64,000 nucleotides of DNA, taken from positions 3,100,001 to 3,164,000 of the forward strand of contig NZ_CP076022.1 in assembly GCF_018622995.1 (NCBI RefSeq). Direction: 5' to 3'. This document shows, one piece after another, positions 1 through 64,000 of this stretch. A program made the translations under genes and the position numbers. The stretch comes from Arthrobacter jiangjiafuii (GTDB taxonomy: Bacteria > Actinomycetota > Actinomycetes > Actinomycetales > Micrococcaceae). The notes below the pieces were generated by a model that saw only the letters and a list, made by a program, of their open reading frames with translations, did no database searches and was not told the origin of the DNA. Every line of letters starts with the position of its first letter. Positions within the stretch are counted from its first letter, which is position 1.

Positions 1-178
1 CACAGGCCACGGCATCGGGTCCGCTGATCCCTGGATCCTTCCCATTGGCGCACCCTTTGCCCTGCACCCCAACGCCGCCGGATACCGGGAGGGATATCTG
101 GCGGCCATCACGGAAGCAGTGGATCTGCTGAACCAAAACGAGGGCGACGACGACTGCCGCGGCCACGGTCGCGGCTGA
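1..178 (+). CDS. SGNH/GDSL-type hydrolase, C-terminal fragment
   Basis: Only the last 58 residues lie in the window; the start is upstream. The visible part has Asp-Pro-Trp at residues 9-11 and HPNAAGY at 22-28. In large actinobacterial SGNH/GDSL esterases this pairing carries the catalytic Asp and His. The serine block is out of view, so the family call rests on this one motif. The last 20 residues are polar (Asp, Gly, Arg) and look disordered. The gene converges on ligC across a 73-bp gap with no clear terminator. Confidence 0.55.
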   Translation, partial: TGHGIGSADPWILPIGAPFALHPNAAGYREGYLAAITEAVDLLNQNEGDDDCRGHGRG

Positions 179-251
179 CCGTCTCACCGGGGCCAGGACC
201 CGCTAGGACCCGCCCCGCGCCCGGACCGGCCGCGCGTTCCTGCCGGAGCGG

Positions 252-1331
252 CTACGATCCCGCAGGCACGGTGAGCACTTCGCCCAGATCGAATTTCACT
301 GGTTCCTCGAGCTGGCCGTACGTGCAGGAGTCCGGGCTCCGGTCCGGACGCCAGCGAACGAACTGGGCCGTGTGCCGGAACCGCTCCCCTTCCATGTGGT
401 CGTACTTGACCTCCACCACCCGCTCGGGGCGCAGCGGAACAAAGGACAGATCCTTGTCCCCGCTCCAGCGGCTCCCCTCGGAATTCCGGGGCGTGCGGGT
501 TCCGGCATCCTGCTTGTCCGCGGTCCAGGGATGATCGGCGGAGTCCGAGACCAGCGGCTGCAGTTCAGAGAACAGTTCCCGCCGCCGGGCCATGCTGAAG
601 GCGCCTGCCACACCCACATTCGTGAGGTCGCCGTCGTCGTTGTAGATGCCCAGCAGCAGCGACCCCACCGCGTCCGGCCCGCTCTTGTGTACCCGGTAGC
701 CGGCCAGCACACAGTCAGCGGTGCGCTGGTGCTTGAACTTGGCCATGGTCCGCTTGCCCGGCTGGTACACGCCGCCAAGGGGTTTGGCGACGATACCGTC
801 CAGTCCGGCGCCCTCAAATTCACCGAACCAGCGCTGCGCCGTGGCCGGGTCGGTGGTCCGGGTCGTGAGGTAGACCGGAGCGGACGCGCCGGCCAGGGCC
901 GCTTCCAGGGCGCTGCGGCGTTCGGCATAGGGCCGGTCCAGGTAGCTGGTGTCATCCAGGGCCAGCAGGTCGAAGGCGGCGAAGGCAGCAGGTGTCTGCT
1001 CGGCCAGCAGTTTCACGCGGCTGGCGGCGGGATGGATGCGCTGCTGCAGCACCTCGAAGTCCAGGCGCTTGCCGGAGGCACTGATCAGGATGATCTCGCC
1101 GTCCACCACGCAGCGCTCCGGCAGGTTCTCCTTGAGCGCCGCCACCAGTTCCGGAAAGTACCGGGTCATCGGCTTTTCGTTGCGGCTGCCAATCTCCAGC
1201 TCATCCCCGTCACGGAAAATGATGGACCGGAAACCGTCCCACTTCGGCTCGTAGGAGTAATCCCCCTCAGGCAGGGCACTTACGGCTTTGGCCAGCATCG
1301 GGGCCACGGGCGGATTTACCGGAAGCTTCAT
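252..1331 (-). CDS. ligC: ATP-dependent DNA ligase, LigC type
   Basis: This 359-residue protein joins nicked DNA using ATP. The nucleotidyltransferase motif EPKWDGFR puts the lysine that carries AMP at position 30. FDLL (motif III region), LDGIVAK (motif IV) and KFKHQR (motif V) follow in order, and the C-terminal third is the OB-fold. There is no primase or phosphoesterase domain, so this is the stand-alone LigC form and not LigD. In mycobacteria LigC backs up end joining and takes part in excision repair; a similar role is inferred here. No ku or ligD lies nearby. The stop is TAG at 252-254, and the hydrolase gene upstream on the same strand ends 22 bp before its ATG. Confidence 0.92.
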   Translation of the reverse strand: MKLPVNPPVAPMLAKAVSALPEGDYSYEPKWDGFRSIIFRDGDELEIGSRNEKPMTRYFPELVAALKENLPERCVVDGEIILISASGKRLDFEVLQQRIHPAASRVKLLAEQTPAAFAAFDLLALDDTSYLDRPYAERRSALEAALAGASAPVYLTTRTTDPATAQRWFGEFEGAGLDGIVAKPLGGVYQPGKRTMAKFKHQRTADCVLAGYRVHKSGPDAVGSLLLGIYNDDGDLTNVGVAGAFSMARRRELFSELQPLVSDSADHPWTADKQDAGTRTPRNSEGSRWSGDKDLSFVPLRPERVVEVKYDHMEGERFRHTAQFVRWRPDRSPDSCTYGQLEEPVKFDLGEVLTVPAGS

Positions 1332-1352
1332 GCGCCCATTCTTACCCGACTT

Positions 1353-1904
1353 TCAGCCGAGGGGAATGCTGACGCCCAGCCCAGCCGCGAACGCAGTCAG
1401 CAGGTTCCGGCCCTGCGACCAGGCGCCCACGCCGCTTTCATCATTGATGTGGACCAGCGCCCCGGCGTCGATCAGCGGAACGTCCCAGGCACCTGCCAGC
1501 AGCCGGGCTCCCGGCAGCGTGCAGTACGGATCGTTCTCGCTGGCCACCAGCAGCCCTGGCACGGGCAGCGGTTCCAGCCTCGGGTCCCGGAACGAGCCTG
1601 CCAGCTCTGGGAAGGCGGGCTCGGCCGGGTCCGGCGGCGCAACCAGCAGCACGCCCCGGGCACCGTCCGGATTGCGCAGCAGCCACTCCGCGGAAGCCAG
1701 GCAGCCCAGGCTGTGGGCCACCAGGATGGTGTCGCCGTTCCGAGACCCGGCGGCGTCGTCGAGCGCGTCCATCCAGTTCTCCAGGTCGGGGTCCTCCCAC
1801 GACGACGGCGAAATCCGGGACATCTCCGGCGCACCGGCCTGCCACAGGCTTTGCCAGTGGCCTTCGTTGGAACCGCCGATGCCGGGAACCATGGTCAGGT
1901 GCAT
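1353..1904 (-). CDS. RBBP9/YdeN-type alpha/beta hydrolase
   Basis: This is a 183-residue small serine hydrolase. It opens with the MHLTMVPGIGGSNEGHWQ stretch typical of the RBBP9/YdeN family and has the nucleophile elbow AHSLGC. A late Asp (ENDPYC region) and a C-terminal His complete a plausible triad. The open frame extends upstream to 2111, but that part lies antisense over the start of the LLM gene, so the ATG at 1904 is taken. The 54-bp gap to the divergent LLM gene must hold both promoters. The substrate is unknown. It may be co-transcribed with ligC downstream. Confidence 0.85.
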   Translation of the reverse strand: MHLTMVPGIGGSNEGHWQSLWQAGAPEMSRISPSSWEDPDLENWMDALDDAAGSRNGDTILVAHSLGCLASAEWLLRNPDGARGVLLVAPPDPAEPAFPELAGSFRDPRLEPLPVPGLLVASENDPYCTLPGARLLAGAWDVPLIDAGALVHINDESGVGAWSQGRNLLTAFAAGLGVSIPLG

Positions 1905-1958
1905 GCGTGAACCTCGATTCTGGGAATATCCACTGGGAAACAGGCGCTGTGCCTGAAC

Positions 1959-2978
1959 ATGAAGAAGATCGGTTTCCTGTCCTTTGGACATTACCGGGAC
2001 GTGCAGGGTTCCTTTGTACGAACCGCCCGCGACGCCCTGCTGCAGACCATTGACCTGGCCGAGGCGGCGGAGGAGCTGGGGATAGACGGCGCGTACCTGC
2101 GCGTCCACCACTTCGCCCCGCAGTTCGCCGCTCCGTTCCCGCTGCTCTCCGCCATGGCCGCACGGACCAGCCGGATTGAGCTGGGAACGGCCGTCATTGA
2201 TATGCGGTATGAAAATCCGCTCTACATGGCGGAGGAAGCCGCGGCGGCGGACCTGATCAGCGGCGGCCGGCTGCAGCTCGGCCTCAGCCGCGGCTCACCC
2301 GAGCCGGCACTGCGCGGTTATGAGGCCTTCGGTTATGTTCCGTCCGACGGCAGCACCGACGCCGACGAGGCACGCAAGCACACCCTGGTCTTCCGTGCCG
2401 CGATTGCCGGCGCCGGGCTGGCCGCCGCAGACCCGGTGATGACCGGCAGTTCCGGTTCGCTGGCGATCGAACCGCAATCCCCTGGGCTGAGCGAGCGGAT
2501 CTGGTGGGGTTCCGGAACCCGGGCCACCGCCAAATGGACCGGAGAGCAGGGCATGAACCTGATGAGCTCCACCCTGCTGACCGAAGACACCGGTGTTCCG
2601 TTCGACCAGCTGCAGGCCGAGCAGATCGAGCTGTACCGCGCCGCCTGGGCGGATGCCGGCCATGCCGGTACGCCGCGGGTCTCGGTCAGCCGCAGCGTGG
2701 TGCCCCTGGTATCCGACGACGACCGCCGGTATTTCGGACTGCGCGCCCAGGCAGATTCCCGGGACCAGGTGGGCCGGCTCGACGGCGGCCTGGCCCGCTT
2801 CGGCAAGAGCTACATCGGCGAACCCGATGTGATTGCCGACCAGCTGGCCGCCGACGCAGCGGTGCAGGCCGCCGATACGGTGCTGATCACGGTCCCCAAC
2901 CAGCTGGGCGTGGACTACAACACCCAGCTGCTGGAGAACATCGTCAAGCTGGTCGCTCCGGCGGCGGGCTGGCGCTGA
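1959..2978 (+). CDS. LLM class flavin-dependent oxidoreductase
   Basis: This 339-residue protein belongs to the bacterial-luciferase superfamily of FMN- or F420-dependent oxidoreductases with a TIM-barrel fold. Visible family blocks are the N-terminal strand with GFLSFGHYRD, the helix AEAAEELGIDGAYLRVHH, the RIELGTAVIDMRYENPLYMAEE block and GGRLQLGLSRGSPEP. Length is normal for the family. The substrate cannot be told from sequence. No Shine-Dalgarno sequence is evident before the ATG; instead CAGGC-gctgt-GCCTG (1941-1955) sits directly upstream. It is divergent from the small hydrolase and has no obvious operon partner. Confidence 0.88.
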   Translation: MKKIGFLSFGHYRDVQGSFVRTARDALLQTIDLAEAAEELGIDGAYLRVHHFAPQFAAPFPLLSAMAARTSRIELGTAVIDMRYENPLYMAEEAAAADLISGGRLQLGLSRGSPEPALRGYEAFGYVPSDGSTDADEARKHTLVFRAAIAGAGLAAADPVMTGSSGSLAIEPQSPGLSERIWWGSGTRATAKWTGEQGMNLMSSTLLTEDTGVPFDQLQAEQIELYRAAWADAGHAGTPRVSVSRSVVPLVSDDDRRYFGLRAQADSRDQVGRLDGGLARFGKSYIGEPDVIADQLAADAAVQAADTVLITVPNQLGVDYNTQLLENIVKLVAPAAGWR

Positions 2979-2985
2979 GGAAGGC

Positions 2986-3020
2986 GCCGTCGTCGGCTTC
3001 ATGGCCAGGCCGACGACGGC
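2986..3020 (+). terminator. Perfect 12-bp inverted repeat after the LLM gene
   Basis: GCCGTCGTCGGC (2986-2997) pairs exactly with GCCGACGACGGC (3009-3020) across an 11-nt loop, starting 8 bp after the LLM stop codon. There is no T-tract, so it may act as a weak terminator or as a 3'-end protecting hairpin. Confidence 0.35.
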
Positions 3021-3211
3021 GGTTCCCAGTGTCGGCGCCGTGCGCTAAGGTGGTCTCAGCTTCACGAGAGGTGGCCGTTGGCCGGATCTGATCCGGCCAT
3101 AAAAGCTCCGACTGGCCTCACACCAACCCCATTGTTCGGCGGGTGGTTCGGATGACGAAGCGGCCTGCCGCCGCCCGGCGCAGGCAAGGACAACCTGAAA
3201 AGGAACACACT

Positions 3212-3595
3212 GTGAGCATTTCCAGTGACGCCCGCTGCATCAGCTACACGCCCGGCCACAACGTGCATCTCATCCACGGCAAGCGCTTGGCCGGCTTCGA
3301 CGACTGGGTGGATGCCCAGGCCTATGCCGACGTTGAACTGGACCTGATCCAGCTGGTGGTGGACGGTGAGCAGCGCCTGATGTGGTTCCACGACATTCCC
3401 GCGCTGGCGTTGGCCCTGGCCGCATCCGGAGGGCAGGCGCAGTGGTGCGCGCGCTATTCCTCGCTGCTGGTTCCGGGCGGCTTCACCAGTGAAGCCAGAC
3501 GCTCTTTTTTCTACTTGGCGACGCCGGAAAGGGTGCATCCGTGTAAGCGGATCAGCGCAAACGACTCCGAAGACGCCCGATCTCAGCTGGGCTAA
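3212..3595 (+). CDS. Conserved-looking protein of unknown function
   Basis: The product is 127 residues and was not recognised. The GTG at 3212 is chosen because AAAGGAA (3198-3204) lies 7 bp upstream; the frame could start at 3143 but has no ribosome site there. The N-terminal half (CISYTPGHNVHLIHGKRL, then an acidic stretch) looks like a small alpha/beta domain. There is no signal peptide or membrane segment, and Cys and Trp occur in the centre. The last 44 bp overlap the 3' end of the convergent phosphatase gene. The roughly 190-bp leader contains a 9-bp palindrome at 3079-3099. A soluble cytoplasmic protein is likely; no function is proposed. Confidence 0.6.
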   Translation: MSISSDARCISYTPGHNVHLIHGKRLAGFDDWVDAQAYADVELDLIQLVVDGEQRLMWFHDIPALALALAASGGQAQWCARYSSLLVPGGFTSEARRSFFYLATPERVHPCKRISANDSEDARSQLG

Positions 3596-4280
3596 GCCCC
3601 GCTGAGCGCAGGTACTGTTCCGCGTCAAAACCGTCCAGGGCACGGAGCAGTTCCTTCCGGCCCTCGGCCACCCGGTCTTCCAACTGTGCGGCGGTCAGCG
3701 GCTTCTCCCGTGGATTCGCCTGCGTTGCGTGGAAGGCGCTGATTCCGCGGACCGCCCGCTCATAGTCGTCCGCGATAGCGTCCGGTTCCGCGCCGGCCAG
3801 TTGCAGCAGCAGCATGGCGATCAGGCCGGTGCGGTCCCGGCCAGCCGAGCAATGGATCACCACGCCGCCGTCGTCGGCGTCCGCCACAGCGCGGGCGACG
3901 GCGGCAATCTTCTCCGGCCAGCGCCGCAGGTTCTCGCGGTAGAACTTGGGCGAATCCATGTACGGCCCGGTCAGCGCCGTGAAATCCGGGTCCGTCGCTT
4001 CCTGGGTGGGGCGGGTCAGGAATGTGAGGCCGACGACGGCGCCAGCCGGCACCTGCGGATCGGTGTCCCGCCGGCCCTGCTCCTCCGGGTTGCGCAGGTC
4101 GACGACGGTCCGCACGCCGGCGGCACGGGCCTGCGCCCAGCCGCGTTCGGTCAGCCACTCGGACCGGCCCATCCTGAACACCCGGCCCGGTGCCACGGTG
4201 CCGCCGCCTGCCAGCGGAATCCCGCCAAGATCACGGGCATTGCCGGCCCCGTCCCACTCCACGTCGGTGTTCACATCCAT
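3552..4280 (-). CDS. Tyrosine/dual-specificity phosphatase, PtpB-like
   Basis: This 242-residue phosphatase has the P-loop HCSAGRDRTG with nucleophile Cys144 and Arg150 (C-x5-R). The N-terminal NARDLGGIPL block and TVVDLRNPEEQ are typical of the bacterial DSP-like family that includes mycobacterial PtpB, which acts on phosphotyrosine or phosphoinositides. The ATG at 4280 is used because the family usually begins just before NARDLGG; the open frame continues to 4367, which would run into the merR promoter. A GGAG lies 3 bp before this ATG. The 3' end overlaps the unknown convergent gene by 44 bp. No secretion signal is seen. Confidence 0.85.
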   Translation of the reverse strand: MDVNTDVEWDGAGNARDLGGIPLAGGGTVAPGRVFRMGRSEWLTERGWAQARAAGVRTVVDLRNPEEQGRRDTDPQVPAGAVVGLTFLTRPTQEATDPDFTALTGPYMDSPKFYRENLRRWPEKIAAVARAVADADDGGVVIHCSAGRDRTGLIAMLLLQLAGAEPDAIADDYERAVRGISAFHATQANPREKPLTAAQLEDRVAEGRKELLRALDGFDAEQYLRSAGLSPAEIGRLRSRLR

Positions 4281-4354
4281 GTCTCCAGCGTGGTCCCTGT
4301 GGCTGCGCATTTCCCGGACTCTACGGGACGTGGCGGAAAATCTCTGGGTGATAC

Positions 4355-4386
4355 TTGACCCTGACACTGTGGCAGACGGGAGAACT
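4355..4386 (+). promoter_or_regulatory. MerR-type promoter with palindromic operator
   Basis: TTGACC (4355-4360) fits a -35 box. The 15-bp near-palindrome CTGACACTGTGGCAG (4361-4375) follows at once, with one mismatched pair. MerR-family regulators bind exactly this kind of operator inside a long (19-20 bp) spacer. A weak -10 (around 4380-4386) would put the transcript start at or next to the ATG at 4392, so translation may be leaderless. Autoregulation by the adjacent MerR gene is inferred. Confidence 0.6.
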
Positions 4387-4391
4387 GAAGC

Positions 4392-5195
4392 ATGTTATCC
4401 ATCGGGGCGTTCGCGCAGATCGGCCAGGTTACCCATCGCATGCTTCGGCACTGGGATACCTCCGGGCTGCTCGTTCCCGCCCATGTTGATGAGTTCAGCG
4501 GCTACCGCTCCTATGACCCGTCCCAGCTCGAACGGCTGCATCGGATCGTTGCCCTCCGCCACCTCGGCTTCGGGCTCGAGGACATCGCCGCCATGCTTGA
4601 ATCCGGTGTTGATGCACAGCGTCTTGCCCTGATGCTGCGGATCCGGCGTGCGGAGGTCGAGGACGAGCAGCGGACGGCAACCGTACGGCTCATCGATGTG
4701 GAACGAAGGCTCCACCTCATCGAAAAGGAAAAAGCCATGCCACAGATCGAAATCGTCCAGAAGTCGCTCCCCGCTCTCCGTCTGGTTGCTCTCAGCGCCG
4801 TAGTCTCGGAACAGCCCGAGGTTCCCGGCGTCGTCGGGCCATTGTTCGACAGCGTTGCCCGCGCGTTGAAATCCACCGGCGCACCGATGGACACCCCGGT
4901 AGCGCAGTATGAGATGGGCGAAGACGGGATGCGGATCGTCGCCGGCTATGCGTGCTCCGGGCAACTGCCCGACGGCGTGGAGGCCATCAACCTTCCGCCC
5001 GTTCCGACGGCGGTCTGCGGCGTCCATCTGGGCACCATGGAGCACATCGCCGAGAGTTGGCAGGCGGTCCACGCCGAGATCTTTGCCCGCGGCTTGGTTC
5101 CCTCGGGACCCTGCCGGGAGCTGTACGTCCGCGCTGTCTCTGATGACCAAGCAGACTGGGTCACCGAGCTGCAGCAGCCCGTCGCGCCGGCTTAG
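4392..5195 (+). CDS. MerR family regulator with GyrI-like effector domain
   Basis: This 267-residue regulator has an N-terminal MerR winged helix (MLSIGAFAQIGQVTHRMLRHW to about residue 70), a linking helix to about 110, and a C-terminal GyrI/BmrR-like domain that usually binds hydrophobic or cationic small molecules. There is no cysteine cluster of the metal-sensing kind in the dimerisation helix. GGAG lies about 9 bp upstream of the ATG. The operator at 4361-4375 points to autoregulation. No transporter adjoins it, so the regulated target is unknown. It converges on the 3-hydroxyacyl-CoA dehydrogenase gene across 34 bp. Confidence 0.9.
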   Translation: MLSIGAFAQIGQVTHRMLRHWDTSGLLVPAHVDEFSGYRSYDPSQLERLHRIVALRHLGFGLEDIAAMLESGVDAQRLALMLRIRRAEVEDEQRTATVRLIDVERRLHLIEKEKAMPQIEIVQKSLPALRLVALSAVVSEQPEVPGVVGPLFDSVARALKSTGAPMDTPVAQYEMGEDGMRIVAGYACSGQLPDGVEAINLPPVPTAVCGVHLGTMEHIAESWQAVHAEIFARGLVPSGPCRELYVRAVSDDQADWVTELQQPVAPA

Positions 5196-5229
5196 GCGCC
5201 CCTCCGGGCGGTAGGGCAGGGAATCCGGT

Positions 5230-6078
5230 TTACTTCCAGTCGAAGAAGCCCGTGCCGGTTTTGCGGCCGAGCTCGCCGCGGGCCACTTTGTCACGCAGGA
5301 TCCGCGGCGGCTCGAACCGCGGGCCCAGCGTGGCGGCCAGGTATTCGGCAATGCCCAGCCGGACATCCAGGCCCACGATGTCAGTGGTCCGCAGCGGGCC
5401 GGTGGGGTGCTTGTAGCCCAGGACCATGGCGGCATCGATGTCCTCCGCCGAGGCCACGCCCTCCTCGACCATCCGCATGGCCTCCAGGGCAATGGCGACG
5501 CCCAGCCGGGAACTGGCAAAGCCGGGGGCATCGTTCACGACGACGGGTGTCTTGCCCAGGTCCTGGGTCCAGGTCCGGGCAGCCCCGGCGAGTTCTTCGG
5601 AAGTTTGCTTGCCCAGGACCACTTCGATCAGATCCGAGGCCGGCACCGGGTTGAAGAAGTGCAGGCCGCAGAAACGCTCCGGCCGTTGGAGTTTCTCCGC
5701 AAGTTCCGAGACCGAAAGCGAGGAAGTGTTCGAGGCCAGCCAGGCGTCCGGGGCCAGCTGCTCCTCCACAGCAACCAGTGCGGCAGCCTTGAGGGCAAAG
5801 TCCTCAGGAACGGCTTCGACCACGAGTCCGGCCGGGGCGAAATCGGCATAATCGGTGGAGACGCTCAGCCTGGACAGCAGAACCTCCAGCGGTTCCGTGA
5901 CGGTTCCACGCTCCACGCTCTTGGCGAGGTTGGCGGCCACACGCTCGTAGGCGGCGGCAGCGGCGTCGTCGTCGCGCTCCACCACCACCACGGTGGCTCC
6001 GGCGGTGCAGAAGGCATGGGCGATTCCCGCGCCCATCCGGCCGCCGCCGAGGACTCCGACGTTGGAAGGAACTGTCAT
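5230..6078 (-). CDS. 3-hydroxyacyl-CoA dehydrogenase (HBDH/PaaH type)
   Basis: This 282-residue enzyme oxidises a 3-hydroxyacyl-CoA to the 3-oxoacyl-CoA with NAD(P)+. GGGRMG at 11-16 is the dinucleotide loop. His140 in FCGLHFFNPVP and the upstream SNTSS block are the usual catalytic and substrate residues. DAPGF and the C-terminal helical domain (HPTGPLRTTDIVGLDV) complete the fold. The size equals the stand-alone FadB2/Hbd/PaaH enzymes. Its ATG overlaps the enoyl-CoA hydratase stop (ATGA, 6075-6078), so it is the last gene of a three-gene operon. Substrate length cannot be read from sequence; the thiolase partner favours a phenylacetate or beta-ketoadipate route. Confidence 0.92.
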   Translation of the reverse strand: MTVPSNVGVLGGGRMGAGIAHAFCTAGATVVVVERDDDAAAAAYERVAANLAKSVERGTVTEPLEVLLSRLSVSTDYADFAPAGLVVEAVPEDFALKAAALVAVEEQLAPDAWLASNTSSLSVSELAEKLQRPERFCGLHFFNPVPASDLIEVVLGKQTSEELAGAARTWTQDLGKTPVVVNDAPGFASSRLGVAIALEAMRMVEEGVASAEDIDAAMVLGYKHPTGPLRTTDIVGLDVRLGIAEYLAATLGPRFEPPRILRDKVARGELGRKTGTGFFDWK

Positions 6079-6830
6079 TTCTTTTTCCTCTCGAGGAAGG
6101 CGTCCATGCGGTCGAACTTGGCGGAGGATTCGAAGAGGATCCCCTGCGCCAGGGTGTCAATGACGGGGTGTGCTGCCGCGGGAGCGGCGAACACGGCCTT
6201 GGTGAGGCGCACGGCCAGCGGATCCTGGCGGCCGATCAGGTCCGCAAGGGCGTCAGCGGCGGCCAGCAGCTGTTCGGGTTCGACGATTTCGGTGACCAGG
6301 TGCACGGCCAGGGCTTCCTCACCGGTGAGGATGCGCCCGGCAAGCAGGATGTCCTTGGCCAGCGGCTCGCCCACCAGTTCCTTGAGCCGCCAGGTGGCGC
6401 CCGCGGCGGCCATGATGCCGAGCGAGGTTTCAGGGTTGCCGATTTTCAGCCGCGGAGTGCCGATGCGGAAGTCGGCGGCGAAGGCCAGCTCCGCTCCCCC
6501 GCCCAGGGCGTAGCCGTCCAGGGCGGCGATGACGGGCATCGGCAGCTGCGCGATCCGCGAGAAGACGGTCGAATTGATGCCGCGCAGGGCGTCGTCGCGG
6601 CGGCGTTCGCGCAACTGGCCAATGTCCGCGCCGGAGGCGAAGACGCCGTTACTGCCGGCCAGGATCAGGATCCGCGGGTTTTCCTCCAGATCGGCGCAGA
6701 GCAGGTGCAGCTCCTGAACCATGGCGGAGTCGATGGCGTTGCGGACCTCGGGGCGGTTCAGGACGGCGGTGACGCGGCCTTCGCCTTCGGTGACCTGCAG
6801 GGTGGTGAAGGAGCTGTAGTCGACGCCCAC
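6075..6830 (-). CDS. Enoyl-CoA hydratase/isomerase family protein
   Basis: This 251-residue crotonase-fold enzyme probably hydrates or isomerises an unsaturated CoA ester, feeding the dehydrogenase downstream. It shows NRPEVRNAID near the N-terminus, the oxyanion-hole segment SGADIGQL, and ALGGGAELAFAADFRIG, which holds the second oxyanion glycine. An acidic catalytic residue is expected at NPETSLGIM. The GTG start (6830) directly abuts the thiolase TAA stop, and its only ribosome-site candidate (GAGG) lies inside the thiolase gene, which suggests translational coupling. The C-terminus ends in a lysine run. It could be PaaF- or PaaG-like; sequence alone does not decide. Confidence 0.9.
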   Translation of the reverse strand: MGVDYSSFTTLQVTEGEGRVTAVLNRPEVRNAIDSAMVQELHLLCADLEENPRILILAGSNGVFASGADIGQLRERRRDDALRGINSTVFSRIAQLPMPVIAALDGYALGGGAELAFAADFRIGTPRLKIGNPETSLGIMAAAGATWRLKELVGEPLAKDILLAGRILTGEEALAVHLVTEIVEPEQLLAAADALADLIGRQDPLAVRLTKAVFAAPAAAHPVIDTLAQGILFESSAKFDRMDAFLERKKK

Positions 6831-8042
6831 TTAGACGGCCTCGATCAGCATCGCGGTGCCCTGGCCGACGCCCACGCACATGGTGGCGATGCCGCGGGAG
6901 GCGCCCTCACGTTCCATCCGGTTCAGCAGGGTGATGGCGATCCGGGAACCGGAGGAGCCCAGCGGGTGCCCCAGGGCGATGGCGCCGCCGTCGTTGTTCA
7001 CAATGTCCTCGTTCACGCCCAGGCGGCGGATGCAGGCCAGTGACTGGGTGGCGAAGGCCTCGTTGAGTTCAAAGGCGCCGACGTCGGCCAGCTTGACGCC
7101 GCTGCGGGCCAGTACTTTCTGGGTGGCCGGGACCGGACCGATGCCCATGATTTCCGGCGGCACTCCGGCGGAGGCGCCGTCGACAATCCGGGCGCGGGCG
7201 GTGAGGCCGTATTCACGGATCGCCCGTTCCGAGGCGACGATGATGGCGGAGGCGCCGTCGTTCAGGGAGCTGGCGTTGCCGGCGGTGACGATGCCGCCGG
7301 GCTTGACCACCGGGCGCAGCTTGCCCAGGACCTCGGCGGTGGTGCCCGCGCGGGGACCTTCGTCGGCGTCGACCACGGTGTCGCCCTTGCGGCCCGGGAC
7401 AGTGACCGGAACGATCTCGTCCTTGAACCGGCCGGCGGCAATGGCAGCCAGGGCGTTCTCATGCGAGCGGACGGCGAAGGCATCGGCATCCTCGCGGGAG
7501 ATGCCGTCCACAGCGGCCAGTTCCTCGGCCGTTTCCGGCATCGAGTAGGTCATCTTGCCGTCGCGGGCGAGCTCCCCGGTGGTGAACCGTTCGTTCACAA
7601 AGCGCCAGCCGATGGAGGTATCGAAGGTCTGCCCGGGCTTGGCGAAGGCCTTGGTGGGCTTTTCGGTGACCCAGGGGGCGCGGCTCATGGATTCGGTGCC
7701 GCCGGCAATAACAATGTCGGCCGCACCGGACTTGATCATGTGCGAGGCCATGATGATGGCCGAGAGTCCCGAGGCGCAGAGCCGGTTCACGGTGATTCCG
7801 GGAACGTCCGAGGGGAAGCCGGCCAGCAGGGCCGCCATCCGGGCCACGTTGCGGTTTTCCTCGCCGGCACCGTTGGCGTTGCCCAGGATCACTTCGTCGA
7901 CGACGGCGGGATCCAGTCCCTCGCGCGCCACGAGTTCCTGCAGCGTCAGTGCCGCCAGGTCATCGGGGCGGACGCTGGAGAGCGCTCCTCCATATCGGCC
8001 TACCGGAGTCCGTACTCCGCCCACCAGAAACGCTTCAGCCAT
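6831..8042 (-). CDS. Thiolase, 3-oxoadipyl-CoA (PcaF/PaaJ) type
   Basis: This 403-residue thiolase cleaves a 3-oxoacyl-CoA with CoA. Cys89 (NRLCASGL) is the acylated nucleophile; His359 (GHPLGSSG) and Cys389 (MCVGVGQG) complete the site. RTPVGRYGGALSSVRPDDL and DTSIGWRFVN are hallmarks of the PcaF/PaaJ branch, which releases acetyl-CoA and succinyl-CoA from 3-oxoadipyl-CoA. ATG 8042 is preferred over the longer frame because it begins the conserved MAEAFLVGG and GGGAG sits 6 bp upstream. It is the first gene of the operon with the hydratase and dehydrogenase, behind a promoter and operator at 8101-8151. A generic acetyl-CoA acyltransferase role is the alternative. Confidence 0.92.
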   Translation of the reverse strand: MAEAFLVGGVRTPVGRYGGALSSVRPDDLAALTLQELVAREGLDPAVVDEVILGNANGAGEENRNVARMAALLAGFPSDVPGITVNRLCASGLSAIIMASHMIKSGAADIVIAGGTESMSRAPWVTEKPTKAFAKPGQTFDTSIGWRFVNERFTTGELARDGKMTYSMPETAEELAAVDGISREDADAFAVRSHENALAAIAAGRFKDEIVPVTVPGRKGDTVVDADEGPRAGTTAEVLGKLRPVVKPGGIVTAGNASSLNDGASAIIVASERAIREYGLTARARIVDGASAGVPPEIMGIGPVPATQKVLARSGVKLADVGAFELNEAFATQSLACIRRLGVNEDIVNNDGGAIALGHPLGSSGSRIAITLLNRMEREGASRGIATMCVGVGQGTAMLIEAV

Positions 8043-8100
8043 GTCTGCTCCCGTGCTCGCTTGCCTGCCGGCCGCGGTTGCCCGCCTGCCCGTGCCGGAT

Positions 8101-8122
8101 TTACCGACCAATCGTTCTGTAA
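8101..8122. promoter_or_regulatory. TetR-type (PaaR-like) operator
   Basis: A 22-bp imperfect palindrome starts TTACCGAC and ends TCTGTAA, with 16 of 22 positions symmetric. As recalled, the actinobacterial PaaR consensus has fixed ACCG, CG and CGGT blocks; this site matches 8 of those 10 positions. It lies directly downstream of the predicted -10, where a bound repressor would block the thiolase operon. No TetR gene is in the window. Confidence 0.5.
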
Positions 8123-8151
8123 ACAATCGCAGAACGCGGCAGGCCGGTCAA
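8123..8151 (-). promoter_or_regulatory. Promoter of the thiolase operon
   Basis: On the minus strand TTGACC (8151-8146) and GATTGT (8128-8123) are separated by exactly 17 bp. Their position 80-110 bp before the thiolase ATG, next to the operator, supports the call. A second inverted repeat, CGTTCTG/CAGAACG (8113-8119 and 8130-8136), overlaps the -10. Confidence 0.5.
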
Positions 8152-8286
8152 ACAGGTGACGGCGCATTGAGGCCGGTGCTGCTTCTTGGGGCTGGGGCCG
8201 GCACGTGCCCGCATCCCGTCCCGCCTCCCCGGGCTGAGTGTTGAGATCATGCCTGGTAACGGGTCGATGCCGCCGAGAACGGGTAT

Positions 8287-8425
8287 CGACAGTGCAGCTC
8301 CGGCGGGTAACCCGGAGGATCACGCATCGAGAGTGCAGCTCCGGCGGGTGAAATACGGGATTGGCCACCATATCTGCGCTCTCGATCCACGAGTTCAGCC
8401 GAATCCCGCCAGAGCTGCACACTCA
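8287..8425. repeat. Four copies of the 21-bp CGAGAGTGCAG repeat
   Basis: Direct copies lie at 8287-8307 and 8328-8348 (41 bp apart, nearly identical: CGA[C/G]AGTGCAGCTCCGGCG). Inverted copies lie at 8364-8384 and 8405-8425, so the element can fold into nested hairpins. It fills the 565-bp gap between the thiolase operon promoter and the CPBP protease gene. Related copies occur at 40600-40897 and, more distantly, at 24447-24498. No coding potential is seen. Confidence 0.8.
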
Positions 8426-8437
8426 GTGATATGGACA

Positions 8438-8488
8438 TGCCGATTGTCGGGCTCGCGTTCGAACCCCCTGCCGATTGTCGGGCTCGCG
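8438..8488. repeat. Tandem 20-bp repeat with 31-bp period
   Basis: TGCCGATTGTCGGGCTCGCG occurs at 8438-8457 and again, identical, at 8469-8488. The 11 bp between copies read TTCGAACCCCC. The TGTCGGG core and the 31-bp spacing are shared with the array at 24307-24432. The rest of the gap to 8607 shows nothing else recognisable. Confidence 0.8.
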
Positions 8489-8607
8489 CCGGAATAACCG
8501 CGCGCGAACGGCATTTTCCCTACTCTCGGAGAGCAGCCCAGGGTTTTCCATCGAGGGGGCGGGTCCGGCGGTTACATGCCGCCGATTCACAAGCAGGCGA
8601 AACGGCT

Positions 8608-9333
8608 TCAGCCCAACAGCTCCGCAGGAATGGCATAGGTCAGCAGCACGGCCAGCAGGTTCTTCGCGGCGTGGACCGCATAGGAGAGGATGAAGTTCTT
8701 CCCCGCCCAGACGTAGATCCCCACGAGCACCGCACCCATGGCCAGGTACGGCATCAGCACCGGCAGTGCCAGCGCCTCCTTGCCCGCGACATGGATGCCG
8801 GCGAACAAGACCACGGAAATGGCGCAGCAGGCCCAGATGTTCAGGTATCTGCTGAGCTTGCCGATAAGCAGGTGGCGGAAGATGTACTCCTCGACAAACG
8901 GAGCGATCACCACCAGCAGGGGGATGATCAGCAGCGGCGGCAGGGACACCACCAGACCCTGCACCGCTTCCTGGTTCACCGCGGTTTCGGGCGGTCCGGA
9001 AACCAGCACGGCGACGGCGGTCAGCAGCAGCATGGCAAACACGCCGCCGGGAATGATGGCCAGGGTCAGCCACGGGCGGGTGGCCAGGATCCGGGCCTCC
9101 CGCACCGCAAAGCGCCAGGAGGCCCAGACCGCCAGCGCGCCGGCGCAGAGGTAGAAGACCAGGTTCACCACGTAGCCGGCCAGCAGCGGATCGGGAATCA
9201 GCCGGGTCAGCCCGGGGATGCCCAGACCCGGGGCGTAGCTGAAGATCAGGACAAACACCACGTAGAAGCCGGCCGCGAAACCGTCCCGTCGGCTGAAGGT
9301 GTAGGGCAGGGGCGCGATCGCAGCCCGGTTCAT
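8608..9333 (-). CDS. CPBP family intramembrane metalloprotease
   Basis: This 241-residue membrane protein has about six to seven hydrophobic segments. The Abi/CPBP motifs are present: Glu148-Glu149 with Arg153 (EEYIFR), His181 (FAGIH) and His221 with Asn225 (HAAKN). These form the membrane-embedded metal site of Rce1-like proteases. The ATG at 9333 is chosen because the longer frame upstream is low-complexity sequence antisense-like to nnrD. GGTGG precedes the start. It follows nnrD with an 11-bp gap and is likely the last gene of an operon with nnrD and the histidine phosphatase. Its substrate is unknown. Confidence 0.88.
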   Translation of the reverse strand: MNRAAIAPLPYTFSRRDGFAAGFYVVFVLIFSYAPGLGIPGLTRLIPDPLLAGYVVNLVFYLCAGALAVWASWRFAVREARILATRPWLTLAIIPGGVFAMLLLTAVAVLVSGPPETAVNQEAVQGLVVSLPPLLIIPLLVVIAPFVEEYIFRHLLIGKLSRYLNIWACCAISVVLFAGIHVAGKEALALPVLMPYLAMGAVLVGIYVWAGKNFILSYAVHAAKNLLAVLLTYAIPAELLG

Positions 9334-9344
9334 ACTCGCCACCG

Positions 9345-10220
9345 CTAGACCGTCAGCTCCGCCATCACGCGCGGCATCGCGTCCAGCAGCTCCCCGGCCA
9401 GGAAACTCAGCGGACCCTGCGCCGCGGCCAGCCGGTCTCCGGCCGTGGAGTGCAGATAGGTTCCCCAGCAGGCAGCCTGTTCCGGGCTGGCCTGACGGGC
9501 CAGGAAACCGCCAATCGCACCGGCCAGGACATCCCCGCTGCCGGACGTGCCGAGCCCGGCGTTGCCGGCCGGCACCTCCCAGAGGCGGCCGTCCGGAGCC
9601 GCGATCAGCCCTTGGACGGCGACTACGGCCTGGTACTTGGCTGCAATGTCCGCAGCGGCGTGCGCCAGATCCAGTTCCGCGTCCGGATCCTTTTCCAGCA
9701 ACCGGGCAGCTTCCTTCCGGTTCGGTGTCAACACCAGGCGCCCGGCCCACGGCCCATAGACCTCCGGCAGCCCGGGCAGCACGCCCAGCGCGTAGGCGTC
9801 CAGCACCACGGCAGCGATATCGTTCAGCAGCGGAGCGATGCCGCGCAGCAGCTGCCTGGTCGAATCGGCGTCGTCCAGCCCCGGACCGATGACGACGACG
9901 TCGGCCGTTTCCAGATCGGTACCCAGAGCCTGCGGGGCCCGCTTCCCGGAGATCACGCCGTCGTCCTCCGGCAGGGCCACGGCCCCCGATTCCGGCACGG
10001 CCACCGCGACGGCAACGGCGACGGACTCCGTGACGGCGAGGGTCAGCCGCCCCGCCCCGACCCGGAGGGCGGCCCGCCCGGTGAGCATGGCAGCCCCCGG
10101 TGAGCGCCGGGCACCGCCGACCACCACAACGGTGCCGCGGTCCGATTTGTCCGAGGCCTCGCGGTTCACCTGCCAGGCCTTCAGCAGTGCCGGCGTGATG
10201 GCTTCAGCGGGGGTGGACAT
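9345..10220 (-). CDS. nnrD: ADP/ATP-dependent NAD(P)H-hydrate dehydratase
   Basis: This 291-residue protein is a ribokinase-like enzyme that dehydrates S-NAD(P)HX, repairing damaged nicotinamide cofactors in the cytoplasm. VVVVGGARRSPGAA (31-44), VIGPGL (about 110-115) and the nucleotide motif GSGD (227-230) in a Gly-rich loop identify the NnrD/YjeF C-terminal domain. The epimerase domain is not fused to it. The usual LTPHPGE reads LTPNRKE here. ATG 10220 is favoured by AGGAG 9 bp upstream. The start overlaps the histidine phosphatase gene by 17 bp. A VAVAVAVAV run at about 67-75 comes from a short DNA repeat. Confidence 0.9.
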   Translation of the reverse strand: MSTPAEAITPALLKAWQVNREASDKSDRGTVVVVGGARRSPGAAMLTGRAALRVGAGRLTLAVTESVAVAVAVAVPESGAVALPEDDGVISGKRAPQALGTDLETADVVVIGPGLDDADSTRQLLRGIAPLLNDIAAVVLDAYALGVLPGLPEVYGPWAGRLVLTPNRKEAARLLEKDPDAELDLAHAAADIAAKYQAVVAVQGLIAAPDGRLWEVPAGNAGLGTSGSGDVLAGAIGGFLARQASPEQAACWGTYLHSTAGDRLAAAQGPLSFLAGELLDAMPRVMAELTV

Positions 10221-10950
10221 GGTCTTCATCTCCTGCATGCTCGGTAACGGGTGCTCCGCCGGAAGACAGATGGTCTACGGCGTTGAAACTTTCCATGCTC
10301 CAGCGTCCGACCCCGCCCGGCCTCACCAAACGGGTAATGGAAGCGTTGCGGACGCTGGTGCTCGCGGCAATGTCCAGCAGCTCCTGCTCATCGAGGCGTT
10401 CGCAGACGTAGCGGATCAGCAGGATGACCGCGTCGTGGCAGACGATGGCCACCCGCTTGCCGTCTTCCTCCTCATCCAGGTCGCGGAGGACCGAGCGCAG
10501 CCGGAGGGCCACGTCGGCCCAGGATTCCCCGCCCGGCGGACGGTAGGCGAACTTGCCCAGCCAGCTGCGCCGTCGTGCCTCCTCCGGGAACCGGGCTTCG
10601 ACGCCGGTGGAGGTCAGGAGGTCCAGGATGCCCAGCTCCCGGTCGCGCAGTCGTTCGTCCAGGCGAATGTCCTGTGGCGTGCCCGGGTCCTGCATGGTGG
10701 TGAGTTCGGCGGTCTGCCGGGCCCGCCGGTACGGGGAGCACCACACGGAATCCGGGTGCTGGTCCGGCGGCAGGTTTGCCAGCCAGCGGCCCAGTGCCCG
10801 GGCCTGCTGAACCCCGGCATCGCTAAGCGGGACATCGGGATCGCGTAGGCCGACATCTATGACTTCGGCTCCGGAGCGCTGGGCGTGCGTCGCGGCAACG
10901 TTGCCGGCACTTTCGCCATGGCGGATGAGGATCAGCTCGATTGCACCCAT
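10204..10950 (-). CDS. Histidine phosphatase family protein
   Basis: This 248-residue protein belongs to the phosphoglycerate-mutase-like superfamily. The catalytic RHGE is at residues 10-13 (LILIRHGESAGN), SPYRRARQTAE carries the second phosphate-binding Arg, and VAIVCHDAVI near the C-terminus carries the second active-site His. It is probably a phosphatase rather than a glycolytic mutase, since the segment DLTSTGVEARFPEE differs from GpmA. It is the first gene of the run with nnrD and the CPBP protease. The substrate is not known. Confidence 0.88.
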   Translation of the reverse strand: MGAIELILIRHGESAGNVAATHAQRSGAEVIDVGLRDPDVPLSDAGVQQARALGRWLANLPPDQHPDSVWCSPYRRARQTAELTTMQDPGTPQDIRLDERLRDRELGILDLLTSTGVEARFPEEARRRSWLGKFAYRPPGGESWADVALRLRSVLRDLDEEEDGKRVAIVCHDAVILLIRYVCERLDEQELLDIAASTSVRNASITRLVRPGGVGRWSMESFNAVDHLSSGGAPVTEHAGDEDHVHPR

Positions 10951-11185
10951 CCTCAGACTCTACCCGGCGGCAAATCACCATCGAAGGGACCAGCCCGGTT
11001 GGGGCGCCGGCAACCGGCCAACAGGCGGTTGAACCACCCGTGAAATAGCGTGAATTATGCGGCAGAATTCGCATTCTGCACCCTCTGCGCATACGGCAAA
11101 TCCACTTCCTGCACAACCCAAAGAATGTTGGATTGGTTTTCGGAATTGCTTGATTTGCAGCAGCCGATTGTGTTTAGGCTCATTA

Positions 11186-11812
11186 ATGGAAACCTCATTG
11201 AGAGAAAGCGCAACTGACGTAGCCGGTCCTTCCAATTCACCGCGGCGCCGGGGCAACAGCTCGGGTTTTCGGGCCGGCTGGACCCTACTGGCCTGTTCGG
11301 CGGCTCTTGCTCTGTCATCCTGTTCGGCAGGAGAGACCGGGAGCGCCGAAGGCGGCAGCGCCAGCAGCGCAGATTCTTCCAGTTCCTCCAATTCACCCGC
11401 GACGCCTGCGCCTGCCACAAACGCCGCCCCGCCGGCGCCATTCCCCACGGGATCTGCGGTTGAAATGTCGGAACTGATTGAGCCCGCACCACCCCGCGGG
11501 AAAGACAATAATCCCACGGCGGCACGCGCCCTCCTTTCGGTGAAAGGTACAGGTGCCGGCGCCCATGCAGTTTCGGGCACATTGGAGCCCGGGGAAGCCC
11601 TGAGTATGTCCGCGTCCTGCTCGCCTGGCAGTCAGATAACCATCAGGCTCAACAATCCTCAGGGTGGTTCGACCATCCCCTGTGACAACCCCACCGGGTC
11701 CAGGCTCACCAGCAAATTCGCCGCTGAGGCAGTCGGAGATATGACGGTCACTGTGGAAACCGCCGATGCCGGTCCCTACTGGGTCGTTGCATGGGCCCAC
11801 CCGCAGGAGTGA
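11186..11812 (+). CDS. Putative lipoprotein of unknown function
   Basis: The product is 208 residues. A basic region (SPRRRG) and a hydrophobic stretch end in the lipobox LALSSC, with the predicted lipidated Cys at position 46. A Ser/Ala/Pro-rich linker of about 45 residues follows and should span the cell wall. The C-terminal 110 residues form one small beta-rich domain with two cysteines (SCSPGS and IPCDNP) that could bond. The domain ends WVVAWAHP. ATG 11186 is the first sensible start; the frame is open further upstream. The preceding 140 bp are clearly AT-richer than the surroundings. It converges on narK. Confidence 0.7.
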   Translation: METSLRESATDVAGPSNSPRRRGNSSGFRAGWTLLACSAALALSSCSAGETGSAEGGSASSADSSSSSNSPATPAPATNAAPPAPFPTGSAVEMSELIEPAPPRGKDNNPTAARALLSVKGTGAGAHAVSGTLEPGEALSMSASCSPGSQITIRLNNPQGGSTIPCDNPTGSRLTSKFAAEAVGDMTVTVETADAGPYWVVAWAHPQE

Positions 11813-11831
11813 CAGGCGCTGGTCCGCCCTC

Positions 11832-13061
11832 TCAGGTCCGGGTCCGCTCATCCACCTTGCCGCCGTTGCGCACGGTAAAGGTCAGCAGCAGCGCGACGGC
11901 GGCAAAGGCCGCGAGCAGCATCAATCCGACAAAATAGCTGCGGTTCGCCGGATCGTAGGTGGCGCCCATGACCAGCGGCGGAAAATAGCCGCCCAGCCCG
12001 CCGGCTGCGGCGATGATCCCGCCGATGGTCCCTACGTCCTGCGCCGGAGCGGCACGGCCCACCCAGGCAAACACCCCGCCGGTGCCCAGGCCCAGGAACA
12101 ACGCCATCAGGATGAACGCGGTTCCGTACACCCGCTCCTCCTCGGGCCGCAGTGCGACAATCACGGCCAGCACCACCGTTCCGGCCAGGGAGGCCAGGGT
12201 GACCAGTTTCGGGCCCACCTTGTCGGCGATGGTGCCGCCGATTGGGCGGGCGATGACCGCTGCCACCGCGAACCCGGCGGTCCGGGTGCCGGCCGCCGTC
12301 GCGTCGTAGTCGTAGACGTTGCCCAGATAGGTGGGCAGGTAGTTCGAGAAGGCCACGAAGGCACCGAACACCACGCCGTACAGGAAGCACAGCTGCCATG
12401 TGACCCGGAGAGTGAAGGCGTGGGTGATCTTGGGCAGCACCGGCGCGGTCGGCGCCGACCAGGCCGGAGACTCGCGCAGGATCAGCCAGCTCAGCAGCGC
12501 CATGGCGGCCACGACGACGGCGATGGTGATGTGGGTGCCCATGTAGCCCACCGCGTTGACCAGCCGCGGGGTGAAAAACGCCGACACCGCGGTTCCCACC
12601 ATGCCGGCCCCGAAGACTCCGGTGGCGAAGCCCTTGCGGCTGCGGTCATACCAGGCCGAGCAGAAGGGAATGCCGATGGCGAACACGGTGCCGGCAATGC
12701 CCAGGAAGAACGCGATCACCACCAGGAACGGAAAGTTCTCCAGCTGCCCCACAATTCCGGTGAGCAGCACCAGCGGAGCCGTTACCCCCAGGATCACGGT
12801 GAACATGATCCGGCCGCCGTACCGGTCGGTCAGCGCTCCGACGGGGATCCGCGCCACGGATCCCACCAGGATGGGCATGGCTACCAGGATCGAGGTCTGC
12901 CCGGCACCCAGCTCCATGCCTGCGGCGTACCGGCTGGAGAGCGGCCCGATGATGGTCCAGGCCCAGAACCCCACGGTGGAGGCGATGGTGGCGACGATCA
13001 GGTTGCGCAGCTGACCCGATTTGAGGTCGGCTGCGGCCGGGGGCGGCGTTGCGGCTGACAT
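11832..13061 (-). CDS. narK: Nitrate/nitrite MFS transporter
   Basis: This 409-residue major-facilitator protein has about 12 membrane helices. It carries the two Gly-rich nitrate signatures: one in FFLGIAGTVFAIGIPFCSAW followed by GFATGVFGAGMVGTA, the other in GTIGGIIAAAGGLGGYFPP. RIPVGALTDRYGGR is the MFS loop 2-3 motif. Its place 39 bp after narI and on the same strand points to nitrate uptake or nitrite export coupled to NarGHI. It could be either the NarK1 (proton symport) or NarK2 (antiport) type. It is the last gene of the nar cluster. Confidence 0.93.
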   Translation of the reverse strand: MSAATPPPAAADLKSGQLRNLIVATIASTVGFWAWTIIGPLSSRYAAGMELGAGQTSILVAMPILVGSVARIPVGALTDRYGGRIMFTVILGVTAPLVLLTGIVGQLENFPFLVVIAFFLGIAGTVFAIGIPFCSAWYDRSRKGFATGVFGAGMVGTAVSAFFTPRLVNAVGYMGTHITIAVVVAAMALLSWLILRESPAWSAPTAPVLPKITHAFTLRVTWQLCFLYGVVFGAFVAFSNYLPTYLGNVYDYDATAAGTRTAGFAVAAVIARPIGGTIADKVGPKLVTLASLAGTVVLAVIVALRPEEERVYGTAFILMALFLGLGTGGVFAWVGRAAPAQDVGTIGGIIAAAGGLGGYFPPLVMGATYDPANRSYFVGLMLLAAFAAVALLLTFTVRNGGKVDERTRT

Positions 13062-13100
13062 GGCGGTCCTTCCCTGGGGCGGTACGAGTCGCGGATGGGT

Positions 13101-13946
13101 TCAGGCGCGCGGAGTGCCTTTGCGGTCGCGGTCCGGTGTTCCCACCGGGGCCCAGCTCCCACGGGGTGTCGGAGCCCCTGCAGCGGGCCGCTTCCCCCGT
13201 GAGCGGTACACGATGTAGGGGCGGAACAGGTACTGCAGCGGCGCCGTGAATGCGTGGACCAGCCGGGTGAACGGCCAGAGGGCAAACAGGGCCAGCCCCC
13301 AGAGGGTGTGGATCTTGAAGGACAGGGACGCGGCCGTCATCCCCGCGATGTCCGGGGAGAAGATAAAGATGGAGCGGAACCACGGAGCAACGGTGTCCCG
13401 GTAGTTCACGATCCCGTGGTCAAACACCGAGAACACCGTGGTGGCCAGCCCGGCAAGGATCGCGGCTACCAGGAAGATGTACATGACCTTGTCATTGACG
13501 GTGGTGGCCATGAAGACCGGCCCGGTGGTGCGCCGCCGGTAGATCAGCAGCACGATGCCGACGAGGGTGGCGAAGCCGGCGATGGAGCCGATGCTGAGGG
13601 CGAAGAAATGGTAACGGTCCTCGTTGATGCCCACGGCGTCCATCCAGGACTTGGGGATCACCAGCCCGATGAAGTGGCCCACGATGACCGCCAGGATTCC
13701 GAAGTGGAACAGCGGCGAGGCAATGCGCAGCAGCCGGGATTCGTACAGCTGGGAGGAACGGGTGGTCCAGCCGAACTGGTCATAGCGGTACCGCCAGATC
13801 GACCCGAGGATCAGCACGGCGATCACCACGTACGGCAGCACGCCCCACAGCATCACGTCGGCCAGCCCCACCTCTACGTTGGCCGGCGGCGGAACGTCCA
13901 AAGGAACCTCCCGGGGAACATCAAGGGGAACAACCAGCGCTCTCAT
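13101..13946 (-). CDS. narI: Respiratory nitrate reductase gamma subunit
   Basis: This 281-residue membrane cytochrome b oxidises menaquinol and passes electrons to NarH. Five hydrophobic helices are visible, with heme-ligand histidines expected in SPLFHFGILAVIVGHFIG and near IHTLWGL. The first 25 residues are Pro/Val-rich, and the C-terminus carries a basic tail of about 33 residues after the last helix, longer than in the E. coli protein. Its ATG overlaps the narJ stop (ATGA, 13943-13946). Menaquinone genes menB, menE and menA lie just beyond narG. Confidence 0.95.
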   Translation of the reverse strand: MRALVVPLDVPREVPLDVPPPANVEVGLADVMLWGVLPYVVIAVLILGSIWRYRYDQFGWTTRSSQLYESRLLRIASPLFHFGILAVIVGHFIGLVIPKSWMDAVGINEDRYHFFALSIGSIAGFATLVGIVLLIYRRRTTGPVFMATTVNDKVMYIFLVAAILAGLATTVFSVFDHGIVNYRDTVAPWFRSIFIFSPDIAGMTAASLSFKIHTLWGLALFALWPFTRLVHAFTAPLQYLFRPYIVYRSRGKRPAAGAPTPRGSWAPVGTPDRDRKGTPRA

Positions 13947-14641
13947 GGGGAGTTCCTTTCATGCACCGGCAGCAGCCGTGAGCTGTAGGGTTCCAGGCCC
14001 ACCGTTTCGGTGGGCGGGCCGTAACCGGCTGTCTGCATGACGGTCTGCCGGTCCTCCGACGAGACCCCGGGCAGGGTGGAGCAGACCAGGGCGAGCACTC
14101 CGGCATAGGGCAGGCCGTCATCACGCAGGGCCAGGCGGAGCAGCTCCAGCGAGGGCCGGTAGCGCTGCAGCAGCTCGTAACCGTCTTCCGGGGAGACCCT
14201 CGCGGCGAACTCCAGCACCAGCGGCAGGTAATCGGGCAGCTCCGAGCCCTCGGGCAGGGCTCCATGCGCCCGGTACACCTCCTTAAAGGCTGCGAGCGCC
14301 TCGCCCCGGCGGCGGGTATCGCCGTCCGTCCAGTAGGTCAGGTGCAGGCTGTGCCGCTTGGACAGGTCGAACTCCTGCACATACGACGATTGGAGCTCCG
14401 GCAACGGGTTAGCGGTGAGTTGGGTGAACAGTTCCTCGACCGGCCCGGCGTCCGCACCGGCCTCGGCGAGCGCGGCCCGCATCGACGGAACCACGCGCAC
14501 AAGCTGTTCATCCGGATACTCCAGCAGCAGCCCCGCGGCCTGCCGGACGACGGCGCTGCGCCGCGGATCGGTGTCGCGGTACGGCTCCGGCTCGTAGGTG
14601 CCCTTTCCGGGTTTGCCGAGCAGTCTCTCCAGCAGGCTCAC
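13943..14641 (-). CDS. narJ: Nitrate reductase molybdenum cofactor assembly chaperone
   Basis: This 232-residue TorD/NarJ-family chaperone binds apo-NarG and helps insert molybdopterin and the Fe-S centre; it is not part of the final enzyme. Family blocks visible are AGLLLEYPDEQLVRVVPSMR, the YVQEFDLSKRHSLHLTYW stretch and LPDYLPLVLEF. The GTG start overlaps the narH stop (GTGA). Order narG-narH-narJ-narI is the standard nar operon order. The N-terminal 25 residues are basic and precede the conserved domain. Confidence 0.94.
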   Translation of the reverse strand: MSLLERLLGKPGKGTYEPEPYRDTDPRRSAVVRQAAGLLLEYPDEQLVRVVPSMRAALAEAGADAGPVEELFTQLTANPLPELQSSYVQEFDLSKRHSLHLTYWTDGDTRRRGEALAAFKEVYRAHGALPEGSELPDYLPLVLEFAARVSPEDGYELLQRYRPSLELLRLALRDDGLPYAGVLALVCSTLPGVSSEDRQTVMQTAGYGPPTETVGLEPYSSRLLPVHERNSP

Positions 14642-16476
14642 GGCCGCCCCGCTCCGCCCGGGCCACGGCCTGGCTCACCCGGGTCCCCGCCCGGGTCCGG
14701 CCCGCCGGTGTCCTGCCTGCCAGTGTCCTGCCTGCCTGGGCCCGACGCCGGTCCGTCCCCTTCGGCCTGGTCATACCCGGCGCCCTTGCCCTCACCTGCG
14801 TCCGGGTCCGGTGCCCCGCGGTTGTTGTTCGCCGGAAACAGTCCCTTGGGCGCGCCCCGGCCGTCCCAGTTGAGCAGGTTCACCCGCCCGCCCAGGTCAC
14901 CGTTGCCGGTGGGATCCTCGCCGCGCTGCCGTGCCTGCAGGGCCGCGAAGTTCTCCACTGCCACCGGGGTGGGGCGTCCGGATGCTTCACCGAAGACACC
15001 GGTCTGGCCCATCCCCGGGCCGCCCTCCACATCCAGCGAGCAGCCGATCTCCTCCAGGTTGTGCGCATCCTCCAGATGGGCGCTGGGAATGACGTAGCGC
15101 TCCTCGTATTTGGCCACCGCCATCAGCCGGTACATCGCCACGATCTGTGCCCCGGTCATCCCGACGTCGGCAGCGATCCGCTCATCGGGTGCGTCGCCAA
15201 GGGTGATGTCCCGCATGTAGGCGCGCATGGCGGCGAGCTTGCGCAGCACCCCGGTGACCAGGTCGGTGTCTCCGGCGGTGAAGATCTCCGCCAGGTATTC
15301 CACCGGGATCCGCAGTGCCTCGATGGCGCCGAAGAGATTGTCCGCGCTCTCGCCGTCGTGCCCCTGTTCCTGGAGGACATCCACGATCGGGGACAGCGGC
15401 GGCACGTACCAGACCATCGGCATGGTCCGGTATTCGGGGTGCAGCGGCAGGGCCACCCGCAACTCCTTGGCCAGGGCGTAAACCGGAGAGCGCCGGGCGG
15501 CGTCCAGCCAGTCCTCCGGAATGCCTTCGGCGCGGGCGGCCGCGATCACCGCCGGGTCGTTGGGATCCATCATCAGGTCCAGCTGCGCCTCGTAGAGGTC
15601 CTGCTCGTTGGGGACGGAGGCAGCGGCGGTGACCCGGTCGGCGTCGTACAGGAAAATCCCGATGTAGCGCAGCCGGCCCACGCAGGTTTCCGCGCAGACA
15701 GTCGGCAGGCCCACCTCGATCCGCGGATAGCAGAACGTGCACTTCTCCGCCTTGCCGGAGCGGTGGTTGAAGTACATCTTCTTGTACGGGCAGCCGGTGA
15801 CGCACTGCCGCCAGCCGCGGCAGCGGTCCTGGTCCACCAGCACAATGCCGTCCTCTTCCCGCTTGTAGATGGCACCGGAGGGGCAGGAGGCCATGCAGGA
15901 GGGATTCAGGCAGTGCTCGCAGATCCGGGGCAGGTAGAACATGAAGGTGGAATCGAACTCCAGCTTCACCTTCTCCTCGGCGTCCCGGCGCATCTTCTCC
16001 AGCACCGGGTCCTGCTGCCCGGACCGTTCCGAGCCGCCGAGGCTGTCATCCCAGTTCGCGGACCATTCGATTTTCATATCCTCGCCGGTGATCAGGGACT
16101 TGGGTTTGGCCACCGGAAAGTCGTTGCCCGCAGGGGCGTTGATGAGGTTCTCGTAGTCGTAGGTCCACGGCTCGTAATAGTCGTTCAGCTCCGGCTGGAC
16201 CGGACTCGCGAAGATCCCGAAAAGCTTGGCCAGCCGCCCGCCGGCCTTCAGCTTGAGCTTGCCGCGGCTGTTCAGCTCCCAGCCGCCCTTCCATTTCTCC
16301 TGGTCCTCGTACCGGCGCGGATAGCCCTGCCCGGGGCGGGTCTCCACGTTGTTGAACCAGACGTATTCCGTACCCGCCCGGTTGGTCCACGCCTGTTTGC
16401 AGGTCACCGAACAGGTGTGGCAGCCAATGCACTTATCCAGCGCCATCACCATTGCTGTCTGGGCCATGATCCGCAT
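14638..16476 (-). CDS. narH: Respiratory nitrate reductase beta subunit
   Basis: This 612-residue Fe-S subunit transfers electrons from NarI to NarG. Four cysteine clusters are present: C16-C19-C22-C26 (CIGCHTC...C), CEHCLNPSCMASC, CRGWRQCVTGC (Trp in place of one Cys, the 3Fe-4S site) and CTFCYPR with CAETC. The start at 16476 shares one base with the narG TGA; an ATG three codons later (MAQTAM) is the alternative. Residues 552-612 form an unusual Gly/Pro/Asp-rich tail with a GRQDT duplication, making the protein longer than typical NarH. The stop overlaps the narJ GTG. Confidence 0.95.
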   Translation of the reverse strand: MRIMAQTAMVMALDKCIGCHTCSVTCKQAWTNRAGTEYVWFNNVETRPGQGYPRRYEDQEKWKGGWELNSRGKLKLKAGGRLAKLFGIFASPVQPELNDYYEPWTYDYENLINAPAGNDFPVAKPKSLITGEDMKIEWSANWDDSLGGSERSGQQDPVLEKMRRDAEEKVKLEFDSTFMFYLPRICEHCLNPSCMASCPSGAIYKREEDGIVLVDQDRCRGWRQCVTGCPYKKMYFNHRSGKAEKCTFCYPRIEVGLPTVCAETCVGRLRYIGIFLYDADRVTAAASVPNEQDLYEAQLDLMMDPNDPAVIAAARAEGIPEDWLDAARRSPVYALAKELRVALPLHPEYRTMPMVWYVPPLSPIVDVLQEQGHDGESADNLFGAIEALRIPVEYLAEIFTAGDTDLVTGVLRKLAAMRAYMRDITLGDAPDERIAADVGMTGAQIVAMYRLMAVAKYEERYVIPSAHLEDAHNLEEIGCSLDVEGGPGMGQTGVFGEASGRPTPVAVENFAALQARQRGEDPTGNGDLGGRVNLLNWDGRGAPKGLFPANNNRGAPDPDAGEGKGAGYDQAEGDGPASGPGRQDTGRQDTGGPDPGGDPGEPGRGPGGAGRP

Positions 16477-19400
16477 CAGTAGACCACCTTCTGGGAACGC
16501 TTGCGGACCACCGTGACAATGTCGCGCTGGTTGCCTGTGGGGCCGAGGTAATTGAACGCCCACGACAGCTGGGCGTAGCCGCCGATCATGTGCGTGGGTT
16601 TGACCAGGATGCGGGTCACCGAGTTGTGGATACCCCCGCGCCGTCCGGTTGCTTCGGACTTCGGGGTGTCGATGATCCGCTCCTGCGCGTGGTGCACGTA
16701 CAGGACACCGGCAGGCATCCGGCTGCTGACGATCGCCCGGCCCACCAGCACCCCGTTTGTGGAAACGCATTCCACCCAGTCGTTGTCGTTGACCTCGATC
16801 AGCGCGGCGTCCTGGGTGCTCATCCACACCGCGGTTCCGCCACGTGAGAGCGAGAGCATCAGCAGGTTGTCCTGGTACTCGGAGTGGATGGACCACTTGT
16901 TGTGCGGGGTCAGGTAGCGCACCGCCACGGAGAGTTCGCCACGGGTGCCCAGCGCCGGTTCGCCGAACAGCCGGTGCATGTCCAGCGGCGGCCGGTAGAT
17001 GGGCAGGGCCTCCCCCATGTCCTGCATCCAGTCATGGTCCAGGAAGAAGTGCATCCGTCCGGTCAGGGTGTGGAAGGGCTTGAGCCGTTCAATGTTGATG
17101 GTGAACGGGGCATAGCGCCGGCCGCCGGTCTCGGAGCCGGACCATTCCGGCGAGGTGATCACCGGCGTCGGCCGGTCCTGGGTGTCGCGGAAGGTGATCT
17201 GCTTGTCCTCCGCCCCCTCGGCCAGATCCGCCAGCGGCACGCCGGTGCGTTTCTCCAGGGTCTTGAAGCCCTGCACGGCCAGCGCACCGTTGGTGGTGCC
17301 GGAGAGCATCAGGATCGCCTCGGCCATCCGCGCGTCGGTGTCCACCGCCGGACGTCCCGCGGCGGCGCCGCTGTCGAAGACCCCGTGCTTGCGGGCCAGC
17401 GCCTCCAGCGGTTTGGCCACGTCGTATTTCACGTACTTGGTGGTCAGTCCCAGCTTGTCCGCCAGCGGTCCGACGGCGACGAATTTCTCCCCGATCGCCG
17501 TGTAGTCCCGTTCCACGATCTTCAGATCGGGCAGGTTTTTTCCTGGCACGGCGGGGATATCCGTCCCTTTCCAGTCCGGGGCGTGGCCGCCGGGCTGGGC
17601 GATCTCGCCGGGTGTGTCGTGGGTCAGGGCGGTGGCCACCAGGTCCTGGCGCACGCCCAGGTGGGTGACGGCCTGGCGGGAGAACTCCTCGGCCAGCAGG
17701 CGGAACAGGTCATAGTCCGTCTTGGCCTCCCAGGGCGGCGCGATGGCCGGCGTGAACGCATGCACGTAGGGGTGCATATCGGTGGAGGACAGGTCGTATT
17801 TCTCGTACCAGGTGGCTGCCGGGAACACGACGTCGGAGAGCAGGGTGGAACTGGTCATCCGGAAATCCGCCGACACCAGCAGGTCCAGCTTGCCCTGCGG
17901 GGCGTTGTCCCGCCACACGACGTCGGCGGGCCGGGATTCGCCGTGGTCCGCCCCCATCACGTTGTTCAGCGTGCCCAGCAGGTGCTTCTGGAAATACTCC
18001 TCGCCCTTGGCCGAGGAGCCCAGCAGGTTCGAGCGCCACAGGACCAGGGTCCGCGGCCAGTTTTCCGGCGCATCCACATCCTCGATGGCGAACCGCAGCC
18101 GCCCGTCCTTGAGCCGCCGGGCCACCCAGGAGGCCTCGTCGTCGGCCTCGCCGCGGGACACCCCGGCAATGGCTTCATCAGCCACGTCCAGCGAGTTTTT
18201 CGCGTCGAACTGCGGATAGAACGGCATCCAGCCCATCCGGGTGGACTTCGCGATGACATCCGCCGTGTGCATTCCGCGCAGATGCCCCTGCGCCAGCGGG
18301 GACTGCATGGAATCGGAGGAATAGCCGTCGGAACGGAACTGGTCGGTATGCATGTACCAAAAGGCCGTCCCGATCATGAACCGCGGGGGCCGGTTCCAGT
18401 CTCCGGCCGAGGCCATCGCCGCCCAGCCGGTGATCGGGCGGCACTTTTCCTGGCCCACATAATGCGCCCAGCCGCCGCCGTTGCGTCCCTGGCAGCCGGT
18501 CAGCATCAGCATCGCCAGGATCGCACGGTAGGTGACGTCCCCGTGGTACCACTGACAGATGCCGGCGCCGAGGATGATCATGGACCGGCCGTTCGACTTT
18601 TCGGCGTTGGCCGCGAATTCCCGGGCGGTGCGGATCACCGCTTCGGGCGAGACATTGGTGATTTCCTGCTGCCAGGCCGGGGTGTAGGGGGTTTGCGCGT
18701 CGTCGTACCCCGTTGCCCACTCCCCCGGCAGCTCCCCGGGAACCAGGCCCGGCCGCGCCACCCCGTACTGGGCGAGCATCAGGTCAAAAACTGTGGTCAC
18801 GGTCCGCCCGGCAACGGTGGTCACCGGCACGCCGCGGCGCATGACCGAGCCGACGCCGGTGGGATCGGTGAAGGCGGGCAGGTCGACCCTCGCGGTCTGC
18901 TGCTCCCAGCAGGACGCGTCGGCGATGGACAGGGCCGGCACCACACCCTGCAGGTCAAGGTTCCACTTGCCGGCGTCGTCGTCGTTGTACCGAAAGCCCA
19001 CCGAACCGTTGGGCACCACCGGGGTGCCGGCGTCGCGGTCCAGCAGCACCGTCTTGAAGGCCGCATCGGAGGCCTTGGCCTCGCCGCCGCCGAGGTCAGC
19101 GGCGGTCAGGAACTTGCCCGGCACCACGGTGCCGTCCGTGCGGGATTCCAGGGCAACCAGGAACGGCAGGTCGGTGTACTGCCGGACGTAATCCTCGAAG
19201 AACGGCACCCGCCGGTCCACGAAGTTCTCCTTCAGGATCACGTGGCCCATCGCCATCGCCAGGGCCCCGTCGGACCCCGCCTGCGCCGGCAGCCACTCGT
19301 CGGCAAACTTGGTGTTGTCGGCGTAGTCCGGGCTGACCGAGACCACCTTCGTGCCCCGGTAGCGGCCCTCCACCATCCAGTGCGCGTCAGGGGTGCGGGT

Positions 19401-20207
19401 GACCGGAATGTTCGAGCCCCACATCATCAGATACGTTGCGTCCCACCAGTCCCCCGATTCGGGCACGTCGGTCTGGTCACCGAAGACCTGCGGGCTGGCC
19501 ACGGGCAGATCCGCGTACCAGTCGTAGAAGCTGTTCATCACCCCGCCGATCAGGTTGATGAACCGGGCACCGGCCGCGTGGGAGACCATGGACATGGCCG
19601 GAATCGGGGAGAAGCCGGTGCAGCGGTCCGGGCCGTAGTTCTTCACCGTGGAGACGTGCGCGGCGGCGGTCATCTCCAGCGCCTCGGCCCAGCTGGAGCG
19701 CACCAGCCCGCCCTTGCCGCGGGCCCGCTGGTAGCTGCGGCGCCGGACGGGGTCGTTGATGATGGATTCCCAGGCGAGCACCGGGTCGCCGGTTTCACGC
19801 TTCGCGGCCCGGTACATTTCCAGCAGCACCCCGCGGATGTAGGGGTAGCGGACCCGGGTGGGTGAATAGGTGTACCAGGAGAACGCGGCCCCGCGGGGGC
19901 AGCCGCGGGGTTCGTATTCGGGGCGGTCCGGACCGACCGTCGGATAGTCGGTCTCCTGCGCTTCCCAGGTGATGATCCCGTCCTTGACGTACACCTTCCA
20001 GGAGCAGGACCCGGTGCAGTTCACCCCATGGGTGGACCGGACCACCTTGTCGTGGCTCCACCGGTTCCGGTAAAAGGAATCGCCTTTCCGGCCGCCTTCG
20101 CGGAACACCGCCCGCCCGTCGGCGGTCTCATCCCAGCGGCTGAAAAACCGGCCGAGCTTGAGCAGAGCATCGGATGCGGGGCCATCAATCCCCGGGGAGA
20201 CAGACAT
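16476..20207 (-). CDS. narG: Respiratory nitrate reductase alpha subunit
   Basis: This 1243-residue catalytic subunit reduces nitrate to nitrite at a bis-MGD molybdenum centre. The N-terminal Fe-S site is His-ligated: His60, Cys64 and Cys68 (HGVNCTGSC), with a further Cys in RGCPRGAAF. SHAAGARFINLIGG and WGSNIPVTRTPDAHW are Mo-cofactor blocks; the Asp Mo ligand is expected near YDWYADLP. No Tat signal is evident, in line with a cytoplasmic NarG. Length matches the family (about 1230-1250). It is the first gene of narGHJI. The 98-bp gap to the divergent menB must contain its promoter; no Fnr- or NarL-type site was recognised. Confidence 0.96.
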   Translation of the reverse strand: MSVSPGIDGPASDALLKLGRFFSRWDETADGRAVFREGGRKGDSFYRNRWSHDKVVRSTHGVNCTGSCSWKVYVKDGIITWEAQETDYPTVGPDRPEYEPRGCPRGAAFSWYTYSPTRVRYPYIRGVLLEMYRAAKRETGDPVLAWESIINDPVRRRSYQRARGKGGLVRSSWAEALEMTAAAHVSTVKNYGPDRCTGFSPIPAMSMVSHAAGARFINLIGGVMNSFYDWYADLPVASPQVFGDQTDVPESGDWWDATYLMMWGSNIPVTRTPDAHWMVEGRYRGTKVVSVSPDYADNTKFADEWLPAQAGSDGALAMAMGHVILKENFVDRRVPFFEDYVRQYTDLPFLVALESRTDGTVVPGKFLTAADLGGGEAKASDAAFKTVLLDRDAGTPVVPNGSVGFRYNDDDAGKWNLDLQGVVPALSIADASCWEQQTARVDLPAFTDPTGVGSVMRRGVPVTTVAGRTVTTVFDLMLAQYGVARPGLVPGELPGEWATGYDDAQTPYTPAWQQEITNVSPEAVIRTAREFAANAEKSNGRSMIILGAGICQWYHGDVTYRAILAMLMLTGCQGRNGGGWAHYVGQEKCRPITGWAAMASAGDWNRPPRFMIGTAFWYMHTDQFRSDGYSSDSMQSPLAQGHLRGMHTADVIAKSTRMGWMPFYPQFDAKNSLDVADEAIAGVSRGEADDEASWVARRLKDGRLRFAIEDVDAPENWPRTLVLWRSNLLGSSAKGEEYFQKHLLGTLNNVMGADHGESRPADVVWRDNAPQGKLDLLVSADFRMTSSTLLSDVVFPAATWYEKYDLSSTDMHPYVHAFTPAIAPPWEAKTDYDLFRLLAEEFSRQAVTHLGVRQDLVATALTHDTPGEIAQPGGHAPDWKGTDIPAVPGKNLPDLKIVERDYTAIGEKFVAVGPLADKLGLTTKYVKYDVAKPLEALARKHGVFDSGAAAGRPAVDTDARMAEAILMLSGTTNGALAVQGFKTLEKRTGVPLADLAEGAEDKQITFRDTQDRPTPVITSPEWSGSETGGRRYAPFTINIERLKPFHTLTGRMHFFLDHDWMQDMGEALPIYRPPLDMHRLFGEPALGTRGELSVAVRYLTPHNKWSIHSEYQDNLLMLSLSRGGTAVWMSTQDAALIEVNDNDWVECVSTNGVLVGRAIVSSRMPAGVLYVHHAQERIIDTPKSEATGRRGGIHNSVTRILVKPTHMIGGYAQLSWAFNYLGPTGNQRDIVTVVRKRSQKVVY

Positions 20208-20305
20208 GCTGCCAAGGTAAACGTTGACAGGGGCGCCGGGACAGGGTTCACGGGCAAAAGACCGTCCGGGCGGCCGGTTTGGGGTGGAGCGATAAACTCG
20301 AAACC

Positions 20306-21259
20306 GTGAGCATAGAACTTCCAGAACAGGTGTCCGATATTTTCGACCCGCAGCAGTGGCGTCTTGTCTCCGGGTTTGAGGACCTGCAGGACATGACCTA
20401 CCACCGTCAGGTGGAGCGCGCGGCCGACGGCGGCATCGTGCGCGATTTGCCGACGGTACGCATCGCGTTCAACCGTCCGGAAGTCCGCAACGCGTTCCGG
20501 CCGGGCACCGTGGACGAGCTGTACCGGGCCATGGACCACGCCCGGATGACCCCCGACGTCGCCACCGTCCTGCTCACCGGCAACGGCCCCTCCGCCAAGG
20601 ACGGCGGGCATTCCTTCTGCTCCGGCGGCGACCAGCGGATCCGCGGCCGCGACGGCTACCGCTATGCGGAGGGGGAAACCCGCGAAACCATCGATCCGGC
20701 CCGGGCCGGGCGGCTGCACATCCTGGAGGTGCAGCGCCTGATGCGGACCATGCCCAAGGTGGTTATCGCCGTCGTCAATGGTTGGGCCGCCGGCGGCGGG
20801 CACAGCCTGCACGTGGTCTCGGACCTGACCATCGCCTCCCGCCAGCACGGCAAGTTCAAGCAGACCGATGCCACGGTGGGCAGTTTCGACGCCGGCTACG
20901 GGTCAGCGCTGCTGGCCCGGCAGATCGGGCAGAAAAAGGCCCGCGAGATCTTCTTCCTCGCCCGGGAATACTCCGCCGAGGACATGGTGGCCATGGGCGC
21001 CGTGAACGAGGCAGTGGACCACGAGAACCTGGAGAAGGTGGCGCTGGAATACGCCGCGGACATCGCCCGGCAGTCCCCGCAGGCCATCCGGATGCTGAAA
21101 TTCGCCTTCAACCTGGCCGACGACGGCCTGGCCGGCCAGCAGGTCTTCGCCGGCGAAGCGACCCGGCTGGCCTACATGACGGACGAAGCGGTGGAGGGCA
21201 AGGAAGCCTTCCTCGAAAAACGGGACCCCGACTGGTCCTCCTTCCCCTACTACTTCTAG
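20306..21259 (+). CDS. menB: 1,4-dihydroxy-2-naphthoyl-CoA synthase
   Basis: This 317-residue crotonase-family enzyme closes the second ring of menaquinone from O-succinylbenzoyl-CoA. It shows RIAFNRPEVRNAFRPGTVDE, FCSGGDQRIRGR, GWAAGGGHSLHVVSDLTIAS and the MenB-specific TDATVGSFDAGYGSALLARQ, then REIFFLAREY. The GTG at 20306 gives the usual actinobacterial N-terminus; a TTG at 20279 in frame is the alternative. No clear ribosome site precedes either. menE starts 8 bp after its stop. It is divergent from narG. Confidence 0.95.
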   Translation: MSIELPEQVSDIFDPQQWRLVSGFEDLQDMTYHRQVERAADGGIVRDLPTVRIAFNRPEVRNAFRPGTVDELYRAMDHARMTPDVATVLLTGNGPSAKDGGHSFCSGGDQRIRGRDGYRYAEGETRETIDPARAGRLHILEVQRLMRTMPKVVIAVVNGWAAGGGHSLHVVSDLTIASRQHGKFKQTDATVGSFDAGYGSALLARQIGQKKAREIFFLAREYSAEDMVAMGAVNEAVDHENLEKVALEYAADIARQSPQAIRMLKFAFNLADDGLAGQQVFAGEATRLAYMTDEAVEGKEAFLEKRDPDWSSFPYYF

Positions 21260-21267
21260 GCCTTTAG

Positions 21268-22410
21268 ATGGAACTGCTGACCGTCCACACCCCCGCCGGC
21301 TTCAACGCCGAGGAACTGCTGGCCCCGCTGGCCGCAGCCCTCGCCGGTGAAGGCCCCGCGGTGGCACCGCATGCCGACCCGCACCAGGGCTTCCCCGGCG
21401 AACTGCCCAACGACGACATAGCCCTGGTCATCAGCACCTCCGGCTCCACCGGCACCCCGAAGCAGACGATGCTCAGCACCGATGCCCTCGCCGCTTCCTC
21501 CATGGCCACCGCCATGGCGCTGCAGGCGGACGGCCAGTGGCTGATGGCCCTGCCGGCGCATTACATAGCCGGCGTCCAGGTGCTGATCCGGTCGCTCTAC
21601 GCAGGAACCCAGCCGGTCTTCATGGACACCTCCGGATCCTTCAGCGCTGCGCGCTTCACCGCCGCGGCGGCGGACATGACGGACCGGAACCGTTTCACCT
21701 CCCTGGTGCCCACCCAGCTGCACCGGCTCCTGACTAACCCCGAGCCTGAGACGGTGCGCGTGCTGCGCCGCTTCAACGCGATCCTGCTGGGCGGCGCGCC
21801 CGCCGGCGCCGGGCTGCTCGCCGATGCCGCGGCCCTGGGCATCAACGTGGTCACCACCTACGGGATGAGTGAAACCTGCGGCGGCTGCGTGTACGACGGC
21901 GTCCCCCTGCCGGGCGTCGATGTCACCGTCGAGTCCGGGGCACTGTGGATCGCCGGGGACATCCTCGCGGACGGCTACATGGGCCAGCCGGAGCTGACCG
22001 CCGACCGCTTCCGCTTCAACTCCGGCAAGCGCTGGTTCCGCACGGATGACACGGGCAGCGTGGCCGATGGGCGGGTCAGTGTCTCGGGACGGTTGGACGA
22101 CGTCATTGTCAGCGGCGGCATCAAGATCTCCGCCGCTGCCGTCTCCGCCGCGATTGAACAGCTGCCGGAGGTCTCCGAGGCCCTGGTCCTGGGCGTGGAC
22201 GACCTGGAGTGGGGCGCAGTGGTGGGCGCCGCCGTCGTCGGCTCCGTGGACCCGGAAAAGGTGAAGGATATCGTCCGCAGCGTGCTCGGCGGGCCCGCGG
22301 TGCCCAAGGTGGTGCTGCTGCTGGAGGCCCTGCCGCTGCTGCCCAACGGCAAAACCGACCGGGTAGGGCTCCGCCGCCTGCTGGCAGCCGCGGGTCATAC
22401 CCACCCCTGA
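21268..22410 (+). CDS. menE: O-succinylbenzoate-CoA ligase
   Basis: This 380-residue acyl-adenylate-forming enzyme activates O-succinylbenzoate with ATP and CoA, giving the MenB substrate. The nucleotide loop is STSGSTGTPKQ, followed by TTYGMSETCGG (A5 motif) and FRTDDTGSVADG / GRLDDVIVSGGIKIS (A7-A8). LPNGKTDR near the end holds the catalytic lysine. It is shorter than the E. coli enzyme but normal for actinobacteria, which lack much of the N-terminal subdomain. The 8-bp gap after menB shows co-transcription. Confidence 0.94.
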   Translation: MELLTVHTPAGFNAEELLAPLAAALAGEGPAVAPHADPHQGFPGELPNDDIALVISTSGSTGTPKQTMLSTDALAASSMATAMALQADGQWLMALPAHYIAGVQVLIRSLYAGTQPVFMDTSGSFSAARFTAAAADMTDRNRFTSLVPTQLHRLLTNPEPETVRVLRRFNAILLGGAPAGAGLLADAAALGINVVTTYGMSETCGGCVYDGVPLPGVDVTVESGALWIAGDILADGYMGQPELTADRFRFNSGKRWFRTDDTGSVADGRVSVSGRLDDVIVSGGIKISAAAVSAAIEQLPEVSEALVLGVDDLEWGAVVGAAVVGSVDPEKVKDIVRSVLGGPAVPKVVLLLEALPLLPNGKTDRVGLRRLLAAAGHTHP

Positions 22411-22489
22411 GCGCCGCACTTTCACGCCGCTCAGGCTGCGGGAGAATAGATCGTTAGAGAACCATGACTAAGACAAGAGGACGTTGATT

Positions 22490-23374
22490 GTGGCTACAGC
22501 CGCGCAGTGGTTAGAAGGAGCCCGCCCCCGCACTCTGCCGATGGCGGTGGCGCCGGTGCTTATCGGTACGGCGGCAGCCTACGACCTGGGATCCTTCAAG
22601 CCCCTGAACGCAGTGCTGGCGGCCGTGGTGGCGGTGCTGCTGCAGGTGGGCGTCAACTACGCCAATGACTACTCCGACGGGATCCGCGGAACGGACGACA
22701 ACCGGGTGGGCCCGCTGCGGCTGACCGGGTCCAGGGCCGCGAGCCCCGAACAGGTCAAATACGCCGCGTTCGGCTGCTTCGGGGCTGCCATGGCCGCTGG
22801 CCTGGCCCTGATCATCCTGTCCTCGAGCTGGTTCCTGATCCTGGTGGGCGTTGGCTGCATCGCGGCGGCCTGGGGCTACACCGGAGGCCGGAACCCGTAC
22901 GGCTACATGGGCCTGGGCGACGTATTCGTGTTTGTGTTCTTCGGGCTGGTGGCCACTCTGGGCACCACGTACACCCAGGCCGGACAGGTCAGCGTTCCCG
23001 CGCTGATCGGCGCGGTGGGGACCGGGCTGATTGCCATGGCCCTGCTGATGGCCAACAACGTCCGGGACATTCCCACCGACCGTGAGGCCGGTAAACGCAC
23101 CCTGGCCGTGCGGCTGGGCGACGAAGCCGCGCGCATCAGCTACGTCATGATGCTCGCGCTGGCGATCCTGCTGCCGCTTTTCCTGGCCGCTGACTACCCG
23201 TGGGTCCTGCTGGTGCTGCTGCTGCTGCCGGCCTGCCTGATGCCCAGCTGGCTCATGCTCAAGGGGAAGAAACGCCGCAGCCTGATCCCGGTGCTGAAGC
23301 AGACCGGCCTGATCAACCTGGGCTTTGCCGTGCTGTTCAGCCTCGGCCTGGTGCTGACCCGGCTGCTCGCCTAA
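22490..23374 (+). CDS. menA: 1,4-dihydroxy-2-naphthoate polyprenyltransferase
   Basis: This 294-residue UbiA-family membrane enzyme attaches the isoprenoid chain to dihydroxynaphthoate. The two Asp-rich, Mg-pyrophosphate motifs are NYANDYSDGIRGTD and DIPTDREAGKRTLAVRLGD; eight to nine hydrophobic helices surround them. GTG 22490 is chosen because AAGAGG lies 9 bp upstream; TTG 22484 is only 3 bp from it. A 79-bp gap separates it from menE, so it may share the operon or have a weak promoter of its own. Product demethylmenaquinone would be methylated by an enzyme outside the window. Confidence 0.94.
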   Translation: MATAAQWLEGARPRTLPMAVAPVLIGTAAAYDLGSFKPLNAVLAAVVAVLLQVGVNYANDYSDGIRGTDDNRVGPLRLTGSRAASPEQVKYAAFGCFGAAMAAGLALIILSSSWFLILVGVGCIAAAWGYTGGRNPYGYMGLGDVFVFVFFGLVATLGTTYTQAGQVSVPALIGAVGTGLIAMALLMANNVRDIPTDREAGKRTLAVRLGDEAARISYVMMLALAILLPLFLAADYPWVLLVLLLLPACLMPSWLMLKGKKRRSLIPVLKQTGLINLGFAVLFSLGLVLTRLLA

Positions 23375-23415
23375 GGCCTGCCGGGCCACCGGCGACAAGC
23401 ACGTCCCGCGGGGGC

Positions 23416-23724
23416 CTACTTTTCGCGGGGCTTGCGGTCGTTGTCGATGGTGACGTTGGGGTGGGCGTCGAGCATGCTGTCCTCGGCACCGGCGTCGTCC
23501 AGTTCCACCTTGTTGCGCGAGGGCGGGTTGTCGCCGTGGAAGCGCTTCTGCACGTTCCGGGCGGCAGCATCGCGCATGTCGCGGAAGAACAGGTACGTGA
23601 CGCACCAGGCGAGGATGGCTCCGACAATCGCCGAGAGCACCAGGCCCAGGCCCAGCCAGACACATGCTGCGAAGAAGACGGCCACCAAACCAAGGCGGAG
23701 AGCGGTAAATTTCCAGAAAGCCAC
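23416..23724 (-). CDS. DUF4229 domain membrane protein
   Basis: This 102-residue protein has two hydrophobic helices at roughly residues 8-27 and 28-47 (MAFWKFTALRLGLVAVFF, then LSAIVGAILAWCVTYLFF) followed by a charged cytoplasmic tail. This layout matches DUF4229, a small actinobacterial family of unknown role often found beside menA and cytochrome c biogenesis genes. It converges on menA with a 41-bp gap. No enzymatic motif is present. Confidence 0.85.
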   Translation of the reverse strand: MAFWKFTALRLGLVAVFFAACVWLGLGLVLSAIVGAILAWCVTYLFFRDMRDAAARNVQKRFHGDNPPSRNKVELDDAGAEDSMLDAHPNVTIDNDRKPREK

Positions 23725-23843
23725 AGCCCTATTCTAGTGTCTGCCTCCGCTCCGGCCGACTCCCTGCAGCAGCCGCGGCGGCCCGACCCGCCCGAGCCGG
23801 GTCCGGCAGGTGCGCCCGTGCCCGGCTCCCCTACAATTGATTC

Positions 23844-24224
23844 ATGCCTCGCCTCGTGCTTTTCGGTGTCATCATCGTCGCCGCTGTCATTATTTATGCC
23901 CTCATCGACTGCATTATGTCCCGGGCCCAGGAAGTGCGGAGCATCTCGAAGATCGCCTGGCTGGCCACGATCATCCTGCTCCCGGTCCTCGGTGCCCTGC
24001 TCTGGTTCCTCTTCGGCCGGCCCATGCGCGGCCCGGAGCCGAAGAACCGCCAGCCCCGGCATCCCACAGCGCCCGACGACGATCCGGAGTTCCTGCGGAA
24101 CCTCGAGATCCGCCGGCGGCAGCAGGCCAAGGAGGCCGAGCTCAAGCGCCGCGAAGCCGAGCTGCGCGAGCGGGAGAAGCAGTCCGGCCATAAGAAGAAC
24201 GACGACGAGAAGCCCAGCGCCTAA
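23844..24224 (+). CDS. PLDc_N domain small membrane protein
   Basis: This 126-residue protein has two N-terminal helices (VLFGVIIVAAVIIYALIDCI and KIAWLATIILLPVLGALLWF) joined by a short loop with SRAQEVRSISK. That is the phospholipase D N-terminal (PLDc_N) membrane module on its own, with no catalytic HKD domain. The C-terminal half is a charged Arg/Glu-rich helix, probably coiled coil. It is a single-gene unit with a strong terminator 28 bp downstream. The role is unknown. Confidence 0.82.
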   Translation: MPRLVLFGVIIVAAVIIYALIDCIMSRAQEVRSISKIAWLATIILLPVLGALLWFLFGRPMRGPEPKNRQPRHPTAPDDDPEFLRNLEIRRRQQAKEAELKRREAELREREKQSGHKKNDDEKPSA

Positions 24225-24251
24225 CCGTCCCGAATCCGTTCAGATCCCAAG

Positions 24252-24286
24252 CCCCGCCTTCCGGTCTCCGGAAGGCGGGGGTTTTT
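24252..24286 (+). terminator. Intrinsic terminator after the PLDc_N gene
   Basis: A perfect 13-bp stem, CCCCGCCTTCCGG (24252-24264) with its complement at 24268-24280, has a 3-nt loop and is followed by GTTTTT. It ends the plus-strand transcript. Confidence 0.9.
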
Positions 24287-24306
24287 GTGGGGGCACCGGA
24301 ACCCGG

Positions 24307-24432
24307 CCCTGCGCCGAGGGGGTCGGGATCATGCCCAAACCCTGCGCCGGGTGTCGGGATCATGCCCCGGCCCTGCGCCGGGTGTCGGGATCTTGCCCCA
24401 ACCCTGCGCCGGGTGTCGGGATCATGCCCAAA
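24307..24432. repeat. Tandem array, four units of 31-33 bp
   Basis: Units start at 24307 (33 bp), 24340, 24371 and 24402 (31 bp each). Each opens CCCTGCGCCGGGTGTCGGGA and closes with TC[A/T]TGCCC plus two or three variable bases. Units are contiguous with no spacers, so this is not a CRISPR. It lies between two converging terminators in a 399-bp gene-free gap. The TGTCGGG core and 31-bp period recur at 8438-8488. Confidence 0.9.
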
Positions 24433-24444
24433 TTCGGGAGTCAA

Positions 24445-24537
24445 AGCGGCATCACCTCCACACTCGATGGGCCGTAGCGGCATCGTCTCCACACTCGACG
24501 ACGCACAATGGCGCGAGCTCAACACTCACCGAACGCC
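24445..24537. repeat. Second 31-bp-period repeat, three decaying units
   Basis: Units start at 24445, 24476 and 24507. The first two share AGCGGCATC and CTCCACACTCGA; the third keeps CTCAACACTC in phase. Read on the other strand the core is CGAGTGTGGAG, close to the CGAGAGTGCAG family at 8.3 and 40.6 kb. Confidence 0.75.
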
Positions 24538-24550
24538 GCGCCCTGAGATA

Positions 24551-24585
24551 ACAAAAACCCGCCCCCGGAGAACCGGAAGGCGGGT
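24551..24585 (-). terminator. Intrinsic terminator after ccsB
   Basis: Read on the minus strand, ACCCGCCTTCCGG pairs with CCGGGGGCGGGT across a TTCT loop (one bulge) and is followed by TTTTTGTTA. It starts about 38 bp after the ccsB stop. Confidence 0.8.
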
Positions 24586-24623
24586 TGATGTCGGCGGCGC
24601 TGGCAGGTGCCGCTCGGTGTTGC

Positions 24624-25685
24624 CTAGACGCCGGAGTAGCTGTGCAGGCCGGCGAAGAAGACGTTCACAATGGTGAAGTTGAAGATCACGCAGAGGTAGC
24701 CCACGATCGAGAGCCAGGCGGCACGGGTTCCGGTCCAGCCGCGGGTGGCGCGGGCGTGGAGGTAACCGGCGTAGACCACCCAGATCACGAAGGTCCAGAC
24801 TTCCTTGGTGTCCCAGCCCCAGTACCGGCCCCAGGCCTGCTCGGCCCACACCGAGCCGGCCATCAGGGTAAAGGTCCACAGCACGAAGGCGACGGCGTTG
24901 ATCCGGTAGGCGAAGTTCTCCAGGCTCTGGGCCGAGGGAACAATCCGCAGGAAGCCCAGCTTGGAGGTGCCGCCGGCGCGGATCTTGGTTTCCCGGTCTG
25001 CCTGCAGCAGCTGCAGCACGGACATGGCGAAGGTGAGGGTAAACAGTGCGGAGGCAATGACTGCCACCGAAACGTGGATGATGAGCCAGTAGCTCTGCAG
25101 GGCCGGGATCAGGTGCGCCACCGGAGTGGGGAACCCGATGGTGGCAACCATCATCATGACCAGCACCAGGCCCAGCACGAAGGTGCCCAGGAAGCGCAGG
25201 TCGCGGCGCAGCAGCACCAGCAGGAAGACCACTGCCACCACCAGGGCGCCGGTGGTGCAGAACTCGTACATGTTGCCCCAGGGCACGCGGTGCGCCGCGA
25301 GGCCGCGGGAGATGACGGCGGCAGCGTGGATGAGGGCACCCAGGACCGTCAGGGCCACGCCCACACGTGCAGTGTTCCGGCGGGCGCCGACGTAGCCCAT
25401 GGAGGCGTCGGCGGTCTGGGCCACGCGGTTGCCGTTGTCATCCCAGCCACGGACGTTGCCGTCGGCCAGGTAGGTGTCGGCACCGGCGGAGCGGGCCGGG
25501 GCGCCGGCCATGGCCTGGACCTGCTCGGAGCCCTGCTGCGTCAGTTTGGACTCCACCGCCTGGATGGTTTTGCTGCTCTGGGCGAGGTCCCAGGTGAAGG
25601 CAAGGAACGCCACCGTATAGGCGAACGCGGCCAGCAGCATGAACAGCTCGCTGTACTCAGCGAGGGTGTAGTCAATGTCGGGCAT
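24624..25685 (-). CDS. ccsB: Cytochrome c synthetase subunit CcsB (ResC)
   Basis: This 353-residue integral membrane protein works with ResB as the System II heme lyase that attaches heme to apocytochrome c outside the membrane. The tryptophan-rich heme-handling WWD domain is visible as WAEQAWGRYWGWDTKEVW, with flanking histidines. About eight hydrophobic helices are present. Residues 50-90 form a polar loop (SAGADTYLADGN) that may be an extracytoplasmic insertion. Its ATG overlaps the resB TAA (TAATG). It is the last gene of the operon before the minus-strand terminator. Confidence 0.94.
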   Translation of the reverse strand: MPDIDYTLAEYSELFMLLAAFAYTVAFLAFTWDLAQSSKTIQAVESKLTQQGSEQVQAMAGAPARSAGADTYLADGNVRGWDDNGNRVAQTADASMGYVGARRNTARVGVALTVLGALIHAAAVISRGLAAHRVPWGNMYEFCTTGALVVAVVFLLVLLRRDLRFLGTFVLGLVLVMMMVATIGFPTPVAHLIPALQSYWLIIHVSVAVIASALFTLTFAMSVLQLLQADRETKIRAGGTSKLGFLRIVPSAQSLENFAYRINAVAFVLWTFTLMAGSVWAEQAWGRYWGWDTKEVWTFVIWVVYAGYLHARATRGWTGTRAAWLSIVGYLCVIFNFTIVNVFFAGLHSYSGV

Positions 25686-27493
25686 TACGAGTCCTTACCT
25701 GTTTCCTTCTTCTGCGCGGCACTGCTGTCCGCTGCTGATGCGCCGGGCTCTGCGTCCCGGTCTTTCGTCTGCTCTCCGGTGCCCGGAGCTGATGCTTCCC
25801 CCGCGCCATTGTCCTCCACTGCGCCGGAGCCCGCCAACCACTGCTTTTCCAGCAGGCCGCGGATGGCCGTGGCCTCGCTGGCCAGGCGCTGGTCCTCGCC
25901 GCGGGCCAGCAGCCCGTATTCGACCATGATCCGGCCGTCGGCATGGGTTCCGGTCCGGACCCAGACGCGGCGCCGGGCCAGGAACAGCGAGGCGGACAGG
26001 CCCGCGAGCGAGATGACGGCGAACGTGAGGACCCAGATTTTCGCCGGGTCGTAGTGGATGTCCAGGGCCGCGTACCGCTTCAGTCCGTCGAAGGAGATGG
26101 AGCCCTTGCCCTCGGGCAGCTCGTAGGTCTGGTTGGCGCCCAGGACAATGCCGCCCTCGTCCAGGTTGCGGCTGTTGATCTCGGTCAGGTTCTCGGTGTC
26201 GAGCACGTAGACGTTGCTCGGCACGCCCTCGTCGAGCCCGAGGTCGCCGTAATAGGCATTGAGGTTCAGCTGCGGGTTGAACGGATCCGGGTCGCCGGAG
26301 AAGGAAACGCCCTCCTCGTCCAGCATGGCGGTGGGCAGGAAGAAGCCCACGAAACCGAGCTGGTCCGGCTTCGCGTCCGGGGCCTTGATCACCATCAGCG
26401 AGGTGTACATGCCGTCGCTGGGGACGGAGACCACCGGCCCCTGCAGCGCAATGTTGCCGTCGCCGTCGCGCACCGTGACAACCGGGGCGTAACCGTTGCC
26501 GACGAGGTAGACGCGGCTGCCGCCGATGGTCAGCGGATCGTTGACCTTCAGGGTTTCGGTGTGTTCCTCGGCGTCGGGGCTCTCCTTCACGGTCATGGTG
26601 GCCGCGAAGTCCAGCGGCTGGCCGTAGTGGGTCTCCGATTTCCGGTCGAATTCGACGTTGAACTCGTCCAGGGTCAGGGAGTACGGGGCGAGCTGGTCCT
26701 CGGTGAAACTGGTACCCGGCTTGAAGGAGTCGTAGCCGACCAGGGTGTTGACGAAGGACTCGCCCTCCACCACCACCTTCTGCCCGCTGTAGCCAAAGAG
26801 CCCGCCGACGGCGATGGAGACCAGGACGCCGATCAGCGCGGTGTGGAAGAGAAGGTTGCCAACTTCCTTGGCGAAGCCGCGCTCGGCACCGACGGAGGGC
26901 CGGTCGGTGTCGCGGTCCCGGACATCCACCCGGTAGCCGCGCTTGCGCAGCAGTTTGGCGGCTTCCTCGGCGGCGGTGAGGGCGGTAAGGCCCGACGACG
27001 CCGGGATGGCCAGGGTGCCGTACTCGGGCAGCCGGGACAGGCGCTTTGGGGTGCGCGGCGGTTTGGACCGCATGGCCCGGTAGTGGGCCTTGGCCCGCGG
27101 AATGACGCAGCCGATCAGGGATATGAACAGCAGCAGGTAGATGGCGGAGAACCAGACAGAGGAATACACGTCGAACAGCTGGAACCGGTCAAGCCAGGGC
27201 CCGGTATCCGGGTTGTCCTTGAGGTATTGGGTGACGACGGCGGGGTTGGCCGGGCGCTGCGGAAACAGCGAACCGGGGACCGCGGCGACGGCCAGCAACA
27301 GCAGCAGGAACAGTGCCGTGCGCATGCTGGTGAGCTGGGTCCAGGCCCAGCGCAGCAGCCCGAGCGGGCCGAGCAAGGGCAGCTGGACGTCCCCGGCAGC
27401 GGCGCGGGCCTTGCGGCCGGTGCGTCCCTTGCCGGACGCGCCGGACTGGCCGGCGGCCGCGGAACGGTCGCCGTTGTGCTCGGCATCGGTCAT
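25685..27493 (-). CDS. resB: Cytochrome c biogenesis protein ResB
   Basis: This roughly 602-residue partner of CcsB has three N-terminal helices (WTQLTSMRTALFLLLLLAV, FSAIYLLLFISLIGCVIP, LLFHTALIGVLVSIAVGG), a large extracytoplasmic beta-rich domain of about 300 residues, and a final helix near WVLTFAVISLAGLSASLFLA. The N-terminal 35 residues are Gly/Ala/Lys-rich and probably disordered, as is the C-terminal 70-residue acidic tail. ATG 27493 is chosen; a TTG at 27514 with GAGAG upstream would add 7 residues. The stop shares bases with the ccsB start. Confidence 0.93.
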   Translation of the reverse strand: MTDAEHNGDRSAAAGQSGASGKGRTGRKARAAAGDVQLPLLGPLGLLRWAWTQLTSMRTALFLLLLLAVAAVPGSLFPQRPANPAVVTQYLKDNPDTGPWLDRFQLFDVYSSVWFSAIYLLLFISLIGCVIPRAKAHYRAMRSKPPRTPKRLSRLPEYGTLAIPASSGLTALTAAEEAAKLLRKRGYRVDVRDRDTDRPSVGAERGFAKEVGNLLFHTALIGVLVSIAVGGLFGYSGQKVVVEGESFVNTLVGYDSFKPGTSFTEDQLAPYSLTLDEFNVEFDRKSETHYGQPLDFAATMTVKESPDAEEHTETLKVNDPLTIGGSRVYLVGNGYAPVVTVRDGDGNIALQGPVVSVPSDGMYTSLMVIKAPDAKPDQLGFVGFFLPTAMLDEEGVSFSGDPDPFNPQLNLNAYYGDLGLDEGVPSNVYVLDTENLTEINSRNLDEGGIVLGANQTYELPEGKGSISFDGLKRYAALDIHYDPAKIWVLTFAVISLAGLSASLFLARRRVWVRTGTHADGRIMVEYGLLARGEDQRLASEATAIRGLLEKQWLAGSGAVEDNGAGEASAPGTGEQTKDRDAEPGASAADSSAAQKKETGKDS

Positions 27494-27575
27494 TACATCC
27501 GGTTTACGGTTCAACTGGCTCTCATGGTTCTTTGTGTTGGTGCTGGACGGGAAGAAGGCTCGTGCGGCAGCGGGA

Positions 27576-28382
27576 TCAGATCGGCAGGGTCACACTATCC
27601 AACCAACCTTGGAGTTCGTTGATCCAGATGTTCCAGACACCCGTGACCATCAGCAGGCCCAGGGCAATCAGCATGCCTCCGCCGAAGCGCTGCAGGGCCA
27701 GCCGGTGGCGGCGGAAGACGCCCAGGGCGCCCATTCCCCGGCGGAAACCCAAGGCGATGAGCAGGAACGGCAGCCCCAGCCCGAGGCAGTAGATGAAGGT
27801 CAGGAAGGCACCCTTGGCTGCACTGGCATCGTCGCCGGAGAAGGAAAGCAGCTGCACTGCCGACAGGGTGGGTCCCAGGCACGGCGCCCAGCCCAGGCCG
27901 AAGGTGACCCCCAGCAGCGGCGCTCCCCACAGCCCGGCCGGCGGGCGGGCCGCAATTTTCCGGTCCCGCTGGAACCAGCTCAGGCCGCCCATGAAGACAA
28001 TCCCGAGAACGATGATCGCCGCACCCAGGGCCTGGGAAATCCACTCCTGCTCGGAACCGCGCAGCCAGCCTCCCAGCTGACCCACGCCGGCACCGATGAT
28101 GACGAAGACTACGGAGAAGCCCAGCACGAACAGGCCGATCCCGGCGAGCATCCGCCCGCGGCGCTGCTTCTGCAGGTCGACGCCGGTCAGCCCGGTGACG
28201 TAGCCCAGGTAACCCGGAACCAGGGGCAGCACGCACGGTGAAAGGAAGGAGACCAGGCCGGCCAGGGCTGCGACCGGAATGGCCAGCAGCATTGAGCCGT
28301 TGAGGATGGTTTCGGCAAAGACATTCGCCGCAGGCAGGGCTGCCGCGGGCACAGAGGCAGCGGTGGCGACGGAGGCAAGCAT
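27576..28382 (-). CDS. ccdA: Cytochrome c biogenesis protein CcdA
   Basis: This 268-residue membrane thiol transporter moves reducing equivalents from cytoplasmic thioredoxin across the membrane to TlpA/ResA. The redox cysteines are Cys50 (SFLSPCVLPL) and Cys168 (GWAPCLGPT), each within a helix. Six membrane segments are expected of the family and visible here. The gene starts 5 bp after the tlpA-like stop, so the two are coupled. The first 25 residues are Ala-rich and precede the first helix. Confidence 0.95.
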   Translation of the reverse strand: MLASVATAASVPAAALPAANVFAETILNGSMLLAIPVAALAGLVSFLSPCVLPLVPGYLGYVTGLTGVDLQKQRRGRMLAGIGLFVLGFSVVFVIIGAGVGQLGGWLRGSEQEWISQALGAAIIVLGIVFMGGLSWFQRDRKIAARPPAGLWGAPLLGVTFGLGWAPCLGPTLSAVQLLSFSGDDASAAKGAFLTFIYCLGLGLPFLLIALGFRRGMGALGVFRRHRLALQRFGGGMLIALGLLMVTGVWNIWINELQGWLDSVTLPI

Positions 28383-28387
28383 GCCGG

Positions 28388-29023
28388 TTATGCCGCCAGC
28401 GCGTCGCTGATGAGCGCCTTCAGGGTGCTCTTGTCCGCCAGGCCCAGGATGCGGGCGGCCACGCGGCCTTCGCGGTCCAGGACCAGCGTGGTGGGAACGG
28501 CAGACGGCGGCACGAACTGCGTCATCGCGAGCAGGATCCCGCCGTCCTTGTCTTGGAAGGACGGATACGGAATCTTGAAGGACCGTTCGAAGGCTTCGGC
28601 GGTGTTCCGCTCGTCGCGGATGTTCACCCCGTAGAAGCGGGCGCCTTCGGAAGCGAACTGGTCATGGAGTTCCACGAGGTCCGGTGCTTCCTTGCGGCAG
28701 GGCGCGCAGGCCGCGTACCAGAAGTTCAGGACCACCACGTTGCCGGCAAATTCCGTTGCGGAGACGGCGGTGCCGTCAAAAAGGGTGCCCTCGAACTGCA
28801 CCGCTTCACCGCGCGCTTCCGCAGCATATTCGGTGACTGAGCCGTCTCCGGCAATGTAGTTCTTGTTGTCGCCGGCCTTGGCCTGGGCCGCCAGCGGATC
28901 CTCGACGGCGCAGCCGGATGCGGCAGCGAGCAGGGGCATGCCGAGGGCCACCCCGGCGCCGAGCTTCAGGAAGGAGCGGCGGCCGATGGGGTCCGGCTGG
29001 GAGGTGCTCTGGGGGTTTTTCAA
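28388..29023 (-). CDS. TlpA/ResA-type thiol-disulfide reductase, Tat lipoprotein
   Basis: This 211-residue thioredoxin-fold protein keeps apocytochrome c cysteines reduced for heme attachment. The redox pair is Cys106 and Cys109 (FWYAACAPCRKEAP). The N-terminus has a twin-arginine signal (RRSFLKLG, Arg15-Arg16) that ends in a lipobox, AASGC, with Cys38 the predicted lipid anchor. So it is probably exported by Tat and held at the outer face of the membrane. VPPSAVPTTLVLDREG holds the cis-Pro loop. It is followed by ccdA (5 bp) and then resB and ccsB. Confidence 0.9.
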   Translation of the reverse strand: MKNPQSTSQPDPIGRRSFLKLGAGVALGMPLLAAASGCAVEDPLAAQAKAGDNKNYIAGDGSVTEYAAEARGEAVQFEGTLFDGTAVSATEFAGNVVVLNFWYAACAPCRKEAPDLVELHDQFASEGARFYGVNIRDERNTAEAFERSFKIPYPSFQDKDGGILLAMTQFVPPSAVPTTLVLDREGRVAARILGLADKSTLKALISDALAA

Positions 29024-29078
29024 CTATTTCCAGCTTTCATCGCGGCGGAAGCCACTTCTACAACGCGTAGTAATCCTA

Positions 29079-29741
29079 TTATGCGCCGGGAATGTTCGCA
29101 GCACCGGGCAGGAGGTCGGCGGAGGGTTCGGCGTAGCGGACGCCAAGCAGGGTGTCGCCGTCAAAGTCCAGCGTGGTGATGGAGGTCAGGGTGCACTCAC
29201 GGTTGCGCGGGTCATGCCAGAGTTTCCGGCCCTCGGCAGACAGGCGGGTTACCCAGATGGGCAGCTGGTGGCTGACGAGGATGGCCTGGGCATTGTCTCC
29301 GCCGCGCTCGACGGCGATGCGCCGGGCGTCGTGCACGGCCGTCATGACCCGCTCGGCCTGTGCCGCATACGGCTCGCCCCAGGAGGGCTTGAACGGGTTG
29401 TACATCAGCGGCCAGTACTTCGGGTTGCGCAGCCGGTTGGTGACGCCGGAGAGTCCCTCGAAGCGGTTTGTCGCTTCCAGGATGCGCTCGTCGGTCACGA
29501 CGTCCAGGCCCAGGGCTGCGGCAATCGGCGCCGCGGTTTCCTGTGCCCGGGTCAGCGGAGAGGCAACCAGATGTACCAGGGACGCGCCGTCGTTCTTCTG
29601 CGCTTCAAAGTAGCCAGCCACCCTGCGGGCCATCTCCTGGCCCAGCTCGGAGAGATGGAATTCCGGCAGCCGTCCATAGAGCACCCCGTCGGGGTTGAAA
29701 ACTTCTCCATGGCGGACGAGGTGGATCGAGGCACGCGACAT
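29079..29741 (-). CDS. Histidine phosphatase family protein (MSMEG_4193 type)
   Basis: This 220-residue phosphoglycerate-mutase-like protein has HLVRHGEVFNP near the N-terminus and YGRLPEFHLSELG after it. LTRAQETAAPIA holds the second Arg, and AILVSHQLPIWV the second His. The long form starting at 29834 is rejected because the family begins at MSRASIHLVRHGE; ATG 29741 has only a weak ribosome site. It lies 55 bp upstream of the tlpA-like gene on the same strand, as Rv0525 lies before Rv0526 in M. tuberculosis (recalled). The substrate is unknown. Confidence 0.87.
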   Translation of the reverse strand: MSRASIHLVRHGEVFNPDGVLYGRLPEFHLSELGQEMARRVAGYFEAQKNDGASLVHLVASPLTRAQETAAPIAAALGLDVVTDERILEATNRFEGLSGVTNRLRNPKYWPLMYNPFKPSWGEPYAAQAERVMTAVHDARRIAVERGGDNAQAILVSHQLPIWVTRLSAEGRKLWHDPRNRECTLTSITTLDFDGDTLLGVRYAEPSADLLPGAANIPGA

Positions 29742-29790
29742 GTCTTCAGTTTCGCAGAGAGAACGCGGCAGGACTAAATTCGTAAAGATA

Positions 29791-29803
29791 CTTGAAGCTT
29801 GAA
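29791..29803. promoter_or_regulatory. CTTGAA direct repeat upstream of yceI
   Basis: CTTGAAGCTTGAA (29791-29803) sits about 80 bp before the YceI gene, in the divergent gap. TTGAA half-sites of this kind are typical of MarR-type operators, but no regulator gene adjoins, so the role is only a guess. Confidence 0.25.
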
Positions 29804-29885
29804 CCAATCTGTGCGACAGTAGATGCAAATGCATGAAGATGCAGCGGGGCAGCCGCCTCGTTACCTTTACTTATAGGAGCTCACC

Positions 29886-30425
29886 ATGATCCCCAGCGGA
29901 CTCACCACCGGTACCTGGAACTTCGACGCATCGCACAGCGAGGTGGGCTTCACAGTCCGTCACGCCGGCATCAGCAAGGTCCGCGGCAACTTTGACGACG
30001 TCAGCGCCGTCATGAACGTCGGCGCCTCCCTTGAGGATTCGGCCATCAACGCCGTCATCAAGTCCGCTTCCTTCAACTCCAACGATGCCAACCGCGACGG
30101 CCACGTCAAGGGCGCCGACTTCTTCGACGTCGAGCAGTTCCCGGAACTGACCTTCGTCGCCACCGGCATCGAGGGCTCGGGCGAAACCTACAAGGTCTCC
30201 GGTGACCTGACGATCAAGGGCACCACCCGCCCGGTCGTCCTGGACACCGAGTTCAACGGTGTGGCCGTGGATCCCTTCGGCGCCACCCGCGCAGGCTTCT
30301 CCGGCTCCACCGTGATCAGCCGCAAGGACTTCGGCCTGACCTGGAACGCAGCCCTGGAAACCGGCGGTGTCCTGGTCGGCGACAAGGTGACCATCAATGT
30401 CGACGCCGCGTTCGTGGCGGCATAG
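29886..30425 (+). CDS. YceI family protein
   Basis: This 179-residue lipocalin-like beta-barrel protein belongs to a family that binds long isoprenoids or amphiphiles. It opens GTWNFDASHSEVGFTVRHAG, followed by DGHVKGADFFDVEQFPELTF and the TIKGTTRPVVLD strand, all family blocks. There is no signal peptide, so it should be cytoplasmic, as in other actinobacteria. AGGAG lies 6 bp before the ATG, a strong ribosome site. Codon use is strongly biased to C-ending codons, in line with high expression. It is a single-gene unit with a strong terminator. A link to quinone metabolism nearby is possible but not shown. Confidence 0.93.
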   Translation: MIPSGLTTGTWNFDASHSEVGFTVRHAGISKVRGNFDDVSAVMNVGASLEDSAINAVIKSASFNSNDANRDGHVKGADFFDVEQFPELTFVATGIEGSGETYKVSGDLTIKGTTRPVVLDTEFNGVAVDPFGATRAGFSGSTVISRKDFGLTWNAALETGGVLVGDKVTINVDAAFVAA

Positions 30426-30481
30426 GCTTCACCGACTCCGGTGCAACGGGCCGCACCGGCTGCTGCCCGGCGGTCGCCGCG

Positions 30482-30523
30482 GCAAAAGGACACCCCGGCC
30501 ACGTCGCCGGGGTGTCCTTTTGC
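30482..30523. terminator. Bidirectional hairpin terminator after yceI
   Basis: A perfect 18-bp stem, GCAAAAGGACACCCCGGC (30482-30499) with its complement at 30506-30523, has a 6-nt loop. The stem ends in A/T runs on both sides, so it can work in either direction. Confidence 0.85.
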
Positions 30524-30681
30524 GTATACGGCCCTTGGCGGGATCGGCTGCCGGCAGGGGCTGCCGGTCCCGGGTCACAGGATGGAATCCTTGCGCACGC
30601 CCTCACCTGCGCCGGAGGGCCGCGATAGGCTGGGGACCAACTCCATGCAGAGCATCTGCACCGACTAACAAGCAGGCGGCT

Positions 30682-31503
30682 ATGACCACACCTGAGAACA
30701 GCCCGGACCCCCGTGACCCAAACGTGCCGGATTCCCCGCGCGATCCGAATGCGCGGCCGGACACTGACGAGCCGAAGTACGGCCAACGCCTCCCCCAGCC
30801 TCCGCAGCAGGGACAGACTCCCCCCTATGGCCAGGTTCCCCCGTACGGCCAGAACCAGGGCCAGCCCTATGGCTCCTACGGCCAGCAGGGGCAGCCCGGC
30901 GGGGCCGGACAGCAGCCGGCTCCCTATGGACAGCCCTATGGGCAGCAGCCGCAGAGTCCGTACGGCTACCAGGCGGCACAGCCCTCCGGTTACGCATACC
31001 CGGGCGCCGGAGCGGACCGGCCCGGCAAGGGCCCGGCACCCCGCGAGGTGATGAGGGGCTTCTGGCTGATTATCGCGGCGGGAATCCTCACCTTCATCTA
31101 CATGATCATCACCGTCCTGTCCTCCTCGGACGCTGTCACCTTCGACACGCTCTCCAACGAGGACCGGCGAACGGTCGAAGACTCGGGCATGACGGAGGAG
31201 ATGCTGAGCAGCGTCTTCGTGACGACAGGCATTGTCCTGGCAGTCATCGTCTTGGCGGTCTACATCCTGCTCGCCTTCCTGATCCGCAAGGGAAAGAACT
31301 GGGCCCGCATCCTGGGTACGGTATTTGCGGCGTTCTCGGCTGTCGGCGTACTGGTCTCCCTGCTCAGCGGCCTCGCGTTCGCCTCGCCTCTGGAGCTGCT
31401 TTCCCTCGTTGCTTCCCTGGCCGGGATTGCCGGCATCGTGATGCTTTACCTGCCGCCGTCGCAGCCGTATTTCCGTTCACGGCCGCGCTTCGGGCCGTAC
31501 TAG
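30682..31503 (+). CDS. Membrane protein with Pro/Gln/Tyr-rich N-terminus
   Basis: The product is 273 residues. Residues 1-120 are low-complexity, rich in Pro, Gln, Gly and Tyr with repeated PYGQ units, and should be a disordered cytoplasmic or surface region. Four hydrophobic helices follow at about 126-146, 178-201, 208-232 and 236-257. The loop between helices 2 and 3 reads AFLIRKGKNWARI and the end is QPYFRSR. The next gene is a paralogue sharing these features. ATG 30682 is preferred to the long upstream frame. No known domain was recognised; similar proteins in actinobacteria are annotated only as membrane proteins. Confidence 0.75.
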   Translation: MTTPENSPDPRDPNVPDSPRDPNARPDTDEPKYGQRLPQPPQQGQTPPYGQVPPYGQNQGQPYGSYGQQGQPGGAGQQPAPYGQPYGQQPQSPYGYQAAQPSGYAYPGAGADRPGKGPAPREVMRGFWLIIAAGILTFIYMIITVLSSSDAVTFDTLSNEDRRTVEDSGMTEEMLSSVFVTTGIVLAVIVLAVYILLAFLIRKGKNWARILGTVFAAFSAVGVLVSLLSGLAFASPLELLSLVASLAGIAGIVMLYLPPSQPYFRSRPRFGPY

Positions 31504-31521
31504 CCAAAGAGCGCCTGACAA

Positions 31522-31563
31522 GGGCCGGGCCGGAATCCAAGGATTCCGGCCCGGCCCTTTTTT
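31522..31563 (+). terminator. Intrinsic terminator between the membrane protein paralogues
   Basis: A perfect 17-bp GC-rich stem (31522-31538 with 31541-31557) has a 2-nt apex and a run of six T. It starts 19 bp after the stop codon, so the next gene needs its own promoter. Confidence 0.92.
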
Positions 31564-31736
31564 GCTGCCCGCCGGTCGGGGCCAGCCGGTCCTTTGCCTA
31601 TTTGATGTCCGCCTGCCTGCATCCCGGGCTGCAGGGGTCACAGGCGCGGACTGCGGGAGTAGCGTTTTATGACCCGCCGGGCAGCCAGCCGGTTCCGGCG
31701 CGGGGCTAATTCCTTGTGACGAAGGCGGCACCCGCT

Positions 31737-32390
31737 ATGAGTTCATTTCCTGCTTCCCCCACTCCCCCACGTCAGCGCGAGTCCCGCCGGGGCCGCGGCA
31801 TCCGATCCGCGATTTCCCTTCGGGCCGGCGCCCCTGGAGTCCAGGCAAGTTCCGGTGTTTCCCACCCGACGGCGAACGCCGGACAAGGCATGGCACCTCC
31901 CGACTGGGCCCCGTTGCCGGCGGCTCTCATCCGTGTTCCCTACCGCGAATGGAAGGGACCGCGGCCGCGCGTGGTCAGGCTGTCCGCGGCCCTGATTGTG
32001 CTCGGTGGCATCATCACCCTGATTGGCGGTGTCGCAGCGACCCGGGCACCCGTTTCGGAACTATCCGCCACCGCTGCGCAGCTCGAAAGGTTCGGTGTCG
32101 ATGTCACCCGCTATGCGGCCCTGTTCCAGGGGCTCGCCCTGGCCACCGCGCTCGTGGTGTTTGGCTTGTACCTGCTGTTCGCCTTCCTGATCAGGGAGGG
32201 CCGGAACTGGGCCCGGATCGGCGGCACTGTCCTCGTCGGTCCTGCACTGGTGGCGGCCCTGGTGCACGGCGAAGTGGCGCAGGTCTATGCCGCGGCGGCA
32301 GCGGCGGCCGGCCTGGCCCTGTTGTACCGCAGGGACTGCAACAGGTATTTCCGCCCCCGGACCCCCCGGTACCGCGGCGGCGGAGGCTGA
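31737..32390 (+). CDS. Membrane protein paralogous to the preceding gene
   Basis: The product is 217 residues. A basic, disordered N-terminus (about 60 residues, SRRGRGIRS) is followed by three to four hydrophobic segments near 82-101, 128-151, 162-178 and 181-197. LLFAFLIREGRNWARIGGTV and CNRYFRPR match the same places in the upstream protein (LLAFLIRKGKNWARILGTV, QPYFRSR). This indicates an old tandem duplication whose N-termini have diverged completely. ATG 31737 follows GAAGGCGG; a GTG at 31716 is the alternative start. It converges on rex. Confidence 0.68.
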   Translation: MSSFPASPTPPRQRESRRGRGIRSAISLRAGAPGVQASSGVSHPTANAGQGMAPPDWAPLPAALIRVPYREWKGPRPRVVRLSAALIVLGGIITLIGGVAATRAPVSELSATAAQLERFGVDVTRYAALFQGLALATALVVFGLYLLFAFLIREGRNWARIGGTVLVGPALVAALVHGEVAQVYAAAAAAAGLALLYRRDCNRYFRPRTPRYRGGGG

Positions 32391-32438
32391 CTTGCGGGCG
32401 CCGGCCGGGCCGGGCTCCAAACGCGCGGGGACGGGGGG

Positions 32439-33152
32439 CTATTCGGCCAGCCGGGCCCTGGCTTGATCCGCGATATCGGAAACCCGGGCCCGCTGCGCGT
32501 GGTAGGCGAGGATCTGCAGCTCGGTAGCCATGTCCACCTTCCGCAGCTGGACGTGGTCGGGAACCTGCAGCACCACCGGTGCGAAGCTGAGGATGCTGGT
32601 GATGCCACACGCCACCAGCCTGTCGCACAGGCCCTGGGCCACATCCGCCGGTACAGAGAGGACCGCCATGTTGGCCCGGGTGCGTTCAAGCACGGTTTCC
32701 ATCACATCGACGGGGCTGACCCGCAGCCAGCCGATTTCCTGCCCCACCACCAGTGGATCGGAGTCGAGCAGGGCCACCACCTCGAAGCCGCGCGACCCGA
32801 ATCCGGGATAGCCGGCCAGGGCCTTGCCCAGGTTTCCGGCCCCGACGATCGCCACGCGCCAGTTCTGCGTCAGGCCCAATGCGGCGGCAATATGTCCGCT
32901 GAGGTACGACACCTCGTAACCGACACCGCGTGTGCCGTAGGAGCCCAGATAGGAAAGGTCCTTGCGGACTTTGGGCGAATTCACTCCTGTGGCTTCGGCC
33001 AGTTCATCCGAGGAGACGCGCTCGACGCCGTCGGCCAGCATGGTGCCGAGCGCGCGCAGGTAGATGGTCAGACGGGCAAGGGAGGCAGGCGGAATGTTCC
33101 GGTGGGCTGCCGCAGCGCCGGCCGGCCGGGCTGGTTCCTCCGAGATGCTCAC
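32439..33152 (-). CDS. rex: Redox-sensing transcriptional repressor Rex
   Basis: This 237-residue repressor reads the NADH/NAD+ ratio and typically controls respiratory and fermentative genes. The N-terminal winged helix (LARLTIYLRALGTMLADGVE, then VNSPKVRKDLSYLGSYGTRG) is followed by a Rossmann domain with AIVGAGNLGKALAGY and the C-terminal swapped helix. The start is GTG. No Rex operator (two TTGTGA-type half-sites facing each other) was recognised upstream or before the nar or men genes. In streptomycetes rex precedes hemA; here a glutaredoxin-like gene precedes it on the same strand. Confidence 0.94.
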   Translation of the reverse strand: MSISEEPARPAGAAAAHRNIPPASLARLTIYLRALGTMLADGVERVSSDELAEATGVNSPKVRKDLSYLGSYGTRGVGYEVSYLSGHIAAALGLTQNWRVAIVGAGNLGKALAGYPGFGSRGFEVVALLDSDPLVVGQEIGWLRVSPVDVMETVLERTRANMAVLSVPADVAQGLCDRLVACGITSILSFAPVVLQVPDHVQLRKVDMATELQILAYHAQRARVSDIADQARARLAE

Positions 33153-33277
33153 ATGTACCTATCGTCGTTGTCGTCATTTGGGTGCGCGGCCCGAGCCCGG
33201 TCCGGTCGCCTGGAGGGCCCCGGTTTCCCCACTCTAGTCCGCGGCCGGGTGCTGACAAAGCACTTGCCGGGGTGCGG

Positions 33278-33538
33278 TTAATGGCCCAGCAGCCGGCGGA
33301 TCCGGGTTTCGTCGAGCTGCCAGAAGTCGCGCTGGATTCCGTCTATCAGCAGGACCGGGATTTCCTCGCCGAAGCGAGAGGCCAGTTCATCATCCCCCTC
33401 AATTGACTGCTCACGCCAGGGGATTCCCAGATCGGCGCTGATCCGGTCCAGGACCTGCCGCGCGGCAACGCACAGATGGCAGCCCGGTCGGGTCAGGAGC
33501 AGAAGGTCCGGAGAGGGGCCGGCGGCCGAAATGTTCAT
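33278..33538 (-). CDS. Glutaredoxin-like (DUF836) protein
   Basis: This 86-residue thioredoxin-fold protein has redox pair Cys20 and Cys23 (TRPGCHLC), a central IPVLLIDG cis-Pro strand and a C-terminal helix. Members of this family act as small cytoplasmic thiol reductants. GGAAGG abuts the ATG at 33538, which is close for a ribosome site, but the longer frame covers the start of the divergent HAD gene and is rejected. The order Grx-like to rex matches the redox theme of the region. Confidence 0.85.
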   Translation of the reverse strand: MNISAAGPSPDLLLLTRPGCHLCVAARQVLDRISADLGIPWREQSIEGDDELASRFGEEIPVLLIDGIQRDFWQLDETRIRRLLGH

Positions 33539-33626
33539 CCTTCCAAAGTAGCCGCTCCACGGCTCCCGCCTGCGCCGGGATCTGTCGTTCCGCGTCACGT
33601 GCCGGTTTCTGCGTAGACTCAGGGGT

Positions 33627-34439
33627 ATGCCCAGAACCACCGTTGTACGAGCCGCCGAGCCCACGGCAGCGGCGGTAACCCCTGGCGAAGCCGCGTTCTT
33701 CGACGTCGATAACACCCTGATGCGCGGGGCCAGCCTGTTTCACGTGGGCCGGAAGATGTACCAGCGCAAGATCTTCACGCTGCGCGAGGCCTTCGGATTT
33801 GCCCGGAAGCAGGCCCGCTTCCTGCTGCAGGGCGAGAATCTCAAGGACGTCCATTCGGTCCGGGACGCCGCCCTGACGCTGGCCACCGGCCTGGCGGCCG
33901 CGGATATCCGGGTCCTGGGCGAGGAGGTCTACGACGAGATGATCGAGTCCAAGATCTGGCCGGGGACCCGCGCCCTGACCGAACAGCACATGAAATCCGG
34001 CCGGCCGGTATGGCTGGTGACGGGAACCCCGGTGGAGGTGGCCTCGGTCATCGCCAACCGCCTGCACCTGACCGGGGCGCTGGGCACGGTGAGCGAGATA
34101 GACGACGGACTCTACACGGGCCGTCTGGTGGGCGATTTCCTGCATGGACCGGCCAAGGCCGAAGGCGTCAAGATCCTCGCTGAGAAGGAAGGCCTGGACC
34201 TGCAGAGGTGCTGGGCCTACAGCGACTCCTACAACGATGTTCCGCTGCTGAGCATTGTCGGCCATCCGGTGGCCATCAATCCCGACGCGAAGCTGCGCCG
34301 CCACGCCCGGGACCGCAACTGGCCGATCTACGATTTCCGCTCCGGACGCCGGGCGGCCACCCTGGGCCTGAAGGGCGCCACCGTAGCCGGCAGTGCCTAC
34401 GGCCTGTGGCGGGGTTTCTCCTGGGTCCGCTCGCGCTGA
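33627..34439 (+). CDS. HAD-IB family phosphatase (SerB1-like)
   Basis: This 270-residue haloacid-dehalogenase phosphatase has motif I AFFDVDNTLMRG with nucleophile Asp, motif II WLVTGTP, and motif III-IV GPAKAEGVKIL with AYSDSYNDVPLL. The helical cap between motifs I and II is of the SerB/CicA (subclass IB) type. It resembles mycobacterial SerB1 (Rv0505c), which lies in the same neighbourhood there. The substrate may be phosphoserine or a lipid phosphate; the basic C-terminus (YGLWRGFSWVRSR) could touch the membrane. It is divergent from the Grx-like gene. Confidence 0.88.
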   Translation: MPRTTVVRAAEPTAAAVTPGEAAFFDVDNTLMRGASLFHVGRKMYQRKIFTLREAFGFARKQARFLLQGENLKDVHSVRDAALTLATGLAAADIRVLGEEVYDEMIESKIWPGTRALTEQHMKSGRPVWLVTGTPVEVASVIANRLHLTGALGTVSEIDDGLYTGRLVGDFLHGPAKAEGVKILAEKEGLDLQRCWAYSDSYNDVPLLSIVGHPVAINPDAKLRRHARDRNWPIYDFRSGRRAATLGLKGATVAGSAYGLWRGFSWVRSR

Positions 34440-34489
34440 CTGAAGCAGGCGCCGCAGCGGAAGCGGAGCAGGGGCGCTTAAAACGACAA

Positions 34490-34539
34490 GTCCGCCGGTC
34501 CCGTAAAGGGGCGGCGGACCTGTCCAGGAAAAATCCTGG
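34490..34539. terminator. Convergent hairpins between HAD gene and bS22 gene
   Basis: GTCCGCCG (34490-34497) pairs with CGGCGGAC (34512-34519) around an inner CCC/GGG stem. A second hairpin, CCAGGA-aaaa-TCCTGG (34524-34539), abuts the bS22 stop codon. Read on the minus strand the larger stem is followed by a T-rich stretch (TTGTCGTTTT). Confidence 0.45.
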
Positions 34540-34638
34540 TTACTTCTTATTGCGACGCTGGTGGCGGGTCTTGCGAAGCAGCTTACGATGCTTCTTCTTT
34601 GCCATACGCTTGCGGCGCTTCTTAATAACTGAACCCAC
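34540..34638 (-). CDS. 30S ribosomal protein bS22
   Basis: This 32-residue, extremely basic protein starts MGSVIKKRRKRMAKKKHRK and ends RRNKK. It matches the small ribosomal subunit protein bS22 found in actinobacterial ribosome structures (mycobacterial Rv0500B), which binds 16S rRNA near the decoding region. The GTG start has GAGG 5 bp upstream. It is easily missed because of its length. It lies 144 bp downstream of the HTH gene on the same strand, as in mycobacteria. Codon bias favours abundant codons. Confidence 0.95.
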   Translation of the reverse strand: MGSVIKKRRKRMAKKKHRKLLRKTRHQRRNKK

Positions 34639-34781
34639 AGAGTCCTCACAAACTTATTAGTCAGACGCCGGCTCCAACACCGGCACCGTTGGCACCCGCG
34701 CGTTGACACCGGCAGATAGTTGCCACGATGTAAAACGTTCCTTAACAGGGTACCGCCTCGCCGCGGTATCCAGTGACAGCG

Positions 34782-34994
34782 CTACGCGGTGTCTGAGCGC
34801 CGGTCAATCACGGCGTTTTTCAGCACCTGCTGCACTGCTGACTCGGGCACCCGGTAGGAGCGCCCGAAGCGGACAGCGGGAAGCTCACCGGAATGCACCA
34901 GCCGGTACACGGTCATTTTGGACACACGCATGACATCCGCGACCTCTGACACGGTCAGAAACCGCACGTCTGAGAAATTGCCCTCGTCTGCCAT
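34782..34994 (-). CDS. Excisionase/BldC-like helix-turn-helix protein
   Basis: This 70-residue protein is a single MerR-like winged helix: FLTVSEVADVMRVSKMTVYR, then LPAVRFGRSYRVPESAV. It belongs to the excisionase-family (helix_turn_helix_17) group that includes BldC and mycobacterial Rv0500A. BldC-type proteins bind DNA cooperatively as head-to-tail arrays. No effector domain is present. AAAGGA lies 10 bp before the ATG. It neighbours bS22, which is conserved across actinobacteria, but its targets are unknown. Confidence 0.9.
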   Translation of the reverse strand: MADEGNFSDVRFLTVSEVADVMRVSKMTVYRLVHSGELPAVRFGRSYRVPESAVQQVLKNAVIDRRSDTA

Positions 34995-35163
34995 TTACTC
35001 TGGTTCCTTTGCTGATGTGCAAGAACAGGACTTCAGTGCAGCTTCGCCTGAAGATGTGTCCACCTGTTGGTGTTCGACTGAAGACGTGGAGCCTGCCCTT
35101 GGAAAACCGTCCAGTCTTCCACTCTAGTGTCTTGAGTCACGATAGTGGAAGTTCTCGCGTTTC

Positions 35164-36519
<1,356 letters not shown>

Positions 36520-36587
36520 TTAGTATTTCCCCTTACAAAACTAGCGGCTGCATGCCGGGGCCGCGATGTGTGACGGGGAAAGTCGGG

Positions 36588-37061
36588 CTAGGAGCGGCGT
36601 CGTCGGAACTTCGGCAGTTGGCCCAGCAGGTCGGCGGCGCGTTCAGCGGCCCGGCCGACGGTGCGCCCGAGGTTGGGCTGGAGCGGGGCGTCGGCGGCGG
36701 AGGGCCGGACGGCGGTCCCGGTGAGGGTTGCGGCGGCGGGCCCGGAGGCCGGGGCAGCGGCCAAAGCGGGCCGGAGCTCGGCGGCCACCGGGCGCAGCGC
36801 CGGAAGATCGAAGGCCCGCAGCCACAGCAGGATTTCCTCCAGCGGAGCCGTCTGCAGTGAGTAGTAGCGTTTCTGCCCTTCGGCCCGCATGGTCACCAGC
36901 CCTGCCTCGCGGAGCACCTTCAAATGCTTGGAAACCGTAGGCTGGCTGACTTCCAGCTCCTCCACGAGCGCGCCTACGGATTTATCGCCGCTGCGGAGCG
37001 AGCCCAGCAGCTCGCGGCGGGTGCCCTCCGCAATGACGGCAAAAACATCATCGATGACCAT
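36588..37061 (-). CDS. ArsR family winged-helix regulator
   Basis: This 157-residue regulator has its ArsR-type winged helix in residues 1-85 (VFAVIAEGTRRELLGSLRSG, then VSQPTVSKHLKVLREAGLV). There is no CxC metal site in the recognition helix, so it is unlikely to be a metal sensor. The C-terminal 70 residues are Ala/Pro/Arg-rich and low in complexity. It sits between acuC and gdhA on the same strand, 83 bp before the gdhA start. Control of either neighbour is possible but no operator was recognised. Confidence 0.87.
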   Translation of the reverse strand: MVIDDVFAVIAEGTRRELLGSLRSGDKSVGALVEELEVSQPTVSKHLKVLREAGLVTMRAEGQKRYYSLQTAPLEEILLWLRAFDLPALRPVAAELRPALAAAPASGPAAATLTGTAVRPSAADAPLQPNLGRTVGRAAERAADLLGQLPKFRRRRS

Positions 37062-37111
37062 GGACCCTACTTTATCCGCTTCCCGGTCAAAGCCCGGATC
37101 CGCGAATCCGG

Positions 37112-37170
37112 CTAGTCGAACTGTGCTAGTCGCCCCCTGCTAGTCGAACCAGAGCTAGTCGAACCAGGGG
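37112..37170. repeat. Tandem 14-15-bp repeats carrying the acuC stop codon
   Basis: CTAGTCG occurs at 37112, 37126, 37140 and 37155 (period 14, 14, 15). On the minus strand each unit reads roughly CTGGTTCGACTAG, and the first is the real end of acuC (its last codons plus TAG). The others follow as untranslated copies. Confidence 0.85.
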
Positions 37171-38363
37171 TCAAGTCCGTGCAGCGGGAACACTTCCTTG
37201 CGGGTGGCCATCACGGTGCGGTCAATTTCATCGTTCGGGTCATAACCGACTTCCCAGGACCGCCACCACAGCTCCACGCCGTCGCCCATCATCGCAGGGG
37301 TGTCTTCACCGTATTGTTCCTTGACATAGCTGCGCCAGGTTTCGGGCACGGGAGTGTTGCAGCGGACCCGTCCGTTCGCCGCGACGGACAGCAGCAGGGA
37401 CCAGGACCGCGGCACCACGGACACCACGTTGTATCCGCCTCCGCCGGTGGCGATCCACCGGCCACCGCAGAAGGTGGACGCCAGATCAGCGATGGTCAGC
37501 GCGGCCTGCCGCTGTGTTTCCACGCTCAGGCGCAGGTTGGTCAGCGGGTCGTCCCTATGGCTGTCGCAACCGTGCTGGCTCACAATGACATCCGGGGCAA
37601 AGGCCTCGGTCAGCTGCGGGACCACGGCATGGAAGGCCCGCAGCCAGCCGGCGTCGGACGTCCGTGCCGGCAGGGCCACATTGACCGCTGTGCCCTCCGC
37701 TCCCGGCCCGCCGGTTTCATTGGCGAAGCCGGTGCCCGGGAAGAGCGTCAGCCCGGTTTCATGCAGCGAAATCGTCATGACCCGCGGATCGTTCCAGAAG
37801 ATGCTTTGCGTACCGTCCCCGTGGTGGGCGTCAACGTCGATATAGAGGACCTTGGAGGCACCACCGGCGAGCAGGCGGGCAATGGCTGCCGCGGCGTCAT
37901 TATAGATACAGAAGCCGGAGGCGCGGTCTGCAGCAGCATGGTGCATCCCGCCGCCAAAATTCACCGCATGCAGCACCTCGCCGGAGAGCACCGCATCGGC
38001 CGCGGCCAGGGACCCGCCGACCAGCCGGGCGCTGGCTTCGTGCATGCCGGCGAAGGCAGGATTATCCTCGGTGCCCAGCCCGTACGGATCCTGGCTGGTG
38101 GTGGGGTCGGCGCTCACCGCGCGCACGCCGGCGACGTATCCCGCACCGTGGACCGTACCCAGTTCCGCGTCACTGGCGACAAACGGCTCCCCCACGGAAA
38201 CCCCGGGCAGGTCAAAGATGCCCAGCTCCCGGGCGAGCCTGGCAGTGAGGTCCAGGCGCAGCGGGCTCATCGGGTGGCCCGGGCCAAAGTTGTAATTGAG
38301 CATGGACTCGTGCCAGATGATGCGGGTCGGCATGACCGGAAGGCTGAGTCCACGGTTGATCAT
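37155..38363 (-). CDS. acuC: Acetoin utilisation protein AcuC, class I HDAC-like deacetylase
   Basis: This 402-residue zinc-dependent deacetylase has the catalytic pair His141-His142 (GGGMHHAAADRASGFC), metal ligands Asp178 and His180 (YIDVDAHHGDGTQ), and TGGGGYN near 320, which carries the transition-state loop. In Bacillus AcuC deacetylates and activates acetyl-CoA synthetase; that role is inferred. ATG 38363 lacks a clear ribosome site, and MPTRIIWHE ten residues later is an alternative. The 3' end runs into tandem copies of its own last codons (37112-37170). It is divergent from the TrkH gene. Confidence 0.92.
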   Translation of the reverse strand: MINRGLSLPVMPTRIIWHESMLNYNFGPGHPMSPLRLDLTARLARELGIFDLPGVSVGEPFVASDAELGTVHGAGYVAGVRAVSADPTTSQDPYGLGTEDNPAFAGMHEASARLVGGSLAAADAVLSGEVLHAVNFGGGMHHAAADRASGFCIYNDAAAAIARLLAGGASKVLYIDVDAHHGDGTQSIFWNDPRVMTISLHETGLTLFPGTGFANETGGPGAEGTAVNVALPARTSDAGWLRAFHAVVPQLTEAFAPDVIVSQHGCDSHRDDPLTNLRLSVETQRQAALTIADLASTFCGGRWIATGGGGYNVVSVVPRSWSLLLSVAANGRVRCNTPVPETWRSYVKEQYGEDTPAMMGDGVELWWRSWEVGYDPNDEIDRTVMATRKEVFPLHGLDPWFD

Positions 38364-38507
38364 GCTGAACAGGCTACGCGATGTGCGCGATACTTGGAGT
38401 TTGACACCGCGGCGCACCCGCCGGAACCGCAGCCCAGGCCCGCATTGGTGGTTTACTACTGATGCAGAGGACTGCGCCCACCTGGAACCAAGGAACAAGC
38501 ACCACTT

Positions 38508-39917
38508 ATGTCCACCACCCGCCAGCCACGGCTGCAGTTGCAGCAGTTCCATCCCGCGAGGATGTTCGCCAGCCTGCGGGACTTCGTGGACGCCCTGGCC
38601 GCCGGCTCCCCCGCACGGCTGGCCCTGATGGTGTTTGCACTGGTTATCCTGGTGTTCACCGGTCTGCTGTCACTGCCGGCCTCCTCCAGCAGCGGAGAGG
38701 TCACGCCCCTGCACGACGCGCTCTTTACCGCGGTGTCAGCCGTCTGCGTCACCGGGCTCACGGTGGTTTCCACCGCCACGCACTGGTCCGGCTTCGGGCA
38801 GGTCCTGATCCTGATCGCCATCCAGGTGGGCGGACTGGGCATCCTGACCATGGCCTCGCTGCTGGCGCTGGCGGTGAACCGGAAGCTGGGCGTGCGTGGA
38901 AAGCTGATCGCGCAGGAGGGCATGAACACCGGACGGCTGGGCGAGGTCGGATCCCTGCTGCGCATCGTCGTCACCACCACGGTAGCCATTGAGTTGATCC
39001 TGGCGGCCGTGATGGCCCCGCGCTTCATGCTCCTGGGCGAATCCGCTGGCCAGGCGATCTGGCATGCCGTCTTTTACTCGGTCTCGGCCTTTAACAACGC
39101 CGGCTTCACCCCGCACTCCGACGGGCTGGTCCCCTATGACGAGGATCTGTGGATCCTGGTGCCGTTGATGGTGGGAGTCTTTGTCGGCAGCCTGGGCTTC
39201 CCGGTGATCATGGTGCTGATGCGGAGCAAGTTCCATGTCCGGCAGTGGAACCTGCACACCAAGCTCACCCTGCTGGTCACGACCATCCTGCTGGTGGGCG
39301 GCAGCATCCTGTGGGGCGCCTTCGAGTGGTTCAACACCGCCACCATCGGGGAGATGAACGTTGCGGACCGGATCCTGCATTCGGTGTTCGCCTCCGTGAT
39401 GACCCGCTCCGGCGGTTTCAGCCTGGTCAATATGTCCGACCTGGATTCGAGCACGCTGGTCATCACCGACATGCTGATGTTTGCCGGCGGCGGCTCGGCG
39501 TCCACCGCCGGCGGCATCAAAGTCACCACCCTGGCCGTGATTTTCCTGGCCGTGGTGGCCGAGGCCCGCGGCGACGCCGACGTGCGGGCCTTTGGCCGCA
39601 CCATCGCCGCCAGTGCCATGCGGGTGGCGATCTCCGTGGTCATTCTCGGCGCGACCCTGGTGGCCGTCTCCACCGTGGTGCTGCTGGCCATCACCAAGGA
39701 GACGCTGGAGCCGGTGCTGTTCGAGGTGATTTCCGCGTTTGCAACGGTAGGGCTGAGTATTGGATTGAGCGAGGCGCTGCCGCCGGAGGGCAAATATGTG
39801 CTCTCCGCCCTGATGTTCGCCGGCCGGGTGGGCACCATTACCCTGGCTGCGGCTCTGGCCATCCGGCAGCGCAACACGCTGTACCACTACCCCGAGGAAA
39901 GGCCGATCATTGGCTGA
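38508..39917 (+). CDS. TrkH/KtrB family potassium transporter
   Basis: This 469-residue membrane protein is built of four M1-P-M2 repeats, each with a selectivity-filter Gly: VCVTGLT, NNAGFT, TRSGGFS and ATVGLSIG. This is the usual layout of the SKT superfamily of K+ channels/transporters. The first 35 residues are cytoplasmic and polar. The following gene encodes its RCK gating subunit and overlaps it by 8 bp. Because that partner has one RCK pair only, the system is closer to Ktr than to classical TrkAH. It may take up K+ driven by Na+ or by the membrane potential. Confidence 0.93.
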   Translation: MSTTRQPRLQLQQFHPARMFASLRDFVDALAAGSPARLALMVFALVILVFTGLLSLPASSSSGEVTPLHDALFTAVSAVCVTGLTVVSTATHWSGFGQVLILIAIQVGGLGILTMASLLALAVNRKLGVRGKLIAQEGMNTGRLGEVGSLLRIVVTTTVAIELILAAVMAPRFMLLGESAGQAIWHAVFYSVSAFNNAGFTPHSDGLVPYDEDLWILVPLMVGVFVGSLGFPVIMVLMRSKFHVRQWNLHTKLTLLVTTILLVGGSILWGAFEWFNTATIGEMNVADRILHSVFASVMTRSGGFSLVNMSDLDSSTLVITDMLMFAGGGSASTAGGIKVTTLAVIFLAVVAEARGDADVRAFGRTIAASAMRVAISVVILGATLVAVSTVVLLAITKETLEPVLFEVISAFATVGLSIGLSEALPPEGKYVLSALMFAGRVGTITLAAALAIRQRNTLYHYPEERPIIG

Positions 39918-40578
39918 CAGACCAGCTCATAATGCTCCCGTCCTGGTGATCGGACTGGGACGCTTTGGCTCCGCCACTGCCGAACAGCTGGTGAAGCAGG
40001 GGCGGGAGGTCCTCGCCATCGAACGCGATCCGGTCCTCGTGCAGAAGGCCTCCGGCATCCTCACGCACGTTGTGCAGGCCGACGCCACCAACATCGACGC
40101 GCTGACCCAGCTTGGGGCGCAGGACTTTTCCGCCGCCGTCGTCGGCGTGGGCACCTCGATCGAATCCAGCGTGCTGATCACCGTGAACCTGGTGGACCTG
40201 GGGATCGAGCACCTGTGGGTCAAGGCCATCACCTCCGCGCACGGCAAGATCCTGACCCGGATCGGCGCCAATCACGTGATCTATCCGGAGGCCGACGCCG
40301 GCCGGCGCGCCGCCCACCTGGTGGGCGGGCGCATGCTCGACTTCATCGAGTTCGACGACGATTTCGCCATCGTGAAGATGTATCCGCCGCGCGAGACCCA
40401 GGGCTTCACGCTCGGCGAATCCAAGGTGCGCTCCAAGTACGGGGTGACAGTGGTGGGCGTGAAGTCCCCGGGCGAGGACTTCACGTACGCCCGGCAGGAC
40501 ACCAAGGTCTCCTCCCGCGACATGCTCATTGTCTCCGGGCACGTGGACCTGCTCGAGCGCTTCGCCGCCCGGCCGTAA
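39910..40578 (+). CDS. TrkA/KtrA family RCK potassium uptake regulator
   Basis: This 222-residue cytoplasmic subunit has one RCK_N Rossmann domain (VLVIGLGRFGSATAEQL, residues about 11-27, and the acidic strand end AIERD) and one RCK_C domain from about 135. It binds nucleotides (ATP/ADP or NAD) and forms the gating ring under TrkH/KtrB. The start is TTG inside the trkH-like gene; AGGAAAGG about 9 bp upstream supports it. Its 3' end faces the repeat island at 40597-40897. Confidence 0.92.
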   Translation: MADRPAHNAPVLVIGLGRFGSATAEQLVKQGREVLAIERDPVLVQKASGILTHVVQADATNIDALTQLGAQDFSAAVVGVGTSIESSVLITVNLVDLGIEHLWVKAITSAHGKILTRIGANHVIYPEADAGRRAAHLVGGRMLDFIEFDDDFAIVKMYPPRETQGFTLGESKVRSKYGVTVVGVKSPGEDFTYARQDTKVSSRDMLIVSGHVDLLERFAARP

Positions 40579-40599
40579 CTTTCGGGGCGTGACCCGCGG

Positions 40600-40897
40600 C
40601 GAGAGGGCACGTATGGCGGCTTCCCGGGCAGACCGTCCGGGCTCGGAGACGCCGAGAGTGCACGTATGGCGGCTTCCAACGCGTCTTGGTCGCCAGATCT
40701 GCACTCTCGCTTCAGCCCCGCGGCGAGAGCGCACGTCTGGCGGCTTCCCGGGCAGACCGTCCGCTCGGGGACGCCGAGAGTGCACGTATGGCGGCTTCCA
40801 ACGCGTCTTGGTCGCCAGATCTGCACTCTCGCGACACCGAAGTCGCCCGATCTGCACTCTCGCTTCAATCCCGCGGCGAAAGGGCACGTACGGCCGC
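40600..40897. repeat. Repeat island: eight copies of the 21-bp CGAGAGTGCA element
   Basis: Direct copies start at 40600, 40653, 40724, 40775 and 40877; inverted copies start at 40689, 40811 and 40842. Consensus is CGAGAGTGCACGTATGGCGG (direct) or, complemented, CGAGAGTGCAGATCTGGCG (inverted copies). They sit in a larger tandem duplication: the segment 40597-40720 (124 bp) recurs from 40721 with an extra 29-bp copy inserted. Facing copies form hairpins of about 19 bp with loops of about 19 nt. The whole 350-bp gap between the convergent trkA-like and proC genes is made of this; no gene is seen. Confidence 0.9.
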
Positions 40898-40928
40898 GGC
40901 TTCCGCGGGGCGTTCGCCCCGGCCGGTG

Positions 40929-41777
40929 CTACTTCGCGGAAAGCTCCGCGGTGATTTCCGCCGCGCGCTCAGCTGCAGCACGGGCGCCGCGCGCTATGAC
41001 GTCCGGCAGGCCCTGCTCGTCAAAGCTGCGGATGGCCGCCTCGGTGGTGCCGTTGGGGCTGCTCACGGCCCGGCGCAGCGCGGTGGCGTCGGCACCGGGT
41101 TCGGCCAGCATGTAACCGGCGCCGGCCACGGTGTCCCGGGCCAGGATGGCTGAGAGCTCAGGATCCAGGCCCAGTTCCACACCGGCCCGGGCCATGGCCT
41201 CGGCGAGATAGAAGGCGTACGCGGGTCCGGATCCGCTCACGGCCGAGACGGCGTCGACCTGTTCCTCGGGAACCTGCACCACGCGGCCGGTGGAGGAGAG
41301 CAGCTCGGCGGCCAGCGCCATCTCCTCCTCGCCGGCGGACGTGCCGGCGGACAGGGACACCACGCCGCGGCCCAGCCGGGAGGGGGTGTTGGGCATGGAC
41401 CGGATCACGGGCTGGCCGGCGGGAAGCCCGGCTTCGAGCAGCTCCAGCGACACAGCCGCCGCCACGCTGATCACCACGGTGCCGGGCTTCAGCACGGGCG
41501 CAATCTCCGCTAACAGCGCCGCAACGCCCACGGGCTTGACCCCGAGGATGACGACGTCGGCGCCGGCCGCAGCGGTGCGGTTGGCTTCCGGATCCTCGTT
41601 GCCTGCCAGCACGGTGAGCCCGTCGTAGCGTTCGCGCAGCTCGGCTGCCCGCTCCGGGCGCCGCACGGTGGCGCTCACCTGCGCAGCCGGCAGGCCGCCG
41701 GCCAGGATTCCGCCAAGGATGGCTTCGTTCATTGAGCCGCAGCCCAAAAAGGTCAGATTGATATGTCCGGTATCCAT
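40929..41777 (-). CDS. proC: Pyrroline-5-carboxylate reductase
   Basis: This 282-residue enzyme makes proline from pyrroline-5-carboxylate with NAD(P)H. The dinucleotide loop is FLGCGSMNEAILGG. VILGVKPVG, the RSMPNTPSRLGRGV block and VSAVSGSGPAYAFYLAEAM are the family signature, with GATALRRAVSSPNGTTEAA near the C-terminus. It lies 58 bp downstream of the sugar isomerase gene on the same strand and ends beside the repeat island. Ppx, isomerase and proC in this order match the mycobacterial neighbourhood. Confidence 0.95.
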   Translation of the reverse strand: MDTGHINLTFLGCGSMNEAILGGILAGGLPAAQVSATVRRPERAAELRERYDGLTVLAGNEDPEANRTAAAGADVVILGVKPVGVAALLAEIAPVLKPGTVVISVAAAVSLELLEAGLPAGQPVIRSMPNTPSRLGRGVVSLSAGTSAGEEEMALAAELLSSTGRVVQVPEEQVDAVSAVSGSGPAYAFYLAEAMARAGVELGLDPELSAILARDTVAGAGYMLAEPGADATALRRAVSSPNGTTEAAIRSFDEQGLPDVIARGARAAAERAAEITAELSAK

Positions 41778-41835
41778 CCACCGATTCTGTCACGGCACCC
41801 AGGCAGCGCCCGTATCGCGGGAAGCGCTCCGGTGG

Positions 41836-42666
41836 TTATTCGGAGATCTGGCCGAGGTTCATCCGCGCGAATTCCAGCGTCTGCTTGAGCTGGTCCTCCC
41901 GCTCACCGGCCCCCTTGACCTTGCGGGTGCTGACCTCGATGGCCACCACGCCGCTGAACCCGGTTTCGCTCAGGTATTGCAGGGCCTCGGCGCAGCGCTG
42001 GGTTCCCTCCCCGGGCAGCATATGTTCGTCGCGGCCGTTCGGCGTGCCGTCGGTCAGGTGCACGTGGTGCAGGCGGGGGCCGAGCTTGAGCAGTTCCTCG
42101 TAGGAATCCATGCCGGCGATCGCAGCGTGGGAGAAGTCCCACGTGACGTGCTCGTAGGGTTCGGTCACGGGATTCCAGTGCGGCAGGTAGGCCTTGGCCT
42201 CGCGGCCGCGGACCCGCCACGGGTACATGTTCTCCACGGCAATGATCACGCCGTACTGCTCGGCGATGTGCCGCACGCCCTCGGCAAAGTTCTCGGCGTA
42301 ACCGGACTGCCAGCGGAAAGGCGGGTGCGCGACGACGGTGGTGGCCCCCACCTCCGCAGCCATGGCGGCGGAGAGTTCAATCTTGGTCCAGGCCTTGCCC
42401 CAGACCTGCTGGGTCAGCAGCAGGGTGGGCGCGTGGATGGCCATGATCGGCTGTCCGTACCGCTCGCTCAGGGCGTTCAGTGTCTGCGGGTTCTGGCTGT
42501 CGGCATTGCCGGTGACCATGATTTCCACGCCGTCGTACCCCAGGTCGTGGGCGATGGCGAAGGTGTCATGGACGCTGAGTGGATACACGGAGGCACTGGA
42601 CAGGGCTACGGGAATGGCTGCTGCACTGGTGTCCTCCGGTACGGAGATCTTCGGTGAGGTACTCAT
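41836..42666 (-). CDS. Sugar phosphate isomerase/epimerase family TIM barrel
   Basis: This 276-residue xylose-isomerase-like TIM-barrel protein has likely metal ligands in YDGVEIMV, IAVENMYPW, VTWDFSHAAIAG, HVHLTD and VVAIEVSTR. The family holds a divalent metal and acts on sugars, inositols or hydroxypyruvate; the substrate is not resolvable. The mycobacterial counterpart Rv0498 is in the same gene order. The first 20 residues are polar and variable. Its ATG follows directly on the ppx TGA, so translation is coupled. Confidence 0.87.
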   Translation of the reverse strand: MSTSPKISVPEDTSAAAIPVALSSASVYPLSVHDTFAIAHDLGYDGVEIMVTGNADSQNPQTLNALSERYGQPIMAIHAPTLLLTQQVWGKAWTKIELSAAMAAEVGATTVVAHPPFRWQSGYAENFAEGVRHIAEQYGVIIAVENMYPWRVRGREAKAYLPHWNPVTEPYEHVTWDFSHAAIAGMDSYEELLKLGPRLHHVHLTDGTPNGRDEHMLPGEGTQRCAEALQYLSETGFSGVVAIEVSTRKVKGAGEREDQLKQTLEFARMNLGQISE

Positions 42667-43758
42667 TCAGTGGGACTTTCCGTAGAAGTGGCTGTGCCGG
42701 CCGTCGTAACCGAGGCTGCCAGCGGTGGCAAGCCCTGATTCCGACGGCAGGCCGCCCGGGCCTTGCGGGCGGGCGGTTGTTTCAGGTGCTGTTTCGGGAC
42801 GCGGGGTTTCGGGCAGGGCGCCGTCGGTCTCGAACCGCAGGTTGTCGAAGCGCTGCAGGATCAGGCCCTCGCGCAGCGCCCATGGACAGATTTCGAGGAC
42901 TGACAGGTCAAAGGCCTTCATGGCGGCGTGCGCGGTCATCGCCCCGGCCAGCACCTGGGAGGCGCGGACGGCTGAGACTCCGTCCAGGTTGCTGCGGTCG
43001 TCGATGCTCATCGCTTCCAGCCGCTTGGTCCACATGCCCAGGTCGGTGCGCTGCAGCTGCCGGCGCACGTAGTGCCCATCAGCGGAGGGAGCGGCACCGG
43101 CGATACGGGCCAGGGACCGGAACGTCTTGGACGTTCCCACCGCGAGATCCGGCCGTCCGGCCTCGCTGAACGCCTCGGCGGCTTCCTGGACGGATGCCTT
43201 GATGTACTTGCGCAGCTTTTTGATGCTCTTGGCTGTGGGGGGATCCCCGGCCAGCCAATCGCGGGTCAGCCGTCCGGCACCCAGCGGCAGGGACAGCGCG
43301 GTCTGGGGAAGTTCGTCGGCGCCCTGCGCCATTTCGAAGGAACCGCCGCCGATATCCAGGTTCAGCAGTGTCCCGGCACCCCAGCCGTACCAGCGGCGGA
43401 CGGCCAGGAAGGTCAGGGATGCTTCCTCCGGGCCGCTCAGTTCCTGCAGCCGGACCGATGTCTGCGCCTCCACCCGGGCCAGCACGGCTTCGCCGTTGGC
43501 CGCTTCGCGGATGGCCGAGGTGCAGAAGGCCAGCAGGTCCTGGGCGCGGTGCCGCCGGGCGAATTCCCCGGCCTCGGCCACGAAGGTGGTCAGCTCGCGC
43601 TGGCCCGCTTCGGTGATGGCGCCGTCGTCGTCCAGGTAAGCCAGCAGCGACAGCGGCCGCTTGTGCGAGGCGAACGGCACCGGCCGGGCACCGGGATGGG
43701 CGTCCACCAGGAGCAGGTGGACGGTATTGGACCCGATATCAAGGACGCCTAAACGCAT
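42667..43758 (-). CDS. Ppx/GppA family phosphatase
   Basis: This 363-residue actin-fold phosphohydrolase acts on polyphosphate or (p)ppGpp. GVLDIGSNTVHLLLVDAH is the first phosphate loop, SAIREAANG follows, and LNLDIGGGSFEMAQG is the second loop. The stand-alone ASKHA core without the C-terminal HD domain matches the short actinobacterial form (Ppx1-like, Rv0496). The C-terminal 50 residues are Pro/Glu-rich and likely disordered. ATG 43758 is chosen over a start 13 codons upstream. The product feeds no visible pathway here. Confidence 0.92.
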   Translation of the reverse strand: MRLGVLDIGSNTVHLLLVDAHPGARPVPFASHKRPLSLLAYLDDDGAITEAGQRELTTFVAEAGEFARRHRAQDLLAFCTSAIREAANGEAVLARVEAQTSVRLQELSGPEEASLTFLAVRRWYGWGAGTLLNLDIGGGSFEMAQGADELPQTALSLPLGAGRLTRDWLAGDPPTAKSIKKLRKYIKASVQEAAEAFSEAGRPDLAVGTSKTFRSLARIAGAAPSADGHYVRRQLQRTDLGMWTKRLEAMSIDDRSNLDGVSAVRASQVLAGAMTAHAAMKAFDLSVLEICPWALREGLILQRFDNLRFETDGALPETPRPETAPETTARPQGPGGLPSESGLATAGSLGYDGRHSHFYGKSH

Positions 43759-43841
43759 GACCCTATTATCCCGCGCCGGAGGGCAGCTCCCGCACACGGC
43801 AGCTGCACCCCCGACACCACACCGGCAGGAACCAGTGCGGC

Positions 43842-46574
43842 CTACTTCTTGGCCGGCGTGCGCTTGCGCGCCGCCGGCTTGCGGGCGGCCGGCTTCTTGG
43901 CCGGGCCCTTTTCGCGCTTCTCGGCCAGCAGCTCGATGGCCTGTTCACGGGTCAGCTCTTCAATGGCCGTGGACCGGGGCACCGTGATGTTGGTGATGCC
44001 GTCGGTGATGTACGGACCGAAGCGGCCGTCCTTCACCACGATCGGCTTCTCCGACACCGGGTCGGTACCAAACTCCGCCAGCGGGGCAGCAGCCTGCCGG
44101 CCGCCGCGCTGCTTGGGCTGCGAGTAGATCTCCAGCGCCTGCTCCAGCGTGATGCTGAAAATCTCCTCTTCGGAGCCGATGGACCGCGAGTCCGTGCCCT
44201 TCTTCAGGTACGGGCCGAAACGCCCGTTCTGCACGGTGATCTCGTTGCCTTCGGCGTCGGTGCCCAGGACGCGCGGAAGCTTCATCAGCTTCAGCGCCTC
44301 CTCGAGCGTGACGGTTTCCACGCTCATGGACTTGAACAGCGATCCGGTGCGTGGCTTGGCCTTGACCGGCTTTTTCGGCGGCTTGGGCTTGCCGTTCTTG
44401 TAGTACTCCACCGGTGCGGCGGCCAGTTCCTCGGCGGTGACCTCGGGGATCAGTTCGATCACGTACGGGCCGTAGCGGCCGTTGCGGGCGACGATGGTGC
44501 GTCCAGTTTCGGGATCCTCGCCCAGCACACGCTCTTCGGGTCCGGCGGTTTCCATCAACTCAATCGCCTTTTCGGCGGTCAGCTCATCCGGGGCCAGGTC
44601 CTCCGGCACGTTGGCGCGCTCGGGCTCGGTGCCTTCCGGGGCGTCGGCGGGCAGCGGGCGCTCCAGGTACGGGCCGAACTTGCCGACACGCAGCGTGATG
44701 CCGGGGGCAATTTCGATCGAGTTGATCGCCTTGGCGTCGATTTCACCCAGGTCGTTCACGATCGTATGCAGGCCGGTCTCGACGCGGTCGCCATAGTAGA
44801 ACTGGTTCAGCCACTGCACGCGGCCGGCTTCGCCGCGGGCAATGCGGTCCAGGTCCTCTTCCAGCTCAGCAGTGAAGTCGTAGTCCACGTAGTCGGTGAA
44901 GTGCTCTTCCAGCAGCCGCACCACGGAGAACGCAATCCAGCTCGGCACCAGGGCCTGGCCGCGGTTGGTGACGTAGCCGCGGTCCATGATGGTGGAGATG
45001 GTCGCGGCGTAGGTCGACGGGCGGCCGATGCCGAGCTCTTCGAGCACCTTCACCAGCGACGCTTCGGTGTAGCGCGGCGGCGGGGAGGTCTCGTGCCCGA
45101 CGGCGTTGAGGTCGGCTGCGGTCAGCGCGTCGTCGGCCTTCAGGACCGGCAGGCGTGCGCCCTCGGTGCCTTCGGCGTCGTCGTCGCGGGCGGCGTCGCG
45201 GCCTTCCTCGTAGGCGGCCATGAAGCCGCGGAAGGTGATGACGGTACCGGAGGCCGAGAACTCGGCATCGCGGCCGTCGGAGGCCACGGCGCCCAGGCGG
45301 ACGGACGCCGTCGAGCCCTTGGCGTCGGCCATCTGCGAGGCGACGGTGCGCTTCCAGATCAGCTCGTAGAGCTTGAACTCGTCGCCGCGCAGCGAGGAGG
45401 CAACCTGCGCCGGGGTGCGGAAGGAGTCGCCGGCGGGGCGGATGGCCTCGTGGGCTTCCTGCGCGTTCTTGGACTTGCCCTTGTACACGCGGCGCGCCTC
45501 GGGGACGTATTCCGGTCCGTACAGTTCCGAGGCCTGCCGGCGGGCGGCATTGATCGCCTGGTCCGACAGCGCGGGCGAATCGGTACGCATATAGGTGATG
45601 TAGCCGTTTTCATACAGCCGCTGCGCCACCTGCATGGTCACCTTGGAGGAGTAGCGCAGCTTGCGGCCGGCCTCCTGCTGCAGGGTGGAGGTGGTGAACG
45701 GCGCGGCCGGACGGCGGGTGTACGGCTTGGTGTCCACGGAGCGGACGGAGAACGACGCCGATTCCAGGTTCGCTGCCAGCGAGGTGGCGGCTGCTTCATC
45801 CAGGTGGGCGACGGCCTTGGCCTTGAGCTGGCCGAGGTCGCTGAAGTCCTTGCCCGTGGCGACGCGGGCGCCGTCCACGGAAACCAGCTTGGCCTTGAAG
45901 GACTCGGCAGCGCCGGTGGCGAAGGTGCCCAGCAGGTCCCAGTAGGAGGCGGGACGGAACGCCATGCGTTCGCGTTCGCGCTCCACCACCAGGCGGGTGG
46001 CAACGGACTGCACACGGCCGGCGGACAGGCCGCGGGCCACCTTGCGCCACAGCACCGGAGAGATCTCGTAGCCGTACAGGCGGTCCAGGATGCGGCGGGT
46101 TTCCTGCGCATCGACCATGGCGACATCGACGTCGCGCATTTCCAGCAGGGCGCGCTGGATGGCTTCCTTGGTGATTTCGGGGAACGTCAGGCGGTGCACC
46201 GGAACCTTGGGCTTGAGCACCTGCAGCAGGTGCCAGGCAATGGCTTCACCTTCGCGGTCACCGTCAGTTGCGAGGTAGAGTTCGTCGGCGTCCTTGAGGG
46301 CGGCCTTGAGCTCGGCGACCTTCTTCTTCTTGTCCGCGGAAACGACGTAATACGGTTCAAAGTCGTTGTCCAGGTCCACGGCGAATTTGCCGACGCCGGT
46401 CTTCTTCAGCTCGGCCGGCAGGTCCGACGGCTGGGGCAGGTCGCGGATATGGCCCATGGAGGCCGTCACCTCAAAGCCCTCGCCCAAATAGCCGGCAATG
46501 GTCTTGCCCTTGGCGGGAGACTCGACAATGACTAACTTCTTGCCGGTCTTCTTGTCGCTCGCCTTAACTGGCAC
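43842..46574 (-). CDS. topA: DNA topoisomerase I
   Basis: This 910-residue type IA topoisomerase relaxes negative supercoils. The Toprim motif IVESPAKGKTIAGYLG is at 15-30 with DGDREGEAIAW further on; the catalytic tyrosine is Tyr328 (ITYMRTDSP). Zinc fingers are absent; instead the C-terminal third carries several repeats with the pattern GRFGPY or GRYGPY, as in mycobacterial TopA. The end is a Lys/Ala/Pro-rich tail (AKKPAARKPAARKRTPAKK) that helps bind DNA. The start is GTG. It is transcribed alone, 162 bp from the methyltransferase gene. Confidence 0.97.
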   Translation of the reverse strand: MPVKASDKKTGKKLVIVESPAKGKTIAGYLGEGFEVTASMGHIRDLPQPSDLPAELKKTGVGKFAVDLDNDFEPYYVVSADKKKKVAELKAALKDADELYLATDGDREGEAIAWHLLQVLKPKVPVHRLTFPEITKEAIQRALLEMRDVDVAMVDAQETRRILDRLYGYEISPVLWRKVARGLSAGRVQSVATRLVVERERERMAFRPASYWDLLGTFATGAAESFKAKLVSVDGARVATGKDFSDLGQLKAKAVAHLDEAAATSLAANLESASFSVRSVDTKPYTRRPAAPFTTSTLQQEAGRKLRYSSKVTMQVAQRLYENGYITYMRTDSPALSDQAINAARRQASELYGPEYVPEARRVYKGKSKNAQEAHEAIRPAGDSFRTPAQVASSLRGDEFKLYELIWKRTVASQMADAKGSTASVRLGAVASDGRDAEFSASGTVITFRGFMAAYEEGRDAARDDDAEGTEGARLPVLKADDALTAADLNAVGHETSPPPRYTEASLVKVLEELGIGRPSTYAATISTIMDRGYVTNRGQALVPSWIAFSVVRLLEEHFTDYVDYDFTAELEEDLDRIARGEAGRVQWLNQFYYGDRVETGLHTIVNDLGEIDAKAINSIEIAPGITLRVGKFGPYLERPLPADAPEGTEPERANVPEDLAPDELTAEKAIELMETAGPEERVLGEDPETGRTIVARNGRYGPYVIELIPEVTAEELAAAPVEYYKNGKPKPPKKPVKAKPRTGSLFKSMSVETVTLEEALKLMKLPRVLGTDAEGNEITVQNGRFGPYLKKGTDSRSIGSEEEIFSITLEQALEIYSQPKQRGGRQAAAPLAEFGTDPVSEKPIVVKDGRFGPYITDGITNITVPRSTAIEELTREQAIELLAEKREKGPAKKPAARKPAARKRTPAKK

Positions 46575-46736
46575 TGTTCTCCTACGTACAAAGGTGGTTC
46601 AAAGGGTATGGGGCTACGCCGCAGGCTCTGGTGCCTGGCCCGGTTCGTCCTCGGACAGTATGCGTGATGCCCCAGCACTAGGGTAACTGCATTGGACGGG
46701 AGTTGCTGACGGACGTGCCAAATTGCCGGGGCTCCC

Positions 46737-48497
46737 TCAGCGGCTTCCGGGAGCTGCGGGAAGCAGGAATCCGTCCAGCACCAGGTTGCGGACCTCGGCC
46801 TCCAGACGCTGGGCAAACTCCGGATCCGTTCGTCCCAGCAGGGCGGCCAGGGCCCCGATGATCTGTCCCACGGACAGCTCCCCGTCGGAAGCGGAAACGA
46901 ATCCGGTCAGCTCGGTGCTCATCAGGTTGGTGCGCCGCAGGCCGGCGCCCTGCCGCAGCAGGATCACGCCGGGATGCTCGGCTCCGGGGCGGGCGTGGCG
47001 TTCCTCGGTGACGTCCTCTGCCACCTCCAGATGTTCCGCCTCCAGCGCCGGATGGGCGGCCAGCCAGTCAAAGCGCTCGACGGCGGCGCCCAAGTGCGGG
47101 CCCACCGGCTGTTCCAGGGCGTGGGTGATTTCCTCGAACCGGCGCAGCGGGGCCGCGTCCGGGTCCGCCCGGCGGCGCAGGAACAGCGAACCGAAGCCGA
47201 CGGCGGAGACTTCGCGGGAGGCAAAATCAGCCAGGTACGCGGCATAGGAGGCCACGTACTCCGCACGGTCCCGGTTCTCGGCGGCGTCGCGCAGCCACAT
47301 TTCGGCGTATTCGGCCGGTTCCAGCACCTCCCGCTGGATGACCCATGCATCGGTCTGCGGCGGCAGCCAGGACATCAGCCGCGCCGACCAGTCAGCGGCG
47401 GTGTCATGGTCTGTGGCGTCATTGTCTGTGGCGGTGTTGCTGTTGGCAAAATCACTGTCGACGGGAACCGGAGCGGTTGCCGGAGCGGCGCCCTGGATCT
47501 CCCAGTTGCCCAGCATCTGGGCCGTGCCGCCGGGCACCAGCACATCCTGCAGGGTCGCCACCAGTGCAGCCACGATCCCGTCGCCGGCCAGGCCGCCGTC
47601 GCGGTAGGTGAAGCGGTCCTCCGGGTTCTCACTGCCGGCCCGCGGCGTGATGACGAACGGCGGGTTGGAGACCACCAGGTCAAAGTGTTCCCCGGCCACC
47701 GGCTCCAGCAGGCTCCCGAGCCGCAGCGACACCCGGTCCTCGAGCCGGCGGGGATCCAGGTCCAGTGCCGCGGCATTCAGGAGCAGGTTGAAGCGGGTGA
47801 ACGCGAGCGCCCGGTCGGAAATATCGGTGGCGGTGACATGCCGGGCGTGGCGGAGCAGGTGGAAGGCCTGGATTCCGCAGCCGGTGCCCAGGTCCAGGGC
47901 CCGGTCCACGTTCCGGCGGATGGTCAGCTGGGCCAGGCTCAGCGAGGCCTGCCCGATGCCCAGGACGTGGTCGTGGCGCAGCACGCCGGGACGCTGGTGG
48001 GCACCCAGGTCGCTGGCGACCCACAGATTAGTCTCCCCGGGCTCCTCGCCAGCGGCAGCGCCGGGCGCACCGTCGATCCCGTAGGGGCGCAGGTCCACGG
48101 CGGCCCGGTAGCCGCCGTCGGCCCCAATGCCGTCATCGCCGGTGCTGTCCCGCGCGCTGTCCGGCGCGGTTTCGAGCAGGCCCAAGGCCAGCAGTCCTTC
48201 GGTCCGGGTCAGCGGGAACGCCGCGTCGAGCGTCGCCCGGTCCAGGTTCTCACCCACCAGCCACAGCAGGATCATCACATGGACCGGATCCGGGGCGTCC
48301 TGCGCTGCTTCCTCACGGCAGCGCAGCAGGGCCGGCACCAGCTGGTCGCGGCCGAGGGCGGCTGCGGCGGACTCCCCCAGGAAGTCCGCCACGCCGTCGA
48401 CCGTGTAGCGGGCAGCTGCCAGATCCGAGGCGAGAGCCTCAAGGCGCGGCAGGTTCGAACTCTGGGGTGCACCGGGAATGCCGGAAAAATCAGTCAC
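46737..48497 (-). CDS. Large class I SAM-dependent methyltransferase (PrmC/RsmC-like)
   Basis: This 586-residue protein has an N-terminal DUF7059-like helical domain, then a Rossmann methyltransferase with LDLGTGCGIQ (201-210) and NPPF (278-281). NPPF marks enzymes that methylate amide or exocyclic amino nitrogens, such as PrmC or RsmC. The C-terminal region has a winged-helix-like segment. Residues around 350-370 form a short Asp/Thr/Ala-rich insert (NSNTATDNDATDHDTAADW). The GTG start overlaps the flavoprotein stop (GTGA). The target may be rRNA or protein Gln; this is not resolved. Confidence 0.87.
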   Translation of the reverse strand: MTDFSGIPGAPQSSNLPRLEALASDLAAARYTVDGVADFLGESAAAALGRDQLVPALLRCREEAAQDAPDPVHVMILLWLVGENLDRATLDAAFPLTRTEGLLALGLLETAPDSARDSTGDDGIGADGGYRAAVDLRPYGIDGAPGAAAGEEPGETNLWVASDLGAHQRPGVLRHDHVLGIGQASLSLAQLTIRRNVDRALDLGTGCGIQAFHLLRHARHVTATDISDRALAFTRFNLLLNAAALDLDPRRLEDRVSLRLGSLLEPVAGEHFDLVVSNPPFVITPRAGSENPEDRFTYRDGGLAGDGIVAALVATLQDVLVPGGTAQMLGNWEIQGAAPATAPVPVDSDFANSNTATDNDATDHDTAADWSARLMSWLPPQTDAWVIQREVLEPAEYAEMWLRDAAENRDRAEYVASYAAYLADFASREVSAVGFGSLFLRRRADPDAAPLRRFEEITHALEQPVGPHLGAAVERFDWLAAHPALEAEHLEVAEDVTEERHARPGAEHPGVILLRQGAGLRRTNLMSTELTGFVSASDGELSVGQIIGALAALLGRTDPEFAQRLEAEVRNLVLDGFLLPAAPGSR

Positions 48498-50311
48498 CCG
48501 TCCAGTTTATGGCTGCCGCCGGCGGCCTTATTCCACGCTTCCTGGAGGGCTGCGGACTGCTGGGCAGCCGGCTGCCGGGCGGTGCTCCGTCCGGCGGCAT
48601 GCCGTGAGGCCAGGAAACCGAACACCACGGCAGGAGCGATGGTGGCGCCGGCCCCGGGATAGGTGCGTCCCATGACCGATGCGGTGGTGTTACCGGCGGC
48701 ATAGAGACCGTCGATCACCGAGCCGTCCTCGCGCAGGACCCGGGCGTCCGGATCGGTGACCAGACCGCCCTTGGTGCCCAGGTCCCCGGGGTAGAGCCGC
48801 ACTGCGGTGAACGGACCTTTCTCCAGGGCGCCCAGGTTCGGGTTCGGCTTGACGCCCGGATCGCCGTAGTAGTTGTCGTAGGCGGTGTTCCCCCTACCGA
48901 AGTCCTCATCCACGCCGGAGCGGGCAAAACCGTTGAACCGTTTGACGGTCAGGGTCAGGTTCTCCTCGGGGACACCCATCTTCCGGGCGAGCCCCGCCAC
49001 CGTGTCATCCTTCAGGAGCAGGCCCTCGGCTGCCCACTTCTTCCGTCCCACCATGATGGCGGAGAAGAGGTACCGGCGGGTGTGCCGGGCCTCCATCACC
49101 AGCCAAGAGGGGTTGGCGGGCACCGTTTTGTCGCGCTCGAGCATGTGGTGGCCGAAGTCCACGTAGGACTCCGATTCGTTCAGGTACCGCACTCCGGAGG
49201 AGTCCACCACCATGGAATGCGGCATGGACCGCTCCGCCAGCGAGAAGGCGACGCCGCCCCCGGGCGCCACCGTGGACGGGCCCCACCACGCGTCATCCAT
49301 CAAGGCCAGGGCTGCACCACGGCGGGCCACCAGGTCAATCACATCGCCGGTATCCCCCTCCGGCGCCGAGGAGTACTCCTGTTCCAGCCCGTGATACTTC
49401 TTCCGCCATTCGGCGTTCCGCGCGAAACCGCCGGCACCCAGCACCACGCCCTTGCGGGTCCGGATCCGCACCTGGCGCCCGCGGCGGGTGACGACGGCAC
49501 CCACCACCGTGCCGTCGTCGTTCTGGATCAGGTCGGTCAGGGGCGAGGACAGCCAGACCGGAGTCTGCTGCTGGCGCACGATGTGCATCAGCGAGGAGGC
49601 CAGTGCGCCACCCAGCCCGTACAGCCGCTTCCCGCGGACCAGGCCGCCGAGCGTGCGGAAGACAAAGCGGGCGCCGCGGATGAACCCGCTGGGCGTTGAC
49701 CAGGCCCGGGACAGTTCCCAGACGTCGTCGGTGGCCAGCGGCACCGGGATCCCCGATTTGGCCGCCCGGGAGGACTTGAACCAGGTACCCAGCTGCTTCG
49801 CGTCGAAGGCCTTCACCTCGAGGGAGCGGCCGATCATGCCGCCGGGCTTGTCCGGGTAGTAATCGGGGTAGTCCTTGGACCGCATCCACTTCACGCCGAG
49901 TGAGCCCAGCAGTGTCACGACCTCGGGCACGTTGTTCAGGAAGGCGAGCTTGCGTTCGCGGGAGGAGACCGGCCCGACGTCGGCGATCACCGTTTCCATG
50001 TAGGTCAGGGCCTTTTCGGTGCTGTCCGGCACCCCGGCCTTGGCCATCAGTGGATTGTTGGGCATCCACAGCCCGCCGCCGGACACCGAGGTGGTGCCGC
50101 CCCAGACGTCGGTGCTTTCCACCACCAGCACGTCCAGGTCCTCCTCGGCGGCGGTGATGGCCGAGGTGAGGGCCGCAGCTCCGGTGCCGACAACGAGGAC
50201 GTCGACAATGCGGTCCCATTCCCCGCCCGCTCCGGCGGTGCCGGCTGAATCTTCGTACTGGGTGCTGCCGGTGCTGTTGCTGCCTAGGTTCTCGCCGTAC
50301 TCCTGTGTCAT
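48494..50311 (-). CDS. FAD-binding dehydrogenase, KstD-like
   Basis: This 605-residue flavoprotein belongs to the fumarate reductase/3-ketosteroid delta1-dehydrogenase family. VLVVGTGAAALTSAITAAE (39-57) binds the FAD adenosine, STDVWGGTTSVSGGGLWMP is the conserved second block, and GLYAAGNTTASVMGRTYPG with GATIAPAVVFGF closes the FAD site. The tyrosines used by KstD are partly recognisable but the substrate is unproven; a general 3-oxosteroid or unsaturated-acid dehydrogenase is possible. A strong GGGGGAG precedes the ATG. The first 30 residues are Gly/Ser/Thr-rich linker. It is co-transcribed with the methyltransferase gene downstream. Confidence 0.86.
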   Translation of the reverse strand: MTQEYGENLGSNSTGSTQYEDSAGTAGAGGEWDRIVDVLVVGTGAAALTSAITAAEEDLDVLVVESTDVWGGTTSVSGGGLWMPNNPLMAKAGVPDSTEKALTYMETVIADVGPVSSRERKLAFLNNVPEVVTLLGSLGVKWMRSKDYPDYYPDKPGGMIGRSLEVKAFDAKQLGTWFKSSRAAKSGIPVPLATDDVWELSRAWSTPSGFIRGARFVFRTLGGLVRGKRLYGLGGALASSLMHIVRQQQTPVWLSSPLTDLIQNDDGTVVGAVVTRRGRQVRIRTRKGVVLGAGGFARNAEWRKKYHGLEQEYSSAPEGDTGDVIDLVARRGAALALMDDAWWGPSTVAPGGGVAFSLAERSMPHSMVVDSSGVRYLNESESYVDFGHHMLERDKTVPANPSWLVMEARHTRRYLFSAIMVGRKKWAAEGLLLKDDTVAGLARKMGVPEENLTLTVKRFNGFARSGVDEDFGRGNTAYDNYYGDPGVKPNPNLGALEKGPFTAVRLYPGDLGTKGGLVTDPDARVLREDGSVIDGLYAAGNTTASVMGRTYPGAGATIAPAVVFGFLASRHAAGRSTARQPAAQQSAALQEAWNKAAGGSHKLDG

Positions 50312-50486
50312 GGTCTGCTCCCCCTGTGGGTCTGCTCCTGCCCGGGCATATTTGGCCCGGGTGGAACGGATGCTACAGGTCAGCGGTCACCGTGCACATG
50401 GGCCCCGCAAACCACAGCTGTACCCAGATGGGCCGGGTCGGGGCGTGGGTGCCTTAATAGCAGCCCGCAATAGCAGCCCGCGTCCC

Positions 50487-51380
50487 CTACTCGGTGCAGC
50501 CATCGGGGCAGCGCAGGGTCTGCGGATCCGAGGCGCAGTCAGCGCAGTAAAGGGTCAGCTTGCGGCAGGAGAGGTTGGAGCAGTTCTCGAACTTGCTGGT
50601 GGGCGCCTCGCAGCGCACGCAGCGGCCGATGGTGACGGCGTCGTCGGTGAACTCCGTATGCATGCGCTTGTCGAACACATAGAGCGAGCCTTCCCACAGG
50701 CCCTTGTCTCCGTAGGTCTCGCCGTAGCGGACAATCCCGCCCTGCATCTGGTAGACCTCTTTAAACCCTCGGTTGACCATCAGCGAGGACAGCACCTCGC
50801 AGCGGATCCCGCCGGTGCAGTAGGTAACCACCGGCTTGTCCTTGAGGTCGTCGTACTTTCCGGAGTCCAGTTCGGCGATGAAGTCGTGGGTGGTTTCGAC
50901 ATCGGGCACCACAGCGCCCTTGAACCGGCCGATCTGGGCTTCAAAAGCGTTGCGGCCGTCGAAGAAGACCACTTCCTCGCCGCCGGCTTTCTTTTCCTCG
51001 ACGAGCTCATGCAGCTGCTCCGGCCGCAGGTGCGTGCCGCCGCCAACCACGCCGCCGTCGTCGACCTTCAATTCACCGGGAGCGCCGAAGCTGACGATTT
51101 CCTCCCGGACCTTGATGCTCAGGCGCGGAAAGTCCTCCGCCCCGCCCTCGGAGTACTTGATGTCCATCTTCTTGAACGCCGGGTATTCGCGGGTGGCCTT
51201 TCCATACGCCTTGATGGCGTCGAGCTCCCCGCCCACGGTTCCATTGATGCCGTCGGGAGAGATCAAGATCCGCCCGCGCAGCCCCAGCTTCTCGCAGAGG
51301 GCGCGCTGCCACAGGCGCACGGCCTCCGGATCCGGAAGGGGGGTGAAGGCGTAATACAGTGCAATTCGATTCAAAGCCAC
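50487..51380 (-). CDS. trhO: tRNA uridine(34) hydroxylase, TrhO (rhodanese-like)
   Basis: This 297-residue protein makes 5-hydroxyuridine at the wobble position of tRNA using O2. An N-terminal acylphosphatase-like domain ([17 protein letters not shown]...[16 protein letters not shown]) is followed by a rhodanese domain whose active Cys188 lies in CTGGIRCE. The C-terminal 45 residues are Cys-rich (CVRCEAP, NCSNLSC, CADCA, CPDGC) and should bind zinc. The domain order and size fit YceA/TrhO. The start is GTG. It is divergent from the GNAT gene. Confidence 0.93.
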
Positions 51381-51462
51381 TCATCAAGGGTAGACCGCTG
51401 GAACGCCCGGCAAATCATCAGCAACCGTACCTTTCGCCTCCCTCCCCCGTTAGTGTTCATCC

Positions 51463-52116
51463 ATGAGAGTGCTCGACGATGCTTTGGTCGAAACCTGGGT
51501 GACCGGCTGGGCGCAGGCCCGCGGCTACCAGACCCGCCGCGAAGGACGCTTCCTGTCTGCCTTCCTGCATGACAAAACCAATGACTGGGAGTACTTCGCG
51601 TTGGAGCCCTCCCACGACGAGTTCGCGGCCCTTGCATCCTCTGCGCGGATGAGCCCGGAGCGGCTGTTCACCATTGTCACCAGCAGCGTGAATGAGATTC
51701 ACGGAGCAGCTCTGGTGCACGGGTTGAACGTCCGCTCGGCCGACGAGGTGTTCATGGCCATGGACATGGCGGGCCAGGACATCGAGGACCCTTTCCTTCC
51801 CCTGGACGGTTTCGAATCCGAGACCGTGCGCGGGAACACGGTGGGGCTGGTCACCGTCACTGCCGACGGCGAGCCTGCCGCGAGCGGCAGCGTGTCGATG
51901 GTGGAGGGCCACGCGGTGTACGACCGGATCATTACCGAACCCCGGTTCCGCCGTCTCGGGCTGGGCAGCTACGTGATGCGCGCGCTCACCGCGGTGGCGA
52001 TGGAGCACGACGTCGATGCCGGCCTGCTGGTGACCACCCCTGAGGGGTTGGAACTGTACCGGTATCTGGGCTGGGAGAACCTGGCCAGCGTGGTGATGTT
52101 CGAACCCCGGTTGTAG
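51463..52116 (+). CDS. GNAT family N-acetyltransferase
   Basis: This 217-residue protein has its GNAT acetyl-CoA site in the C-terminal half: EGHAVYDRIITEPRFRRLGL with RRLGLGSYVMRALTAVA is the Q/RxxGxG/A pyrophosphate loop. LVTTPEGLELYRYLGWENL is the usual closing block. The N-terminal 100 residues form an all-alpha/beta region without recognised motif. The substrate is unknown. It lies 94 bp upstream of the helicase gene, same strand, and could share its promoter. Confidence 0.86.
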   Translation: MRVLDDALVETWVTGWAQARGYQTRREGRFLSAFLHDKTNDWEYFALEPSHDEFAALASSARMSPERLFTIVTSSVNEIHGAALVHGLNVRSADEVFMAMDMAGQDIEDPFLPLDGFESETVRGNTVGLVTVTADGEPAASGSVSMVEGHAVYDRIITEPRFRRLGLGSYVMRALTAVAMEHDVDAGLLVTTPEGLELYRYLGWENLASVVMFEPRL

Positions 52117-52210
52117 GTGTTTCCGGGCAATTCACTGCGCCAGTTCAGCCTGCGGCGGAGCGCCCCGTGTCCGCTGCCGCTGCTTCGAACCCCGGTGGGA
52201 GAATGGCAGC

Positions 52211-54619
52211 GTGGCCCTACATGATTCCCTGATTCCCCTGCTCGGCTCCGGTGCCGACCCGGAACAGCTGGTCCATGTGCATGAAATCCCGGCCCGGAAG
52301 GCCGTTCCGGTCCCCTGGCCGGAGTGGGCGCATCCCGACGTTGTCGAGGCGTACTCCCGGGTGGGCGTCCACGAGCCGTGGCGGCACCAGATCGAAGCGG
52401 CACACTCCGCGCATGCCGGGCAGCACACGATCATTTCCACCGGCACCGCCTCCGGTAAATCCCTGGCGTATCTGCTGCCGGTGCTGGACGAGATCCACCG
52501 CACCGCCCTCGATGACCGGGTGACCCTGGAGCCCACCGGATCGGTGGCCCTGTATCTGGCCCCCACCAAGGCACTTGCCGCCGACCAGCTTTCCGCCGTG
52601 AACGCGCTGGCGCTGCCCACCGTCCGCGCGGAAACGTACGACGGCGACACCGACACCGGCGCCCGCCGCTGGATCCGGGACCATGCCAACCTGGTGCTGG
52701 CCAACCCTGACATGCTGCACTTCGGCGTGCTGCCCAACCATGCCTGGTGGGCCCGGTTCTTCCGCCGGCTCAAGTACGTCATCATCGACGAAGCGCACAG
52801 CTACCGCGGAGTGTTCGGCTCCAACGTGGCCAACCTGATGCGCCGGCTCCGGCGGATCTGCCGCTACTACGGCGCCAATCCGGTCTTCATCGGTGCGTCG
52901 GCGACCTCCGCCGATCCCGCTTCCTCCTTCGGCCGGCTGATCGGCGACGAGGTGACCGCGGTGACCCGCGACGCCTCCCCGCACGGCGCGACCACGGTGG
53001 CACTGTGGGAACCGCAGCTGACCGATCTAAAGGGCGAGAACGGTGTGCGGTCCCGCCGGACGGTGATCGCCGAAACCGCTGACCTGCTGGCGAACCTCGT
53101 GGCCGCGCAGGTCCGCACCATTGCCTTCATCAAGTCCCGGCGCGGCGCGGAAACCATCGCAACCATTACCCGGCGGCTGTTGGACGAGGTGCATCCATCC
53201 CTGCCGGACCGGGTGGCGGCGTACCGGTCCGGGTATCTGCCCGAGGAACGGCGTGAGCTGGAACGGCGGCTGCGCAGCGGGGAGCTGCTGGGGATTTCCA
53301 GCACCTCGGCCCTGGAGCTGGGGATCGATATTTCCGGGCTCGACGCCGTCCTGGTGGCCGGCTGGCCCGGGACCCGCGCGTCCCTGTTCCAGCAGATCGG
53401 CCGGGCTGGCCGGTCCGGGCAGGATGCATTGGCTGCCTTTGTGGCCAGCGATGATCCCCTTGATACCTATCTGGTGCACCATCCCGAGGCGATCTTTGAC
53501 ATCTCCGTGGAGGCGACCGTCTTCGACCCCTCCAATCCCTACGTCCTGGGTCCGCACCTCTGCGCCGCCGCCGCGGAAATTCCGCTGACCCCGGATGAGC
53601 GGGAGCTGTTCGGCCCCACCGCAGCCGGGCTGCTGGATCAGCTGGTGGAACAGGGCTACCTGCGCCGACGGCCCTCGGGCTGGTTCTGGACGCATTCCGA
53701 AAGCGCTGCGGCCATGGTGAACCTGCGCGCCGACGGAGGCGGGCCGATCAATATCGTGGAGTCCGACACCGGCATGCTGCTGGGCACCATGGACTCCCCG
53801 CAGAGCCAGTACCAGGCCCACACCGGAGCGGTCTATGTGCACCAGGGGCAGACCTTCATGGTGGACGAACTCAACGAGGCGGATCACTGTGCCATGGTCA
53901 CCCGCGGCAACCCCGAGTTCTACACACAGGCCCGGGACGTCACCCAGATCGAGGTGATCGAGACCGAACGCACCTCGCAGTGGGGCGAAATCCGGGTCTG
54001 CTTCGGCACCGTGAAGGTCACCACCCAGGTGGTGTCCTTCCAGCGCAAGGCCCTGATCTCCAACGAGATCCTGGGCGAGGAGCCGCTGGAGCTGGAGGCC
54101 AAGGAGCTGTTCACCAAGGCCGTCTGGTTTGTCATTGACGAGCACCTGCTCACCGACGCCGGGATGATCCCTGCGGACTTCCCCGGCGCCCTGCATGCCG
54201 CCGAGCACGCCTCCATCGGTATGCTCCCCCTGATCGCTACCTCCGACCGGTGGGACATCGGCGGTGTCTCCACCGCCCTGCATGCCGACACCGAGAAGCC
54301 CACCATCTTTGTTTACGACGGCCACCCCGGCGGCGCCGGCTTCGCCGAGCGGGCCTACGAAGCAGCCGAGCTGTGGCTGACCGCCACCCGAGACGCCATC
54401 CGCGCCTGCGAGTGCGAGCGCGGCTGCCCGTCCTGCGTGCAGTCGCCCAAGTGCGGGAACAAGAACAATCCGCTGTCCAAGGCCGGCGCGGTGACGCTGC
54501 TGCAGGTACTGCTGGACAACGCCCGGGGTGCGGGCGCGGATCCGGCATCCGCGGGAGCGGGGTCTGGCGTTGAAGCTGGAGCTGGAGCGGCCGCCGGGCG
54601 ATCGGCCAATCCGGCCTGA
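52211..54619 (+). CDS. MrfA-like DEAD/DEAH box helicase with DUF1998
   Basis: This 802-residue superfamily 2 helicase has Walker A STGTASGKS at 76-84, DEAH at 193-196 and motif III GASATS. The C-terminal helicase lobe reads STSALELGIDISGLDAVL and QQIGRAGRSGQ. The DUF1998 region ends with four cysteines (CECERGCPSCVQSPKC), a metal-binding cluster seen in MrfA, where it supports repair of mitomycin C lesions. The GTG start has GGGAG 9 bp upstream. The last 40 residues are Ala/Gly-rich. It matches Rv3649 in domain and place next to topA and the Tad genes. Confidence 0.93.
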   Translation: MALHDSLIPLLGSGADPEQLVHVHEIPARKAVPVPWPEWAHPDVVEAYSRVGVHEPWRHQIEAAHSAHAGQHTIISTGTASGKSLAYLLPVLDEIHRTALDDRVTLEPTGSVALYLAPTKALAADQLSAVNALALPTVRAETYDGDTDTGARRWIRDHANLVLANPDMLHFGVLPNHAWWARFFRRLKYVIIDEAHSYRGVFGSNVANLMRRLRRICRYYGANPVFIGASATSADPASSFGRLIGDEVTAVTRDASPHGATTVALWEPQLTDLKGENGVRSRRTVIAETADLLANLVAAQVRTIAFIKSRRGAETIATITRRLLDEVHPSLPDRVAAYRSGYLPEERRELERRLRSGELLGISSTSALELGIDISGLDAVLVAGWPGTRASLFQQIGRAGRSGQDALAAFVASDDPLDTYLVHHPEAIFDISVEATVFDPSNPYVLGPHLCAAAAEIPLTPDERELFGPTAAGLLDQLVEQGYLRRRPSGWFWTHSESAAAMVNLRADGGGPINIVESDTGMLLGTMDSPQSQYQAHTGAVYVHQGQTFMVDELNEADHCAMVTRGNPEFYTQARDVTQIEVIETERTSQWGEIRVCFGTVKVTTQVVSFQRKALISNEILGEEPLELEAKELFTKAVWFVIDEHLLTDAGMIPADFPGALHAAEHASIGMLPLIATSDRWDIGGVSTALHADTEKPTIFVYDGHPGGAGFAERAYEAAELWLTATRDAIRACECERGCPSCVQSPKCGNKNNPLSKAGAVTLLQVLLDNARGAGADPASAGAGSGVEAGAGAAAGRSANPA

Positions 54620-54626
54620 GCCCGAG

Positions 54627-54980
54627 TCAGGGCGGCGGACCGGCACGGGCCTGGCCGGTAGCCGGAAACGGCAGCAGAGGCACTGCCATTTCCGTAGCCA
54701 CCTGCACACTCTGATCGCCGGGCTCTGCCGTGCAACCGGCCAGTTCGGCGCCGTTGCGCGCTGCAACTTCCGCCGCGACAGTGCACGGGTCCCCCGGCCG
54801 CAGCCCGCGCAGGGTGTCAGCAGCAGCCAGGGCCGAGAGGTCTGCTGCGGTGGCCGCCCTGTTCGCGGCCACCCCAGCCTGCAGCATCAGCAGCACCGCG
54901 CCGGACAGGATCAGCACGACCAGTCCCGCACCCAGGACCAGCACGGTGCCGGAACCATCCTCAGCACCTCCTTTCAACAT
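54627..54980 (-). CDS. TadE/G-like protein (Rv3654c family)
   Basis: This 117-residue small exported membrane protein has one N-terminal helix (TVLVLGAGLVVLILSGAVLL) preceded by a short charged segment, then ANRAATAADLSALAAADTL, the conserved Tad-related block, and a C-terminal domain with one Cys pair (DPCTV, LAGCTA). Such proteins are minor pilins or assembly factors of Tad/Flp pili. ATG 54980 has GGGGAGG 7 bp upstream; ATG 54998 with GGGAG is an alternative. It converges on the helicase gene with a 7-bp gap and is the last gene of the tad operon. Confidence 0.82.
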   Translation of the reverse strand: MLKGGAEDGSGTVLVLGAGLVVLILSGAVLLMLQAGVAANRAATAADLSALAAADTLRGLRPGDPCTVAAEVAARNGAELAGCTAEPGDQSVQVATEMAVPLLPFPATGQARAGPPP

Positions 54981-55020
54981 TCCGGATCCTCCCCTCATCT
55001 CTCTCCCACCCGGCCAGCCC

Positions 55021-55425
55021 TCACGGCACGGACTCGGGCAGTGCCGAGGCGGTAGCGACCAGTTCCAGCGGCAGCCTCTCCAACAGAGGCGCCGCCACCG
55101 AGGACGCGACCTCCACCTGCACCCACTGCCCGTCGATTGAAACGGTGACCCGTGCATTGGCTCCGGCCACCCGCCGGGCGGCAGCTTCGGCTTCATCCGT
55201 GCTGCCGCGCATGACTTCGCGGGCTCCGGCCCGTGCTGCCTCTTCCACCCGAAGCTGGGTCATCCCGGCCCCCAGACCTGTCAGCACAGCGGCCAGCAGC
55301 AACGCCACCGCAGGCAGGCCTACCGCCAGTTCGGCTGTCACTGCCCCGCATGACCCCTGATCCGGCTGCACCGCCCCCTGATCCGGCCGCACCTTCCGCA
55401 GCACTGCTCCAATCCGCAGCCTCAC
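55021..55425 (-). CDS. TadE family pilus assembly protein (Rv3655c-like)
   Basis: This protein of about 134 residues has a hydrophobic N-terminal helix beginning CGAVTAELAVGLPAVALLLA. The Gly/Glu arrangement resembles a class III signal for prepilin peptidase. It then has VEEAARAGAREVMRG, typical of TadE. The start is uncertain: GTG 55425 follows TAGGAGCA closely, GTG 55404 has GGAG similarly close, and no start has an ideal gap. The preceding DUF4244 stop lies 5 bp before GTG 55425. The C-terminal half is beta-rich. It is exported and likely pilus-associated. Confidence 0.78.
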   Translation of the reverse strand: MRLRIGAVLRKVRPDQGAVQPDQGSCGAVTAELAVGLPAVALLLAAVLTGLGAGMTQLRVEEAARAGAREVMRGSTDEAEAAARRVAGANARVTVSIDGQWVQVEVASSVAAPLLERLPLELVATASALPESVP

Positions 55426-55430
55426 TGCTC

Positions 55431-55880
55431 CTATCCGAGCGTCAGCGCGTTGCGGATCAGGCCCATCAGCAGGGACCGCACTTCGCCGCTGCCCAGGACC
55501 GCGACCAGGAGCGCCGCGAAGGCCACTGCCGCCAAGGTGGCAATGGCATATTCCGCCGTGGCCATTCCCGCCTCGCGATCCAGGATGCGGGCCCTGCGCT
55601 GCCCTGCCCGGCCGAGCCGCTGCGGTTCGCCGGCCGCAGGATAGAGGACCGTCACCCCCTCCGGTGCCGGGGCTGAACGGGGAGCCGGAGTCAGGGCCCG
55701 TACGATTTGCAGGCGCTGGCTGCCCTTGGCTGCTGCCGGCAACACTGATGCCGGAAGGGCTGACCCTCCGCACTGACACGTCGCTGTCCCTTCACGCCTC
55801 CGGTTCACGCCGTACTCCGGAACGCCTGTGAAACTTCGACCGCACTGGGCGGTCTTCACTGATTTGCTCAAAACCGACAT
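55431..55880 (-). CDS. DUF4244 Flp pilin-like protein (Rv3656c-like)
   Basis: This 149-residue protein has its DUF4244 domain at the end: REAGMATAEYAIATLAAVAF, a processing-site-like Gly followed by Glu at position +5 and a hydrophobic helix. This is the expected form of a Flp major pilin. The preceding 95 residues are basic and of low complexity, longer than the leaders of typical Flp pilins. AGGAGG lies 4 bp before the ATG, the strongest ribosome site in the cluster, in line with a structural subunit. A 165-bp gap with 18-bp tandem repeats lies upstream. Confidence 0.82.
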   Translation of the reverse strand: MSVLSKSVKTAQCGRSFTGVPEYGVNRRREGTATCQCGGSALPASVLPAAAKGSQRLQIVRALTPAPRSAPAPEGVTVLYPAAGEPQRLGRAGQRRARILDREAGMATAEYAIATLAAVAFAALLVAVLGSGEVRSLLMGLIRNALTLG

Positions 55881-55902
55881 GGTTCCTCCTGCTGTTGGCT
55901 GT

Positions 55903-55938
55903 ACTTACTGACTCCGCCTTAGTTACTGACTCCGCTTT
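55903..55938. repeat. Two tandem 18-bp repeats before the pilin gene
   Basis: ACTTACTGACTCCGCCTT (55903-55920) and AGTTACTGACTCCGCTTT (55921-55938) match at 15 of 18 positions. They lie 23 bp upstream of the DUF4244 gene. A small hairpin CCGCTT-tcg-AAGCGG (55932-55946) overlaps the second copy. They may be a regulator site or part of the 5' leader. Confidence 0.6.
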
Positions 55939-56045
55939 CGAAGCGGTGAGCCGATCATGTCCTGCCGGGCGGTGCACCAGCAGGGTTCCTTCGGGCGTTC
56001 TGGACAGCGGCTGCCACCGAGTCGGCTGTGGAGGGACAAACAGAT

Positions 56046-56696
56046 TCAGGGGAAAGCCGGCAGCAGCGAGAGCAGCAGCGGCACCACCGTCAGGACTATA
56101 AACGCGGGCAATGCGCAGAGCCCCAGCGGAACCACCAACCGCACGCCCAAGGCGGCGGCCCTGCGCTCGGCCTCCCTGGATCTCCGGCGACGCAGCTGGG
56201 CAGCCTCGGCCATAAGTACGGCGGCCGACGGCGCGCCGGTGGTGGCTACAAAGGTCAGCGCATCGCGCAGGCAGGCGGCCGGATCCGGGCCGGCGGCAGG
56301 AGATCGCAGCAGGGAACGCGCGGCCGGATTCCCGGGATGGGGGACGGCGAGTTCCCAGGCCGCAACCCAAGGAGCACCCAGCTCCAGGGCTGCACGGACC
56401 CGGCGCAGGGAGCCTGCGGTCCCCGGTTCCGCGATGTCCGCCAGCACCGAAAGTGCAGACAGCAGCGGCTGCCCGGCGTCCAGCATGGCGGCCACAAGGT
56501 CCAGCATCAACGCAGGATCGTCCACCCCGTCGGTCCGGCCAATCGCGCCGGACCGATTCGAACCCGGCCCCGGGCCGGCATCTGGATCAGCGGCAGATCC
56601 CGACTCGGGTTCCAGCACGGACAGCGAGCGTCTGCCGGGCTGCAGAAGGAGCATGGCGGCAGCGGCGAAGAGCCCGAAGATAACGGCACCGGCCAT
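56046..56696 (-). CDS. tadC: Type II secretion F domain protein, TadC-like
   Basis: This 216-residue inner membrane platform protein has hydrophobic ends (MAGAVIFGLFAAAAMLLL and ALPAFIVLTVVPLLLSLLPA) and a cytoplasmic T2SSF helical domain between them (MLDLVAAMLDAGQPLLSALS). It is shorter than classical TadC, as in mycobacterial Rv3657c. Its ATG follows directly on the tadB stop. With TadB it should form the rotor-like base that works with the TadA ATPase to build the pilus. Confidence 0.85.
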   Translation of the reverse strand: MAGAVIFGLFAAAAMLLLQPGRRSLSVLEPESGSAADPDAGPGPGSNRSGAIGRTDGVDDPALMLDLVAAMLDAGQPLLSALSVLADIAEPGTAGSLRRVRAALELGAPWVAAWELAVPHPGNPAARSLLRSPAAGPDPAACLRDALTFVATTGAPSAAVLMAEAAQLRRRRSREAERRAAALGVRLVVPLGLCALPAFIVLTVVPLLLSLLPAFP

Positions 56697-57530
56697 TCAG
56701 GACCCCGCAGCCTGGCGGACCAGGGCAGCGGACCACAAGCGTCCGATCACTGACAGGGCGATTCCCGCTGCGGCAGCAAACCATCCCATGGGGCTTCCGA
56801 GCAAAACTCCCACTGGGTCGGCTCCGAGCAAGTAACCCAGACCGAATCCGCCCACCGGCAGCCAGGTCAGCAGCCGGACGGTTGCCTGCGGCCCGGCGAG
56901 CGCCGTGTCGCGGGCCGCCTGCTGGTCCAGCGAGCTCTCGAGCTGCCCGGCGTATCTGTCCAGGACTCCGGCCAGGGGCGCCCCGCTGCGTTCGGATACT
57001 CTGACGCAGGCGGCCAGTTCCACCCATAGTCCACCCGGAATCTCAGTACCCCGAGCCCGGCTGCGGCCGGGCCTGTCCTTCAGCTTCGGGGACCGGCTTC
57101 CGGGCCCTCGCCGGGTTTTCCCGGCCGCCGCAAGGAACACCGGGACCGGGCTCAGCCCGAGTGAAGCCGCCTGGGCTGCGGCTTCCAAGACCGGCAACAG
57201 CTGCCCGGCCAGCGTGCCGCCGGGGTCCTCGTCGCTCGAAGCAGACTGCAGCGAGGCCAGCTGCAGGACTGCGGCATCGGCCCAAAGCTGGTGCGGTGCC
57301 CGCCCCGCCGCCAACAGCCCGGTGAGCTGGTGGATCACCAAAGGGATCTCCTGCACCACGGCGCTCCGCCTGCTGGGAAGAAACCGCGCCAGCAGCATCC
57401 TGCGCGTCGACCTCAGGCTTCCACCGCCACGGCCATCGGCAGCCAGGGGCCGTGGCGCAGGAAGCCGGGACCGGGGCAGCAGCAGCACCGCTGACAGCCC
57501 GAGCAGGACCGTGATCCACACCCCGGTCAT
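56697..57530 (-). CDS. tadB: Type II secretion F domain protein, TadB-like
   Basis: This 277-residue membrane platform protein has one N-terminal helix ([18 protein letters not shown]), a cytoplasmic T2SSF domain (EIPLVIHQLTGLLAAGRAPH, later CVRVSERSGAPLAGVLDRYA) and two C-terminal helices (LLTWLPVGGFGLGYLLG, WFAAAAGIALSVIG). A basic low-complexity insert lies near 175-195. The ATG overlaps the tadA stop (ATGA). The longer frame reading into tadA is antisense-like and rejected. It corresponds to Rv3658c in order. Confidence 0.87.
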   Translation of the reverse strand: MTGVWITVLLGLSAVLLLPRSRLPAPRPLAADGRGGGSLRSTRRMLLARFLPSRRSAVVQEIPLVIHQLTGLLAAGRAPHQLWADAAVLQLASLQSASSDEDPGGTLAGQLLPVLEAAAQAASLGLSPVPVFLAAAGKTRRGPGSRSPKLKDRPGRSRARGTEIPGGLWVELAACVRVSERSGAPLAGVLDRYAGQLESSLDQQAARDTALAGPQATVRLLTWLPVGGFGLGYLLGADPVGVLLGSPMGWFAAAAGIALSVIGRLWSAALVRQAAGS

Positions 57531-58843
57531 CGACGCTCCGATCCCTGAGCTCCCGTCTTCAGCAGGGCGCCTGTTGCCGCAATGAAAGGGTCCCCCGGGC
57601 CCAGCCCGGGAGTCACGACCTCCTGACCGTGACTGCTGGACAGCTGCAGGAGCAACGCGGGCCACCCGGGTCCATGACGGCCGTTGGCTTCCGCCGGAAG
57701 CAACGGCAACAGCGCAGGCACGGTCAGCAGCTGCCCGTCGGGAGAGGCCGTGACAACGGAGATTTCTGCGACCCGGCGTCCGGCCGCTGATCGGGCCAGA
57801 TGCACCACGACGTTCAAGGCACTGGCGGCCTGCAGGTTCACAGCGGCGGCGCTCATGCCTGCGAGAGCGCCGAGGGCAGCCAGCCTGGCCGGAACGCTGG
57901 CCGCGGAGTTGGAGTGGATGGTTCCGCCCGCGCCGTCGTGCCCGGTGTTCATGGCAGCGAGCAGCTCGCGGACCTCCGCACCACGGCACTCGCCTACAAT
58001 CAGCCGGTCCGGCCTCATCCGCAGGGCCTGCCGGACCAATTCGGCCTGATCCACTGTGCCCGCGCCCTCCACGTTTCCGTGCCGGCTCTGCAGGCCCACA
58101 ACGTGCGGATGCCGGGGATCCAATTCGGCGGCGTCTTCGACCAGTACCAGCCGCTCGCGGGGATGGCTCAAGGAGAGCAGGGTGGACAGCATTGTGGTTT
58201 TACCGGTCCCGGTGGCACCGCTGATCAGGAAATTCAGCCGGGACGCCACGATGCGGCGCAGCACGCCAGCCGTTTCGGCGTCCACGGTTCCACCCGCCCG
58301 CAGCTCGTCCAGGGTGAAGCTAGACGTGCGGCGGATCCGGATGGACAGCAGGGTGGAACCGGTCGATACCGGGCGCAGCACGGCATGGACGCGGTACCCG
58401 CGCAGCTGCACGTCCACGCAGGGACTGGAATCATCGAGCCGCCGTCCCCCGGCCGCAATCAACCGTGCAGCGAGCGACTGCACCTCCCCGTCGGACCCGA
58501 AGCGCAGCCCGGTCAGCTCCAGCCCGTTGCCGCTGTCCACCCACACACGATCCGGGCCGTTGACCAGGATGTCACTGACGCCGGGCAGCAGCGCCAGTTC
58601 CTGCAGCGGCCCCAGCCCCTGAAGTTCCGCCTGGACCCGGTCTACCGCGCGAAGCGCTCCTTCGGCTCCCAACAGCCGGCCGCTGGAATGGACTGCCGCA
58701 GCCAGCCGCGCGGCCGTGACGGGTTTGCCGTCGTCGAGCATTTTGCGGCGCACCTGGCGCACCATTGGCGCGTCCCCCGGACGTTCCTTCGCCTGGTCCA
58801 GCGGCGGGTATTGCGCTGCCCGCCGGCCCTGCACTCCGGTCAT
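57527..58843 (-). CDS. tadA: TadA/CpaF family secretion ATPase
   Basis: This 438-residue hexameric ATPase drives Tad/Flp pilus assembly at the cytoplasmic face. Walker A is GATGTGKTT (209-217); the Asp box region is [12 protein letters not shown]; Walker B is [15 protein letters not shown]; and [16 protein letters not shown] is the His box. The N-terminal domain has [19 protein letters not shown], the usual CpaF block. Start and stop overlap ssd and tadB by ATGA. It is the only motor gene in the cluster, so assembly and any retraction must share it. Confidence 0.94.
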
Positions 58844-60006
58844 GTCCGTCTCCCTCCACGATTGGCCTGCTCCGCCGGCCCGGGAACCACCTGGGCCAAC
58901 AGAGCCCCGGTGACACGGCGGATCGGCCGCCGGCGGCCACGTTCCAGCAGCATCCCGCGCTCTTCCGCATGTTCAAGGTGGGGCACGGCGGGCAGGTAAC
59001 CGGCAAGGGAGAGCCCGACGGCGGCCGCGGCACGGGTCTCGTCCAGGCCGTCCCCCAGCGGGCCCCGGATCACAGCGGACACCGGCACGTTTCCCATGTG
59101 TTCCTTCAGGGTCCGGGCCGCCAGCAGAGGCCGGAGCCGGCCCGGAACCACCAGAAGCAGGGCATCGCATGAGGACATCAAGGGACCGTGGAGCCGATGC
59201 CTGGCGCAGTCCACAACGGTGAGGGCGAATCCCGCCCGGGCCGCCTCCAAGACAGCTGCAGTGCTCTCCTCCCCCGGTTCCGCCCCGCCCGGCCCGCCGT
59301 CACCAGCCCCTCCGGACAGCAGCGCGAATCCGGCCCGGGGCAGCGCGGTGACCAGCTGGAGCGGGTTCAGCGATCCGCGGACGTCCACCAGATCCGGCCA
59401 ACGGACACCCGGGATATCGGCGGTGCCCAAACTCGCGTCCAGTCCTCCCCCAAGCGGATCGCCGTCCATGAGCAGGGTGTCCATCCCCTGCTCGGCCGCG
59501 GCATCTGCCAGCCAACATGCCAGGGTGGACGCGCCCGCGCCACCGCAGCCACCGAGAATCCCCAGGACGAAGCCTGCAGGCAGGGGCCGCCGGCCCAGAT
59601 GCTCGGCCAGCCAACCGGCCGCCGCGGGCAGGACCGCCACCCGGGCCACATCCAACCGGGCAGCGTCCCGCCATAGCCCGGCATCGCCTTCGGTCCCGAC
59701 CAGGATTGTCTCCGGGCCGTTCGCCCCCGCCCTTCCCTGTCTCCAGCTGCCCGGCGGCCCGACGCCCGCCAGATCGCTGCCCAGCAGCAGCACTTCCGGA
59801 TCACGGCCCAACGCCGACTGGAGATCGGAGTGGACATCCAGATCCGTGCCGGCAGCCGCGGCGACCCGGGCAACTTCGTCCTGCAACAGCTGTGAAGAGG
59901 TGGCCAAGACCACCGGCGGCCGGGCTTCCTGCGGACGGGGTCCATCCAGCAATCCGGTTCGTGTGCTTCCCCGGGCCGCCGGCACCCACAGCTGCTCTTC
60001 TGTCAT
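58840..60006 (-). CDS. ssd: Septum site-determining protein Ssd (CpaE/MinD-like)
   Basis: This 388-residue protein has a CpaE-like receiver-type N-terminal domain (VVLATSSQLLQDEVARVA) and a ParA/MinD-like C-terminal domain. The phosphate loop is GGCGGAGAST (152-161), which lacks the lysines of the deviant Walker A (KGGxGKT), as recalled for mycobacterial Ssd (Rv3660c). LLMDGDPLGGGLD and LVVDVRG-type strands follow. It may position the Tad machine or act on cell division rather than hydrolyse ATP. It is the first gene of the tad operon; the divergent exo/polymerase gene lies 146 bp away. Confidence 0.87.
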   Translation of the reverse strand: MTEEQLWVPAARGSTRTGLLDGPRPQEARPPVVLATSSQLLQDEVARVAAAAGTDLDVHSDLQSALGRDPEVLLLGSDLAGVGPPGSWRQGRAGANGPETILVGTEGDAGLWRDAARLDVARVAVLPAAAGWLAEHLGRRPLPAGFVLGILGGCGGAGASTLACWLADAAAEQGMDTLLMDGDPLGGGLDASLGTADIPGVRWPDLVDVRGSLNPLQLVTALPRAGFALLSGGAGDGGPGGAEPGEESTAAVLEAARAGFALTVVDCARHRLHGPLMSSCDALLLVVPGRLRPLLAARTLKEHMGNVPVSAVIRGPLGDGLDETRAAAAVGLSLAGYLPAVPHLEHAEERGMLLERGRRRPIRRVTGALLAQVVPGPAEQANRGGRRT

Positions 60007-60152
60007 GTGTTTATCCTTGGTCTGCGGGGCACCGTGATGCGGGTACGCGGCCGGATATGGGGACACGCACCTGCTGCGGCGGCGCTGTGGAGGAAGGAAG
60101 CAGGACGGGGCACCTGCGCTTGGCCGGTACCGCCAGCAGGGACAATAGGAGC

Positions 60153-61868
60153 ATGTACGTTGTCCTCACCCCGGCCGGTCCGGGCCCCGCTGCCGGATCC
60201 CTGCTGCTGCAGGTGACCGACGACGCAGGAGCGCCCTCCGCGGCACCCGCCGTCGTCGTGCCCTCCCTGCTCGCCGCGGTGGTCGGCGACTACGAGGACC
60301 GCCGGCAGAATATCCGCTGGGTTTTCAGCAGCACCCGGGAGGTTTATCCGCAGCTGCTGGCCGCCGGCGTGCGGGTTGAGCGCAGCCATGACCTGGCCCT
60401 TGTCCGCGGCATCCTGCGGTTCTCCGAGGCAGCGGCGCCGACTCCTTATATCGAGGCGCTGCGGACCGAGGCTCCCGCAGGCGACGCGGAGCTGCTTCCC
60501 CGCCAGTTGCTGCCCGTCCAGCCGGCACCGAACCAGACCTCGCTGTTTGAGGAACTGGAAGGCTTTGACGACCCGGCCCGCAGGCGCGGCCCAACCTTGG
60601 AGGACCAGGTCACCGAGCTGGCGGCCCAGCTGGCCGCCGTGGCCGGCTCCGCCTCAAGGCAGCGGTTGGCCCTGTTGCTCGCTGCGGAATCGGCCGGCGG
60701 CCTGATCGCCGTGGAGATGGAACATGCAGGACTGCCGTGGCGGCGCGATGTCCATGAGGCGATGCTCGCGCACGAGCTGGGGCCGCGCCCGCCGGAGGGG
60801 CAGCGCCCGCTGCGTCTGGAGCGGCTTGCCGCCGAGCTGCGGGAGAAACTGGGCAACCCCGGTTTCAATCCCGACTCCCCACAGGAGCTGCTGCGCGCCC
60901 TGCACCGGGCCGGTATCGAAGTGAAAACCACCCGGTCCTGGGAGCTGCAGCAGCACGAGCATCCGGCGATCGCCCCGCTGCTGGAATACAAGCGGCTCTC
61001 CCGGCTGCTCACCGCCAACGGCTGGACCTGGCTTGACGCCTGGGTGGCCGATGGCCGGTTCCGGCCCGAGTATGTGGTGGGCGGGGTGGTCTCCGGCCGC
61101 TGGGCCTCGCGCGGCGGCGGTGCCCTGCAGATCCCCAAGTACGTCCGCGACGCGGTGCGCCCCGACCCCGGACACAAATTGATTGTGGCCGACGCCGCGC
61201 AGCTGGAACCCCGGGTCCTCGCCGCGCTGGGCCAGGACAATGCGCTGGCGGCTGCGGCCCGTGGGAAGGACCTGTACCAGGGCATCGCCGACCAGAACTT
61301 CGACGGCGACCGCTCCCTGGCGAAGATGGCGATGCTAGGCGCGATGTACGGTGCCACTTCCGGTGAGGCAGGGCGCCTGATGCCGGCGCTGACCCGGTCC
61401 TATCCGCAGGCCATCGATGTGGTGGAGCGCGGCGCCCGGGCCGGGGAATCCGGCAAGGTCGTCAGCAGCCATCTGGGCCGCAGCTCGCCGCCGGTGTCGG
61501 AACGCTGGCTGCGCGCCCAGCAGAGCGCTTCCGCGGAAGAGCAGCGGCGCGCCGATTCCCTCGCCCGGTCCCAGGGCCGCTTCACCCGCAACTTCGTGGT
61601 GCAGTCGACGGCAGCGGAATGGGCGCTGTGCTGGCTGGCGGAAATACGACGGCGGCTGCGGGCGGCGTCGGTGGCTTCACCGGCGGGGGAACTGGTGTTT
61701 TTCCTGCACGACGAAGTCATGCTGCATGTGCCCCAAGCACGTGCCGAGGAAGTCAGTGCCCTGGTCACCGAGGCCGCTGCGGCCGCCACCGGGCTGCTGT
61801 TCGGGCGGATTCCGTTGGAGTTCCCGGTGGTGGCGGTTACCATCGATTCCTACGCCGACGCGAAGTAG
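60153..61868 (+). CDS. Bifunctional 3'-5' exonuclease/family A DNA polymerase
   Basis: This 571-residue short PolA relative is found in actinobacteria. The N-terminal 180 residues are a degenerate exonuclease-like domain. The polymerase part shows motif A VADAAQLEPRVLAAL (Asp347), motif B region KMAMLGAMYGATSGEA and motif C FFLHDEVMLHV (His519-Asp520-Glu521). In full-length PolA motif A reads DYSQIELR, so AAQLEPR is a family variant. No 5'-3' exonuclease domain is present. AGGAG lies 5 bp before the ATG. Its role is unknown and could be in repair or in accessory synthesis; family members are recorded mostly from genome annotation. Confidence 0.87.
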   Translation: MYVVLTPAGPGPAAGSLLLQVTDDAGAPSAAPAVVVPSLLAAVVGDYEDRRQNIRWVFSSTREVYPQLLAAGVRVERSHDLALVRGILRFSEAAAPTPYIEALRTEAPAGDAELLPRQLLPVQPAPNQTSLFEELEGFDDPARRRGPTLEDQVTELAAQLAAVAGSASRQRLALLLAAESAGGLIAVEMEHAGLPWRRDVHEAMLAHELGPRPPEGQRPLRLERLAAELREKLGNPGFNPDSPQELLRALHRAGIEVKTTRSWELQQHEHPAIAPLLEYKRLSRLLTANGWTWLDAWVADGRFRPEYVVGGVVSGRWASRGGGALQIPKYVRDAVRPDPGHKLIVADAAQLEPRVLAALGQDNALAAAARGKDLYQGIADQNFDGDRSLAKMAMLGAMYGATSGEAGRLMPALTRSYPQAIDVVERGARAGESGKVVSSHLGRSSPPVSERWLRAQQSASAEEQRRADSLARSQGRFTRNFVVQSTAAEWALCWLAEIRRRLRAASVASPAGELVFFLHDEVMLHVPQARAEEVSALVTEAAAAATGLLFGRIPLEFPVVAVTIDSYADAK

Positions 61869-61891
61869 ACCCGTCAACCGGTTCTCAGCTC

Positions 61892-64000
61892 TTAGTCAAT
61901 AGCTGACGCGATCTGCGGGGCCAGCTGTTTTACCAACTGGCCGTTGAGGTGGTTGGCGTCGTAGTACAAAGAGACGCCGCCCACCGCGCTGTAGCAACTC
62001 CTGGCGTCGCAGAAGTAATCGGTCAGGTCTACGGGTTTGATCTGGTCATGGTCCATCCGTTCCACAGCGTCCGCAAGCGGATTTGATTCGATCGCCTGGT
62101 CTTTCGGTACGGCACACGACAGCGGCGTCTCCCCATTGAGTGACAGGCATTCAACGGCGCGCCCGACTCCGTTCAGTGGCGGATCGTAAATCGGCACGAC
62201 GGTGATTCCGGCATCGATCCATCGCTGCCAATCGCGGACGAGTCCGTTAGCGAATTGGACGTTCTGCGGGTCGTCGGAACCATCCTCCACCACCTCGCGG
62301 GAAGCGAACATGCTAACGAACACTCTGCTCGGCCGATCAGTCTCCACGGCGCCGGTGACAGCCCGGGTCCACCGTGTGCAGTGCTCGGACTTTTCGCCCG
62401 TGATCTTCGAGCCGGCGAAGGAGACCACGGTGGCATCCGTCAGGGGACAGCCCCCGAGGTAGCTCCGCTTCACGATCCATCCGCGCTCCTGGCCCAAGGC
62501 CAGGACGGCCATCTGCCATTGTTGGGCGTGTGAATCCCCCACCAGCCAGACAACCTCCGCGTGCTGGTTACCGTTAGAGAAATCGCAGGTCGCCGGGCTT
62601 CCACCGTCGAGCAAGTGGTCCGCTGGCTCGCCACACTCATCAGGCACAACCGTGTACACGTTGTCGTTGCCCATGTCCGGTACGGCAACCGGAATCGCAA
62701 AGGGATCGCCACAGTCCCGGTTCCCCACCGCGGCAGCCCCGTAGCAGGGGCCATCCGCGCCTGCTACTGCAAATTCAACAGCCTGGTTTTCCTTCGCGTT
62801 GCCCGCAACGCCAAGCAGCACCGCCGCGACAGCAACCGCGGCCATGCCGGCGATAGGCTTCCTGAAACCGTTTCCCCGCCGCTCCACACGACGGCCGCCG
62901 CTCTTGATCCAGCTATCCTCCACCCACCTTTTCGTCAGCCAAGCCAGCAGGATTGAAACCGCCAGAATGACCAATTTGTAAGGCGCAGTGGGGACGACGC
63001 CAAAAACGAACGGCGCCGCGACAATCAACGGCCAGTGCCACAGGTAGAGGGAATAGGAGATCTTCCCGATGAACTGGACCGGCGCCAGTCCCGTCAGCCG
63101 GTCGTGGACCAGCCTCCCCTCCCCCGTGCCGGATAGAATCACCACGGCGCTGCCCACGACCGGTACCATTGCCGTCCAGCCCGGGAACGGCGTCAACCCG
63201 TCGAAGGTGAGGGCGCTGGCGATAATCATGCCAAAGCCGGCCACGGCCAGGACGTTGCGGAGCACCAACGATTTCAGCCGCACGCCGGCGAGCCCGATCA
63301 ACGCGCCGACAGCGAATTCCCACACCCGCGCGGGAGTCGCGAAATAGGCCAGATCGGGGGCGGCTGCGGTGACGTAGATGCTATAGGCGAGCGACAGGAC
63401 AGCGACGGACACGACGCCGGTCAGGACGACCGGGCGCAGTGCGCTGCCCGTTCTCCGGGCCAACAGCGAGAGCAGGATGAGGGCCAGCGGCCACAGGAGG
63501 TAGAACTGTTCCTCGACGGAAAGGGACCAATAGTGCTGCACAGCCGACGCTGCTTCGGTCATCGCCGAGTAGTCCACGCTCTTTGCCGCAAGTAGCCAGT
63601 TTTCGCCATAGAAGACGCTTGCCAGGACTTCCTGCGCCGTTGGGATCCAGCGTGGATGAGGCAGGAAGGCAACCGCCACCAGCATAGAGGCCGCCAGCAC
63701 CACGAAAGCCGCCGGGAAAAGGCGCCGGGCACGCCGGGAATAGAAAGCACCAATCCGCACCCGTCCGGTGGCCTCAATCTCACGCATCAGGTGGGACGAG
63801 ATCAGGAAGCCCGAGATGACGAAGAAAACGTCCACGCCCACGTAGCCTCCGGGTAAACGGAGCGGCCAGAGATGGTTCAGCACCACCAGGACCACGGCGA
63901 GGGCACGCATAGCCTGTATATCGGTGCGGAAGCGGGGCTTCCTGGCCTTTCCCTGCGGCGAGGCGGCGCTGACGTGCTCAGCCTCTTGTGTGGTAACGGC
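61892..64000 (-). CDS. Acyltransferase 3 (OafA-type) fused to SGNH domain, 5' end outside
   Basis: At least 702 residues are visible, and the frame is open to the right edge, so the start is outside. The first conserved block, FRTDIQAMRALAVVLVVLNH, lies at about 63910-63960, which shows that the ATG at 63910 is internal. About ten membrane helices form the acyltransferase-3 domain with GVDVFFVISGFLI and YWSLSVEEQFYLLWPL. A periplasmic SGNH domain follows, with WLVGDSHAQQW and a final DANHLN (Asp/His pair). Such fusions O-acetylate surface polysaccharides or peptidoglycan. GC is somewhat lower than in neighbours, as is common for surface-modifying genes. Confidence 0.9.
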   Translation of the reverse strand, partial: AVTTQEAEHVSAASPQGKARKPRFRTDIQAMRALAVVLVVLNHLWPLRLPGGYVGVDVFFVISGFLISSHLMREIEATGRVRIGAFYSRRARRLFPAAFVVLAASMLVAVAFLPHPRWIPTAQEVLASVFYGENWLLAAKSVDYSAMTEAASAVQHYWSLSVEEQFYLLWPLALILLSLLARRTGSALRPVVLTGVVSVAVLSLAYSIYVTAAAPDLAYFATPARVWEFAVGALIGLAGVRLKSLVLRNVLAVAGFGMIIASALTFDGLTPFPGWTAMVPVVGSAVVILSGTGEGRLVHDRLTGLAPVQFIGKISYSLYLWHWPLIVAAPFVFGVVPTAPYKLVILAVSILLAWLTKRWVEDSWIKSGGRRVERRGNGFRKPIAGMAAVAVAAVLLGVAGNAKENQAVEFAVAGADGPCYGAAAVGNRDCGDPFAIPVAVPDMGNDNVYTVVPDECGEPADHLLDGGSPATCDFSNGNQHAEVVWLVGDSHAQQWQMAVLALGQERGWIVKRSYLGGCPLTDATVVSFAGSKITGEKSEHCTRWTRAVTGAVETDRPSRVFVSMFASREVVEDGSDDPQNVQFANGLVRDWQRWIDAGITVVPIYDPPLNGVGRAVECLSLNGETPLSCAVPKDQAIESNPLADAVERMDHDQIKPVDLTDYFCDARSCYSAVGGVSLYYDANHLNGQLVKQLAPQIASAID

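Follow-up and report, generated by a model that had tools for sequence, protein, structure and literature searches.

The locus raises the question of what occupies the gap between a TrkA-like gene (39946..40578, + strand) and the convergent proC gene for pyrroline-5-carboxylate reductase (40929..41777, − strand) in the 64,000-nucleotide stretch of Arthrobacter DNA analysed here, referred to as the window. The original prediction described an island of repeated elements that might terminate both transcripts, bind a protein or be the product of a REP-type transposase.

The island and its repeat family

A pattern search of the window recovered the eight predicted copies of a 19–24 bp element in the gap, five direct (+) and three inverted (−), the eighth being degenerate. 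In a 23-bp frame for the half-site, element 1 (40600..40622, +) is followed by element 2 (40653..40675, +), which faces element 3 (40687..40709, −; pattern match at 40691) at 56 bp measured first base to first base. Element 4 (40724..40746, +) stands back to back with element 3 at 15 bp, and at 51 bp from element 4 lies element 5 (40775..40797, +), which faces element 6 (40809..40831, −; pattern match at 40813), again at 56 bp. Element 7 (40840..40862, −; pattern match at 40844) is in tandem with element 6 at 31 bp, and element 8 (40877..40899, +) carries 3 mismatches in 15 fixed positions. The tandem duplication within the island, predicted to be 124 bp, measured 122–124 bp. The island was also thought to fill the whole gap; it does fill most of it, approximately 85% of the 350 bp between the ends of the TrkA-like gene (40578) and proC (40929), but not all.

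Across the window, 14 matches with at most 3 mismatches were found; 100 shuffles averaged 4.1 and never exceeded 13. A second island of the same family is located at 8287..8425, with copies at 8287 (+), 8328 (+), 8366 (−) and 8407 (−) spaced 41, 56 and 41 bp apart, and a weak fifth copy lies nearby at 8552 (+). In the genome from which the window is taken (G000; 3.59 Mb, one contig), 114 element matches with at most 2 mismatches were detected compared with 10 for the reversed pattern, and 17 islands held two or more sites each, bearing out the expectation of a dispersed intergenic repeat. A 23-bp weight matrix (score of at least 9) applied to fetched loci of G000 and of the congeners G004 and G003 identified 128, 118 and 73 sites, respectively, versus 1, 3 and 1 in reversed sequence. 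Among 97 distinct G000 copies of the half-site (consensus CGAGAGTGCAGCTnTGGCGGGTT), positions 9 and 10 were invariant and positions 2, 3, 6, 8, 13, 16, 17 and 19 were at least 90% conserved. A repeat family is evident from this comparison of sequences.

Gene contexts, taken from a simple purpose-made gene caller, were assigned to 51 islands of G000, G004 and G003, of which 17 have convergent, 26 co-directional and 8 divergent neighbours. An enrichment between convergent genes was found (17 of 51 islands versus 21 of 182 other neighbouring pairs at the same loci), yet 34 of the 51 islands lie in other contexts, and exclusive placement between convergent genes was rejected.

Helical spacing and the hairpin alternative

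With sites detected singly in G000, G004 and G003, the first bases of facing (head-to-head) neighbours were separated by 56 bp in 60 of 62 pairs. Tandem neighbours fell at 30–32, 40–43 or 51–53 bp in 154 of 157 cases, and back-to-back neighbours at 5, 15–16, 26–27, 36 or 47 bp in 30 of 35. Comparison thus gives a geometry of steps of approximately 10.4 bp, one turn of DNA, and the most frequent island layout is >><<. The spacers between sites vary in sequence, and spacer homology therefore does not explain the fixed spacing. Other motif types followed the same grids, with facing copies at 54, 56 or 66 bp in 20 of 22 cases (the rest at 96 and 138 bp) and tandem copies at 31, 40–41, 43 or 52 bp. 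Head-to-head spacings of G024, G006 and G018 were left out of the counts; the loci of these genomes had been chosen, among the matches listed, with the head-to-head model R2, so their facing spacing is not independent.

The facing copies had been predicted to form imperfect 19-bp hairpins. Indeed, the facing arms span 19 nt with 84% complementarity, and the island folds better than its shuffles (z −5.3), as would any inverted repeat. The hairpin as the selected form did not hold up: facing arms lacked covariation in G000, G004 and G003 taken singly, arm pairing at degenerate positions of 58 modules was no better than in shuffled arms when the three genomes were kept apart, and in G000 position 14 paired in 4 of 20 modules where 8.4 were expected, rarer than by chance. 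When the 58 modules were pooled, some pairing measures rose above the shuffles (6, 13 and 8 of 500 shuffles were as high on three of five measures), which we attribute to the shift of the consensus between genomes.

A bidirectional transcription terminator or other RNA hairpin would suit an island that folds well between convergent genes, as at this gap, but such folding is expected of any inverted repeat, a hairpin offers no role for tandem copies at approximately 31, 41 and 52 bp, and the 34 islands outside convergent gaps speak against termination. No terminator-like site (a stem-loop followed by a T run) was found in 40400–41100, where shuffles gave a mean of 0.2. An Rfam RNA identity was rejected, with no match at E 1 in 39500–42000. 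We regard termination of both transcripts, or any other RNA hairpin function, as very improbable.

Classical REP/BIME elements spread by a RAYT (Y1) transposase would likewise be dispersed, intergenic and paired in inverted copies, and the predicted resemblance survives as a REP-like logic; the transposase and the hairpin do not. A search for a Y1 (PF01797) RAYT-type transposase was negative in all five genomes searched, G000 included, and the same search was positive in 5 of 14 control genomes; moreover, helical phasing of double-stranded DNA is seen in place of hairpins. Origin from a REP-type transposase is scarcely credible.

Arms that lack compensatory pairing, together with phased spacing, make a double-stranded array the better reading than a hairpin. 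The elements look like putative double-stranded DNA-binding sites, and in that form, as judged from sequence, the proposal that the island could bind a protein is supported.

A nuclease-type gene beside its own repeats

In G000, the stop codon of a gene encoding a 316-aa protein (1,084,045–1,084,995) is where the largest island, with 17 copies, begins; the nuclease-type genes of G003 and G018 likewise have islands starting in their stop codons. The neighbours of the G000 gene are an MFS transporter, a biotin carboxylase and Maf. In locus L034, the two largest islands (3725–4259 and 8994–9645, with 14 and 17 sites) were seen approximately 5 kb apart, flanking the MFS transporter, the biotin carboxylase and the nuclease-type gene.

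The protein is predicted to consist of two joined halves, an N-terminal one that is AbiEi-like and DNA-binding and a C-terminal endonuclease half resembling Vsr and I-Bth0305I. The first is matched by PADLOC AbiEi models and is assigned an AbiEi-like fold on a structural match with rmsd 6.2 over 176 residues (VIA-align). Pfam AbiEi families match just 2–3 of 76 homologues, and the G000 protein reaches 20.5 bits against DUF559, slightly below the cut-off of 20.6. A Vsr fold with the conserved acidic and histidine residues is recognised in the nuclease half, where E213, D246, H263 and D272 are among the positions identical in all 76 homologues. The fold evidence comes from VIA-align; a Foldseek search against the PDB returned no match below E 0.001.

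The PADLOC matches, and weak hits of certain members against restriction-type models (a type II model in 15 of 76), would also suit a role in defence or self-marking, in which the arrays either mark self or keep a potentially harmful nuclease bound to host DNA until it is released against foreign DNA; AbiE is described as an abortive-infection system (PMC3985639). However, neither a defence gene nor an AbiEii (DUF1814) toxin gene adjoins the G000 gene among the neighbours examined. We know of no defence phenotype, and such a role appears quite improbable.

Homologues at E 1e-10 or better are present in all 29 genus genomes searched, and 27 of the 29 have a homologue of at least 49% identity over most of the protein length. 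The exceptions, G006 with a homologue in two pieces only and G013 with a 38% relative only, lack an intact orthologue and stand outside the 27 congener rows used below. In G006 (L320, G006:C8:221000-227000), the nuclease-type gene is broken and its middle lost, while the adjoining array and other islands remain.

Recurring 11-mers exceeded the 95% level of other windows in 21 of 27 downstream but 2 of 27 upstream flanks of the gene, the threshold being derived from 600-bp windows and the flanks measured over approximately 700 bp. By this threshold, six of the 27 congeners (G001, G002, G005, G017, G021 and G023) have no repetitive downstream flank. The repeat type 3′ of the homologue is ATCCTTCGTGCAGAT in G007 and G011, GATCTACTGAGCAGATAACGGG in G009, and the TnGTACAGATAACGGG type in G012, G587, G015, G594, G014 and G020. 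Of 14 further congener homologues inspected by eye, 12 had other motifs alongside (weak in G002; none marked in G574). The flank motif of G007 also fills the trkA-proC gap of that genome, with 69 shared 11-mer positions. The matrix of flanks against gaps is not diagonal throughout, the G003 flank having 34 positions in common with the gap of G007 and a single one with the G003 gap, because the types share a core, CAGATAACGGG.

Genome-wide, the ATCCTTCG type occurs 112 times in G007, 39 in G003, 36 in G021, 33 in G004, 29 in G001 and 17 in G011, and at most 6 times in the other 23 genomes. The TnGTACAG type was counted 64 times in G012, 63 in G587, 45 in G014, 27 in G007, 22 in G001 and 17 each in G015, G594 and G020, and is absent from 11 of 29 genomes. 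Flank and genome counts correlate (Spearman 0.59, 0.68 and 0.70 for three patterns, with the comparison for pattern A covering 23 of the 27 congeners). The pairing of protein and repeat is not exclusive, and no match of the ATCCTTCG type lies beside the nuclease-type gene in G004 and G001.

The window also contains another repeat, of the GCCGANTGTCGGG type, in two copies 31 bp apart at 8439..8489 (+) and three copies 31 bp apart at 24346..24427 (+). The GCCGANTGTCGGG motif flanks the second G000 homologue of the nuclease-type gene, and the motif beside that homologue (GCCGAGTGTCGGGAT type) recurs at these two places in the window. This second dispersed repeat (GCCGGGTGTCGGGATCATGC type) was seen to match the array beside the second AbiEi-DUF559 homologue, at G000:C1:2939217-2940137. 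Many ATCCTTCGTGCAGAT elements were observed in G001, G004 and G003, the motif being absent (G001, G004) or rare (G003) beside the gene; an older array or another homologue is a possible source.

Flanks were further compared for 80 named homologues from Arthrobacter, Paenarthrobacter, Pseudarthrobacter, Agrococcus, Microbacteriaceae and others. Tandem repeats were present in 39 downstream and 26 upstream flanks versus 53 of 1003 windows farther off, and the dominant spacing of 52 of the 65 flanks kept phase with 10.4 bp, as did that of 9 of the 53 distant windows (chance 22%). Protein alignment A4 omits L259, L260, L284 and L286 (stops or length), and the flank counts include all four; the downstream flank of L260 was misplaced by a stop search that overran. 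Clustered by their neighbours, the 80 homologues form 29 gene neighbourhoods, 23 of which have at least one repeat-flanked gene; 13 of the 18 one-locus neighbourhoods are repeat-flanked, and in one neighbourhood of 13 loci (Pseudarthrobacter and others) just 3 loci are flagged and tandems are absent. Adjacency of gene and repeats, established by comparison, is partly shared ancestry.

The TGAGAGAGGANC motif was found 3 to 29 times in six Paenarthrobacter-type genomes (control 0 to 2) and at most once in each of seven other genomes; two of the six had been expected to be low, having another flank motif, and one of these, L286, whose flank motif departs from the pattern for the most part, came out highest at 29. 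Arthrobacter-like homologues also occur in a record titled Sporosarcina beigongshangi (L252, L267, L269), which is perhaps misnamed or contaminated. In G036, from another family of the order, short palindromes like CGAGAGTGCTGAAGTGGCG recur every 55 or 73–74 bp (L120, L121, L123, L125) and are possible relatives of the same kind.

Comparison also indicates that gene and array type have diversified together. In the gene tree, one clade (support 100/99) unites the five congeners that carry the CGAGAG/GTG array type together with an intact gene, a clade that proC rejects (p 5e-36) and for which it needs four changes; the array-type group was settled after R2 matches and protein identities were known, and proC is one marker, a thin proxy for the species tree. 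Protein identities agree with this: those for G024 and G018 are 66 and 64% in the nuclease-type gene versus 71 and 70% in proC, and those for G007, G011, G014, G001 and G021 are 50–52% versus 86–89%. Model R2, tuned to one motif type, matched 56 of 295 family genomes at E 0.01 or better. An anchored head-to-head search matched 48 of 296 genomes of the class and was too loose, G000 giving 9 matches versus 0 in the control and other genomes 0–3 forward versus 0–2.

Turnover of arrays and relation to known systems

Island positions were compared at 16 loci of G000, 20 of G004, 12 of G003, 10 of G024, 10 of G006 and 4 of G018. Among the compared loci, islands lie between the same genes at 10 loci in G000 and G004 and at 5 in G000 and G003, and G024 and G006 share six positions. 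The many positions shared by G000 with G004 and G003 imply that spread is slow. Positions in common with G000 number two in G024, one in G006 and one in G018, chiefly the nuclease locus, and lost gene order could account for part of this scarcity.

The trkA-proC gap was examined in 29 congeners, four of them without a recognised trkA tail. It carries the genome's own element type in G000, G003, G004, G007 and G009, measures 5–42 bp in G005, G006, G011, G014, G017, G018, G019, G021, G023 and G359, and is without an array in G001 (78 bp) and G024 (70 bp, with one possible degenerate copy). The gaps of G008 and G574 (L172, L176) hold the type found beside the G009 gene and not that beside their own gene, and the gaps of the remaining congeners hold other repeats or none. 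In G012, G587, G015, G016 and G594 (L169-L171, L173, L174), ATCCCTTCGGTTTGT was observed in the gap, two copies facing two. Gaps of 5–42 bp in ten congeners and 70–78 bp in two imply that arrays come and go, and array gain or loss is apparent by comparison at one synteny-checked gap.

The main rival is a static operator or architectural array, evolving in place with a protein that regulates neighbouring genes or folds the chromosome, the nuclease half being irrelevant to spread. The persistence of orthologous islands (10, 5 and 6 in the three comparisons above) is consistent with it, helical phasing fits cooperative binding, and AbiEi proteins are described as autorepressors on 23-bp repeats (PMC3985639, PMC7319586). 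However, no promoter is expected between convergent genes, where 17 of 51 islands lie; at the compared loci of G024, G006 and G018, just one or two islands match G000 in position; arrays come and go in the trkA-proC gap; and the four residues of the nuclease half are invariant. We consider a static array unlikely, though worth keeping in view.

We favour, with a probability of about 0.6, the reading that the array consists of double-stranded sites for a dedicated AbiEi-Vsr-like nuclease encoded elsewhere, that the two form a co-diversifying pair, and that the nuclease may spread the arrays. By our estimate a cognate pair of protein and double-stranded repeat is highly probable, and nuclease-driven spread has slightly better than even odds. 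We infer that the protein binds the sites, cuts there and spreads the arrays through cutting. Most likely, the AbiEi-like half would bind the arrays cooperatively along one face of the helix, half-sites of approximately 23–24 bp in head-to-head and tandem order placing the bound copies on that face. The nuclease half, whose fold includes a homing endonuclease, may nick or cut at bound arrays, and repair or recombination could then copy and homogenise them, such that they would multiply in intergenic gaps and track the specificity of the protein. Binding, cutting and repair of this kind would explain the turnover of arrays, their tendency to follow the gene type, the convergent excess and their survival in G006. 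That AbiEi-Vsr fusions of Actinobacteria constitute an undescribed class, maintaining and spreading their own phased arrays with specificity and arrays co-evolving in each lineage, stands at even odds.

Transcription factors and nucleoid proteins with helically phased site arrays exist, and cooperative binding on one face would explain the spacing here as well; to our knowledge, none of them diversifies jointly with a nuclease gene bordered by its own sites. Unlike Vsr and the Vsr-fold homing endonuclease I-Bth0305I, the present protein is encoded by a free-standing chromosomal gene and fused to an AbiEi-like half, and it differs from I-Bth0305I in being without sign of intron homing. With the AbiEi antitoxins of the type IV toxin-antitoxin system AbiE (S. 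agalactiae AbiEi, M. tuberculosis Rv2827c) it shares an N-terminal half that matches the models and the fold. Known AbiEi operators are 23-bp inverted repeats with gaps of 3, 4 or 13 bp, which the present half-sites of 23–24 bp resemble, with gaps of 11 bp when facing and 4 or 14–15 bp back to back. AbiE differs in that here an endonuclease half forms the C-terminal part, the tested neighbours of the G000 gene include no toxin gene, and sites occur at 17 genomic islands, not at the protein's own promoter only. In the open-access literature, we found no paper (preprints excluded) linking DUF559 or AbiEi-like fusions to repeats, and no printed explanation for such Arthrobacter intergenic repeats.

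The system is best read as working like REPIN-RAYT while being built from unrelated parts. RAYT is described as a vertically inherited single-copy gene (PMC8049555). Both systems combine dispersed intergenic inverted repeats with a low-copy chromosomal enzyme gene beside its own repeats, the enzyme being a different one here, and in both the motifs are lineage-specific and the repeats outlast a broken gene, as in G006. In contrast to REPIN-RAYT, the protein is AbiEi-like and Vsr-like and not HUH, the five genomes searched lack a Y1 transposase, the arrays are double-stranded and phased and not single-strand hairpins, and copies stand in tandem at approximately 20, 31, 41 or 52 bp. DUF559-type proteins are without known function in Pfam, and the pairing offers a testable function for both protein and repeats. 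With one or two homologues per congener, the many natural pairs of protein and target could make the recognition code of a modular DNA-binding nuclease readable, and the pairing would give an independent, non-HUH counterpart of REPIN-RAYT.
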